DNA from: Owenia fusiformis
Lineage: Eukaryota > Annelida > Polychaeta > Sabellida > Oweniidae
NCBI GenBank assembly: GCA_903813345.2
Contig: CAIIXF020000004.1
Span: forward strand, 3,803,525-3,867,524
DNA length: 64,000 bases
Direction of reading: 5' to 3'
Part shown: piece after piece, positions 1 to 64,000 of the stretch
How the letters are laid out: every line of letters begins with the position of its first letter
How positions within the stretch are numbered: the stretch's first letter is position 1
Notes under the pieces: generated by a model
What the model was told of the DNA's origin: nothing
Seen by the model: the letters and a program-made list of their open reading frames with translations, nothing else
Databases searched by the model: none
Made by a program: the position numbers and the translations under genes

Positions 1-110
1 AAATAACACTGATTGTATAATTTTGACAATGATTGTATAATTTTGACAATGATTGTATAATTTTGACTTTGATTGTATAATTTTGACAATGATTACATAA
101 TTTTCATTTG
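1..110. repeat. 20-bp tandem repeat
   Basis: About five copies of a 20-bp unit built on ATTGTATAATTTTGACAATG. The copies differ at a few positions (one has TTTGACTTT, the last has GATTACATAA). The array may extend beyond the left edge of the window. No coding potential is seen. Confidence 0.9.
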
Positions 111-387
111 GGAATTTAAACCCTGACTGAATTTTTGGACTACTAAAGTACCCACTGACCTTTAAGATATATGCACATTAAATGTAGTATTAATAAAATA
201 CAACTTCATATCGAATTGGCCACAATTGATTTTTATTTAATTCTAGCTTATCCAATTTCGCATGTGGTTCAACAGTTCAACCAGACATAGACGTTTAATG
301 GTCAAAACAGAAATTTATCTCAATATCTTGATCTTATATTACCTACATTTTCAACTAATAGGCTTAAACAAAGCCTTGCTTCAAGAC

Positions 388-579
388 AGGCCCATAGCCA
401 GGATTTGCCAAGTTCAGTTCAGTTTTTGAAAAATTCCAGGGGGATTCACTTGTGACAATTTTGGTTCAAAAAATGGCCAAAATCACTTAAAAAGTGCTCA
501 GAATGGTGAAAAACTGCATTTTTTGCCCGGGGGGGGGGAGTTCGCTCAAACCCATCGAAACCCCCCTGGCTATGGGCCT
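388..579. mobile_element. MITE-like foldback element (GGCCCATAGCCAGG family)
   Basis: A roughly 190-bp element begins AGGCCCATAGCCAGG and ends with its reverse complement, CCTGGCTATGGGCCT, giving 15-bp terminal inverted repeats. The interior includes phrases such as AATTCCAGGGGG and AATGGTGAAAAACTGCAT. Similar phrases recur near 11960-12130, 19925-20000, 20222-20375 and 56310-56880, so this is a dispersed non-coding family. No target duplication is clear. The superfamily is not assigned. Confidence 0.7.
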
Positions 580-1217
580 GCTGGACTATCTACACAACTG
601 AACTGGCAACTGGTGTCACAAGGGTTTGCAGCTAGACTAGCTAAACATATTAAAGCACCTTGATTGTTGCCATCTTTAAAGCATAAAGAAAGCTAAAAAA
701 TTGCTTTCAAGCTCAACATAAATAGGGTTTTGATCAGATAGAGGGTGGGTGCATATTTTGAGTCAAAGTACCTAATCTTCCTTTTAGCTTTGAGATTTTC
801 TTTTTTGCAAACAATATGTTCTATCAAAACTTACAAGATTGAGTTTTCAGTTCAATACGGGATAAAAGAAAAAAAAATTAATTCATCCATATTCAGACCT
901 ACTGTATACTCACACAGGCCCAGGAAGAATATTTAAATCCCCCCCCCCCCCAGTCACTGTTCTAAGTAATACATACTATTTCATAGTGAGTGGGAGGGGG
1001 ATGAACTCTTGTTCCCGTGTCTGTGTCTACTCATTATGAAAGTATCAGTGCATCTGATTTGAAACATTTCAATGAACTATTCACCTCGGTCATTCCAATA
1101 AATTGCATCAATTAAAATCCAAGGTAAAGCTTTTCATTAAGTGTTATTGATTGACAAACTTACAAAATACAATAAATCTAATTAATTGAAAAAATAAATA
1201 TGTATATTCAAGAAATG

Positions 1218-1359
1218 TAGACCGAAGAGCAAGGGTAATGTCGTCGAATACACCCCGCAGGACTTAGGGCACAAATGTTTTCTGTACCCGAATGACCGAA
1301 GCTATTGTGCCTAGTCCTAAGGGGTGTATTCGACGGTATTACACCTGCTCCGAGGTCTA
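1218..1359. mobile_element. Foldback element
   Basis: A 142-bp imperfect palindrome. The left arm starts TAGACCGAAGAGCAAGGGTAAT and the right arm ends in the matching GAGGTCTA; inside, GTCGAATACACCCC pairs with GGGGTGTATTCGAC. It is short, non-coding and likely a MITE or palindromic relic. Overlapping open frames on both strands are by-products of the palindrome. Confidence 0.7.
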
Positions 1360-1674
1360 AATTATGTTTCGAACATGAAAACTCACCAAAATGTTTCGAA
1401 TATTCATTATGGTCCCCCATCACTATGGCCCACCATTATGACGTCACACATTACTCGTATTACCAGGGGCATTGTTTGCGAATATACCCCAGGTAAAATG
1501 TTGACTTTGTTTACAGATTATAGAAGGCGTGAATACAGTCATGTTCGAAATTCAGTTAGCACGTCCTCTCTGTTGTACAATTGTAGACAGCTACAGAAGT
1601 GAACATTTCTCTCAAATAATCACTTGTATCAAGTAACACATTCCTCCTCCTCTTTGAGTAAACATTTCATTTCA

Positions 1675-1850
1675 TTGAACCCTCTAGCAAACACTAGTGA
1701 ACACCTCCCTCAGGTAAACACCTCCTTTTAGTGAACACCACTCTCTAGTAAATAACACATTAGTGAACACCATCCTTAGGGAACACCTCCTTATAATAAA
1801 AACCTCATTCTAGTGAATCCCCCACCTTACCTCTAGGGACCATTCAAACA
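1675..1850. repeat. Degenerate GTGAACACC-rich repeat
   Basis: The motif TAGTGAACACCTCC and its variants occur about seven times at irregular spacing. It is the reverse complement of the AGGTGTTCACAT motif seen near 15790-15850 and 18340-18610, so it belongs to the same dispersed family as the larger arrays in glycogenin intron 2. Confidence 0.6.
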
Positions 1851-2582
1851 TTATCTTTGAATTAAACGTCACCCCTATAAAATTATTTCAATGAACATAT
1901 GTGTACTTATCTCTAATTACTGTATATCTTCTTAATCCGGCACTACTTATTTTGGCGGATTTGCTGTTTGAACATTTGGGGACTACTTCATTTGGCGGAC
2001 TAACAATATTACAATGAACTAATTTACATGGTGCTAAAATTACCGGGGATTTTGGCGGCTACATAATTTGGCAGACTTTAACAATTTGATTGATCCGTCA
2101 AATTAAAATGGCTACCAAATTAAGTAGAAGAGTAATAATTTAAGTCTTCCTAAATGTTTAAAATATTTTCTTCTAGACCAATGGTTTCACTATACAAAAT
2201 GTCTGAGGTTTTTATCACAGATTAAAAGCAGTCATATCACTGACGTTTATTCAGACACTGATGATTATCAACTGCAATGAATTACTGAATAATCTTGAAG
2301 TAGCATATATGACATCTCAAACTAAATCTGTATGTGTCTCTGTGAGAGGTAACCCTGGGTTTTATTCCATGAAAAGATGTGACTTTTTCATTGAAATGAG
2401 CGGATTCAATCTCAACATGAGTTATTCTTGAAATGAGACAATATTTTGTAAGTGACTCAGCTTTATTTCAAATTGTAAAATGAAGTAAAGAGGATAAAAC
2501 TAGAGAAAACAGAGATATATGAAGTTCTAGAAACTTTTTTATTAATTTTTAAAATCATTTCATTTGCTTCTGAATGTCATGT

Positions 2583-2667
2583 TTCAGATTTCTATGAGTA
2601 ATCTTCAGATTTCAATGAGTGACTTTCAGATTTCAATGAGTGACTTTCAGATTTCAATGAGTGACTT
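2583..2667. repeat. 21-bp tandem repeat, 4 copies
   Basis: Four copies of TTCAGATTTCAATGAGTGACT start at 2583, 2604, 2625 and 2646. The first copy is slightly diverged. It lies just downstream of the minus-strand coiled-coil gene and may be in its 3' untranslated region. Confidence 0.9.
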
Positions 2668-2815
2668 CTAAGAGCTAAACAGGAATGATCAAATGGCTCA
2701 TTCATGTTGAATATCACTTTCTAAATTAAGCAATAAGTATTCACTTTGAGAGAGTTCATTTACTGAATTAGGCACCAAAAATTGTGAAATACACTTGTTG
2801 AAACCTATATTCAGT

Positions 2816-3642
2816 TCAAATATCCAATTTCCCCAGGACGTCACTTTGATTTCCCGAATCAGGGGCAAAGTATGTGAAATGTTTACGTAAATGTTCTAGA
2901 CCCTTCTTGCTTACACTGTGAGCTTGCCTTTCTTTTTCCAAATCTCTTGTCAATTTATCCACCAAATCATTCAATGTTTCAATTTCATTTTCATAAATTG
3001 TTTTAAAATGTTCTGTTTTAACGTTGTAATCCTGTTTTAACTGGTTATATCCAGTTTCTAGTTTTATCAAAGTGTTTTTATGTTCAATTTTTTCATGTTC
3101 CAATTCGAGTCTCATATCATGTAATTCTTTATAAATCATTGATTTATCCTTAGTTAAAGTTTTAATTTCATTCGAGAGTTTGGAAATAACAGATTCTGCC
3201 TCCATAAGTTCTGTCTTTAAACTTGCACATAAAATATCTTGACGTTTATTTGCCTTCACGACATCTCCTAATTTGGACGTTCGCAAATCAAGCATTTTTG
3301 TTTTGTGCTTTAATTTATGATCAAACTCATCAACTTGTTTTGAGAGGCTTTTAATAACAGCTTTCATTTGACGATTTTGGTCTTTGGCTGTTTTGAAAAC
3401 CTCTCGTAGAACATCAATTTCTTTACTCGTCCAAATTGCGGAATCGTCCATATTAACAGATGTATCTGGTTCAAAATGTGTCTTGGTCGCATATTTTGAT
3501 TTTCCAGCACCTTCGTCTAATGATTTGAGGGTTGAGCTTTTACTTTTAGTTGATTGTTTATGAGCAAATGTTGATTGTGTACCATCCAATGTTGTTTGTT
3601 TACCATCCAATGTTGATTGTCTATCATCAAATTCCCTTTGTT
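2816..3642 (-). CDS. CCDC160-like gene, exon 2 (terminal coding exon)
   Basis: This 827-bp exon encodes residues 71-345 and the stop. The acceptor CAG lies at 3645-3643. The open frame continues upstream to an ATG at 3661, but those six codons are intron: taking the AG acceptor lets the frame join the upstream exon exactly. The Q-S-T repeats at the N-terminal end of the exon (QSTLDGKQTTLDGTQST) are a small internal duplication. Candidate poly(A) signals lie about 280 bp downstream. Confidence 0.7.
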
Positions 3643-4830
3643 CTGGAATATAAATATTCATGGATCAAACATAACTTAAAGGGGCAACAAGGAATCTGCA
3701 TATGAAAAATATTCAGGCCTACATTAAAGAGGCAACAAGGCCTGTAGAGAGAAAATTCGAAATTTTTTACTTTTTCTGAGCTATCAGGGCGACATTTGGT
3801 TTACATCTTTAAAATACCTATTTTCTTAAAATGTATGGATAAACTATCAATTTCAGCATTAAGAAGTGCAAAATTCAGTTCAAAGCTTCTATAGAGGGAG
3901 TCCCACTTATAGATTTTTAAGATTCGCCACTGTTTCAAGAGGAATATCAGCTGAAATAGTGTTAATCCAGGGGGTACCTTTGGAAATAAAAAAATATGAA
4001 GGAATAACCAAACTTAAATATATTTTGACACTGGTCCATGATCATTGAATGGCCCCTCTGCACTCATTGTTGCACCTTTAAATCAATATCTTGACAAAAC
4101 ATAAGAAGCATGCTGAATGATGGGATATTTTGTGTAAAGTGTGCCCATTGAAAGAGCTTTATAAATGTAAGATAGGTGGCACTCACATTCAAACATTGTA
4201 CTCATAGTGCAATGATTTGTCTTGTATGAATGTGCCACATGTTCTCAATGTAAGGCTCTAGGTTTACAAATAGAAGTAAGGCCTAATATTATGTGTTGTT
4301 CTCTCATAATAAAGGTCCATACTGTAGATTTTTCAAGAGGACCACTTGAACTAATGCAATCACTGAATAATTTTGGATATGAATTGTATTTGCTATAATT
4401 AAGTCAAAAGAGGTCCTTTGTTTGAAAAGAGTTCTTGCTAATAGTTTCTATAGTATTACATGTACATGTGAGTAGCCAAATATATCAATTTTAACCTAAT
4501 ACAGTATATATATACATGGTGTTCCAAAAGTAACAGGACTGGTGTTGTCAGCACCAGTCCTGTTACTTTTGGAACACCCTGTATAAATCAAAATTTCACA
4601 TAGAATTATGAATACTTACCCAATTCGAATTTTTCTCTCTCTTCATCTTCTAATAACGTCATGATCCTAACACGCTCGTATACATTCTTAATGGCCGACA
4701 CATCCAATGGTGATATTCCCCGTTTCAAATGTTTATCCCTTATATCTTTCTTTCCATCCCGAAGCTCTTTTGCACTTAGACCAAATGTAGGTGGAAACAG
4801 ATCCTCCACCCAAAATCTTGATTCTGCCAT
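2816..4830 (-). CDS. CCDC160-like coiled-coil protein (two-exon gene)
   Basis: Joining 4830-4620 to 3642-2816 on the minus strand gives a 345-residue protein with no internal stop. The donor GGTAAGT and the acceptor TATATTCCAG are both good, and phase 1 is kept across the junction. Residues 1-20 (MAESRFWVEDLFPP...) resemble the N-terminus of vertebrate CCDC160, which also has an aromatic-rich motif there. Residues 75-108 are a low-complexity Q-S-T repeat. Residues about 143-327 are a long, charged coiled coil rich in K, E, L and Q. The end (GLEHLRKHF) recalls the CCDC160 C-terminus. Length is close to the roughly 325 residues of the human protein. The match is from memory of the family, not a search; any other small coiled-coil protein remains possible. 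The role of the family is unknown. The gene lies head to head with glycogenin. Confidence 0.65.
3643..4619 (-). other. Intron of the CCDC160-like gene
   Basis: A 977-bp GT-AG intron on the minus strand. It contains the mariner-type hairpin at 4511-4585 close to the donor, and otherwise AT-rich sequence with no other feature seen. Confidence 0.6.
4511..4585. mobile_element. Mariner-type palindromic terminal repeat
   Basis: Two 34-bp arms, with one mismatch, face each other across a 7-bp loop. The outer end reads TATACAGGGTGTTCC on the better arm, which resembles the terminal repeats of mariner/Tc1 elements. Either a tiny MITE or two fused transposon ends. The transcribed hairpin would be very stable. 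Confidence 0.7.
4620..4830 (-). CDS. CCDC160-like gene, exon 1 (first coding exon)
   Basis: The 211-bp coding part encodes residues 1-70 plus one base. I chose the ATG at 4830-4828 because it sits just after a good acceptor (poly-T then CAG, ending at 4839) and starts the conserved-looking MAESRFWVEDLFPP segment. The open frame upstream of it (to 4914) reads through that acceptor and is probably intron. A separate 5' untranslated exon is therefore expected further upstream. Confidence 0.65.
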
Positions 4831-5336
4831 TTTTAATCCTGAAAAAAACATACACTGTATATCAAATGTTCTCATAAGTTGTTTATTGTTTAAGTATTTT
4901 GACATAAGCATCATCTATCAATAGATTGATACATCTTGTCTATGTCTATGTCAATAATCTGCAAAAGGCTAATAAGCCCATATACATATGTACATGTATA
5001 TGAAGCAGATATATAATTTAACAGTGATAGAATTTGATTAGAATATAATTTAAAACATTAACATTGACATCTCCCCATCTTGAAGTCTCAACTTTCTTAT
5101 CTTGCTATAGACCATGGGCACCCACTTTTTGCACCAATCCCCTGGTATTTTGTTCATGGTGCTGAGGAGGAGACTCAGAGGAAAGAAGAACTATGTACTC
5201 TTATCCTGCTGGCGAAAGTAGGGGCAATAGCCACACCTGTAGCCTTTTATTATATATCTAACACAGACGGGGAGGCTATGGGTGCATTTATTGCATTCAA
5301 TTCCTACATGTAAGTATCGCCATATTCAAAATGATG

Positions 5337-5731
5337 TACAGCCCATTTCACTGTTTTATTTCGTCGGTAGAACCCCAAAAAAAAGAAATCAGGAGGCCAT
5401 AGTGCAATAATATTTGGAAAAGTTTATTCATATTGTACATGAATGACATTTGTATATTTCAGATTATTTAGTTTTTTGTGCAATAAGCCTATGCCCTCTT
5501 GTAATTTAAAGAATTTCAGCCATGTTAATCTTTTTGAAAATACTATGGCAGAGAAGCATCTAAATATAAAAGGCCACATACTCTATTAGCCACACTAGAA
5601 GCAATCCAAGATATACAAATGTCATTTATGTGCAATAGGGATATATTTTTCCATATATTATTGCACAATGATCTTTTGATTTCTCATTTTTTAGGTTTTA
5701 CTGACGAAATAAAACAATGAAATGGGCTGTA
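5337..5731. mobile_element. MITE-like element with TACAGCCCATTTCA ends
   Basis: A 395-bp segment begins TACAGCCCATTTCACTGTTT and ends in the near-perfect reverse complement (arms about 30 bp, running to a GTCGGTA/TACTGAC core). The interior is AT-rich and non-coding. Closely related sequence recurs at 53720-53830 and about 55985-56315, so the family is dispersed. Confidence 0.75.
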
Positions 5732-5925
5732 ATTACTTGAGTCTCCAGCCAATTATTGGCTAGAAGTAAATTCATCTGGAACATTGTGAACCATTTGAAA
5801 AAAGCTGGCCGTTGTGTCATAAATTTATTAAATATTTAAAAAATCGCCATATAAATAAATCATGAATTAAAATGGAACTGGCTAGGCTCCTTGATGAGAT
5901 ATTGCATGATTTTGTCTAAAATTAA

Positions 5926-6163
5926 AATAAATGGCTCCAAGAAAAATGGCGATATCCGTAAAATGGACAGAATGTCGTTATTGTCTGTAAGTGGCTCACC
6001 GCTGTAAATTCTAAGTTAGCAATCCAGAGGATGTGAAATAATACATTGATCACTTCATATGTTATGGAATTTTTGGTGAGGTAATAAGACCAAAACTCGC
6101 AATTCAAATTGTGATGTGGAAAAGTGGCGAACATTTGATTTCAAATTTTATGATTCCTTTATG
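5926..6163 (+). mobile_element. Dispersed transposon-derived segment, copy 1
   Basis: This stretch matches, in reverse complement, sequence at 53916-54141. Shared phrases include ATGGCGATAT, TTCTAAGTTAGC and GGTGAGGTAATAAGACCAAAAC. Both copies lie next to a TACAGCCCATTTCA element, so the two parts probably belong to one larger transposon. No open frame of use is seen. Confidence 0.6.
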
Positions 6164-6225
6164 ACCCGTATACAGCAGTAAAAAACATGCAGGGGTTTAT
6201 CTTTGGACAAAGGCCACAATATAGT

Positions 6226-6421
6226 CATGGGCGTAGCGCCCGGTACGCTGGGTACGCACAGGCGTACCAGATGGTTGCAAATTCGCTCCAAATACAACCA
6301 AATTTCAAAATTTTCCTGGGGGAGAACCCCCAGAACCCCCTGAATGTTCATTTTTTGAACCACTCAACTCTTGTTCCCGTGGTGGTGGCGTACTACTTAG
6401 AAATATAGCGCTACGCCCATG
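6226..6421. mobile_element. Small MITE, CATGGGCGTAGCGC ends
   Basis: A 196-bp element has perfect 14-bp terminal inverted repeats (CATGGGCGTAGCGC at 6226-6239 and its complement at 6408-6421). It is flanked by the direct repeat ATAGT at 6221-6225 and 6422-6426, a likely 5-bp target duplication. It has jumped into the neighbouring transposon-derived sequence. Confidence 0.75.
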
Positions 6422-6853
6422 ATAGTGGCCTTAGAAGAAGGTAAGGCTGTAGCTCAAAAGTCCAACTCATCAGGGCAGGAGCCTCATATGTTGAGAGATG
6501 GAGAAGTTTGGCTTCAATAGCAAGCTATGATAATAAAGATTGTTTTTTAAATGCAGATGCACATTCCTTGGAAAAATCCTGTGGACATCCCTGTAGTCCG
6601 ATCCTAGACTCGCTTTTGCATCAATCTGATTCTTGATTTTTGACTTTATAAAGTTTATCTATATACAAACTGACATTCCGGGCTGTTACTCCAACAAAAA
6701 AGAAACATTTGGTCATAAATATGTACTCTAAATAATAATATATAAATTGAATTAGTAGATATTTATGAACTTTTTAAAATACCTGGTTATTAGAGAAAAA
6801 ACAACTATTTTTCTTCAAATTTTAGCGCTTGGATGGAGGCTGACATCTTGAAT

Positions 6854-6926
6854 CACGTGAATAATATCCGGCGTTATAATTGGTTAGAGTTTGCAGGTCA
6901 CAGTCGTGTCAGAAAAAATCGAGAAG
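6854..6926 (+). promoter_or_regulatory. Putative glycogenin promoter and 5' UTR
   Basis: The 73 bp before the glycogenin start codon contain a perfect E-box CACGTG at 6854-6859, the site bound by bHLH factors such as USF and MYC. No clear TATA box is seen. Because the CCDC160-like gene points the other way, the promoter could be shared, but the distance and the missing 5' exon leave that open. Confidence 0.4.
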
Positions 6927-6942
6927 ATGGCTCGTCCGAAAG
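6927..6942 (+). CDS. Glycogenin exon 1 (start codon)
   Basis: A 16-base coding piece (ATG, then codons for A-R-P-K plus one base) ends at the donor AAAG/GTCAGT. It joins exon 2 as codon GTG. The ATG context (GAGAAGATGG) is favourable. The five residues replace the short variable N-terminus before the conserved FVTLTTND segment. The call depends on phase and donor quality, since so few residues carry no homology. Confidence 0.7.
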
Positions 6943-9900
6943 GTCAGTATATTACTGTATTTTGTAAAGAAACTATACATAAAACATATTTTAAATACAT
7001 TCAGTATAAAATATAGGGTAATATTCTACATTTTGGTAGTAGGTTTGTTAGTTTTAGACGTTTAAATCCAAAGTTATTGAGTTTTCAACAACCGGTACCG
7101 TGGCAAGTTCTATATTTCGTGCCCTTCAAAAGGTCAAGGTCACATGTACTGTCAAATTTTGTGTATTTCTCATCTGTATTGAGTTAATATATAGATATTA
7201 CATCTTTGATTTCATATGTTTAAAGCATTGTATCATAGTTGAACAATTCTGTTGTCCTTACGCGTAGCTGAAATTTAGACTTTCGCTTTACTTTTGCCAC
7301 TGTCTTTCTTGCGTAAGAAATCTACTTTCACATCAATGTTCAAAATTGTAAGCTTACAGACTATCGGCTAAAATTTAGTCTAGTCCAGAGTTGATGATTT
7401 GGAGTCTTCGTTACTTTCTAGACTTTAAAGCGCAAATTTAAACAAAATCATCTTTGTTGCATCAACTATTGAGCATTTAGCAAAATATCCAAGAGGTAAA
7501 AGTAAAATACCCCGGGTTAAAATATGAACCGTGAAAATGAACGATTTCCTTGTAAATTCCAGAAGTTTCAATACGAAAAATTAACCAGCATATGTGAAAA
7601 TTGAATGTTTGTTCATTGATTTTACAATTTACATCTTAATTATAAAGCAGTGTTCGCGCTAGCCATTTAAATTTCTGAGTCCCAGGGACGCAACACATTT
7701 GAAAAATGTGAGTCCCGTCTAATTTTTTTTGAGTCCCTCATATTTTGTTATTAAAGTGAAAGTGAAGTGGGCGATAATAGAGTGCTTACGCTAAAACAGG
7801 ATAAAGTGACATATATTGTAATTCTATGCATTCTCCCGATAAATATCTATCATTTGGTCCTTTTCACACAATTCTTTACTAATGTTATACCAAAATTCTC
7901 CGAAATGAATGAAAGAAATACTCAAATTAAGAGTTGTTTTCACATTTTACCAACCACCGATCTTCAAGGTCGTGTCAAGGTCGTAAACTTTTTGTTTCTT
8001 TTTATAACATTTCTCCTTACTCTGACGACTTTTGGATGAAAAACGTTGATCTATCATTAAATAATTATATTGATGCATAACATTAGAATCTAACGGTTCC
8101 TAGTGGAAGTAAGCTTAACTAAGATTATCGTGAAAAAAAGTCTCAATTCTCAATTTTGAAACTAATGTTTGCGTACAACAGATTATCCAGCTTCGGTATA
8201 CTCTGGAATGACTCGGAGGGCACCATAGCCAATCAAATGCTGTGTTTCAGTCTAGAAGCCCCGCAAATATACTGAGACACTCCGGTAGCCAATCAGATTT
8301 GCCGACATTAACATTATTGAGATCAAGGAAGTAGACGATTTGAAAATTCTTCAGAAAATCATGTTTTATCACTTCTACGCTGCAGTAAAAGTTACCTGAT
8401 GGTGGTGTAGAATCTTTGCGTCCCAGGGACGTAAGTTATTTCTGATTTTCCCGTCCGACCTCTTGAAATTTCCGTAAAAACGAGAAAAAACGGCGTCAAC
8501 GCGAACACTGATAAAGCATCACAAACAGTTCCTACTGTATTATAAGCTTAATACGGCAGACAAGCATTCATACTTTCCCCGCATTTAGTTCAGACCAATA
8601 GTGAGACTGTAGATCATGCACTTTCATCTATCTTAGAACATGCTATCCTCCTCTGTCCCATCCTAAACCCATCCACAAACAACCGCAAACATTCATTAAT
8701 AGTCTCATGATTTTCACATCAGACTGGGTTGGTTGACACGTCAGCAAGTTAAAGCTCTAGGGTCAATATGTTATTCCCTGATTGGGCAAAACCTTCCTGG
8801 ATGTCAACACGAGGAAAAATGGAAAAGTCGAAAAAAGCATTTATACTAATTTTTATCAAATACTGCTTCATCTTCAACAAAACAAAGGTGATTAGATTTC
8901 ATTTAAATTTGCGTTCTAACCTTTCCTCCTGTTATCTGATTGGTCGTTGAATTTGTTTATCATAAACCTGATTGGCTGCCTGGTCCAAGGCGCTTGTAGG
9001 TGATTGTGTGACTCAATGGGGATTCCCCTCGATAGCCGAGGAATCGATTGTGTTTAATTCTTTAATTTGGTTGTTCTCTTGATTATTTCCGATATTTCAG
9101 CAATAATATACCCCAAAGTTATTCTCAAGATATATCCATGGTATGTGAGATATTATATGAGCAATAACAATAGAACATCATTGATTGTCTGGGGGAGAAA
9201 CCTATGGCATAAAACATCTTAAACTGACTCTTATTTTTCAAATTTTATCAATGCAGTCAGACCCTGAAAAAAGTAGTTGGTGTAGACCTTTTGGTTGACT
9301 CATTGTATAACTTGGAAATTGGGTAGTGTGTAATGTTGACTCTTGTCAGAAATAACAACCACTATTCCCCACCATGCATGACTTTTGCAAAAATCAAGAT
9401 CTTTTGAGATCTCTCTCTCCATGCAACATAAAATGGCTAAAATAGTTTTATCCTTGCCCTAGGCTTTCTCTAGGGAATGTTGAATATCGTTGATATAAAC
9501 CACCTTCCAGTTTTTATTTGTTACATGGTTTTTCTGAAGGTCTTACATGTAACCTGGGATAAACATGCTTGAAATTCTCACTAAGGTGTAAGGTCATTGC
9601 GTTCTAGTTATGTGAAATACATGTACAAGTAGTTGCTCTGCCAAAATCACAGGTAGGGATCAAACAGCTCTCTCCTGCAAAATCTGCATGATCCGGTGAA
9701 AAATCGCTGAATATACGAACAAAAATAAGCAAGATTGATGGCCGGAAAAGATAAAATCTTCATTTTGAAAAAAATCCCAAATCTCTTGATTTTTTACTGG
9801 TTTTTGCCGATTTTGCAGAAGAGTGCAGATTCAGAGAGGGTATTGCACCCAACATACCCCTGCAAAATGACAGGAGGGTGTATTGCACCCATCGCACCCC

Positions 9901-12900
9901 TGCAATATGACAGGAGGGTGTATTGCACCCAATGCACCCCTGCAATATGACAGGAGGGTGTATTGCACCCAACGCACCCCTGCAATATGACAGGAGGGTG
10001 TATGCACCCAATGCACCCCTGCAATATGACAGGAGGGTGTATTGCACCCAATGCACCCCTGCAATATGACAGGAGGGTGTATTGCACCCAATGCACCCCT
10101 GCAATATGACAGAGTAAAACTCACTAAAGGTTTTCAATAGTTGTCATCATGCGAACACCCTCTTGAATCATTCAGAAAAAGTTACTATTTTGTCACACTT
10201 ATGAAATTATTTATGTTGTACTGTTGAACTTTGTGTCAATGTCAACAACATGCTGTTCTAATGACTGATGACCCTTTTTGCCTCATTAGACACCTTTTTG
10301 AAATCAAAACTCCCACAATCTTCCTTCAATTAAGCCTTTTGATGATAAGTACCCACATAAAGACAAGAAACCCTGAATGAAATACAGTAAAACCTGTCTT
10401 AGTGAACATCTCTCTCTCTAGTTAACACTTGTCTCTAGTGGATAGTCCCTTCCTCCCCACATATTCTGTTGACTTCTGTATAGATTACCCTCTCTGTAGT
10501 GAACACCTACCAACACTGAACTGTTTTTCATGGCAAAAAAATGTTCAATATACACAGGGTTTACTGTTTAAAAGAAGGTCACACAGCTACTTCATAATGT
10601 ACAGTTGATGTTTGTATTTATCACTAGATAGAACCATGTTAGTTTCACTCACGAGACATGAGGTATCAAGTTGAAGGTTAAGGTGGTCATATTTTGAAAT
10701 GTAAAATTGAGATGAAAAGAGTGGAATTAGCAAGGAATAAAGTAATCAGACGTGTAGTCAACACTCTAAATTGTATAGAAATCCCAGAAAAATTGATTAT
10801 TTATTCAAATTTTAGAAGGAAATTTATGTGAGATAGGAACTAGCGAGTTAGGTTATCATGTCGGGTTAAAAGGGCATTGGTTCACAAGGTCAACTGAGGT
10901 CTTAAAGGAATACTTTGACAGTCTGTCTGATCTGGCTACCCATGTACCATATAGATTAATGGGACAACTGTTACACAAATAAATGGTCTGTATTCAATGC
11001 TGGCGATCTTTGCCTGCCCCCACCCCCTGCCTCTAGGATGATCCCAGCTAGTTATACAGAAGTCAACAGAATATGTGAGGAGGAAGGGACTGTCAACTAG
11101 AGACAAGTGTTAACTAGAGAGAGATGTTCAGTAAGACAAGTTTTATGAAATCAGGCATCACTTTAATACAGGCTGAAGTAGGCCAGATCTTTATATACGA
11201 GCTCTCGTAGCTCTAATTTTGTTAGTAATTGAGGTAGGATGATTCACTGTGATTGAATAAAACATTTTTGGATCTCCCCAGTGATAATTTTCTGTGATAG
11301 ATATTTATCATTCTCTCAGTGGATACTAGATAATTTCTTTATCTCAAGTACATATAGGGGAGGGGGTTATAGTAAAAGAAGTACATAGCTAGATAATCTC
11401 AGAGTAGGAAACAGCTGATTGTTAGGGATTATGTCAAAATATTTTTGAAATTATTAATGATTTGTTGAATTCTGTGTTGAATTCTGTGTTGCATCATCCA
11501 GGATGTTATCAGTCAAATGTTGCCCTTTGTGCTTCTTCATGTTTAAGTATAGTTCGCTTTCCATGACATTAAATTAAGATCTTTTAATTTTTTGTTTTGA
11601 TGGTTTGAAATAGCCCCTCTCTTGAAAGGATAGAGTGACATGGAATGATATAAATGAAGATGCCTTTCTTTTAGGTTTTAAGTTTCACAGAAAAATGAGG
11701 TTGGATGGAAATGAGACCATTTTGAAAGATTATTCCTACTGAGTCCGGTACTTTGTACTCATGTTCCATTCACAAATTATTGTAAAATATTTTTATCAAT
11801 GGAGTCATTTTTACCTCGTTTATTATGTTTTGAAAAGAAATGTCAGCTTTTCTAAAGAAATCCCTCACTGATTTGGAAATGCTGCCAGATTTAAGTATAT
11901 TCACTTTCCTGCATATATTCAATGATATCCTGGCCCCAACATTATAACAACCATGTGTAACACCTACAGCCAGTTTTTGCGGGATCAGTTTTCGAAAAAT
12001 TCCAGGCGGTTCACTTTAGATTTTACAATTTTCACCAAGAATTTGTGAAAAAAAAATGTTCACCAAATTGTGAAAACTGCATGATTTTGAAAGATTTTTG
12101 CCCCCCCCCCCTCCTGGCTACTGGCCTGCACCCTGTTGAGGAATCAAACTTCATCTATACTACACCTCCTTGAAAATTTGAAGCATGTAGTTAAAATTCC
12201 AGCTGATATTCCATGAACACCAAGTTGAAACTTCACTGCATCTATTTGAAATTCTATTTGCACATACTAGCACATGTACTTGAAAATTCTATCAAACTGA
12301 ATTGAAAATCTGCAAAATCATGGAATTTAATGAAACATAATTATTTCACTAGAAATTATAGGAAGGGAATTTGAATGTACAACTGTATTTGGAGACATGT
12401 TTTCTCATTCAGCACTAGTGTAACTGTTTTTAAGTAATTGAGACATTTCTGATAAAAATGGTATCCAGAAACATGATATTTTGAATAAAACGGGGCCAAA
12501 AAACGACCCCTGAAGATGCCTGGATTATTTGAGATTTTGGTGTTTTTCACTGGCCTGAAAAATGGATGGGGTAGGGGAGTGACACACCTTTTGGGCTTAT
12601 TCAAGTTAGCATTTTAATCAAATGAATGGCCACATGTTTGGTACCATCTTAAAGCTTGTCACGTCCTCTTCAATTTGGTACCCATATCATGAGGTCAGAC
12701 GCTATATTGTGACGTCACGATGGTACCAAACGGTTATAAATTGAAAATTAAGCATCAAAATGCGGCAAAATAATGGTATGACTCCACCATTGTTTTGCCG
12801 TTTTACTACATGCCACAATCAACCTCACTGCCAACATATCAAACCATGCCCATTTTCCATCAAACTTGGCCCAACTACTATCAGGTGGATGTCCTTCAAA

Positions 12901-15900
12901 AATCAAGTTGGCATGGTTACCAAAGCCTTATAGTTGCCATGGCAACCGTAGAAATGGGGTAAAAAATGAGAGCAAAAAAACACCCAAACCCACCATATTG
13001 GCACTAATTTATAAAATATTTCTAGACATACAAATTTTCTTAAACTTTGTTTTCATCTAGGACACTTCTAGACAACGAAAATATCAAAAATTGGGGGTAG
13101 GTTTACCACTTCGATTTTTTTCTAGGCTTGGTCAAAGTAAAACTACGAAAAAAGCACTCATTTTCACTTTTGAATCACCTATTATCGCCCAAATGGCTAT
13201 ATTTTTTCAAGGTCAAGGTCGCCATGTTAAAAGTAGAATTACGGAGATAAATCTGCTCTTCAGACGATGTTTGATGGCTTTTCTTCACCACGGAACAAAG
13301 ATCTTTGCGCTGGTATGCCTATTTCCATGAGATAATATACGTGAAAGAGGAACTATGTCTTTAAATGTCATCAAAACTTTATGCCAACACGTGAAAAGGC
13401 CATTTCGCACTACTTTTGGTGTAATAATTCCATTTGTACACCTGGAATCTGGCCATATCAGAAAAGGAAAACAGCTGATAGTTCAGACTTCTTGCCAAAA
13501 TATCAACATAACATGATTCCACTTCATAGATCTTATCAGCCCTCGATTGTATGTCATTGTAGAATTCTAAAATTAAATGCTAATTTTTCTCCAATATTGG
13601 CATGCTTTCGGTGAAAAATCTTTGAAGCGATGTTTTGAATTTTTTATTGTAAATCAAGTGCATTTTATCCAGCTTATGCGACATCCAAATAAAGGCACTG
13701 AAAAAATGAGTGTCGGACATCTGTGTCATGGTTGATTTGATCATGGTTGTCATAGTAACCCCATAATTTGAATAATTCAACAGATGATAAAGAGCCATAT
13801 TTTGCATGGATTTCTTGAAAATAATTAGAATGAGAACACTTTAAAGAAAACAAACCTGGATTTGGGTGTCCTCAAAACTTCACTGTAAAGCCTCACTTGT
13901 CATAGGATATACCCCATATCCAAAACCTCCCATCACATAACCCTCATAGATGCAGGGAAATACATAATGAATAACAAATATTACAGGTAAGTTACCATAG
14001 TAACCAGTTTATATTTTATATTTCAGTGGATGATGAGGCATTTGTTACCTTAACTACCAATGACACATATTCCCTAGGATGTTTAGTGCTGGGAAATTCC
14101 TTACGAAGGGCAGAGACCAATCGAGTTTTGGTTGTCATGGTAACCGATGGGGTTTCATCATCAATGAGGTATGTACTGAATATATAATCTCTTACAAAAA
14201 ATCCATTTCTGGTTGTGGTTTGCCCTTTCAAAATAGTACAGAAATATACACAATTGACAATTACTGCTTATCGGGGGGGGGGGGGGGGTGAATTACTAGG
14301 TCAGCTAAATCTGATTAGAATTATGTCCCGCATGCAGCACGTTATGTAAGTGGGGGGGGGGGCAGATATATCTTGGCGAGAACAAGGTAACTCCTTGAAG
14401 CTGTTGAGTGATTTACATTGTTTCAGAAACAACCTTGAAGAGTTAATGAAAGCAGACATATCTTTAGAAAACAAGTAATACCCTGTCAGGCATAGTGTGT
14501 GTGTAGAGTGAATTTATGTGAACTAAAATTGCTAAATTGACATTTGGAGCTGCTCTAGTAATGATGCAACTTGTCTAGGTTATTCAGTTCTGCAGAGAAA
14601 TGTTTGGTTCAAGTTAAGAGAAGAGGTCATTACTACACATTACCATAACTGTGTATTTCCTCATCCTTGGTCCAAGGGTATTTTGCTTCTTTTCCATCTG
14701 AATGTAAACATAAATGAAGTCCTTAGAAGTAGGATGCACTATCTATATCAAATCAAGGTTTTGTAAAAGCTACCTAATTTGAACATCACTGGAACAGGCT
14801 ATAAGTGTTCAGCGTTTCTTAATGTTCGATTTAAGAGTAGGGGTCATTACTATACACTACCATTACTGCTCATCTATCAAATCAGAATATAGTAAAACCT
14901 GTCTAATCCAAACACCACTGGCCATAAGTGTTCAGTGTTTCTTAATGTTTGATTTAAGAGTAGGGGTCATTACTATACATTACCATTACTGCTCATCTAT
15001 CAAATCAGAATATAGTAAAAACCTGCCTAATCTGAACACCACTGGCCATAATTGTCAGTGTTTCTTAATGTTCAATTCAAGAGTAAGGGTCATTACTATA
15101 CATTACCATAACTGCCCATCTATCAAATCAGAATATAGTAAAAACCTGCCTAATCTGAACACCACTGGCCATAAGTGTTCAGTGTTTCTTAATGTTCGAT
15201 TCAAGAGTACGGGTCATTACTATACATTACCATTACTGCTCATCTATCAAATCAGAATATAGTAAAAATCTGCCTAATCTGAACACCACTGGCCATAATT
15301 GTCAGTGTTTCTTAATGTTCAATTCAAGAGTAAGGGTCATTACTATACATTACCATAACTGCCCATCTATCAAATCAGAATATAGTAAAAACCTGCCTAA
15401 TCTGAACACCACTGGCCATAAGTGTTCAGTGTTTCTTAATGTTAGATTCAAGAGTAGGGGTCATTACAATACATTACCATAACTGCTCATCTATCAAATC
15501 AGAATATAGTAAAACCTGCCTAATCTGAACACCACTGGCCATAAGTGTTCAGTGTTTCTTAATGTTCGATTCAAGAGTAGGGGTCATTACAATACATTAC
15601 CATAACTGTGTATTTCCTCATCCTTGGTCCAAGGGTATTTTGCTTCTTTTCCATCTGAATGTAAACATAAATGAAGTCCTTTGAAGTAGGATGCTCTACC
15701 TATATCAAATCAAGCTTTTGTAAAAGCTACCTAATCTGAACATTACTGGAACAGGCCACAGGTGTTCAGAGTTCACTTTGCCAAGGTTTCTTAAGGAAAT
15801 GTGTTCATATTGAGAGGTGTTCACATTAAGAGGTGTTCAGATTAGAGGTATGTTAGGATATATATGTTTTACTATACTTATCATTTGGAATCATATTTAT

Positions 15901-18900
15901 TAATAAGTCTACCCTCAAGACTATACCAGCTTGTTTATAATTATATGTTTTGATGTTCACCCTCCCTGCATTAGTCAATCTTTGGAGCAACATGATAAAG
16001 ATTTGGGGTTAAAGGGGCAGAATATTTCTAAATAAAGAAATGAAGAAGGTGAAACGCTTTAATAAAAAAATTGTAAAATAGTAAAAATGTCCATGTTGAC
16101 TGGTTAGGTTATAAAATGCAAAATGAGAGTAGAAATTCAAAGATTTGAATTATAGAATTTAAAATACAAAAATGGGCAATAGTTGATTTGGAAAGGATTT
16201 CAGTCAAAAAATCAGACTATACAGTAGACTTTTGGAGACTACATGTAATATAACAGATTTACCTATAAGCTAACTACAAATATAAACACTTCAAAAACAA
16301 ACTTGCTTTCACCCAGACATGCACTTGTGTGTGTTTGTTATCAGCATATAGTAAGCGTATATACGAATAAAGAATACGTTCAGTGAATAAAAGTTAATTC
16401 ATAAATTTGAAAGTTAAGGGTGAAATGTCTGTGTCATTTTGTACTCGGTGAAGTGACATATTTAAGAGATCTTTAAAATCATTAAGATGCAGCAAAAAAT
16501 AGAATGTGTATGAGGTTGGAAACAATCATTAAAAAAAGCTATCAGTGTTTCTCCTATTGTCCTATTCGTATCGCACCCCATAATCAATAAGAATAGAACC
16601 ATGAGGAAGAAGAAGAAAAGAGCTTTTAAATGCTTTTTATTTGAAGCTTCTAGCTCAATTTTGAAGGAAGTTGCATCAATTTTTGTAAAATTCAAAATAA
16701 ATCTTATTTTTTAGCCTGTTTATGCCACAATCGCACCCCCTGACTGAAATTCGAAATGTTTTAGGGATCGCACCCCCTGACTGAAAGCTGGCTATGCCCG
16801 CCCCTGTAAATTGTGAATCTTTATGGGGCTGTGTATATAACTGAATGAAAATTTTTAACTTCATCATGATAATGATGGGTCATTCAGTGTTTATGAAGTT
16901 ATAAAGTTAGTTCATATATTATGTACATATATTACATATATGTAGCACATACTAGATATAGTATCATTATTGTTTAACTCCCCAAAGCTATTAATTATAT
17001 ACCCTGTGTTATTAGCTAATAGCTTGAATAGGTTCCAGGCAATGATAAACTTGATAACTTTCCACATTTATTTAAAAAGCATGTAGAAAAATCTGTTAAA
17101 TGTGCAAGGAATGGCTCATTTGAATGACACTCACAAGGTGTTTATATTGAAAGGTGTTTGTAGTTGTATGTATTGAGAGGTGTTTGTAGTTGTACATATT
17201 GAAAGGTGTTTGTAGTTGTACATATTGAAAGGTGTTTATAGTTGTACATATTGAAAGGTGTTTGTAGTTGTACATATTGAAAGGTATTTGTAGTTGTACA
17301 TATTGAAAGGTGATTGTAGTTGTACATATTGAAAGGTGTTTATAGTTGTACATATTGAAAGGTGTTTGTAGTTGTACATATTGAAAGGTGTTTGTAGTTG
17401 TACATATTGAAAAATGTTTTTAGTTGTACATATTGAAAGGTGTTTGTAGTTGTACATATTGAAAGATGTTTGTAGTTGTACATATTGAAAGGTCTTTATA
17501 GTTGTACATATTAAAGGTGTTTGTAGTTGTACATATTGAAAGATGTTTGTAGTTGTCCATATTGAAAGGTGTTTGTAGTTGTACATATTGAAAGGTGTTT
17601 GTAGTTGTACATATTGAAAGGTGTTTATAGTTGTACATATTGAAAGGTGTTTGTAGTTGTACATATTGAAAGGTATTTGTAGTTGTACATATTGAAAGGT
17701 GATTGTAGTTGTACATATTGAAAGGTGTTTATAGTTGTACATATTGAAAGGTGTTTGTAGTTGTACATATTGAAAGGTGTTTGTAGTTGTACATATTGAA
17801 AAATGTTTTTAGTTGTACATATTGAAAGGTGTTTATAGTTGTACATATTGAAAGGTGTTTGTAGTTGTACATATTGAAAGGTGTTTGTAGTTGTACATAT
17901 TGAAAAATGTTTTTAGTTGTACATATTGAAAGGTGTTTGTAGTTGTACATATTGAAAGATGTTTATAGTTGTACATATTGAAAGGTGTTTGTAGTTGTAC
18001 ATATTGAAAGGTGTTTGTAGTTGTACATATTAAAGGTGTTTGTAGTTGTACATATTGAAAGGTGTTTATAGTTGTACATATTGAAAGGTGTTTGTAGTTG
18101 TACATATTAAAGGTGTTTGTAGTTGTACATATTGAAAGGTGTTTTTAGTTGTACATATTGAAAGGTGTTTGTAGTTGTACATATTGAAAGATGTTTGTAG
18201 TTGTCCATATTGAAAGGTGTTTGTAGTTGTACATATTGAAAGGTGTTTGTAGTTGTACATATTGAAAGGTGTTTATAGTTGTACATATTGAAAGGTGTTT
18301 GTAGTTGTACATATTGAAAGGTGTTTGTAGTTGTACATATTGAAAGGTGTTCACATTAAGAGGTATTTAAATTGAGAGATGCACATGAATTCACATTCTG
18401 GGGTTTTCATTTTGTGAGGTGTTATTATTGAGAGGTATTCACATTGATATGTATTCACATTTATGGATGTTCATATTTGGAGGCCCTCATAATGAGAGGT
18501 GTTCATATTGAAAGTTGCTTGACCTTTGAGATGTTCAAATTATGTAGGAGTCAGTGTCAGATAACCAAAGTGTTCACATATTGAGGTGTTCATTTTCGAC
18601 AAGTGTTCTCATATGCATGATTTACTTTACATTGAAACAGAGATTAATACAGAAATACCTGTCTCGCATAGCCAGATGTTCCTTGCTCTTCTGAGATGGA
18701 TTGTTAGCTAGTTCTAGTTAGATATGGATGATTCAATTTTGTAAATGCTTAATCCTATACAGTATAGAGTAATGCATAATTGCTTGAGAAATATTTAGCT
18801 TAAATGTAGGTGGGAGGGGGGATGGCAGCAATATGCAAATTTGTTAAATGCTTTATATATTGTACTATGAAGAGTAAAATATTAGATAAAGGATAACATC

Positions 18901-21900
18901 GAATCCATCTCATAATCAGTTATAAGAAATATTCGATTGGATTTATGAATTCAATATACCTGACTTGATGCAATTTATGATGGGGTAGGAAATAGGGGGA
19001 GGGGAATGAGAATTGAATATAGGGAGAGCGGCAAAGGAACCTTTTTCCTAAAACCAAGACGAAACTACTCAGACGTTTTCTTCTACATTCCTGTCTAGGA
19101 TTTGTAAAACACTACTATACACACACACTGTCTGGTGATGTTTTGACCTCATAAATTATGATCTTTTATAGTTAGTACATGTTAATAACAGGTTACAGTG
19201 CATAACATGTTTCATGTACATTTAATTATAAGTGCAACCTGGAAAACAGTTATATATGCATGTGTATCTCATACTTGAGTGGGTTTGGGGTAGATATCAC
19301 CCGGGAATATATATCGTATCTGAGGAGCGGGCAGGATATATTGTATATGTCCCGCTCCAGGCCAAATGCGGGCAGATATAATATATCCATCCCGCTCCCG
19401 GGAATTTTTCAAAAGTTTAAAAAAGTTTAAATATAAAAAGTTTTAATTTTTTAATTTTAAAATTTAAATTTTTTAAGTTTATATGTTACAGTTTCATTGT
19501 ATTGAACAAAAATAATATTACGAAAATGTTAAATATAAATATCTTGTCATTTGAAAAAGGTGGAAAAGGTTATATCTACCCTAAACCCACTCAAGTATGA
19601 GATACACCAGTTATGCACGGTCGGTTTGGATACATGGAATAATCCCTTGGGATATACAATACATCTTCCCTCGGTCCCTTCGGTCCCTCGGGAAAATATA
19701 TTGTATATCCCTCGGGATATTCCCTGTATCCAAAACAGTCCTGTAAACCAAGATGGGGGAAGTGACAGAATTGTGGACCCCAATTTAAATTTTAGGCCCT
19801 GAATTAAAAAAAGCCCGGTAATGTCACCTAAATTGCCTAGATAAATAAATTTTTAAATATTTTAATACAAGTTTTAATTTTGAAAGATGTTATCTCAAAG
19901 GTTGCAGTTCTCAAATGAATTTGGGCCAAAGATGACCCCCTCCCCTAGAATTTATTAAAAACTGAACCCCCTTGGCAAAAGCTGGCTATGGGCATGGTTA
20001 TATGTTTGAAATATATAAGAATCTCAATGTTAAATATTGTCAGCTGACATGTACTCATTTTGGATACATACAGAACAGTGTCTTTATTAGCCTTTTTATC
20101 ATTAATTTTTGTATATGTGTCTCACACTATACTAGCTTTACTTGCCATTCTTAAACATGGCACAAAGCATGAACTCTTTTTTACATATATTTTAGTACTT
20201 TTGAAACTGATTATAATATGTAGCAGGCCCGTAGCCAGGGGGGGTTCGGGGGGTTCGGGCGAACCCCCCCCCCCCTGGCCAAAATTTCTTTCAAAATCAT
20301 GCAGTTTTTCACCATTATGACTATTTTTTGAGTGTTTTTTGGCCAAATTTGCCAAAGTGAACTCCCCCCTAGACATTCACGATTTAATTGAGATTTTAAC
20401 CTCCTCATCTTTTCATCACTTTTTCATAGTACTCTAGTTTATTATCATCATCTAGTGCGATAGGAAGGTTGCCTCCTGTGAAATCATTATGTCATTAGGG
20501 CAAACATGAAAATCAAGAGGAAGGGGGAATTTGAGCCCAATTTCTTAAAAATATGCCCAGAATTTAATGGCGATTAATGCCAGTTTGTCTCCAAAATTAT
20601 CTGGAGTTAATGTGGGGAGATGCAGAATTTTGGGTCTCATTTTTTTTGGGGGGGGGGGCAAACCAAAATATTCACCACTGTTTATTGCATAGATGTACGT
20701 GCATATCACCAGACCCCAAAATTTTTGTCAGTTTTTTTCTAGAACATTTATGAACATTAAGGTCAATTAATGGATGGTAACCATCACATTGAGACTGTTG
20801 TATACCTCCCATCAGATGATACCAGATCAAGGAATATACCACAGAAGCAGAACAATGTGATAGGTATTAAAATGAAAAACAATGTTAATTGCTTGATTGG
20901 TTTATATGAGGCCTTGTAATGCTATAGATAGGTAGCCACAACAGCTATCTCCCAATGTATCCTAAAGGAGATATGCCCAACTTAATCAGAGCATATTGCT
21001 AGTTTGATAAAGAAACAGAAAGATGTGATAGGTACCAAAATGAAAAACAATGTTAATTGCTTGATTGGTTTATATGAGGCCTTCTAATGCTATAGGTAAG
21101 TAGCTATAACAGCTATCTCCCAATGTATCCTAAAGGAGATATGCCCAACTAAATCAGAGCATATTGCTAGTTTGATAAAGAAACAGAAAGATGTGATAGG
21201 TACCAAAATGAAAAACAATGTTAATTGCTTGATTGGTTTATATGAGGCCTTGTAATGCTATAGGTAGGTAGTCATAACAGCTATCTCCCAATGTATCCTA
21301 AAGGAGATATGCCCAACTTAATCAGAGCTTATTGCTAGTTGATAACAGAAGCAGAATGATGTGATAGGTACCAAAATGAAAAACAATGTTAATTGCTTGA
21401 TTGGTTTATATGAGGCCTTCTAATGCTATAGGTAGGTAGCTATAACAGCTATCTCCCAATGTATCCTAAAGGAGATATGCCCAACTAAATCAGAGCATAT
21501 TGCTAGTTTGATAAAGAAACAGAAAGATGTGATAGGTACCAAAATGAAAAACAATGTTAATTGCTTGATTGGTTTATATGAGGCCTTCTAATGCTATAGG
21601 TTGGTAGCCATAACAGCTATCTCCCAATGTATCCTAAAGGAGATATGCCCAACTTAATCAGAGCTTATTGCTAGTTGATAACAGAAGCAGAATGATGTGA
21701 TAGGTACCAAAATGAAAAACAATGTTAATTGCTTGATTGGTTTATATGAGGCCTTCTAATGCTATAGGTTGGTAGCCACAACAGCTATCTCCCAATGTAT
21801 CCTAAAGGAGATATGCCCAACTAAATCAGAGCATATTGCTAGTTTGATAAAGAAACAGAAAGATGTGATAGGTACCAAAATGAAAAACAATGTTAATTGC

Positions 21901-24900
21901 TTGATTGGTTTATATGAGGCCTTCTAATGCTATAGGTAGGTAGTCATAACAGCTATCTCCCAATGTATCCTAAAGGAGATATGCCCAACTTAATCAGAGC
22001 TTATTGCTAGTTGATAACAGAAGCAGAATGATGTGATAGGTACCAAAATGAAAAACAATGTTAATTGCTTGATTGGTTTATATGAGGCCTTCTAATGCTA
22101 TAGGTAGGTAGCTATAACAGCTATCTCCCAATGTATCCTAAAGGAGATATGCCCAACTAAATCAGAGCATATTGCTAGTTTGATAAAGAAACAAAGATGT
22201 GATAGGTACCAAAATGAAAAACAATGTTAATTGCTTGATTGGTTTATATGAGGCCTTCTAATGCTATAGGTTGGTAGCCATAACAGCTATCTCCCAATGT
22301 ATCCTAAAGGAGATATGCCCAACTTAATCAGAGCTTATTGCTAGTTGATAACAGAAGCAGAATGATGTGATAGGTACCAAAATGAAAAACAATGTTAATT
22401 GCTTGATTGGTTTATATGAGGCCTTCTAATGCTATAGGTTGGTAGCCACAACAGGTATCTCCCAATGTATCCTAAAGGAGATATGCCCATCTAAATCAGA
22501 GCTTATTGCTAGTTTGATAACAGAAGCAGAATGATGTGATAGGTATTAAAATGAAAAACAATGTTAATTGCTTGATTGGTTTATATGAGGCCTTCTAATG
22601 CTATAGGTAGGTAGTCATAACAGCTATCTCCCAATGTATCCTAAAGGAGATATGCCCAACTTAATCAGAGCATATTGCTAGTTTGATAACAGAAGCAGAA
22701 TGATGTGATAGGTACCAAAATGAAAAACAATGTTAATTGCTTGATTGGTTTATATGAGGCCTTCTAATGCTATAGGTAGGTAGTCATAACAGCTATCTCC
22801 CAATGTATCCTAAAGGAGATATGCCCAACTTAATCAGAGCATATTGCTAGTTTGATAACAGAAGCAGGATGATGTGATAGGTACCAAAATGAAAAACAAT
22901 GTTAATTGCTTGATTGGTTTATATGAGGCCTTGTAATGCTATAGGTAGGTAGTCATAACAGCTATCTCCCAATGTATCCTAAAGGAGATATGCCCAACTA
23001 AATCAGAGCATATTGCTAGTAATGGCCTAGTCACATAGCCCGGCCGATGTCCGGCATCGGTAGAGCTCGGTGGATTTTTTTGGTGCCACCGAGCTCTCCT
23101 CATCGGAAGCAGAGCTCGGTGACGTGAACGGACTCCGTCCGGACATCTTCAGGCGACCGACCGAACACCGGCCGGTGACCGTATGGAGTCTGTCTCAAAA
23201 TGGTAGTTTTTTTCTGCCGATGTGGCAGCAACTACCAGCCGGAGGTCAGCCGGACATCGGAAGGAATACGGCCGGTACCCGGGCAGGTAACAGGACACCG
23301 TGCGATCGCTGGCCGGGTTGTTAATGGGCTTTGAACAGTGATGCTCTGTCCCACATCGGCCGGAGCTCGGTCAGAGCTCGGCCGCTGTCCGTTAAAAAAC
23401 CTCGTCCTCTGGTTGTCTCAGATGCACGGGACACCGGCCGATACTCGGCCGTGCACCGGCCGACGTGTTTTCCGATGTGGTTACGATGGGGCTGCGATGA
23501 CATGATGAGGGAGCTCGGTGAGAGCCCGGTGAAATTTAACTCCGAAGTTAAGATTTCACCGAGCTACCACCGATGCGGTTTTAAGCAACAAACGCCACGG
23601 ATGTCCGGCCGGTGTTCGGCCGAGTTCGGTGAAAATTGCATCGCTGGCTCATCGTAACCTCATCGGCCGGGCTATGTGACTAGGCCATAAGAAGCAGAAA
23701 GAAAATACATAATTGGGGCCATGTGATGCTTTAGTTATGTAGCCATATCTCCCATTATCTCCTAAAGGAAAAGCCTCTGTTTGATTCCCTTGGATGATTC
23801 TTGTGCAGCTACTAGACTTCCACCTCAAATATAACAATGTTAGTTTCTGTGTTGAAAATAAGGATCATGCTCTAAAGAGAGGTACTTATTAGTTTTATGG
23901 GGTCATGCCGATATACTGTTATACTTATAACATTTAGTTGTTTAACCTTGATTTATGGGTAGCACTGTACTCATACATGTACTTTAACAGGTTTTTTGGC
24001 TCTAAGCCTTGCTTCAAATACCTGTATTGCTCTCACCTCTTGCTACATATGTCCAAAAATATCAAGAAGAAATTATTTCAAACTGAATTATCGGATATAG
24101 CACTGGAAACGCAAGCAAATCAATAACTTGTGGGGGTCAAGACTGCATCATGTTGCAAAGAACATTAGTGCTGCTTTTCAAATACCACTGGTAGATCTGG
24201 AGGGAGGGGGGTGCTGGGGCCAAAATCTGCTTCTCCCTACATAAATTGGGCAACTTAGGTAACAAACTGGAATCACTAGGCATATCGGTATAAAGAAGAG
24301 CGTAAAGGACTTGTACGAGAGTTAATTTTGGCTTTTATGTTACCCCCCCCCCCTTCAGCCCTTAATGAAGGAATAGGTTCAAAAGTGATAATTAGGCTAT
24401 CCTGCAACCATGAAAAGATCTGCAAAAAATTACTGAAAACAATTATACCAAAAAGGTATGTTAATTTTAAATGTTACAAGAGAAAAACTAAGGACTGAAA
24501 AATATTTGGACGTGCTTTTCAGCTTGGATTCAGCCTCTATCTTTATGATAAAATGAATGTAGTTGATTCTGTTTAAATAGGATTTTTATATTTAATGAAA
24601 TACACATGTTTGCATTCCACTTCTTGTTTACAAAACTCTTATCTCAGATTATCTGTCTGAGAGAGGTACAGAGGTACATCAATCCCATAATGCATTGGTA
24701 CAGCAGCCTGTAATACAATGCTGATTGGTTGAATCTTGTATCATACCATATATAAAAAAAAACATTTGGGTTTCTGGGAAATTTATATGAATGTTTAAAG
24801 TGCATCTTCTTTTCCTGTATCATTAGTATGCATCAGAAAAATGTGATTTCTAAAGAACCAGATACATGTTATACACATATGTGCCTAGCATACTATATTC

Positions 24901-27900
24901 CAATATAGGTTCAACCATTAAAACTCATTCTGATATATCTGAGTCCCCCTTTATCTAATGTTAAAACATGGGGAGTAAGTCACCCCCCCCCCTCTTATAT
25001 TCTATATATTGATATATATTTATTTTTTTATATATGAATAAAAAAATTTGTATATAAGAGGGAGCATGACTTAAAATAAACAGACTAACTAACTTGAAGT
25101 CTGTAGTCTAAGTGCATGGGTTTATATCTCACCCTACCCTTCACTCTCTCCATCTAAGGACAATGCACCACTAAGTACTCTCTCCTACATGTATGTCTTC
25201 AAAACAGTGCAATGTAAAGGGGAAAGAGGGGGTGAGGGGGAGGGGGGTAGAGTCTTGATGTAAGATAAATCTAAGTCTAGACTAACCTCTTAAATATCAT
25301 GCACTAAAAGTACATTTCCATTGAGTTGTACCTTGGAACCTTGACCATCAAGGCTTAAACATGCTTTTCCTGCATGTTTCAGTGTGATATCAGAACTCTT
25401 GAGAAACAGTCAAATCAGTGATAAAATGTCCATCTGCTCATGCCTATTTCACACTTTTTCTCTATAAAATTTGAATGAAGTGTCTGATTTTCTTGCATTT
25501 CTATACAATTTAGAGTATTAACTACATGCCTGTTTATTTTATTCCTTGCTGATTCCACTCTTTTTCACTATATTTAGATTTCAAAATAAGACCTCTTTGA
25601 TTTTTTTTCATGGCATTTACCTTATCTTATCTCAAAAACAACTACATGTTGTATTTCCCTTGGTTGAAATATTCTTGTGGTATTACTTAATCTTCACATA
25701 TCTGTAAAATCTGCAGAAATAACTCTTTGATGTTCAGGCATTTAAATAATTTAGTGTTTGCCATTTGCCCTTTAATTTTATTCTTTTCTTATTGCTAAAT
25801 CCTTTCCTTTTTTGTCCTTCAAAACGTGGTCTCTTTGACTTTTCTTCACGGGGCAGGCTATGTATCTCGACTTACCACATGCATAGAGACTGACCATAAG
25901 GGATGGTGTCAAAATTAATTTCATTTTAGTTTAGCCTTCTTCCCTCCCCATGTAACTTTAACTACAATTTGAAATGTTGATGTGACTTTCATTTAATTTT
26001 TTATTGAATCAACATTTTTCAATAATGATTTGTTATTTATCACCCCCTCCCTCCCCATAAAAATTCACTTTTTTCCTCAACTGTTTAACATTTGGACGCC
26101 ATCCCTAGATACCCTTCCTTACCACAGGGGGTAGGGAAGAAGGAATGGTTGCTCTTATCTCAAGGAAATGCTCAGAGATTATATTTTAGGAAAAATCTTC
26201 CCAATTAATCCTTTTTGAGTACATATCCTTAATTAAATGTTTAAGAAACATCTTGAATGTTATTTGTTCATGAATTTTTAGAGCAATTTTTCAGAGAGAT
26301 CTATTTCTTTTCTCAAGTTCCCTTAGTGCTTACTCTGGTAATTGGTACTTAACACATTATAGATTAACTATAAATCATAGAATAAGATTCAATTAAATCA
26401 TCAAGCGAAAATATGAACTTTGGAATGAAAGAAACAAATTAACTTCGTAAGGTCTAGCTTTTTTAGGGGGGGGGGGGGTTAGGGGGGAGAGGATCCTAAT
26501 ATTAGAGTAACTGAGTGATACACTCTGTTAAAAAAATAAAGATTGTGTGCCCTTATTGACAATTTTCATGTCACCACCAGAAGTAGTGACATATTGTTAC
26601 AGTCTCCAATTTTTGTGGATTGTGTTCGGCAGTTGCCGTTCAGAGTGGTGTCTGTAACAATTTGCGTCAAATATTTAGATACTTTGTTCAAAACAGGTGA
26701 AATTAGGATAAAACACTCTGTCAAGAATAGATTTTAGGAATATCACTTCAAATTCAAAATGCTTAAATAATACAGTAACACCTGAGTGAGATGAATACCT
26801 TAAGGTCATCAAAAACATGTTCTGCACTTAGGAGGTATTCTTTTAGATGTTCATTAACATTAATGGTCATTGAACTATTTTCAACTTATACAAGTGTTCT
26901 ACTTGACATTTTATCTATGACCTGATTATATTGCTAAAAACTGTAACTGATAAATGTTTATTATGACTATTAGGAGTAAAAAGTTAATTCTTGAAAAGGG
27001 GATGACTTAGCCCCCCAAGGAACCTCTCCTCCCCCCCCCCCCCCCATCTAACAGGCATGACTAGTTATAGTTTAACCCTGTTTGGCTAATCTTTCAGTTT
27101 TATCATGAGAGAAACTCTTTGGTACAGTTGATGCCAATGTTACAAAAACTGATCTATTTTAAGAAATGCAAAGAAGGTGGATATCTATGATCTCTAGCCT
27201 CTATAAGCCTTACAGCCCTTATGTACATGCACTGGTTAGCTGGGAAAGGTGTAAGATATCTTAGTGATGGATTTTCCCAAAACAAGATTTCTGACTAACT
27301 TCCATGCATTTTTGTGAATGAGGCCTGTTTCTTATCTCACTACCTCAAATCCATTACTCTGCTGCTATGCTGTGTGAAAGAGGGCTTCATTGACATTCTT
27401 ATCTTTACTATAAAACACAAATGCATGAACTGAAAATTCTGTCATTATCGCTAAAGGTAAAGGTGTACAATATGTAATAATATTTCTAATAATATTCAAC
27501 GCCCTTTAACTCTATACCCATTTAATTCACATGTCAAACATTATCTAGTTGTTTTTTACCTCAGGATATTTTGTTAGATAAGATATTTAAATGAAAAACA
27601 GCACGATCTTCTCTCAACATGTCAACTCATTATTAGATGTATTGTCTGCTGATATATTGAATTGGCATACCATACATTAATGAATTAATTGACTTGATTT
27701 TTTCCTTAGTTCTTTTAAGAAAACTACAAGTCAGGTGTTCATAAGGATGTTGTATAAATATTTCATGTTGGAAAATGATGGAAAAAGGGATGCATCTTTG
27801 ACAAATAATAATTTGAGATGTTAGAGGATGAAGTTTAATTTTTGAAAGTGGCATATTAAGATATCAGAAAATATCTGATTTATTATTCACTATTATGTTT

Positions 27901-30900
27901 CACCTTCTGTTACATGATACAGGGTGCCAATAATTTACAGACTTTGTATTGGAATTGTAAAGGGACTTGCTGCACACCCAGTATATCTTATAACATCATA
28001 TACTTGCAGGGAACAACTGTCGAGGGTGTTTGACCTGATAGTTCGAGTTGACGTCCTGGACAGTCGGGATTCACAAAAGCTTGACCTCTTGACCCGACCT
28101 GACCTTGGGGTGACCTTCACAAAACTACACTGCTGGAGGTTGACCCAGTTTAAAAAATGTGTCTTCCTAGATGCTGATACTATGGTAAGATCATGGAAAT
28201 CAAGTTTTGAAATGTAAAGTAGAGAGGAAAAGAGTGGAATTCACAAGAGGTGTCCTACACTTAAACTCATGTATGTGTGTTCGTCAGTCTTGATGTCGCC
28301 GATCTCATTCTTTCCTCCCAAACCATGTTCTCACAATGGGAATATTGGTTCTTTAGTTGCAAACCACCGCCAGTTCCTCTCTCCCGAACTTCATCAATTT
28401 TGTATTGTTTGTATGTACATATATTTAATAAATTGAAATTGAAATTTAAAAAAAAAAAAAAACTTATTTCTCCACTCTTGCATCGAGTGGAAGGAATGAA
28501 GTCAGTGATTGAGGTTCAGACTCATTTGTGATCTTCAAATTCAAAATTCTAGCTGGTTGTATTCATGATATATCTGGCAAAACATATAGTGGAAACTCAT
28601 TTCATTCCTGATTTTCAGAAGGGCATTTTTATTTTTATTCTAGAATGACCAAGTTGAAAAGGTTTTTTTCTGAGTAAATGGTCGGATGACTCACGATTCT
28701 ACATAGATTTCCACTCACTTTTATTTCTAAATATCTTTTTTGTTAATGTTGTTTATGATGTGCAAATTGGTTAATTCTGAAAATCTTGCAATTAGATTAC
28801 TTTTTTTTTTATAATAATAATCAGTATAAATAGCCAATTTTATGACCCAATTATTAGGAGGGTCAATAGAGATATGATTTATCATATAAACATGGAAATT
28901 GCAAATGCCAATAGATATTAAACATCTGATATAAAGAGAAATACAGTCAGTCAGCCAGACAGTTGATTTGCTTAATTTTTGCTGGTGAAACTCAGAGTCA
29001 ATTAAAGATGCAAAATTCATTTGAAAATGTTGAATGTTATATCATATAAATACTCAGGTACCATATCGGTTCCAATCTTTCTTTAAGAAATTCAAAAAGT
29101 CAGTTTTAACATTTGATTTGCTTTAATTTTAGGTGCTCCAAAATGTAGATGAACTTTTCGAGAGAAAGGAGCTTTCAGGCGCACCAGATGCTGGATGGCC
29201 AGACTGTTTCAATTCTGGCGTGTTCGTGTACGAGCCAAGTGAAGAGACCTATAGTTCATTAGTTGAATTCGCAGTAAAACAAGGCAGCTTTGATGGTAAG
29301 ATTTTATTTTCAAATTCACTGAATTACAGACTCAGTTAGTCTTGCTTCTAAGACAAAAAATAAAAAATCAATTAATTGTGCACAGAATTCAAATGTACCA
29401 TCGGATAACTTATAAATTAATTACACACAAATCTCCTAAAATCCCTTAAAATAGACTTCAACCAAATTTTAAAGCTATATGGCAAAGGGTCTGTTACAAT
29501 GACATTTTTTACAAGTATATTTTAATATCTATCCATGCTGTATTGCTTAGAAATTTTCATTAACATGTGACTATTGTAATTTTAGGTGATAACCTAGTAC
29601 CATAGATATGACTGTGTATTATGAAAAAGGAGGAGACCTTGTACCTTATATATGACTATTATGAAAAACTCCTTGTACCATACATGTGACTATTATGAAA
29701 AAAGTCTAAGTACCATACATGTGACCATTGTAAAAATCTAGTACCATACATGTGACCATTGTGAAAATCTAGTACCATACATGTGACCATTGTGAAAGGT
29801 CCTAGTACCATACATGTGACCATTGTGAAAGGTCCTAGTACCATGCATGTGACCATTTTGAAAAAGCCCTAGTACCATACATGTGACAATTCTAAACAAG
29901 TCCTATTTCCATACATGTGACCATCGTGAAAATGCCCTAGTACCATGCATGTGACCATTGTGAAAAGTCTAGTACCATACATGTGACCATTGTGAAGACT
30001 CCTTGTACCATACATGTGACCATTATGAAAAACTCCTTGTACCATACATGTGACCATTGTGAAAAACTCCTTGAACCATACATGTGACCATTATGAAAAA
30101 CTCCTTGTACCATACATTTGACCATAATTGTAAAAAATCCTAGAACCATACATTTAACCATTGTAAAAATCCTAGTACCATACATGTGACTTGTGATTTT
30201 AGGAGGTGACCAGGGTTTATTAAACCTGTACTTCTCAGATTGGTCAACAAAAGATATATCACGTCATCTCCCATTTGTATATAATGTAGTCTCTCAGGCC
30301 TTCTATAGTTATCTACCAGCATTTAAACAGTAAGTGGTTCACCAGGGGGAGGTTCAATGCAGACCTGTACAAACTACAGAGTTCTTACTAGACTTTCAGA
30401 GCTTTTTAAGTGACGCAAATGGCAATTTTTTCTCCGGTTCTAAAAAATATCTGGTTAGAACCCTAAACTGTATTCTTAGGGGAAGGGTATTTTATGACAT
30501 ATTTTTATTGGGGGTAGATGAGAAAATTTCAAAAAGTTTTTTTTTATCAACAAGGTGTAAAGTCATTATTTCATTTTCCCTGTCTTGGTTATAATGTCTC
30601 AATATTTCATGCGTGCATACTGGTTAATATTTTGATGAATTAAAGAATTCTCATGTAAATTTACCTTGAAAAATAATCAGAAGTTTGTATGGGTCATGCA
30701 TTGACTGTATACCTACATCAACTTTTATGTTGACATGCTGTGTGAGTTTTGTTTGTGTGAGTTTGGTGGCTGTGTGCTCTCTTCATATAATTTCGTAAGG
30801 ATTAACTCAAGACCATACAGTAAAACCTGTCAAAAGTGAATTGTACACCCCCAATCTGCACTCTTAAATCACGGTACCACATGGTATGTTCAGGCCCATT

Positions 30901-33900
30901 AAGAGTATGGTGTCACCCAGTGTTCATAGTACCATACAGTACTGTTTTAGTCTATGGTATATTGTAGGGTACCATATTCTGTGGTACTGTACACTTCTGT
31001 AGCTAGAATGGTACTGTACGATACTCTGATACTGTGTTTGTGTAATAGGACCAGCTAAATGTGTTTACATTTTTGGTTCCTGATGACATTGTGGAAAAAG
31101 TTGGCCAGGACTGAAAAGTGTTCACATTTTAAGGTGTTCATATATTCAGGTTTTGCTGGTGTTCTTATTTCTTTCAACTGACTTAACTTTGTTAGATTTT
31201 TTACTTACATACATTTTTGTATTTTTATTTTCTTTCACTTTCCTTTTTATTCTTTGACTTCTCTATTTTTCTAACATGTCTAATTACATACTTTAGTAGT
31301 TATTAATTACACAACTTAAATCTAAACCATAAGACACCAGAAATAAGAAGTTCAGAAGTTAATGCATACAGCCCCAAACATTGCCTGTTCTTGTCTCACT
31401 CAGTGATTGGGTGAAATTGGCCAATCAAAAAATAAGGTCAATAGATATGGATAAAATTGAATTCATACATGATTCTTAACTTCTCTCTGGTGTTCTAGGT
31501 TCCAACTATGTGTGAGTATAAGCTAGTAAAAGTGAAATAATTAAATAATAAATTAATTTATTTTTTAAGTCTAACACAATATCTATAGTACTAGTCTATA
31601 AAGTCTAACAGCTTGTTAAACAGTTCAATTCTTTCATTTATTTGACATTTGTAGCAGAAAAGGAACATAAGGAATATAAGTTAACTGCCTATTGAGAATT
31701 TCCTCTATGAAGAAAATTAATGACTACTTGTATCTCTTCTATTTACCTCTAAATTTCTCAACTCTGAAAGGATTACGATATTACTCTGAATGTCACAATT
31801 ATGAAGTTTACATACAGCCAATTCAAATGAATACATGTAGTTGTAATTAAGCTCAGTCATCTTTAGATTAATGTTAGTGAAGTTGTGTTTGATTTATTTA
31901 ATAAATATTTGACACTTTCAATTGCCATTGTCTCCAACAGCGATATGTTATTTGCTTTTTTTTGAGAAAAAGTTGTTTAAACTTTATATGGGGCTTTTAA
32001 AGGTCTGCAGCCTTGCTTTTGAAAGCTCTGATTCTGATTCTGTATTTTAATGATATAACTTGATTGTATTTCAGATTTCACGACAAGATACGCATTGTTC
32101 ATTTCATCGGGGCTATCAAACCATGGAATCACAAGTATAACACACAGACGGGGGAGGTTGAAATCCAAGAAGAGGCTGGACACAGCGCAGAATTTCTCAA
32201 GCTCTGGTGGGCGATATTCTTATCAAAAGTTCAGCCATATTTAGACCCACAACAGGTGAGTTGGACTATGCGGGAAATCATTCTCCATGCAGTTTTGTTT
32301 CGGTGCATTCCTTCTCTGCTGATCCATGGTTCATTGCTCTCAGGATCTAAGGAAATTAAGAGATTGCTATTTCACTATTTCACCAGTTTCTCACAAATTA
32401 CTTCATTTTATTATGTCACCACCAAAAGTGTTGGCACCCGGCATCTGGCATTTGGCATCTGTAGCAAATGGCAGGTAGTTACATTTTCCATGTTAATGTC
32501 CTGTATCACTTTTAGATGATAACATTTGAAATCCAGTCATGGTTGAAGTTCAAATTGCAATTCTGGCGAATCATGAGTAGGCAGAGAGAAGTCAAAATTG
32601 CACTGAATGAAATGCTTGGAGATTTGTATTGGGCATTATGCCAGATGTTTTATTCTAAATTAAGAATGAAAAATTTGATTTTCTGACATTTCTAAAAAGA
32701 TTTAAGAAATGGAATATAGTGATTACTATTATCTATGCATGGGTTGAATATGATGGTTTGAAATGTGAAATCGAGTGTTCAAAAGTGGAATTAGCATGGA
32801 ATTAAATGAACATGTGTGTCAAGTGATTTCAGACATATTGGTAGAAATAGAATAAGTATCAGTTACCATGCAGAGTAAAACCTGTCTAAATGGAACATCT
32901 TTGGTACTTCTAAAGTGTTCCACTTGGGAGGTGTTCCACTTTACATGTTTCACTGTACTGTATTCCCCAATACATATCAAAATAATTAGCTGGCCATTAG
33001 TAATCTTTACTTTACATTGTCCTATGTTGCTCATTTACCCTGTTTGTTGTTAACGCTCTATATTGGTCAAAAAATGTCAGAAAATCAGATGCTTCATTCC
33101 ATGATAAGAGAAAAATTGAGTGGAGCATGAGAAGAGGAAAACCTAATGTATGAAAATATGAGTAAATCTATCATGTAAAATGTAATGTTCTCCACAAACC
33201 AACATTCCGCCATTCATTGCCTTGGACAGACTAACACCTCATTCTAGGCTTGCTATATACAATTATATTGTGAAGCCCTTTACAAGAAGTTCTATGTACA
33301 ATTATTCAAATGTGAATTACTGCCTATAGTTTCAAACAAAGTTGCAGTACTTATTTCTTGAAAACTAGAACTTTTTAAATAAATAAAAATCCTTCATAAA
33401 ATTCCATTTTGATTCATAGATGTCATTCCAAGGTTTCCTTTCAAGGGCAAAGTACATGGTAAACAACTTTAAACCATTTCAGTAATAAATGATAATTAAC
33501 ATTGAAACAATACGAGAGGATGGGAAGATCAGTGTGCCAGAGCATGAAACTTCATGATCACATGATCACTTCCTGTCTGCCTGATCAAATAGTGCAAGAG
33601 GACGTGTTTTTAAAAGCCAGATGTAACATTCGGAACAAGTGTCGAGGATATTACTGGGCAGTTGCATACTTAGTTTATGATCAAAGTCTGTAGAAAATGA
33701 CAAATGTGACTTGTTTTGGCTGTTTTTATTATGAGTGTTTATAGTTGAAAGTAAAAGTACATTTCCTGGAAGTGAATATTTTGCCTCTTCTGAAAGTGAC
33801 ATTGCCTCTTCTGAAAAGGATATTGCCTCTTCTGAAAAGAATATTGCCTCTTCTGAAAGAGATTGCCTCTTCTGGAAGTGACAGGGCCTCTTCTAAAAAG

Positions 33901-36900
33901 GATATTGGCTCTTCTAAAAAGGATATTGCCTCTTCTGAAAGTGACATTGCCTCTTCTGAAATTGACATTGCCTTATTTGGCATGAAATTATGAAGTGATA
34001 GTACTTGACCTTATTTGGATGGAATACATGTGGATGTGGAGAAAATTACATTTTACTCTTATAATTATAAAAGCATAATATTCGAGATAATGATATAGAA
34101 TAGAGACGTTGTATTATTAAGCAATCATGTTGCCTCATATAGTATGGGTTTTCATATTTTTCGACAAAATGTTTTAATTCGCTATATTTCAGATTAGCAG
34201 TTTGAAATATCGCAAATTATAATATTTTTGATGTTTTAAAGCCATGTTTTTAGAAGACATACATGTATAAAGTTAAAATGATAAAAAATAATAATTGTGC
34301 ATGTAGCATCTTGGAGTTAAAACATAACGATTTGCTGAAATTTTTCTCCAGATGTAAACTGTCATCATTGATGGTCACATATGCTCCCATTTTCAGTTCT
34401 GGCACCAGGCTGATGAGTATTTTGTTCAAAATTGCACTCACTTCTGAACACATTAGTCATTGGCCAGGTGCCGGTGTTGAAGATTAGAGAAAATATGACC
34501 ACGGCATAACTCTAAGCTGACTTGAACACTGCAGTGTTTATGCTGAAGAAATGATGAATGATATGACACAGTGATCTCCCCAATTTCACACCAATCAGGT
34601 GCTCCACCCTGTTGAACATTTGAGAATTACAATGTACCTTCCACCATGTTGAAAACCTGTTTCCACCCCATTGAAAGGATGAAATATTGAGATATTTTGA
34701 CGAAATTAAATAAATCAGGATTTTGTATCCTGTTAAGAAATCAGTTGTGGAGATCACTACAATGGATAGAATCTAAAGGATAAAGGCCCCTTGATATAGT
34801 ATCATAGCATGTGCTAGGCCCCGATGATACCAAGGTTTGTTTAAACTTGCATAGCACACTGTACAGAGGGGCATTTAGTCCTTTGGACACTATCCATGAA
34901 TATTGCATGGATTTTCGGAACTCATACCAGCAAGAAAACAATTTTGCATGGATTTTTCAACATTTGGACATGTGATTTACTAATGAACATTTTAACAGTC
35001 ATGTCCATGAAACTAGTTTGACTATATTTGTAGCCATTCATGAAAATTGTTATGTTCATCTAAAATTCAAAGTGAGGCTCATATTCAGAATGAGGCTCAA
35101 TTTTTAAAAAAGGCTCAGATTGTAAAGATGATACTCATGGTTTTGAAATTGAAGTTGAAATTCAAACGAAATTCTATTTATTGAATTTGAATGTATTGAC
35201 TGTTGACTGAATCGTCTATAATTATCGCAAAAAATTATCACTTTGGGAGAAAATTCTTGCTTTGTTTTAAGTTGTTGTTGAAAAAGTATAAAAATATATG
35301 AACTTTCAAAAACTGTTATTCAGATCAGAAAAATAATGGTTGCCATGGTGTTGCTATGGCGTTACTACAGACAAAGTAATACTATGAGGGCATCTTTACA
35401 CACTGAGCCAAATAAAAAATTTAAGATTCAAAAAACCATCAATTTTGTTTATTGCAAATACTTAACTCTATGTGCCACCAATAAATTATATAAAAATTTT
35501 AACGATTATAAATTGGCTTTAAAGGGTTAATTATAAACATCCCCATAATGACTAAATTATGAATTTGCCATTGTCTTTATTTTAACTAGACAATTTACGA
35601 GAAGGTAAGGATATACCATCCTCAAACTATCTCTCTATCTTCCTTCTTCCAATATATACAGATATATCGTATATACCGTATTTGATGTAATGATGGCCCT
35701 GGTATTTTTAGCATAATCCCTGGGCTATTGGTGTGTCTAGTATGGTACTTTGAGTCTTGTATCAAACCCTAGTGCTTCCCCCTCCCCCATTTTCCATTCC
35801 TCAAATGCATGCTTTGGGAAATATCTAATCAATTATGGGAGAATGGGGAGGGGGCATATACTTGATGCAAAACTAATATGGTATATGTTCTATTGTTCTT
35901 GTGTTTCTTTTTTGGAGCTGTCACACTTAGGCCATGTGGGGTCACTGTCCACCTCTATGTGAGTACTTTGGGGCAGAAGGCTGGGCACGGCAAGGATACA
36001 CGGTGGACAAAACAAATAGTTTTACAGCAAGACATCACCTCAAATACAAAAAATAATTTTAAAAAATTATTTACACAGTGGTGAACGGTGAGCCCACACG
36101 GCAATGTGACAGCTACATTACTCTAAGCTTATATTAAATCGTGCATTCCTTAATTGCATAAGAAATACGGTCTCTTGTATAACTTCACTGTTTATGTGTT
36201 GTTGTTTTGTGTTCTTAGAGAAGGTCTTTATAAATGTACATGCTAAAACATGGTTCAAAGGTCAAACAACCTATCAGCAAGTTTGCTAATGAACAATTGC
36301 TTGCTAGTCTATATTACTTGCAATTGAGCATTGCTTGCTAGTGAACATTTCTTGCTAGATTATATTGCTAGTCCATACTGCATGAATATTGCTTGTCAGT
36401 GAACATTGCTTGCAATTGAGCATTGTTTGCTAGTGAACATTGCTTGGTAGAGAGCATTGGTTGCTAGTCCATATTGCTTGAGCATTGCTTGCTAGTGAAC
36501 ATTGGTTGCTAGATCAATTGTATTGCTTGCTAATAAGCATTGCTTGCTAGTGCGTATTGCATATTGCTTGATCTTCTACTTTGCCTGCTAACTTGAAAAA
36601 AAAATTGTACAATCTGTTGCTTAGCAACCAAATGATATTTTCTCTGTAATAGCAGATGTTAAAGTGTTTTAAAAGAGATGCTTATAAAACCATACATGCA
36701 TGTTGTTTAAACTACCATGTTTTAGCTATATTTTGTTTATTTATTTATTTATTTTTTTTTTAAATTGAGATGATTTTGCTTGTTTTCGTGTATCCATGGC
36801 AATATAATTATAACGTCCCGTCGCTATACAGTTGTTACATAGATAAATCCATATAATTTTATTATAAGGGAAGCTTTTAGTTTAGAAAACTCATAAGTTA

Positions 36901-39900
36901 ATCTATAATGTGCTTCCCTAAAATTAGGCTTATCTAAAATGCACAGTGTATTAAAAAATCTGATGTGGCATGTTTCTCGTGATGTCATTCTGCACCTTGC
37001 GTCATCAATCTACTGGTAGCCTATAGGATTGCCCCTGTCCTGTAACTCTTTAACTATTGTCACAAAATTTTGATTTTCAAATTGAGGCAGTTGGAACCAT
37101 TTCCTTACTTTTCTGATGCATTCTGGGATATATTTATGTGCCATGTTTAATCTTAACATCATTGTGTTGGTGAATGACATTTATTTTGGCGCAAAAATCT
37201 CGGAGTTCATCAAAAATGCCTCATTTTGATCCAAAAGCTTTTCGTGCAATCTTGAATGTTGACCTTTGAATTGAGCTCCGCTAGGCCCCCCTGCTTGCGT
37301 CATTGGCTACATATAAAACATGTGAACTGTACAGTATGTATTACTGTTTTCATTGGCATAAAATATGAACGAAAATTAAAACAATGCTACTTGATGAAAT
37401 TGATTCGAGAACAGTCTAGTAAAAGTATACTAATAAAAGGCAAACAGCATTTAATGTGAGACAGGACTGTCAATAGATGGCGGTGTTGATTATATTCTGT
37501 AACATTTTAATTTGTCAAAACAAATTTAAATATTTTGCAATGAAAATTCCAAAAATTACTCTATTTGGAATCTTAAAATGAATAAATATACTTTCTGGCC
37601 GATTATATTATGCCACATATATTAAATTTTATCTGATCACTTCCCACAACAGGAAGTGATGTCACACGTGACCTTGTTCAATCTGCCATCTATACTAGTC
37701 ACAAACTCCAATAACTTTTTACTAAAATATGACACAGCTGATTCTTAATCTTTCTTGATGATAAAATCTTAGTATAAATTCCTCATTAATGTAGAATATA
37801 CTTTTTGCAATCCAGATGAGATTTTATTTCTGTAGATATATTTTATTAAAATTATGCACCATTCTTTTTGCCTTATCCTTTATTTATAGAAAAAACTTCA
37901 TTTTTAGAGCTTACCAGTTTTCTTATAATTTAAACCTATTTCACCTTTTTCATACATTATAACTCTCATTTCATTGTTTTCAGATCTATTTCTCTCCTAA
38001 TCCGCACCCCTCTATACCTGACCCAGAGCAGTATAAGATTTCTTGTCCGTTTCAACCACCCGATGTTCAACCATTTTATGAGCCTTCTTTTGAGGACCAT
38101 TCTGAACAGTTTGATATGCCCCAACCCCATCCGAGACCATTTTACCACATGGAGAATGTTTACTCGGAGCAACCCATTTCGCAATCATCCGGTGATGAAC
38201 CAAATCAGTATTATTATGAATCTAAAGATTTTGAAAAAACATGGACAGAGTTTGGTCAAGAAAAACATCCTAGTCCAGAACCAGAAAGTGAAGTCCCTGA
38301 TTCACAACAGGAAACCCCTGCCCCTGAATGGCAACCTGAAACCCCCGCTCATGATTCGCAACCTGAAACCCCCACTCATGATTATCAAATAGAAACTCCT
38401 GTCCATGATTCACAAACAGAAACCCCCACCCCTGATTCACAAACAGAAACCCCTGTAGATGCTCCTGGATCAGAACCTGGTCACCCCCAAGGGGACTCCA
38501 AGGTTACTGAGGTATTTCAAGGCCATATTCGCCATAAGTGATTCCTATCAACCATTCATTGTGACATCACACTGTACGCTCGCTGTACATTCTTTAGATC
38601 TAATGCCACCTAAATAGTTTGTCTCTAATCGAAGGTCTATACAAGTGATTGTGGTTTATTATATCTAAATGCTATCTAAAGACAGTTTTACCATATATTT
38701 TCAAAGATAACTTATTCTGCCCAGATGCTACACCCAGCATGAGTTGGGCAAAAAAGAAATTCTGCACAAATTTGATCAGTTTTATTACGATCAACAATGT
38801 TAGGGGAGGTTGACATGGAAATTCCATGAAGAAGTTCTGGGAGTGGAATATTTATATATAAGTTAATACTTTTAAATTGAATCTTTATAATGACTTGTAT
38901 AGGCCTAAATAATCCATAACTCCACCCTTTTTGTTAGAGTTTAGTAGCAATGTTGTCCGTATAGCTCCAGTAGATTGTGCAGTAGGTCCTAGTGTTAAAT
39001 ATAATTTTTAATGTCCACTTTTTAATGGTATCCTTCATGTGAAGGGGTTCACATGGACCCGTTTTTCTTCCCAGTAGGTTGTCTTCCTAGTATAGAATAA
39101 GTAAAGGAGGTTGTTTCTTCCCAGGGGTAGTAAAGGTGTATTTTCTTCCCATTAGTAGCAAAGGAGGTTCTTTCTTCCCATGGGTAGTAAAGGAGGTTCT
39201 TTCTTACCAGGGGATTTCGAATTTGTACTCTACCTTTCCCAGATTTTCTTCCCATTGGGCTAAAAAGTGGTGTGGATTCCCTGCACTGAAGGATACTTTC
39301 AAGACACTTAATTAGATTGATATAGTTTAATACTGTGCATGGTTGATAGCACGCACTTCTGGTGGAACATCTGATGTGTTTTTCATTAATTAACAATATA
39401 CCTACCTACCTATATATAATAATATTTAGATAAAATGTTCTTTCATATCCTCAGTATTTCACACTATAACTCACAATTCTTGTGTTAAATGTGTGATTTT
39501 CAAGCATTTCTCTCTAATTAATCTTCATTCCACTCCCGTTGTCTTTAATATATTTGATATACATTGAACACTTACCTTTTGATCTAACGGCATTGTGGAC
39601 TTGTCCCGGGAGATATGTTGCATTGATGTATCGATATAATGGAAGAGTCAAATAAAATTTTCAATCGTGGAATTTTCAACATGATAAGCCACGATTACAG
39701 GGGTGTAACATGGATCAAAAAATAGACGAGACACTTAAAATAGATAAGGCATTTTGAACAGATGAGGCAAGATGAGAATTAGAGGGATGCATTTTTGGTA
39801 TTCCCTACCAAAAACCAATAAATTCTATTTTATATCAGCCTCATGAGCTTCAATGCTAGTGTGGGCCTCAGTTTTGTCAAACAGGACAAGATTATACATT

Positions 39901-42900
39901 TGGGTATGAATAATACCCCATAGCTTTGACATTTATTATTATGAAATATGGCAGTCTTTCATATTATATGTACCCTCGTCTAAATACTTTCTTTGGGTTA
40001 AGAGGGCAGGGTGCGAAATTCACTGCTGCCGGACTGCCTCTTGGCAATCACTTTATTGGCAGTGAACTTGGAAAACCTAGATGCCCATTGGGCAATGGAC
40101 TGAATGCCAATATATTATTAAATTCTGGCAATCATGTTTTCACTCTTGGCAATGCCCTTGGAAAGACTGGTTGCCCATTGGGCAATGGACTGAATGGCAA
40201 TATATTAAATTGTGGCAATCATGTGTTCACTCTTGACATTAAAATTAAAAAGACATTGCCTCTATGGCAATGGACTGAATGCCAATATGCTAAATTTGGC
40301 AATCATGTCTTCAACCATAATGCCTGCAAGAGCAAGAGGAAGGGGGAAATGAGTTTCGACTCTAGTATTTAAATAAAAAAATTAATTAATTAAAAATAAA
40401 ATAAATTATTTTGAGATTCCATCATATTGATAAGATGATTGACAGTTGTCATAGCAACCAGCATAGAGACCACAATGATTATTATATATTTCCAATTATA
40501 ACATAACTACTAGATTCAAATTTATATAACATATTACGTTAAAAAGTGTTTAAAATTTATATTTATATCCTATAAATCTTTATTATATATAGGTGAGGTA
40601 TATTGAAATGTTTTTCATTTTTGGTCTAACTTGATTTTATATACTGATGTTAACAGGTGGTTATTTGAAATTATTAAATGATTGATATTGATTGACTTTA
40701 ACTGAAACGATTGAAATTGTTAAACGATTGAATTTGATTGACTTCAACTTGAATGATTGAACGATTGAATTTGGCGAGCTCCAAAAGCGGTTCCTTACAT
40801 CACTGCATGCTATATTAGTATTATTGGTTGTACACGCACAATAGATTTGGTTATGCAATGTTTGCACAATAGTAGAGAGATGCTATATATTGATGTTTTT
40901 CAAAATTGAATGAGTAATTTAATTATTCAATTGTATACCATTCAGATTTGAATAACTGACAGTTTTTATTTTGTTTGTATTTTATTTTTATTATAATTTA
41001 CGGTTCTGGTAATGAGAATTGTAAAACTCATATTTGTATTCTTATTTTGTATTTGAGTTGTCTAGATCGTGGACATTTATTGAAATATGCAATTAAAATT
41101 ATTTCACCTTTGTGACTTTCCTGTCCCTTCTCTCCTAAATACCTCCCTCTGCACACCTCCCCAAGGTGATGTAAAAAGGGGATGGAAGAGGGGAAGAGGG
41201 GGAGGGAGTACGACAGAGACAAGACACCACACACATTCAATGCTTCAATCCCATATCTGGCCTAATATTGAAACAGTATTCAACAAAACAAACAAAACTG
41301 CTAATGTTACAATTATGTTACCAGGACCACACCTTTAATAATACTTTGTATATTAATGTAGATATATTTAAAGGAACAGACCAACTCTTGTTAAAGAATT
41401 ATTAGGTTAACACAATTTTTAGCTCTAAAAATGTTCACTATGCACAAGTTTTGCCTGTTTATATTTTCATATAAACCATTCATAAATGTAAAACTAGGCT
41501 CAAATTTTAAAATATTTCCAAGTAACGAGGCTCTGATTCTTTAATCATATTTTATTATTTTATGAATTGATTAATATTTTTCAGTTTTATTTATTTTATG
41601 ATTTGATTAATATTTCCAATTTTAATAACCGAATAATTTAAATTAATTGCACGAATTCAAAATCAAATTGTGTTTTGGAACAATCATATCTGGCATACAT
41701 GACACAAAAACTAAATTTTAGTTTCTGTGCCTTAAAGAACCCATAATGCGTTGTTAAAGTTCCTCACAACTAAAAACTGTATTCCAAGACCGCTCGAAAT
41801 ATAGCATGAAGTTTTTAAACCAAACCCAACCTGTCAAAACAAATATTAAATTCCTTGGCCTTATAATATTGACCATTTCTATTCTGCTTGCCTTTCAGGG
41901 TGGGTTAATAGGCCAACTAGCGGCATTATCGATCAACAAAACACCCGAGCCTTACCCCGGGTACAGCGGACCCACCCCTGGGTCGAGGGAGCACCAGTAT
42001 GCCTGGGAGTGTGGCCAGATTGACTACAGGGGGATAGATGCCTTTAGCAACATTCAACAGCACCTTGACGCAACCATCAATGGCAGTCAACCAGTAAATA
42101 AGACAGTTGAGGCTCCAACTCCTGCCGAAGCAGTAAAAGAGCCAGTAAAAGAGGCTGCCAAAGTTAATGAGGTTGCCAAAGTTAAGGAGGCTCCCAAGGT
42201 TAGCAGTGGTGATATATCTGCTGTAAAGGCTGTCACATCAGATTCTCTTCCTCAAGTTAAATCAGATTCAGTAAAAGCCCCTGAGCCTGTAAAGGCCCCT
42301 GAACCAGTTAAGGCCCCAGTTAAAGCCCCTGAACCAGTTAAAGCTCCAGCAAAAGCCCCTGAACCAGTTAAAGCTCCATTAAAAGCCCCTGAACCTGTGA
42401 AAGCCCCTGAACCAGTCAAGGCCCCAGTAAAAGCTCCTGAACCCATAAAAGCTTCAGTAAAACCCCCTGAAACGGTTAAAGCTCCAGTAAAAGCACCAGA
42501 ACCAGTTAAAGCTCCAGTAAAAGCCCCTGAACCAGTTAAGGCTCCAGTAAAAGCCCCTGAACCAGTTAAAGCTCCAGTAAAAGCCCCTGAACCTGTGAAA
42601 GCCCCTGAACCAGCCAAGGCCCCAGTAAAAGCCCCTGAACCAGTTAAAGCTCCAGTAAAAGCCCCTGAACCAGCTAAAGCTTCAGTAAAAGCCCCTGAGC
42701 CAGTTAAAGCTCCAGTCAGAGCCCCTGAACCAGCCAAAGCTCCAGTAAAGGTCCCTGAACCCGTGAAAGCTCCAGTAAAAGCCCCTGAACCAGTTAAGGC
42801 CCCAATAAAAGCCCCTGAACCAGTTAGAGCTCCAGTAAAAGCCCCTGAACCAGCTAAAGCTCCAGTAAAAGCCCCTGAACCAGTTAAAGCTCCAGTCAAA

Positions 42901-43344
42901 GCCCCTGAACCAGTTAAAGCTCCAGTCAAAGCCCCTGAACCAGTTAAAGCTCCAGTTAAAGCCCCTGAACCTGTCAAACCCGCTATTAAAGTTCCTCCAG
43001 TGACAGCTCCCAAGCCAACAGGTCCCAAAACTCCCCCAGTCGCTGCCCCTAAACCAACAGTTCAACTTGGAGCAGCCGGAACAGCTACTACTGCTCCTAA
43101 AACTGTCCCCCCTGCATTAAAACCAACAGCTCCACCTCCCGGGGCTCTTCCAACAAAAGTTGCCCCTCCCACTGCACCCAAACCTGGAGCTAGACCTATG
43201 AAACGGACTATTTCTGCCCCAGTTGGTAGTGTTCACCCTGTCGCCCCACCCCCAGGGGTTATAATACCACCAGCCACAGGCCCCAAACCTGCCCCCAAAC
43301 CAACTACTGCATCTACACTTGCGTCAAGGCCTCCTCCAAAATAA
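6927..43344 (+). CDS. Glycogenin, eight-exon gene with extended repeat tail
   Basis: Glycogenin is the self-glucosylating GT8 enzyme that uses UDP-glucose to build the primer for glycogen synthase. Coding exons 6927-6942, 14027-14168, 28010-28184, 29133-29295, 30203-30329, 32075-32255, 37984-38511 and 41899-43344 join in frame to give 925 residues. All junctions are GT-AG. Residues 9-268 are the catalytic domain: [10 protein letters not shown] start, DAD metal-binding motif at 107-109, GGDQG with the catalytic Asp at 168, and Tyr200 in [10 protein letters not shown], matching the human acceptor Tyr195. Residues 269-444 form a P/E/T-rich linker. Residues about 475-504 ([18 protein letters not shown]) are the glycogen-synthase-binding motif, usually the extreme C-terminus. 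Here about 420 more residues follow: some 25 PEP motifs in [10 protein letters not shown]-type units (569-808) and a P/A-rich end. Nothing is broken. Identification is strong; exon 1 and the tail rest on splice phase. Confidence 0.95.
7648..8510. mobile_element. Non-autonomous hAT-like transposon
   Basis: An 863-bp segment starts CAGTGTTCGCG and ends CGCGAACACTG, an 11-bp terminal inverted repeat typical of hAT elements. ATAAAG flanks both ends directly (7642-7647 and 8511-8516); the match extends to eight bases, ATAAAGCA, if the left end is drawn two bases further in. Eight bases is the usual hAT target duplication. Phrases like GTCCCAGGGACG lie near both ends as a sub-terminal inverted pair. 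No transposase is recognised in it. Confidence 0.75.
9841..10112. repeat. 40-bp tandem repeat, about 7 copies
   Basis: The unit is TATTGCACCC AATGCACCCC TGCAATATGA CAGGAGGGTG, with one copy lacking a base. Because 40 is not a multiple of three and the unit lacks stops in the antisense direction, three overlapping open frames appear on the minus strand; these are artefacts. Confidence 0.95.
10385..11147. repeat. Inverted repeat pair of about 100 bp
   Basis: The stretch 10385-10490 (ACAGTAAAACCTGTCTTAGT onwards, ending at CTTCTGTATAG) recurs in reverse complement at 11050-11147 with a few differences. About 560 bp separates the arms. The arms carry the dispersed GTAAAACCTGTCT / GAACAC motif. 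It may be a foldback element or two insertions in opposite directions. Confidence 0.75.
10690..10795 (+). repeat. Dispersed repeat family (AAAGAGTGGAATTAGCA)
   Basis: The segment with AAAAGAGTGGAATTAGCA and, further on, ACTCTAAATTGTATAGAAAT recurs at about 43600-43705 and in part at 28195-28245 and 32755-32855. In reverse complement it appears at about 25460-25575 and, in part, 50340-50400. It is a short interspersed family of about 110 bp with no visible coding potential; its mode of movement is not evident. Confidence 0.65.
11960..12130. mobile_element. Relic of the GGCC..TAGCCAGG MITE family
   Basis: This contains TTTTCGAAAAATTCCAGG, GTGAAAACTGCATGATTTTG and CTCCTGGCTACTGGCCTG, the same order of phrases as the element at 388-579. 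The left end is diverged, so exact limits are uncertain. Confidence 0.55.
12636..12731. mobile_element. Short foldback element
   Basis: GTTTGGTACCATC at 12636-12648 is repeated as its exact reverse complement at 12719-12731. An inner part carries GTGACGTCACG. At 96 bp it is probably a small MITE or transposon relic. Confidence 0.55.
14027..14168 (+). CDS. Glycogenin exon 2
   Basis: The 142-bp exon follows the acceptor ATTTCAG and ends ATGAG/GTATGT. It encodes residues 6-53: the [10 protein letters not shown] start of the GT8 fold (UDP-glucose binding), the [11 protein letters not shown] helix and the [15 protein letters not shown] strand-loop. It matches the human segment starting [10 protein letters not shown] position for position. 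Confidence 0.95.
14800..15610. repeat. 123/124-bp tandem repeat, about 6.5 copies
   Basis: The phrase TTTCTTAATGTT recurs at 14815, 14938, 15061, 15185, 15308, 15432 and 15555. Each unit holds GGTCATTACTATACATTACC, CATCTATCAAATCAGAATAT and AGTAAAACCTGCCTAATC. Alternate units read CATAATTGTCAG and CATAAGTGTTCAG, so part of the array is a 247-bp dimer. A block of about 190 bp with TCCTCATCCTTGGTCCAAGG flanks the array on both sides (about 14625-14815 and 15585-15775) as a direct repeat. Confidence 0.9.
17136..18352. repeat. 26-bp minisatellite, about 46 copies
   Basis: The unit is GTTGTACATATTGAAAGGTG TTTGTA with single-base variants. Variant order is itself repeated: a block of five variant units at about 17282-17420 reappears at 17672-17810, 15 units later, and another block at about 17541 reappears near 18189. 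Longer blocks were therefore copied recently. A series of antisense open frames across the array comes from the absence of stops in the unit. Confidence 0.95.
18340..18610. repeat. Degenerate AGGTGTTCACAT repeat
   Basis: Beyond the 26-bp array lie irregular copies of AGGTGTTCA-CATT-GAG (for example GGTGTTCACATTAAGAGG). The stretch at 15790-15850 has the same motif. This looks like the source sequence from which the regular 26-bp unit was drawn. Confidence 0.6.
19262..19607. mobile_element. Foldback element with 36-bp inverted ends
   Basis: GTGTATCTCATACTTGAGTG and the following 16 bases at 19262-19297 are matched in reverse complement at 19572-19607 with one mismatch. The interior has GAGCGGGCAGGATATATTG and its inverted partner, then AT-rich sequence. 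Related phrases (GTTATG.ACGGTCGG, ATATCCAAAAC) occur just outside at 19610-19740 and at 52923-53032 and 13905-13955. Confidence 0.75.
20222..20375. mobile_element. MITE-family copy, GGCCCGTAGCCAGG end
   Basis: It begins AGGCCCGTAGCCAGG followed by G and C runs (GGTTCGGGGGGTTCGGGCG, then poly-C), then the shared interior phrases AAAATCATGCAGTTTTTCACC and AAGTGAACTCCCCCC. The right end is truncated. Same family as 388-579, in the reverse direction judging by phrase order. Confidence 0.6.
20835..23019. repeat. 168-bp satellite, 13 copies
   Basis: GATAGGTA recurs at 20859, 21027, 21195, 21363, 21531, 21699, 21867, 22035, 22201, 22369, 22538, 22707 and 22876. The spacing is 168 bp, with 166 or 169 where indels occur. 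Copies are highly alike. From the third to the tenth unit two types alternate, TTTGATAAAGAAACAGAAAG and TTGATAACAGAAGCAGAATG, so a 336-bp dimer is the recent unit of copying. A diverged partial unit continues beyond the element at 23023-23687. Confidence 0.97.
23023..23687. mobile_element. GC-rich MITE with perfect 27-bp TIRs
   Basis: The element begins TGGCCTAGTCACATAGCCCG and ends in the exact reverse complement; the arms are 23023-23049 and 23661-23687. TAA stands on both sides (23020-23022 and 23688-23690), a 3-bp target duplication of the kind made by PIF/Harbinger transposons. It is far richer in G and C than its surroundings and carries many GAGCTCGGT and CCGGCCG motifs in both directions. 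It sits within the last unit of the 168-bp array. Open frames inside show no transposase motif. Confidence 0.85.
24967..25073. mobile_element. Small foldback, CATGGGGAGTAAGTCA ends
   Basis: CATGGGGAGTAAGTCAC with CTCTTATAT on the left is mirrored by TATATAAGAGGGAGCATGACTTA on the right across an AT-rich centre. A related copy lies at 53577-53662. A short, non-coding palindromic element. Confidence 0.5.
28010..28184 (+). CDS. Glycogenin exon 3
   Basis: The 175-bp exon lies between acceptor TACTTGCAG and donor ATG/GTAAGA. It encodes residues 53-111, including [26 protein letters not shown] and CVFLDADTM. The last holds the DxD motif (Asp107, Asp109) that binds Mn2+ and UDP-glucose. The open frame extends upstream of 28010 but that part is intron. 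Confidence 0.97.
28185..29132 (+). other. Glycogenin intron 3
   Basis: A 948-bp intron. It contains part of the AAAGAGTGGAATT dispersed family near 28195-28245 and a retrotransposon-like 3' tail ending in an A run at 28448-28462. Nothing else is recognised. Confidence 0.65.
28280..28462 (+). mobile_element. Probable retroelement 3' tail
   Basis: Sequence ending AATAAATTGAAATTGAAATTT followed by about 15 A residues looks like the 3' end of a LINE or SINE: a polyadenylation signal, a short repeat and poly(A). The 5' limit and target duplication are not clear and no reverse transcriptase is recognised upstream. Confidence 0.4.
29133..29295 (+). CDS. Glycogenin exon 4
   Basis: A 163-bp exon between TTTTAG and GATG/GTAAGA. 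It encodes residues 112-165 plus one base: [19 protein letters not shown], then [15 protein letters not shown] and KQGSFD. These are among the best conserved glycogenin segments and line the active site of the GT8 fold. Confidence 0.97.
29296..30202 (+). other. Glycogenin intron 4
   Basis: A 907-bp intron, of which about 600 bp next to the acceptor is the minisatellite at 29585-30190. The sequence at 29566-29600 looks like a second copy of the real acceptor region. Confidence 0.7.
29585..30190. repeat. Minisatellite with 30-37-bp unit in intron 4
   Basis: About 18 imperfect copies of CCATACATGTGACCATTGTG plus a variable AAA..CCTAGTA spacer. Unit length varies. The array ends about 10 bp before the exon 5 acceptor, and the acceptor itself (ACATGTGACTTGTGATTTTAG) looks like a unit. 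Antisense open frames over the array are artefacts. Confidence 0.9.
30203..30329 (+). CDS. Glycogenin exon 5
   Basis: A 127-bp exon from acceptor GATTTTAG to donor AAACA/GTAAGT. It encodes residues 166-207 and two bases: GGDQGLLN (Asp168 is the catalytic-loop aspartate), [21 protein letters not shown]. Tyr200 corresponds to the autoglucosylated tyrosine of mammalian glycogenin (Tyr195), five residues offset as are the other motifs. Confidence 0.97.
30330..32074 (+). other. Glycogenin intron 5
   Basis: A 1,745-bp intron. It holds one copy of the dispersed ACAGTAAAACCTGTC family (30819-30845, with GTGTTCACATTTTAAGGTG at 31119 onwards) and a short run of related GGTACCATA words at 30880-31030. 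No gene is seen. Confidence 0.6.
32075..32255 (+). CDS. Glycogenin exon 6
   Basis: A 181-bp exon between TTTCAG and CAACAG/GTGAGT. It encodes residues 208-268: [18 protein letters not shown], the last strand of the catalytic domain with the conserved His and KPWN, then [10 protein letters not shown], the final helix. The domain ends here. The open frame continues past the donor only by chance. Confidence 0.97.
33785..33975. repeat. 18-21-bp tandem repeat
   Basis: About nine copies of ATTGCCTCTTCTGAAAAGGAT with small changes (GTGAC, AGAGA, some copies 18 bp). It is open on both strands, which explains the opposing short frames across it. Confidence 0.9.
36280..36570. repeat. Degenerate TTGCTTGCTAGTGAACA repeat
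   Basis: About a dozen imperfect copies of ATTGCTTGCTAGTGAACATT with irregular spacing, an eroded or unstable minisatellite. Confidence 0.8.
37984..38511 (+). CDS. Glycogenin exon 7 (linker with ETP repeats)
   Basis: A 528-bp exon (176 codons) from acceptor TTTTCAG to donor ACTGAG/GTATTT, phase 0 at both ends. It encodes residues 269-444. The first part is rich in P, Y, F and E; the second has six or so units of 11 residues built on DSQ.ETP..H. It is the variable, probably disordered linker found in all glycogenins. If the donor is not used, the frame ends ten codons later at 38541, which would give a shorter isoform lacking the synthase-binding motif. An earlier donor (CCAAG/GTTACT) is possible but weaker. 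Confidence 0.88.
39085..39215. repeat. GTAGTAAAGGAGGTTCTTTCTTCCCA tandem repeat
   Basis: About four imperfect copies of a unit of about 32-35 bp containing AAAGGAGGTTCTTTCTTCCC. Non-coding. Confidence 0.75.
40040..40320 (+). repeat. Three-copy repeat of 85-90 bp, open in one frame
   Basis: GGCAATGGACTGAATG recurs at 40091, 40181 and about 40266. The first two units are 90 bp apart, so an open frame (39926-40372) shows a 30-residue repeat with PLGNGLN and GNHVFTL. No flanking splice sites or homology were recognised, so I treat it as a tandem repeat rather than a gene. Confidence 0.7.
41899..43344 (+). CDS. Glycogenin exon 8: synthase-binding motif and PEPVKAP tail
   Basis: A 1,446-bp terminal exon after acceptor CCTTTCAG, phase 0, encoding residues 445-925. 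[14 protein letters not shown] and, at residues 475-504, [21 protein letters not shown] match the conserved C-terminal glycogen-synthase-binding helix of glycogenins. A short K/E/V/A-rich stretch (515-550) leads into about 25 PEP motifs, mainly in 10-residue [10 protein letters not shown] units (569-808, 30-bp DNA period), each with net positive charge. The end (809-925) is rich in P, A, T and K (PKPT, APPP). The open frame reaches back to an ATG at 41806, but those codons precede the acceptor. Long antisense frames here are shadows. Confidence 0.93.
   Translation, partial: GGLIGQLAALSINKTPEPYPGYSGPTPGSREHQYAWECGQIDYRGIDAFSNIQQHLDATINGSQPVNKTVEAPTPAEAVKEPVKEAAKVNEVAKVKEAPKVSSGDISAVKAVTSDSLPQVKSDSVKAPEPVKAPEPVKAPVKAPEPVKAPAKAPEPVKAPLKAPEPVKAPEPVKAPVKAPEPIKASVKPPETVKAPVKAPEPVKAPVKAPEPVKAPVKAPEPVKAPVKAPEPVKAPEPAKAPVKAPEPVKAPVKAPEPAKASVKAPEPVKAPVRAPEPAKAPVKVPEPVKAPVKAPEPVKAPIKAPEPVRAPVKAPEPAKAPVKAPEPVKAPVKAPEPVKAPVKAPEPVKAPVKAPEPVKPAIKVPPVTAPKPTGPKTPPVAAPKPTVQLGAAGTATTAPKTVPPALKPTAPPPGALPTKVAPPTAPKPGARPMKRTISAPVGSVHPVAPPPGVIIPPATGPKPAPKPTTASTLASRPPPK
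42270..42990 (+). repeat. 30-bp coding minisatellite ([10 protein letters not shown])
   Basis: About 22-25 units of GCCCCTGAACCAGTTAAAGC TCCAGTAAAA in phase with the glycogenin frame. The unit is an exact multiple of three, so copy-number change keeps the frame. Some units are cut to 18 bp (APEPVK), also in frame. Variation between units includes A or V, K or R, and one PPET. Confidence 0.95.
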
Positions 43345-43371
43345 TGATTTCAGAACTTAAGGTTATGTATA

Positions 43372-43377
43372 ATTAAA
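43372..43377 (+). terminator. Candidate glycogenin poly(A) signal
   Basis: ATTAAA, a common variant signal, lies 28 bp past the stop codon. It is close, and other signals further downstream cannot be excluded. Confidence 0.3.
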
Positions 43378-45070
43378 TGTTCGTTTTGCATTTCTGGCGG
43401 GTCCTGGTTGTTGGTTCTCCATTAAAACTAACCAGGACAATTTGCTAAATGAATAATTTAATTATACTGACCCTATCTTGTGGAAGATATTCTGATTGTA
43501 GCCAGCTTTGTAAATCAGCATTAGGTTTTATATCATATGGGACGTTAAACATACAATGTATGTGGAATATGAATTAATCCTGAGTGTATGTAGTCACAAT
43601 GGATATGTTTTTTCTGGAGTACAAAATAGGATGGAAAAGAGTGGAATTAGCATGAAATTATGTAAACAGGCATGTAGTTAATACTCTAAATTGTATAGAA
43701 ATGTAAAAAATAAGGCAGTCTATTTGGAAAAAAAAATTCATTCAAATTGTGTCAAAAATGCTCCGTATGTTAAAAAATGCTTGCATCAAGTCCTTTTGGA
43801 GGTGACGTATGGGGGTCAAAGTTACAAGGGCTTTAAGCAAGACTAACTTAAAGAGAAAACATGTCCATCTTGTTTGTATACACAGGATTACTTCAGAAAG
43901 GTTTTTTATTAATTATTTAATTATCATTTGTACAATTGTATTGTAATATGTGTGTGTATCATGGGGTATCATGAAAATTTCATCTATTTAACAAAATCAC
44001 AGATGACAAATTTTATCAAATTGTTGAGAAGGTCAAAAGTATTTGGTTGAAGGTCATTTGAAGGTCGTCGTACTAATCTCTGTTTCTTAAAATGTGAAGT
44101 CAAAATGTACAATCTGCAGCACTTATGTGATTCAGGTTTTTATGGATTAACAAATTAATGATTAATATGGATTAACAGGTGATTAATGATAGCCGGATTA
44201 ATCTTTTAAAGGCAGCTAAAATGTGTGCAGCTATACAGTCTATCACACAGACATGGGAAAACATGGAAACCCATGTAAATGAATGGATCTTAGGTCTGTG
44301 CAGAAGACTGAAATATTGTGCATTTCTAAAAGGTTTTGAATTGCTAATTTGCCTATTAATTATTAATCTTGATCGTCTCGAATTGACTGTAAAATATGTA
44401 CACCCCCTGGCCCATCTCAGACACCGTCTATCTACTTCACCAAAGATGATATTTAACAGACATGCTGAATTAGTTATTTGTTTGTGCTAATGACGCTGAG
44501 CCCGATGGAAGTACGAGTTGATATAAATCTAACAACCAATCAGAAGATGGACCAGTGATCACCTGACAGCTCTTTTTGATAACCTTGAACACTTGTTAGA
44601 AAACTGTGAACGTAGTCTAGAAAACATTTGCGTGTAATATTTTGACAAAATGGTTTCAGAAAGAACATCTTTTTTTGTGATTTGTCTGTAATTTTAATAG
44701 AGTAGTTTAGAAATAAAAACCCTTTTGTGAATTTGCATAGAAAACCTCTTACAGGGCTGGTATATATTAATTGATCAGTCGTTTAATTGGCATATTTTCT
44801 TGAATTTTAACATTTAATGTCCCAAACTCCCACAAACTGCAGAAAAGTATACCCCATAAATCATATTTACCAAAATGAGTCTCTCCAAGGCTTCACACAA
44901 GCGTATGCATAATGCATTTTTCATGAGTTTGAGCTGAAATTTCGCCAAAATGAAGTAGCCTAAGGGTAGTCTCTGCCAGGTTTGTTTATTGTGGCAAGCT
45001 TGTAAGTGCTCGGAAGCAAATAATTCACGTGCGCAAAATAATCAAATAATCTAATTGGTCTGAACTTTGC

Positions 45071-45184
45071 TGCACATGCGCACAATGTGTGCCATGTTTT
45101 TTCTAGTGATTTCGTTTCGTTTCATTGAGTTTGCGTTTCAGTGTAACTTCCGCAAAAATGGCCGACCATGGACAGAATTAACAG
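45071..45184 (+). promoter_or_regulatory. Candidate core promoter with NRF1, ETS and YY1-like sites
   Basis: GCACATGCGCAC (45072-45083) resembles an NRF1 site, ACTTCCGC (45146-45153) an ETS site read from the other strand, and AAAATGGCCG (45155-45164) a YY1 site. This order near a start site is common in housekeeping animal promoters. A donor-like AACAG/GTAAAA follows at 45184. Sites were matched by eye; chance matches are possible. Confidence 0.35.
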
Positions 45185-46829
45185 GTAAAATCACTTCGAA
45201 ATTTCAAAAGAACTTTTTACCTATAATTGCAAAACTTTTGTTTTATTTGTGCATTCTATCTATCAGATAAGAGTTTCAGGGGTATGTAGGCAAATTCATT
45301 TTGGTAGGAACACTCTTTTTAGTTTGAAAACGCACCCTATATTATTATATATCAGCACTGTAGTGTAGAAAACCCTTGAGTGAATTTAGGTAAAAACCTC
45401 TGTTTGAATTAACAAAGCAAACCTTTAGGCAATTTCTCATCTGTGTCATCACATTTGGATGATTTTTAGCTGAGCCCCTTCAGGTTGACCATTTGACCTT
45501 TTTAGAAAAATTTAAAGAATTTTGACCAGATATGATTTTTTGGGTTCAACTGTTTCCAGAAAAAATGCTGTCCACCTCCAATCCGCATCATCATCTTGCA
45601 GCGCTGTGCAGCAAAAAATGTTCCTCTTGAATCTAGTAGCCTGCACAAAAGGATATATGAACCATATATTGAACTCTAGTAGCCTGCACAATAGGATATA
45701 TGGTCCATATATTGAACTTGTAATTTTAAACGCTTAAGGTTTTCCAAAATAAAATCAAAATTATCGCCACCTTTGATCGCATCAAGAACTTTTTGAAATA
45801 CAAATTTAAAGTTATTCCCATTATTTTGTGTTACACTATTATTTAGTGTTACACTATTTGGTGTTACACTATTATTTGGCGTTACACTATTTGGTGTTAC
45901 ACTATTTTTTGGTGTTACACGGTTATTTAGTGTTACACTATTATTTGGTGTTACACTATTATTTGGTGTTATACTATTTGGTGTTACACTATTATTTGGT
46001 GTTACACTATTATTTGGTGTTACACTATTATTTGGTGTTACACTATTTTTTGGTGTTCACTGTTATTTAGTGTTACACTATTTGGTGTTACACTATTATT
46101 TGGTGTTATACTATTTGGTGTTTCACTATTTTGTGTTACACTATTATTTGGTGTTACACTATTATTTGGTGTTACACTATTTGGTGTTACACTATTATTT
46201 GGTGTTACACTTTTTGGTGTTACACTATATATTGGTGTTATACTATTTCATGGTGCCATGTAATATTATGCTGTTTTGCTATTAAATGTGCTGTTAAGCT
46301 ATATTATGGTGTATTACATACCTAGCGAAGCATTTGTATGGAAGTCAATGGGAAAGTTAGCGAGCTATATCCACCGATATTGCCCGATTACCCCGATATA
46401 GCCCGCTTACCTCGTTTTGATATTAGATTTCTTTAATAACCATGATAATATCATGACGTCACGTCATTGATACAAAGTAACCATGGGAACAAAGGCATGT
46501 AATACATCAGTTATGTCACTATGACGTGAAATATGCCTTCGTTCTTGCCCAAATATAGAGCCTCCCAAGGTCGGCCTATATTGGGAGAACTCAGGCATAT
46601 TTCACGTCATAGTGACATAACCTCTAAATAAATGTTATACTATGGTGTAACACTGTTTTTGTGCTGTTAAGTTGTATAATGGTGTTATGCTGTATTTTGC
46701 TGAAATGCTGTATTATGGCTAAACAGCTATTATATTTTGCTGAACTAACACATGTTATTGTCTGCTTGCAGAAGAAATGAACCCTGTGAACGACCCTGCA
46801 AACAAGAAAGGTTGTGGCATGACGTGTGA
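45168..46829 (+). CDS. Weak candidate: tiny two-exon ORF
   Basis: Joining 45168-45184 to 46772-46829 (acceptor TCTGCTTGCAG) gives an open frame of 24 codons, starting MDRINR and containing two cysteines four residues apart. The first ATG of the putative exon (45158) instead meets a stop after seven codons. The splice sites look fair and a promoter-like cluster precedes, but no known protein is recognised. It could equally be a non-coding transcript or nothing. Confidence 0.15.
45628..45718. repeat. 45-bp direct duplication
   Basis: Two copies of CTAGTAGCCTGCACAAAAGG plus the following ATATATG..CCATATATTGAACT stand in tandem. Confidence 0.8.
45822..46275. repeat. Minisatellite GTGTTACACTATTATTTG
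   Basis: About 25 copies of a unit alternating between about 15 and 18-19 bp: GGTGTTACACTATT with or without ATTT. Two forward frames stay open over part of it (LVLHYYLV and WCYTII repeats), an artefact of composition. Confidence 0.92.
46510..46621. mobile_element. Foldback MITE with perfect 29-bp arms
   Basis: GTTATGTCACTATGACGTGA and the next nine bases (46510-46538) are matched exactly in reverse complement at 46593-46621. An inner pair (CCAAATATAG / CCTATATTGG) extends the stem. Just upstream, 46335-46430 holds GATATAGCCCG-type phrases that may belong to the same larger element. Non-coding. Confidence 0.75.
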
Positions 46830-47259
46830 CTAAAAGAATAGAATATTTGTAACCCTGTATGGATTGTAACATTCGAAACAGACAACAATTTCAATTTTAA
46901 CCCTGCGTGAAGAGCAAGCAGAAAGGTGGAAATGCATGATTTTCAAAAAATGCATGGCCCATTGCTTGACCTTCACACCTTAAGTTTTCGGATTCCCGTT
47001 GGTTTCTAGATACCCGATTGATATTAAGCTAATGGAAAAAGTAGTTTTGATCAAGGTCATAGCCAGGCAAGATTCAATTGAGACAGTAACCATGGTAATT
47101 GAGTGTAAAAAGTCTGATAACAAAAATTTGGGCAGTAGTCCTTCTAAAATGGACAATTTGGATAAAAAAAGTTTATAAATATTTCTTTTAGCATGGCTCA
47201 GTAACATAAAAACACTCTTGCTAAGTCTCAGTCTTTCAAATCCTGGCATTGGCCCTGAT

Positions 47260-47350
47260 GATCCTGTACAATAGGACATTTATTGTTTTGATCCCATACA
47301 ATAGGACATTTATTGTTTTGATCCCATACAATAGGACATTTATTGTGTTG
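47260..47350. repeat. 30-bp tandem repeat, 3 copies
   Basis: Three copies of ACAATAGGACATTTATTGTT plus TTGATCCCAT at 30-bp spacing (AGGACATT ends at 47280, 47310, 47340). Confidence 0.9.
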
Positions 47351-47452
47351 TTTCAGAAACTCGAAAAATCATTTTCAACTGAATGGGAACCCGAGGGATA
47401 TCTTTTCTAAATCAAGAATTTAAAAATATTTTCCAATATGAGGCAAAAAGAA

Positions 47453-47500
47453 TACAGGGTGTCTGAAGATGTGATTGATAAAAATCGTTGACACCCTGTA
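47453..47500. mobile_element. Short mariner-like foldback
   Basis: TACAGGGTGTC at 47453-47463 pairs with GACACCCTGTA at 47490-47500. The end TACAGGGTG is like that of the hairpin at 4511-4585, and of mariner terminal repeats. Only 48 bp; a relic. Confidence 0.5.
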
Positions 47501-47869
47501 GAATTCTCATGCTTGAATAAGAATTGAGCTATTTCATACAAAAAATATTTTACTACTAAATTAAAAGTTACAATAAAAAATGCTACACCCAAGAAATTGT
47601 TCAAACAAAAAGATTGTAATTGCCAAAAAGTGCTTATCAAAAATGTGCCAACTTCGTATTTGCTAAGCATATTGATAAGTATAATTTCAAGTTTCCTTGT
47701 GTCCATCCATATTGATTTTGTTTCGTTTCGCTGAAATAAGCTAAAAGCTACGTATGCAATAACAGTTGACCTGCATGACATGTAAGGGTTTCAACTAAAA
47801 ATAACTTGTATGACCATTATAAATGGACTTGCTTTGTATCATTATTAAACATGGATTGTAATTGTAAAT

Positions 47870-48175
47870 GTACTTGTATTGTAAATGTACATGTACTTGC
47901 ATTGTAAATGTTCATGTACTTGCATTGTAAATATACATTTACTTGTATTGTAAATGTACATGTACTTGCATTGTAAATGTACATGTACTTGCATTGTAAA
48001 TATACATTTACTTGTATTGTAAATGTACATGTACTTGCATTGTAAATGTACTTGCATTGTAAATGTACATGTACTTGCATTGTATATGTACTTGTATTGT
48101 AAATGTACATTTACTTGCATTGTAAATGTACATATACTTACATTGTAAACATGCATGTTCTTGCATTGTATAAAT
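47870..48175. repeat. Minisatellite ATTGTAAATGTACATGTACTTGC
   Basis: About 14 copies of a roughly 23-24-bp unit, some cut to 17 bp by loss of ACATGT. Antisense frames (CKYMYIYNAS) run through it and are artefacts. Confidence 0.92.
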
Positions 48176-48255
48176 CCCAATATGTGTCTCACATTTCAAA
48201 TGTTAACAGTTTTTTGAATCCCAATGGTGATTGTGATTAGTGCATGGTTAAAATT

Positions 48256-48395
48256 ATCAAATTGCTGTATTTCCCAATAATGAAACTATGACATTGTACT
48301 GTAATCAAATTGCTGTATTTCCCAATAATGAAACTATGACATTGTACTGTAATCAAATTGCTGTATTTCCCAATGATGAAACTATGATATTGTAT
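48256..48395. repeat. 48-bp tandem repeat, 3 copies
   Basis: ATCAAATTGCTGTATTTCCC starts at 48256, 48304 and 48352. The third copy is slightly diverged. Confidence 0.95.
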
Positions 48396-48536
48396 TGTAC
48401 ACTAGTGCTAAGCTTAGGCCTGGATCTGCACCATTGAACTGATTGACACTTAACCTTTAAAAAGGCACAGTACAAATGACTGCAGATTGGTCTTTTCCGT
48501 TGTTGTTTACAGATGTCATTTTCACAAGGCTAATTT

Positions 48537-49112
48537 ATGCAAGGCAGTGTATTTTACATGCAAAGACATGCAAGGGATAGTATTGTACATGCAAAGACAT
48601 GCAAGGGATTGTATTGTACATGTAACGACATGCAAGGGATTGTATTTTACATGCAAAGACATGCAAGAGAGTGTATTGTACATGTAAAAACATGCAATGG
48701 ATTGTATTTTACATGCAAGGGATTGTATTGTACTTGCAAAGACATACAATGGATTGTATTTTACATGCAAGGAATTGTATTGGACATGCAATGGATTGTA
48801 TTTTACATGCAAGTGATTGTATTGTACATGTGAAAACATGCAAGGGATTGTATTTTACATGCAAGGGATTGTATTGTACATGCAAAGACATGCAAGGGAT
48901 TGTATTGTACATGCAAAGACATGCAAGGAGTGTATTGTACGTGCAAAGGCATGCAAGGGATTGTTTTGTACATGCAAAGACATGCAAGGAGTGTATTGTA
49001 CATGCAAAAACATGCAAGGGCATGTATTGTACATGCAGACATACAAGAGAGTATATTTTACATGCAAAGACATGCAAGAGAGTATATTGTACATGCAAAA
49101 ACATGCACTTTT
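48537..49112. repeat. 31-bp minisatellite, open on both strands
   Basis: About 18 copies of ACATGCAAAGACATGCAAGG GATTGTATTGT, with shortened units in the middle. Since 31 is not a multiple of three and the unit has few stops in either direction, long overlapping frames arise on both strands. No splice signal or homology supports coding. Confidence 0.93.
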
Positions 49113-50993
49113 CGAACAAGACCTAGTAGGTGAATGTCAAACATATCATAACTTTATATTTTTCTGCGAGATTTGAGAAAAATAGCAGATTTTGGAATAT
49201 TCGTTAAGTATCATGCTCAGTGTATTACATTCAATATTTTTACTAATTTACCAAAAATAAATTATAAAAGATATATGAATAACCTTCTATGGTTGTAATT
49301 GAGGATGGTGATAAGGTGAATTTGACATTTGAACACGGTGCAGCACCATGCCCAAAAGCCCCACAGAGTCCTCTATTGACAATACAGTAAAACATTCCCA
49401 AAATGAACACTTGTAAAATGTTTAAATGGAACTGAACATCACTGAAATAGTGTTCAGGTCTGGAGGTTTCACTGTATGTAATTAGCATGCATTTCTAGGC
49501 TGTAAAATGTATTAATTTGTATTCAGAATTCATGTTAAAAGTTTAAAGTCAGTTGATTAAAAGAACACCAAGCCTTAATTTCAATACTGTATTTCGATTT
49601 TCAAAACAATTCAGAGAGGTGTTTGCTTAATGAGGTGTTCACATTTCAAGGTGTTCATAATAACTGGTGTTCACATATACTGTGTTAGAAGACGCTAGCT
49701 GAAGTTGCAAAATAACTATAAATCATGTCTTCTGAAATTATTTATTGGTTAATGGGATCTGTATATCATATACTGTATATGTGTAATAAGTAGGATAAAA
49801 TCATCAGTATATAAAACATCTGTAGGCAAACATTATTTCTCTAGTCATTTTTCCTGCAATTCTTTGAACCCCCCCTGTCCTCAACAAAAGATCGGGGCAT
49901 TAGCTAAGGATCTGAGCTGGTCAGAATGGCATCAGAAACTAGTTGTAGCTGGTCTAGATGGCAATGTGGACTAGTTGCAGTGTTATTTTCCTATTTGTAA
50001 TTATGAAAATATCAGCTAGTCCATTTGTAAAATCGTAATATGAGACTGGCGGACGGTTGGTCCTTAGTTCAAGCCCTGTACTGTAGTTTTACTAATTTCA
50101 AACAACTTTTTTTATGCTTTCATTTTAGTTTAGGCTAGAGTACAAAAAACATTCATAGGTTCAGTAATAAGGTTTCTATGAACATTGAATTTATTTACAT
50201 TTATTAGTCTTTTTCTAGAATAGTCATTAATTAAAACCCTTCCATCTTCAACTCTATATTGTTTTCCACGACATTCAGAGTGACATCTATAATGAGAAAC
50301 CTAGAAGATGGTATTCCTGATGTATGATTTTCTCAAAGAAATGTCAAGGTTTATTTCTGATTTTCATGTTTTCCATCCTAATTCATAATGTTAATTCCTC
50401 AATATTTAATCACCATGGCATTTCTTGATCAATAGTGTGGTGTATCTGTGATCAAAAAGCACTATAAACTTAGGCCTAGGGGTAGGGCATTATTATGAAG
50501 CATTATGCATAGAAATTAGAAATATGTGTATTTTTGTACTTGCAAATATGTTACCATAGTAACAGTTGCTATGTATATAAACCTTTGTTACCATAGTATA
50601 TTCTGTAGAAACGTTTGCCAAATGAAGGAATTTTTGATAATACATATTGTTTGTTTTAGTTTAGATCGCTAGCTAGTGTGTTACGAAATACAATTGTAAC
50701 ATAAATATACAAAATATACAATATATGAAAAACTTAATAGCCTACAATTCTTTGTCTAAAATATTTTGGTTGTTGCTTTTTAATGGCTGTCTGTCTATAG
50801 GACTAAAATTATGCTCATGATAAAACTGTTACTTAATATTATATGCATCTTCGATGTCAGAAACCAGGAAGAAACTGTGTATATATAAATACTATTGTGG
50901 ATTGTTAGGATATAATAATATTGGAAATAACATATTATATAAAATTGAATTATTCTTCTGTTTCTGTGTTATCCCATCCATAGATTTTTATTA

Positions 50994-51372
50994 ACCCATT
51001 GAACAAAGTTCAGAGGGATATAGGGAACGCCTCCGTCCATCTGTCTTTTACTGTAACTCAAAAATAGAGCGATTTTGTTCATATTTGATATATGAATACT
51101 CATAAGCATGACACACATCATATGACACTTTGGCTAGTAGGTAGCCATTTTGAAAATGGCTGCCATTTACATGTGCTTGTGTGTGATTTTGTTGAAATTT
51201 TAAATGTGCCTACTTGGAAGCATATTACACTTTCTTATGACAATGTGGCTAGTGAGCAAACATTTTGAAATTGGTGGCCATTTTCATTTGAGTCATTTTA
51301 CAATTTTTGCTTTAACTGAAAAGGTAGTCTAAGAGTTTTGTAAAAATGGCAGCCATGGCTGTTCGATGGGAT
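50994..51372. mobile_element. Short copy of the CCCATCGAAC element
   Basis: Begins ACCCATTGAACAAAGTTCAG and ends GTTCGATGGGAT, with one or two internal units (GATTTTGTTCATATTTGATA, then GTAGGTAGCCATTTTG). It matches the ends and core of the larger element at 54146-55800, so it is a copy with fewer core repeats. Confidence 0.7.
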
Positions 51373-52922
51373 TTCCTATGCTCTGGCTTTGCTGTTATCT
51401 AGTTGTACCTGAAAAAGATACAATATTAATGTCATTTTGTGAGTTGGAGGTGGTACTTTCCACTTGGCAGCACATTTCCAGACAACTCGCCTGATAAATT
51501 GAGTCCGGGAATGACTGAGATATTGGAAATTGTAAAGTAAAACCAACTCAGTCACTCTAATTATTTGACCTTAAAATCCCATCCTTCTGATTAATTAATT
51601 CTGATCAATGAAGAATATTGGCTCAAGACAAACCATATCAAATGCTAGCTAGAATTGAAACAAAATCAAATGCAAATACTAAATGACTAATTTATATAAA
51701 CATAAACCATAAAATGTTGCTCCATGTGAAGAATACGAGAAACTACTTTTTCTGACATTTCTAGCATCAAATGGCAGCCATCCTGTTTTTTCCCCTCGTT
51801 TATCTTCAAAATGGCAGGAAATTGAAATATTTGAAAACGTTTAAAACTCATCATTTCACTTCAACATTTTTCACAAGTTCGATTTTCTTTAAAGGGTGAC
51901 GCATATCGTTTAGCAAATCGAACGCTCGTTTCTTGTGTTGCTCACCGTTTAGTATAAAAGGCCCGATCCCGGAATAATACTCAAGGGTTCACAGGTTCGA
52001 GGTCGTTGTGTCAACACCTCTAACTGTTATATAGCATATAAGTATATTATAGATCGTCACACATTTATAAAAGGGTGATTTTTATTTTGACAAATCAATT
52101 CCACATTTATGGGTGAAGTTTCAGGATCTTCTATTTGTGTACAATAAGGAAAAATTGGCATCTAAATTTCCCCATAACGTAATAGCATACAGCTTGGCAT
52201 ATGAAATATCCTACAAATGAAACAAAGCAAGACAAACCGGTTTCTAATACAAGGATTTATATTGGCTGTTGTACATGTATTCTTTCAACGCAATCACTCT
52301 TTGGATAACGTTTTCAAAATCATTATAAACGGATTACTTTATCTCAAAGACAATTTCAATAAACTGGATTTTACAGAACTCCCCTTATTTCTTAAAAATG
52401 GACTGATCCAGTTGATTCACCTGGAGCCGCCATATTGTTTTTATACGGGATGCTAATCGGAACCCTTTAATTCTTCATGGTTCATTAAGTTTTGTCTTCT
52501 TTGTACTTCATTCACGCTGCCACTTGTGTTTTTTTTCATGGTAAACACTATTTGTTTCTATTGTTTCTGACACTATTTGTTGACTCTGAGCAGGAAGTAA
52601 AATTATATTTCATGAAGTCATGAAAAAGCGCATATATTTATCAAATATATCAAAAATAGTTTAAAAATCATATTTTATCCTATGCCAATGGAGTTTTAGG
52701 AAGATAAGTTGGTAAGATATATCCCGTATCCTGATTTTGAGGTTTCCATATCTCCCGCTTCGGTGCATGTCTTCCCGCTTCTGGTGCATATCCTCCCGCT
52801 TCCAGTAATGCAATAAAATGAATAAAAAAAATTTGCATATTATGAATGATTTGTTTATTTTTACACCTTGTACTTGAAATGGCCATATGTCCCTGAAAAC
52901 TCTACTTGGTATAGGATAAAGC

Positions 52923-53032
52923 AGTTATGTACGGTCGGACTGGATATTGGGTTCATCCCTCGTGAGATATGCATATCTCCCTCTAGATAAACCCCATATC
53001 CAAAACCTCCCAGTACATAACCCTTATTTATG
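52923..53032. mobile_element. Foldback related to 19262-19740
   Basis: CAGTTATGTACGGTCGGACT with GGATATTGGG on the left faces CCCATATCCAAAACCTCCCA and GTACATAAC on the right. Similar phrases occur at 19610-19740 and 13905-13955, so it is a dispersed palindromic family. Confidence 0.55.
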
Positions 53033-53323
53033 AACATATAATCGAGGGACCAAAAGGGCATATCCTGACTCATACTTTGTTATTCCAACTTTTTTGGTGG
53101 ATGTTAATCAGCAGTTGGTGTTTGGCTGTGTTGTTCAGAAGTTTGCATCTATAACAAATGGCAGGTAGTGAAATATTTTTTTGGGGATATCATAATCTGA
53201 GAATACCACATTAGCAGCGTGATGTGGTACTTCAGTCATCATGTTATTTTCTTTGAGCTGAACACACAATTCCCGGGGATATATATTTGTCTGTGGTGCA
53301 CTGAACGACAATATTTGACTTAA

Positions 53324-53395
53324 ACCGGAAGTTAGTTTTCTGATTTTCTGAGATAATTTTCACTAGGCCTATCGCCTATTTTGTTGAAATTCAGG
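53324..53395 (+). promoter_or_regulatory. Putative COPS9 promoter / 5' UTR with ETS site
   Basis: ACCGGAAGT at 53324-53332 is a consensus ETS (GABP-type) site, 64 bp before the start codon, as is common in promoters of small housekeeping genes. A TTCAGG just before the ATG could be an acceptor from a 5' untranslated exon, but the short distance from the ETS site suggests transcription starts between them. Confidence 0.45.
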
Positions 53396-53464
53396 ATGAA
53401 ACCAAACGTTGTTGCTGATGAGATGTTTCCTGAAGGTGCAGGGCCATATATGGATATAGAAGAA
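53396..53464 (+). CDS. COPS9 exon 1
   Basis: A 69-bp coding part, 23 codons, phase 0 at its end, with donor GAAGAA/GTAAGT. It encodes [20 protein letters not shown] and IEE, with two residues more than the human N-terminus. Confidence 0.95.
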
Positions 53465-56400
53465 GTAAGTGATTTGTTAGATTTACGCCATATGATTTTG
53501 TAATAGGCTTCTGTTTTATTTTCGAAAAAGAAAATCATTTTCTTTGAACTCAAAAACTGAAAAAGTTTATTGATTCACGGGGAGTAAATCACCGCGTCTA
53601 ATATTCTCTATATTAGAATAGATATAGAGCATATAAGAGGTAGGTATGACTTTTTTCCCCATGATTTGATTTGGAACATACTTTGGAGAAAAAGTTCACA
53701 TTTGACAACTTTGGCCCAAAAAGCCCATTTCACTGTTTAATTGCGTCATTAAAACCTTAAATATAAGAAATCAATATATCATTATGCAAAAATATATGGA
53801 AAAAATATTCCCATCGTGGCATGAATGACATTTGTTTACCTTCTTCTAAGGCCATTGTATCGTGGCCTTCCATTAAAGATAAATTCCTGCATGAAAAACT
53901 GATCATGTCGTAATCATAAAATTTGAAATCATATATCCGCCATTTTTCCACATCACAGTTTGAATTGCAAGTTTTGGTCTTATTACCTCACCAAAAATTC
54001 CAAAACACACAGAAAGTGATCAGTGTATTAGTTCACATCTTCTGGATCGCTAACTTAGAATTTATAGCCAGTTACTAATGTCAGACGTTAAGGACATTTC
54101 GTCCAGTTTTCGAATATCGCCATTTTTCTTGGAGCAATTTTGGTATCCCATCGAACGAAGTTCGGAGGGATATAGGGAACGCGTCCGTCCGTCTGTCCGT
54201 CCGTCTGGGCAATAACTCAAATACCGTTGGCCAGATTTTGTTTATACCTTGTACACACATACCTAATGGGGGTTGAAGTTCTGCTCGAAAACAGATTTTC
54301 AAAATGGCCACCCATTTAAAAATGGCGGCCATTTTAGTGCCGATTTTACAATAATTTAGGTACTGCATATAAAACTGTAAAAGCAATATGTTTTAAATGT
54401 AAAAAAGTTGTATAGGACATTGATTAAGCTAGAAATGTAAATACAGAAGAAATACATGGCAGCCATCTTGAAAAATGGCTGCCTTTGCATACCCTTTGCA
54501 TTCGTTTGACTTCACTTCTTAAAAGAGAGCTTCGTCTTCACTCTTTCAAACTAAAATAAACCTGTGAACTCACCGCGCCAATCAGTGTTCGTCGGCCAAA
54601 TTTGACCGACGTTCTATATACGGTCATACCTTCTGACGTCATCGTTGAGCCCGGAATTGACCAATGACATGCGCATATTTAATTAGAACGCATTTAGCGT
54701 ATGTTTCTTCAAGCTCGCTGATTGGTGGAAGAAAGGTCAGCGCGTAGGTCGGAAGTGATTTATTACCCAAACTGTCACCGGTACCCGTCGTGGGGGCGGG
54801 GCTACTAAACTGTAATATGGTCTCTACTAGGCAGAGTGTAGTTTAACTAGACTCTGCACGCAGGGTAGCCTTTGCACGTCATTTTACAATTTTTGCTGTA
54901 ACTTGAAAAGTAGTGGAGTGATTTTGTTCATATTTGGTATGTGAATACTTTAAGCATGGCCCAATGTCTAATGACATTTTGGGTAGTAGACGGCCATTTT
55001 GAAAAATGGCCGCCATTTTTACGTGTATTAGTTAGTGTGTTATTTAACATTTTTTACTGTAAGTCAAAAAGTAGTTGAGCGATTTTGTTCATATTTTATA
55101 TGTGAATACTATAAGCATGGCACACTGTCTAATGACACTTTGGGTAGTAGGCGGCCATTTTGAAAAATGGCCATCATTTTTTACGTTTTTTACTATAACT
55201 TGAAAATCAGTGGAGCGATTTTCTTCATATTTGATATGTGAATACTTATGAGCCTTGCACTCTGTCTAATGACACTTCCAAAGTAGGTGGCCATTTTAAA
55301 AAATGGCTGTCATTTTTACATTTTTTACTATAACTCAAAAAGCGATTTTGTTCATATTCGATATGTGAATACTTTAAGCATGGCACATTGTCTAATAAAC
55401 TTTGGGGAGTAGTCGGCCATTTTGAAAAATGGCCACCATTTTTATGTGTGTTATTTTACATTTTTTATTATAATTCAAAAGATTATAGAGAGATTTTGTT
55501 CATATTTGATATGTGAATACTCGTAAGGATTGCATAGGATTGCATACTGTCTTATGACATTTTGGGTAGTAGGCAGCCATTTTAAGAAATGGCCAGCATT
55601 TACATGTATGTGTGTGCGATTTTTAAAAATTTTTATATGTGGCTCCTTAAAAGCATATTACTTCTTCTGATGACAACTTGACTAGTGAGCAACCGTTTTG
55701 AAAATGGTGGCCTTTCTTATGGGTGTTATTTTATGATATTTGCTATATATTTTGTTTGTAAAAATGCCAGCCATTTCTGTTCGATGGGATTCGCTACGCT
55801 TTGGCGTTGCCGTTGTTCTGGTTTTAATTTTAGACGAAATCCTGATGAAATCATGTCATATCTCATTAAGGAGCCGAGCCGGTTCCGTTTTAATTAATGA
55901 TTTATTTATCTGGCGATTTTTAAAATATTCAATAAATTTATGACATGGCAGTCAGTTTTTTTTCAAATGGAGTTCACAGTATTCCAGATGAAATCACCTC
56001 TAGCCAAGTATTGGCTAGAAACTCGAGTAAACATTTCTATATCTTGGATTGCTTCTAGTTTGGCTTATAAAGTGTGTGGCCTCTTATATTTGGATGCTTC
56101 TCTGCCACATTATTTTCAATAAGATTAACATGGCTCTAAATTTTCAAATTACAAGAGGGCACAGGCTTATTGCACAAAAAAAATCTGAAATATATAAATA
56201 TCATTTATGTACAATATGAATATACTTTTCCATATATTGTTGCACAATGGTCTCCTGATTTCTTATCTTTGGGGTTCTACTGACGCAATAAAACAGTGAA
56301 ATGGACTCTACTAAGAATGGTGAAAATCTGCATGATTTTGATTTTTTTAAATTACTTAGAATGGTGAAAACTGCATGACTTTGAATTACCCAAATGCGAG

Positions 56401-59400
56401 TAGGTAGTTACCAGTTTCACCACCAGGTGGCTGATTCGGGTCAATTAACATGGCAGGTATATAAGAAAGTTCCCTTAAACTTGAATATTATCAATTTAAG
56501 TGGCTCAATTTTCATATAACCCTTATGTGTCTGATACTTATTCTCATGAAAATATGTCCAGGAAAGCAAAATATTATCTGTCCACTAAAAGAAAAGATAT
56601 TTCATTTTTTGTGATTTTATAGCATGGGGTCTATGGGGAATCTCCCCGAGCTAAAAGTCATATTTTCAAAGAAAATTAATTTTTCAAAGTTGATAATCAC
56701 TTTTTAAAACCACATTACTAGATGTAATTTTACATGTAGATTTCAAATATGATGTTTCTTTGACTGAACTTTGAATTTTTAATGACGTAAATCAAGATTA
56801 TTTCTACTCGCATCTGGGTTATTCTCAGTGGGGTGTTCGCTTGGGACCCGCGAACCTCCCCCTCTGGCTATGGGATGCCTATATAAATCAATTCCTTATG
56901 TACCCCTGGAATCCCCTTGAATCTTAGTTGTAACACATGAGTATTCAAAATCCATTTGTCTTTCTGTTCACAAAATGTGTCATTCTATCAAATACAATAA
57001 ATCTGTGAAATTGTTTTCAGGCAGGTGGTTCTAGTGCTTTACTGATGGATCTCGCAGCTAATGAGAAGTCAATCCATGGAGACTTTTACAATGGTATGTA
57101 TAGCATCCCAGTCCCCAATGTATCTAAACAACTCAACACTGTACTTAGTCAAAAAACCTATCTGAAAATTAAGTTTTTAGATGAAATTTGAAAATGGAAA
57201 ATATGAATATTTTCACCATTAAATGGAGTTCCAGTGACATTTACAATTTAGGAAATTATTTTTTCATTAAATATTTCTTCAGGCTCTTAAAGGCTGACAC
57301 AAATAAATCAAGATGTTGTAAGTAGGGGTGGGACGGATAACCGAAATACCGAAAAACCGCGGTTCATAGCCTTCGGATCGGTTTTCGGATCACGGCCCTA
57401 CTTTCGAATCAGCTTTTCGGATCGTTTTTTTTTTTTTTTTTTTTTTTATTCATAGAATTTATTTTACAAATACATAAAGTACATAAACATTATACATTTG
57501 TAGTGGCTATGCTGAAGGCATTATCAGCCACTTGATTTATAATTGCAGGGTGAAGAAAAAAGAAAAATTTAAATATGGACTCAAGAGTGAAGTGAGTGGT
57601 GGCAGGGAAACCTACACATTTGCACATTTTTCTAAAAATGATGCAGTGAGCTTGAGAATTTTCAAATTAGTGGATTTAGTTAAGTTTGAATCCCCATAAA
57701 GAAATAATTCTACTTTGTCCCTCTTGTGTTTGAATTGAGAATAACCAAAATTAAGAAAAGCTAAATTGTTTTCCAACTCTTCTAAGAATGGAGCACGGAG
57801 AGTACAGGAAAAAATGACATGAATTGTTGTTTCATTTGCATGGCCACAAGAACATGCAGGTGAAGTAACGTTAGTAAAATTATGAGAGTATAGGTGGGAC
57901 TTAAAAATTAAGTCACAACGAACCTTGTTAAGTATAATTTCTTGATTTCTTGAAATATTAAGTTCAGAGGATCGAATAATTGAATTAGATAACTCTTTCT
58001 TTGCCCTTGACTTAAATATACTTAAATTTTCAGCTTCTATGAGGGGCTTTGAAAGGGTATTCCAATCTATCATAGCTTGTAAAATACAGGATCGATGTGA
58101 AAATGATGTAATTTTTGTTGGGATTTGGAAAGGAGCAATTCGTCGAACATTAGCTGTATGATGTCTACGAAATCTTTGGAAAATACTTGAAACATATGAT
58201 GGTAACAAATTATTCTGCGATCTAAATACAAGAATATTGCGGTGATATTTGCGTCTTTCTGCTAATGATGTCCAATTTAAACAGTTCAAAACTTTAGTAC
58301 ATGATGTACCTTGAATGACTCCAGAGCATATGCAGGCTGCCTTATAATAAAGCTGATCAATTAATTTTAATTTTGATAAGTTTGCGCATGAGTAGAGGAT
58401 ATCACAATAGTCAAAAATCGGGAGAACAAATGACTTGAAAATTAGTTCCAAGTGTCTACCTCCTAATTTCTTTTGGAGTGATCTGAGTGGGTTTAAGTGC
58501 TTTTCAACTTTTTTGTATAGTTCATTTATATGTTGCTCGAATGATAAATGTTTGTCAAGTGTTAAGCCAAGATGTTTGTGATAGTCAACACGAGGTAGAG
58601 AGTTATTTCCAATAGTTAGATCTGGTATTTGTAAAACTACTTTACGAGGGTTTGAGAATAAAATGTCCTTACTTTTTTCAGCTTTGAAATTCAATTTCCA
58701 TAAGTTTGACCAGTTGAAAATTGAATTCAAATCATTTTGTAAAATATTATTTTTTTCAAGTAAATTATCATGGTTAAATGACTGGTAAAGAGAAGTGTCG
58801 TCTGCGTATATGTAACATTTACTTTGTAAGTTCTCAGGAAGATCATTTATGTAAACTAGGAACAGTAAAGGACCAAGGATTGATCCTTGAGGGACGCCTG
58901 AGTTGATATAATTCATATCTGAGAGGTTCGATTCTTGTCCATCAAGCACTACTTTGACACGTCGATTTGTGAGGTATGACTTTAAAAGGGATAGGATGGA
59001 AGGGCCAATGCCATATGATTCTAGCTTTTTTAATAGTAATGAATGTGGTAAAGTGTCAAAAGCGGCTGAAATATCTAAATAAATACCCCTCACACACCCC
59101 CCTGTTTCAATTTCATTAGTGATATAATCTATTATGCTTAGTAATTGAGATTGGGTACTATGACCAGGAAGAAAACCGCTTTGGAGGCTGTAAAACAGAT
59201 CATTTCTGATGAGATGGTCAAATATTCTTTTGAAAATAATGCGTTCAGCTATTTTTGATAAACAACAAAGAAGAGTAATTGGACGATAGTTTTTGACATC
59301 AGTTTTATCACCTTTTTTATGAATAGGCAAAATGTGACCAAGTTTCCATTTTTGTGGAAATGAATTAAGGGTAAAGATCTTGTTAATTAATTTTGATAAG

Positions 59401-62400
59401 GATGCAGAAAGAGCTGGCGCTGCCATTTTTAAAATTCTGTTACTTATTTGATCAGGGCCTGTGGCTTTGTTTATATTAAGAGAAAGTAACAATTCAAAAA
59501 CTTCATCCTCGTGAGTAGATAAAATATTAAGAGTGTTTTCAGTCCTTTGGTCTAATTGGATGTTCACTAAATCATCGTTACGATGGAAATTTTTGATGAA
59601 ATGAGACAAAAATAAATTTGCCTTGTCATGGCCTTTAACAATGTGTTTCCCATGTTGGTCAAAAAGTAGCGGTATTTTCGAATTTTTTGATTTGCCAAGA
59701 AGTTTGGATATTATGGCCCAGTATGACATACTGCCATATTTAAAAGTTGTTAATTTCTTCCGCATGTTTGAGTCAAAAGCATCTTTAGCCTCATTTATTG
59801 CTTGATTTACGAGTGTACATTGCTCATTATATTTGTTTAAGTATGTCAAATTGTGAGATTTTCGATATTTGGAATAAAGTTTGTTTCTTTTGTTAATCAT
59901 AGTCTTAATATTATGATTAAACCAGGATTTATCTGAGCTTTTTACATTTACGATAGTATTTGGAATTTGGTCCAAAAAAATGTCAAATAGCTTGTCGCTA
60001 AAATTATCAACAAGAACATCAATGTTGTTTGAAGATTCAATGAGGTCATCAAATTGAGCTCTCCTAATGGCATCATTTAATAATGTAATATCAGCTTTTG
60101 AATAATGCCATAATCTACGTGAGTATGGAGCATCTTTTATAGTGCCAAAGAAACAGTTAGTTGACACAGTGCAGTGATCTGTGTTACCAATAGGAGGCGT
60201 AATAGAAAAATTAGAAATCAGATCTTGGTTATTGGAAAGGAGCAGATCAATGCATGACCTACTAGTACGAGTAACACGAGTTGGCTCGTCTATCATTTGA
60301 AAAAGTCCTAAAGCCTCAATGTTATCAAACAATTTTTGACCTGCAGAGTTTTCATGATCATCTTGCCACCATTTTTTGCATCTTGCGTTAAAATCTCCGT
60401 TAATTAAGACTAAGTCATTATTTGCACTCATTGCATTGGCACACGATGTTGAAAATCTTATAAAGAAATTGTTTGATTCTTCCATGCTTTGTGATGGGGA
60501 TCGATAAAAAATGCCATAAATGATAGATTTATTGTTGATGTTAAGTTCAATCCAGATGGCATCACCAAAATCATTCATTAAGTCAGGTCTTAATTTAAAA
60601 GGGATCTCATCTTGAACATACACTATTAAGCCACGGTTTTTATTCAAGTATATTAGAGGATGAAAGCCACGGATGGAATAACTTTCTAAAACATTATTTT
60701 TGGTAAGGTTACCAACTTCACACAGTCCTACAATTTTGCTTTTATTGACATGGATTCTATCCTTTAATGCTATAAATCTAGAATTATAATTAGCTCGTAT
60801 CCCATTAATGTTTGAAAAGACAAAATTAGTAAGATTTGTGGATAATTGGGGACCTGGATTTAAATGGACATCATTGCTAAGACGAAGCAATGCTTGTATA
60901 ATGTTCGGAGTGTATGATATAAATGATACCATAAGCACAAGTATCAGTGTGCTGAGTGACATTTTCAGAATGTAAAATGTACCATAACATTTATGTTTAT
61001 GGTGAACAAATGTCAAAATTGATGTAAAAATGAAACCATACCATATCAGTATAGAAAAACATGTACATCCATACAAGATCGACATGTACATAAAATAATG
61101 CAGCTCTGTGGATAAGAGAATTAAGACAAAAAGACAAATAAGGAATATCCTTATACAACCATGTACATAGTTATGCATATTAAAAATAGATGGCATTGGT
61201 GTTACATGGTTTGATTTATTATGTGACCCTAAATTGCCACTAAAGAGGCCAATACGTGCTCTCCAAGCTATAATGCCAATACCCATTGTAGAAGTTGTAC
61301 TCAATTAGTAAAATGGGCAATATATCAAAATGTGTTTCAGAATGCTCACAGTTTCTCACAATGCATGTGCAGATGTGTTAGGTCTGAAGAAAAAACTATT
61401 TATTTGTAAACAATGAAATAAGTAGACAAACAAATGTAAGTCTTGAGTCTTATATTTGTTATTGTTTGCCTCCACCACAAAACACAAACACTTCACTCAG
61501 TTGAGTTCCCTATCCAAATCAACTTTAACCTTGCACGATAAATAAGAAATGCAAAGAGACTATGTGCAGTTTTGCACTTTAGCTAATGGTTAGGCTTGAC
61601 TGAGTCCATAAGGGTAAAATATAAATTCCACTCCTGAGGAATTTGATGGAATTACTCACATGGTATCACTATAATATATAGTTTCTATGTACAGAGCAAA
61701 TGTAATAATGGCAATCATTTAAAATAAAAACAGTCCATTGATGGAACACTGGTTTTGTAAAGTTAAAAAATCAAAGACCAAAAACCTTGTTGTGATTATT
61801 CAACTCAAAAAGTACTTCATCATTACAGAAGATTATATACAACAATAAATGCAGTTAGTCTTTTGTTATTAAAAGTAATTGTTAAGTACAATGTCAATGT
61901 CATTATTGTGGATTAGAAGCTGGTAGAGTTGTTCAGAACAACTGTGAATAATAGCAATCATATAAAACAGTCCATTCAATGTAGCTCAAGGTAACACAGG
62001 TTGTTTAAAGTTAAAAAGTCAATGTCCAACAACCTTGTTGAGATTATTCAACTCAAAAAGTACTTTACCATTATAAAGGATTATATACAAACAATATATA
62101 CAGTATCGTTTTCGGATTAATATTTCATTGGTCAAGTATCAATAAAACAGTTAAAAACACTGTTTTACAGCAACATTTTTGATATTCCTAGTCCCTACCT
62201 TGTCTGTCTTGTCTGTTGCTAGCTCACTCGTTTACTAGATTCGTTTCGTATCCGCGTATTCGTATCCCTCGGTAATCAATCATGTGGTCCCTGGTACTAT
62301 ATTCTTTAGTCGTGTATTCTAAATAATATGTATTGTTCATGAAATACTATAACATAAAATTCCATCTATAAAATATTGTTATAACGTGGCATAATTGATA

Positions 62401-62981
62401 CAAAGATTTGCGCAGATTTATATTTGCGCAGGTTCGATATAGGGTATTATTTTGTGCGCACCCACAATACATTCAAATATGGCGTCTGGATCTCAAATTC
62501 CCGTTTTCCCAAAAGAAATGAAGATTATTGCAGCCCCCACAAAGCTAAAATCAGCTGTTTGGACGTACTTTGGGTTCGAAGAAGGCGATGGGAAGTTGCT
62601 CACTGATAAAACAATATGTAAACTGTGCAAAATATTGTATTGTATATTGTATTAAAAGAAAGTGACAGTCAGCAGTGAAGTCAGAGACAAAGCAGCTAAT
62701 CATGTCAATCAATACAAATCCTTAAAATGAATGAACCGAACCGAAAAAAACCGAACCGACGGCTGATGATCCAAAAAACCAAACCGAACCAAACCGAAAT
62801 GAACCGTCCCATCCCTAGTTGTAAGCATACACTCATTTTTCAGGAAGTAGCTATGAATTGAAATAATGAACAAGGGGATCAGTGTGTAATTGTTGATTAT
62901 GTTTGTAGATAGTTCATTATTGTGTTATTTTTGTGCATTTCAGATTTTGGAGATCTGTTTGATGATGAAGACCTGTCATAG
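53396..62981 (+). CDS. COPS9, COP9 signalosome subunit 9 (three exons)
   Basis: Exons 53396-53464, 57021-57093 and 62944-62981 join in frame into a 59-residue protein. It follows human COPS9 (CSNAP, 57 residues) closely: MKP at the start, [35 protein letters not shown] and an acidic end. The COP9 signalosome removes NEDD8 from cullin-RING ubiquitin ligases; COPS9 is its smallest subunit, and its C-terminal F/D-rich part is what docks on the complex in the human protein. All key residues are kept and splice sites are canonical, so the gene is likely functional. The neighbouring genes are unrelated in role. Odd point: intron 2 would be about 350 bp but is swollen to 5,850 bp by a hAT element with a nested LINE. 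Confidence 0.95.
53577..53662. mobile_element. Small foldback, second copy of the 24967 family
   Basis: GGGGAGTAAATCACCGCGTC with TAATATTCTCTATA faces TATAGAGCATATAAGAGGTA and GGTATGACTT. The layout matches 24967-25073. Confidence 0.45.
53720..54141. mobile_element. Transposon-derived segment, copy 2
   Basis: It opens with AGCCCATTTCACTGTTTAAT, like the element at 5337, and continues with sequence which from 53916 is the reverse complement of 5926-6163. The joining order differs from copy 1, where the pieces face the other way, so one copy has been rearranged or the element itself is an imperfect palindrome. Confidence 0.6.
54146..55800. mobile_element. Non-coding element with 12-bp TIRs and internal tandem core
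   Basis: ATCCCATCGAAC near 54146 and GTTCGATGGGAT at 55789-55800 are inverted ends. Inside, five core units carry GATTTTGTTCATATTTGATA and GGCCATTTTGAAAAATGGCC at 54920, 55081, 55217, 55344 and 55492 (spacing 127-161 bp). Near the left end, CCGTCCGTCTGTCCGTCCGT is a simple repeat. A shorter copy lies at 50994-51372. The plan (terminal ends plus variable number of core repeats) recalls non-autonomous elements described in bivalves. A possible alternative is a locally amplified satellite. Confidence 0.65.
55985..56315. mobile_element. TACAGCCCATTTCA family, third copy
   Basis: The right end TACTGACGCAATAAAACAGT with GAAATGG matches the right end of 5337-5731, and inner phrases (TGCACAATGGTCT, GCTTCTAGT, AGAGGGCACAGGCTTATTGC) match it in the same direction. 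The left end is joined to other sequence including TAGCCAAGTATTGGCTAG, seen also at about 5755-5770. Confidence 0.6.
56316..56880. mobile_element. Fragment related to the GGCCCATAGCCAGG family
   Basis: It contains AATGGTGAAAA-CTGCATGA twice and ends with GGACCCGCGAACCTCCCCCT followed by CTGGCTATGGGA, the family's right end. The middle (56390-56820) is unlike other copies and is flanked by the phrases CAAATGCGAGTAG and CTACTCGCATCTGGG as an inverted pair, so another element is probably inserted. Confidence 0.5.
57021..57093 (+). CDS. COPS9 exon 2
   Basis: A 73-bp exon after acceptor TTGTTTTCAG, donor AATG/GTATGT. It encodes [20 protein letters not shown] and DFYN plus one base, the best conserved part of the protein. 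Confidence 0.96.
57612..61304 (-). CDS. LINE ORF: APE endonuclease - reverse transcriptase (1230 aa)
   Basis: A single open frame. Residues about 50-140 form several hydrophobic segments, followed by DVHLNPGP at 145-152, a 2A-like motif. Residues about 160-385 are an APE-type endonuclease: SNINGIR, GLCEVG (catalytic Glu196), INGDFNARC, and GNTDHC near 373-378. Residues about 600-880 are the reverse transcriptase: [30 protein letters not shown] (Asp744), [19 protein letters not shown] and YADD at 833-836. A Cys/His motif, [17 protein letters not shown], lies at about 1151-1167. All catalytic residues seem present, so it may be competent. No separate ORF1 was found; the hydrophobic N-terminus takes its place. 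The clade is inferred (CR1/jockey group); phylogeny would settle it. Confidence 0.93.
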   Translation of the reverse strand: MSTTSTMGIGIIAWRARIGLFSGNLGSHNKSNHVTPMPSIFNMHNYVHGCIRIFLICLFVLILLSTELHYFMYMSILYGCTCFSILIWYGFIFTSILTFVHHKHKCYGTFYILKMSLSTLILVLMVSFISYTPNIIQALLRLSNDVHLNPGPQLSTNLTNFVFSNINGIRANYNSRFIALKDRIHVNKSKIVGLCEVGNLTKNNVLESYSIRGFHPLIYLNKNRGLIVYVQDEIPFKLRPDLMNDFGDAIWIELNINNKSIIYGIFYRSPSQSMEESNNFFIRFSTSCANAMSANNDLVLINGDFNARCKKWWQDDHENSAGQKLFDNIEALGLFQMIDEPTRVTRTSRSCIDLLLSNNQDLISNFSITPPIGNTDHCTVSTNCFFGTIKDAPYSRRLWHYSKADITLLNDAIRRAQFDDLIESSNNIDVLVDNFSDKLFDIFLDQIPNTIVNVKSSDKSWFNHNIKTMINKRNKLYSKYRKSHNLTYLNKYNEQCTLVNQAINEAKDAFDSNMRKKLTTFKYGSMSYWAIISKLLGKSKNSKIPLLFDQHGKHIVKGHDKANLFLSHFIKNFHRNDDLVNIQLDQRTENTLNILSTHEDEVFELLLSLNINKATGPDQISNRILKMAAPALSASLSKLINKIFTLNSFPQKWKLGHILPIHKKGDKTDVKNYRPITLLCCLSKIAERIIFKRIFDHLIRNDLFYSLQSGFLPGHSTQSQLLSIIDYITNEIETGGCVRGIYLDISAAFDTLPHSLLLKKLESYGIGPSILSLLKSYLTNRRVKVVLDGQESNLSDMNYINSGVPQGSILGPLLFLVYINDLPENLQSKCYIYADDTSLYQSFNHDNLLEKNNILQNDLNSIFNWSNLWKLNFKAEKSKDILFSNPRKVVLQIPDLTIGNNSLPRVDYHKHLGLTLDKHLSFEQHINELYKKVEKHLNPLRSLQKKLGGRHLELIFKSFVLPIFDYCDILYSCANLSKLKLIDQLYYKAACICSGVIQGTSCTKVLNCLNWTSLAERRKYHRNILVFRSQNNLLPSYVSSIFQRFRRHHTANVRRIAPFQIPTKITSFSHRSCILQAMIDWNTLSKPLIEAENLSIFKSRAKKELSNSIIRSSELNISRNQEIILNKVRCDLIFKSHLYSHNFTNVTSPACSCGHANETTIHVIFSCTLRAPFLEELENNLAFLNFGYSQFKHKRDKVELFLYGDSNLTKSTNLKILKLTASFLEKCANV
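61725..62104 (-). repeat. Duplicated block in the LINE 5' region
   Basis: The block with AACAGTCCATT, AAAGTTAAAAA, ACAACCTTGTTG and GATTATTCAACTCAAAAAGT (61727-61860) recurs at 61966-62104, with some 230-240 bp between equivalent points. Repeated 5' monomers serve as promoters in some LINEs; that role is inferred here. Confidence 0.75.
62479..62655 (+). pseudogene. hAT transposase fragment (BED zinc finger start)
   Basis: A 58-codon open frame beginning [26 protein letters not shown] followed by ICKLC matches the first half of a BED zinc finger (aromatic W..F, then C-x2-C). The second half with the two His ligands is missing: the frame runs into CILY and stops. Only 160 bp separate it from the right end of the element. 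It is therefore the remnant of a ZBED/hAT transposase left by internal deletion. Confidence 0.7.
62944..62981 (+). CDS. COPS9 exon 3 (terminal)
   Basis: A 38-bp coding part after acceptor TGCATTTCAG. With the last base of exon 2 it encodes [12 protein letters not shown] and a TAG stop, the acidic, F-containing C-terminus of COPS9. Confidence 0.94.
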
Positions 62982-63361
62982 CAACAGTAACTAAGAGTCA
63001 TAAACATTACCATGGCAACACTTAAATGTTATCTTGACAACAGAAGACTGTTTGGGATGTGATGTGACAGGTTTTAAACTGTTACTTAGAAAATGAGAAC
63101 AGTAACTAAGAAACATGAACATAACCATGGAAACACTATTGTTTGGACAGCAACGGACAATATCAACAAGATAATTAAAGTTCAAACTCAATCAAGCATT
63201 CAAGTAGTAGTTCAAGTTGTTGACCTCTAAAGCCAAATGAAAAACAATTGTAAATTCACCTCTCAGAAAATTAAGTTTCTTTATATTGTAATGTAGATGT
63301 AAATATTGTGTAAATATAGAACTTGAAACATGCATTTTCTATTCTTCTTAAAAAAACACTA

Positions 63362-63367
63362 AATAAA
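63362..63367 (+). terminator. COPS9 poly(A) signal
   Basis: AATAAA 380 bp past the COPS9 stop, following a run of A. It gives a 3' untranslated region of about 0.4 kb, fitting a small gene. Confidence 0.6.
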
Positions 63368-64000
63368 GGAATTTATTGAGGGACGTAGTATAATATGGAA
63401 ACATCATCTCCAAAAATAATGCCAATGCTTTCCTTGCAATCTATAAATTATCTCTGTTTACCTCAACTATGGGATAAATATCTAAGCACAAATGCCAAAG
63501 GTAATTGCAAAGGACCAAAAAAGGAAGTTATTGAAGATTTAATATGCAGAAATGCCTATATTCATTAGAAAAAAAGAACATCCATCTTCAATTTTGGCTC
63601 AGATATGTTCAGCAATAAATTTTATTAAAGTGTGATTATTTTTCGAAACTTATGCCTCAGTCACATTTGATCTATGGCAACCATATGGTGGCTGTAACTT
63701 CCCAAAGTCGAGAGAAATATGCAGCATTAAAATTTATAGGGATAAGTGATGGTCTTCAACCTACAACTGCGGCAGGTAAACCTTTCAGCGTAAGCGTGGT
63801 GACTATGCTATAAGTTATTGAATGATTTGAAGTGACGAAGTCGAGTGCCAATACAGAATATCGAGACAGAATATATCCTGTATTGCACTTCAAATCATTC
63901 TATAACGTTTTTATCGTGTGATCCTCTGTATTGCTACTGAGAATGTCCCCTCCGTACCAATATTTTCTGTATTGCGACGGAGATGATCAATGGGGAAGAT
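63368..64000. other. Downstream of COPS9
   Basis: No gene recognised. Holds the foldback at 63820-63900; a stretch at 63650-63775 is open for a short distance and ends GCGGCAGGTAAAC, but has no recognised similarity. Confidence 0.5.
63820..63900. mobile_element. Short foldback
   Basis: GAATGATTTGAAGTG at 63820-63834 is matched exactly in reverse complement at 63886-63900. An inner pair, GTGCCAATACAG and CTGTATTGCAC, adds to the stem. An 81-bp palindromic relic, perhaps part of a larger element that runs on past the window. Confidence 0.6.

Follow-up and report, generated by a model that had tools for sequence, protein, structure and literature searches.

Glycogenins described in animals and yeast end at or near the motif that holds glycogen synthase, and the question raised by this locus is what a glycogenin of the annelid Owenia fusiformis might do with about 420 residues placed beyond that motif. 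Glycogen synthase is reported to bind a terminal region of glycogenin of ~34 residues (PMC9188544, in which Zeqiraj 2014 is cited on the docking motif). How beta particles join into larger particles is described in PMC8116748 as unknown, with glycogenin as a disputed candidate for the binder. A charge-patterned arm past the docking site would be a natural experiment on the unstructured regions of glycogenin, and it would address both the location of glycogen and the size to which its particles grow. If the tail is neutral, it would be just a striking coding minisatellite.

The stretch of DNA analysed here (the window) is 64,000 nt long, and its + strand carries a glycogenin gene. Joining seven exons gave one frame and a model of 920 residues, with the following features.

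14027..14168, + strand: exon 2, the first one found; start of the catalytic domain (tblastn with the mammalian glycogenin-1 N-terminus, E 2.9e-15; AG/GT flanks)
28010..28184, + strand: exon 3; catalytic domain including the DAD motif
29133..29295, + strand: exon 4; catalytic domain
30203..30329, + strand: exon 5; catalytic domain, with the predicted acceptor tyrosine as model residue 195
32075..32255, + strand: exon 6; end of the catalytic domain
37984..38511, + strand: exon 7; acidic linker of 176 residues (6 K/R, 36 D/E) with six ETP units
41899..43344, + strand: exon 8; end of the linker, docking motif, tail and stop codon
41977..42081, + strand: predicted glycogen-synthase-docking motif, residues 466-500, matching 4qlb, 1ll2, 7q0b and 8z0a
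42082..42279, + strand: start of the tail, residues 501-566; K/E/A/V-rich, with a short 18-bp repeat
42280..42993, + strand: [10 protein letters not shown] array, residues 567-804; net charge +22
42994..43341, + strand: C-terminal segment, residues 805-920; P/A/T/K-rich, net charge +14

AG precedes all seven exons and GT follows the first six, the last being closed by a stop codon. The coordinates 41899-43344 proposed for this last exon in the first-pass annotation are exact, with an AG acceptor directly before 41899 and the stop codon ending at 43344. Exon 8 is one open frame and joins the six upstream exons in frame. Exon 2 is the first glycogenin exon detected and begins TG; no start exon was found, and an ATG split over the exon 1/2 junction was assumed as the start of the model. 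The assumed split ATG yields [13 protein letters not shown], and this stretch needs no gap in the alignment with the human start. Much of intron 4 is taken up by a 34-bp minisatellite (16.6 copies, 29637-30190) that ends 13 bases before exon 5.

The catalytic domain aligns with human glycogenin-1 over 259 residues (E 1.4e-106) and scores 76.2 bits with PF01501 against a cut-off of 24.3, as expected of a GT8 catalytic domain; together with the docking-motif match, these results bear out the earlier identification of the gene as a glycogenin. The DxD motif is kept as DAD, and alignment places the tyrosine of FYSYLPAFK at model residue 195, the self-glucosylated residue of human GYG1 being given as Tyr195 in PMC8116748. 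Both the DxD motif and the tyrosine are present, and self-glucosylation is their predicted function. A glycogenin search of the 498-Mb assembly returned five matches, all inside the window, so that a single gene was detected; the failure to detect a second glycogenin gene is limited by gaps in the assembly. A Glyco_transf_8 search gave two matches on C1 and missed the glycogenin of the window itself, and therefore we regard this search as insensitive to split exons. The segment that carries the docking motif has one match in the assembly, and no haplotype copy with a different repeat number was seen there.

The GYG-1 isoform b peptide of 4qlb aligns with residues 466-500 (E 1.5e-5); further matches to the docking region are the GYG1 chains 1ll2 (E 7.6e-5) and 7q0b (E 1.4e-4) and the GYG2 chain 8z0a (E 7.7e-3). 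A glycogen-synthase-docking motif is present, and we predict that it is a binding site for the enzyme. The first-pass annotation was correct as to the motif and a few residues off in its placement at 475-504. In chains of known structure the motif usually lies at the C-terminal end, although this position does not define it, and the match ends at residue 330 of 333 in 1ll2, 347 of 350 in 7q0b and 498 of 501 in 8z0a. In the Owenia protein it stops near residue 500 of 920, with 421 residues after Ile499. Thus, the PDB chains of glycogenin-1 and -2 stop three residues past the match, consistent with the earlier statement that the motif of described animal glycogenins lies at or near the C-terminus, whereas the Owenia protein continues for ~420 residues in the same exon and frame, as had also been claimed.

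In other respects the protein resembles glycogenin-1 and -2, with which it shares the catalytic domain, the DAD motif, tyrosine 195 (model numbering), a variable linker and a helical docking motif. The gap between catalytic domain and motif is ~206 residues here, 175 in GYG2 (8z0a) and 46 in GYG1 (7q0b). The position of the mammalian NIKKKL, a stretch within the motif that we take to be an actin contact, reads NIQQHL in O. fusiformis, and therefore any actin link would need to come from the tail. No glycogenin tail past the docking motif is described in the titles and abstract openings of the papers listed; most of the subscription literature lies outside this set, and we make no claim of novelty from it.

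The central part of the tail had been described as about 25 PEP motifs that share an exon with the preceding docking motif; a count gives 25 units in the array, 24 beginning PEP and one PET. Ten residues make up 22 of these units and six residues the other three, and the copies are 88% alike. Glutamate is found in 22 of 22 ten-residue units and K or R at the two lysine sites in 44 of 44 cases, with exact E/K spacing throughout the 22 ten-residue and the three six-residue units. Serine, threonine and tyrosine account for 3 of the 238 residues of the array and are more frequent in its flanks; a phospho-regulated arm within the repeat is therefore less likely. The C-terminal segment contains KRTIS at 43198-43215 (residues 873-878), an R-x-x-S pattern of the kind used by basophilic kinases.

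Variation among the repeat units reveals how the array has been constrained. Counted against the consensus, the 22 ten-residue units carry 52 substitutions, which fall 10, 9 and 33 times at codon positions 1, 2 and 3, and expectations were obtained by placing the same base changes at random in 20,000 runs. The 33 changes at position 3 exceed the expected 22.1 (P 0.0005), and 33 of the 52 changes are synonymous when 19.4 (SD 3.1) were expected, a number reached in 0 of 20,000 runs. None of the 52 alters charge (11.9 expected; zero in 0 of 20,000 runs). Because the units are copies of one another, distinct changes were also counted once each, and among these 16 of 29 are synonymous (9.5 expected, P 0.00025) and 0 of 29 change charge (7.4 expected, 0 of 20,000 runs). 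Changes that create stop codons are absent from the 52 where 1.1 were expected, which is not significant alone (P of none 0.29).

The controls were six other arrays of the window whose periods are multiples of three; two of them lie within intron 2 and four beyond the gene model. Copies with less than 80% identity to the consensus were dropped, 3 of 12 in one of the two larger arrays and 3 of 6 in the other. No codon-phase bias was found in any of the six (all P above 0.3), the control being limited by this dropping of copies and by the four small arrays, which have just 3 to 9 substitutions each. An antisense gene was considered for the open frame of 269 residues at 42252-43061 and rejected: its openness follows from the repeat unit, and 26 synonymous changes fall there with 21.1 expected, compared with 33 and 19.4 in the sense frame. 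The array varies in the manner of constrained protein, and its charge pattern looks preserved by selection.

These data also bear on whether the tail is an artefact of the gene model, such that the mRNA usually splices out the repeat or ends earlier and most of the protein stops near the motif, like the glycogenins of other animals. Three AAGGT/CAGGT sites within exon 8 (42196, 42748 and 43019) might permit internal splicing, but the coding-type selection on the repeat argues otherwise, as do the lack of any AGGTRAG donor in the exon and the ATTAAA signals that lie 3′ of the stop codon at 43372 and 43421. We judge this explanation improbable. The gene encodes a real, open and constrained glycogenin tail, and the protein is a variant of a known one with a putative function.

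Our favoured reading, to which we assign a probability of about 0.4, is that the tail serves as a cationic, PEVK-like tether by which glycogen-initiating complexes are anchored or clustered. Its arm would have grown through in-frame duplication of the repeat and been kept under selection for alternating charges. A close rival, which we regard as a serious but somewhat less favoured possibility, is that a coding minisatellite expanded at a protein end where it disturbs little, has no dedicated partner and is subject only to selection that removes changes harmful to solubility or expression. Tandem repeats make up 15.8% of the bases in the window, so that expansion of repeats is frequent here and might be tolerated; the array copies, moreover, are young enough to have kept their likeness. 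The full absence of charge-changing substitutions speaks against simple tolerance, since it demands more than the avoidance of stop codons, and so does the regular spacing of E and K from unit to unit. The local richness in repeats lowers the surprise of finding a repeat, but not that of its place after the motif or of its constraint.

Repeats in other parts of the genome were surveyed by searching the assembly with the tail, which produced at least 36 matches (101 of 564 candidates scored). The 35 matches besides the window are all at or below 38% identity. Eleven of these 35, in five stretches, were inspected, and among them we saw no PEPVK array that would indicate a mobile or shared tail domain; the frames read there are other repeats, of the LGQPVNV, SKDDEPVE, QSKSVS, HIEPVTA and KRPNKYTK types. 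A very long, coding-looking open frame (3,617 residues) with acidic repeats of the SKDDEPVE type is located at C9:37370500-37376000, and this further long repetitive frame in the genome is in keeping with tolerated expansion.

The first-pass annotation ascribed positive charge to the tail, and this proved correct, at +1 per unit and +37 over residues 500-920. Net charge is -11 in the catalytic domain, -30 in residues 264-470, which include the acidic linker upstream of the motif, and -3 in motif residues 471-499, followed by +1 in residues 500-566, +22 in the repeat and +14 in the C-terminal segment. The 421-residue tail has 71 K/R and 34 D/E and contains no F, W, Y or C; with F, W and Y missing, sugar binding by aromatic stacking is unlikely. 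Exon 7 (37984-38511) encodes an acidic, disordered-looking linker in which the six ETP units are spaced about nine residues apart, a second repeat in the glycogenin whose charge is opposite to that of the tail array.

Neither exon 7 nor exon 8 has a Pfam family at E up to 10. A single-sequence AlphaFold2 model of exon 8 has a mean pLDDT of 41.8 and three helices, one at exon residues 4-10 and two within the docking motif at 30-37 and 47-60, with nothing else structured. Confidence is equally low in the docking motif and in the repeat and tail, and therefore the model is weak evidence for disorder. The model fits disorder, and the tail is probably unfolded. Its stiffness, which had been asserted earlier, we infer from composition, the predicted structure being of low confidence throughout.

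The titin PEVK region is an elastic, proline-rich charged arm. The Owenia tail, rich in proline, alanine, lysine and valine, is like it in that its short repeats are dominated by P, E, V, K and A and have no predicted helix or strand, a likeness of composition only, and unlike it in that the host protein is a glycogenin. The Pfam search offers no sign of titin PEVK/PPAK homology for exon 8, although such methods serve low-complexity sequence poorly. TonB and the N-terminal arm of the myosin essential light chain are likewise extended, proline-rich and charged arms that span distance or touch an acidic partner, and the tail resembles these by analogy only.

When glycogen synthase is bound at the motif, the arm of the proposed tether would point away from the complex. 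An extended proline helix measures 0.31 nm per residue, and in that form 420 residues would reach ~130 nm; a beta particle is on average 20 nm across. On our favoured reading the tether would be weak and multivalent and would anchor or cluster complexes through acidic partners, for which actin filaments and the acidic linkers (-30) of other glycogenins nearby are candidates by charge alone. One specific form of clustering would be an inter-particle glue, in which the acidic linkers and basic tails of neighbouring glycogenins pair electrostatically and hold initiating complexes and growing beta particles together, with repeat number setting the spacing; we consider this very unlikely. Published work in favour of the tether ties the variable linker of glycogenin to particle size in vitro (PMC9188544) and GYG2 to alpha particles: in human cells GYG2 is reported to promote them, and they were also seen with a highly expressed chimera bearing the GYG2 linker (PMC12267440). 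Glycogenin has been proposed as a binder between beta particles, but knockout evidence reviewed in PMC8116748 is contrary, particles including alpha particles being formed without glycogenin. This finding counts against the tether as well.

A different arrangement would confine the charges to one complex, where the tail folds back on the acidic linker by charge pairing, shortens or stiffens the connection between catalytic domain and glycogen synthase and so tunes particle size with no need of outside partners. Net charge differs in sign before and after the motif (-30 and +37), which would suit such a device, and in vitro the particle size is reported to be controlled by the length of the variable linker (PMC9188544). 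With just +1 per ten residues of repeat, however, pairing may be weak at physiological salt, and we hold folding back to be unlikely, if a little less so than an artefact of the gene model.

The glycogen synthase gene of O. fusiformis has an exon arrangement that may merit a separate look. A search of the assembly for the glycogen synthase family gave one locus, with 14 matches, all on C6. The gene (C6:12576500-12586300) has four tandem versions of a 118-bp exon between the same two neighbours, at 12579487-12579604, 12579998-12580115, 12581489-12581606 and 12581830-12581947, all with AG/GT flanks. Because 118 is not a multiple of three and two versions together would break the frame, the arrangement suggests a cluster of mutually exclusive exons. 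Among the literature matches listed, none concerns such glycogen synthase exons, which is too little to judge novelty. The versions form two pairs, with 30/39 and 31/39 identical residues within pairs and 21-23/39 between them, and by alignment the exon covers human GYS1 residues from about 275 to 313. Contacts to glucose-6-phosphate are given in PMC9287172 as His291, Glu292, Gln294, Lys301 and His287; in the GYS1 alignment no histidine stands opposite His287, and His291, Glu292, Gln294 and Lys301 are kept in all four versions. The adjacent N-L or N-M, by contrast, is replaced by S-K in the second exon pair.
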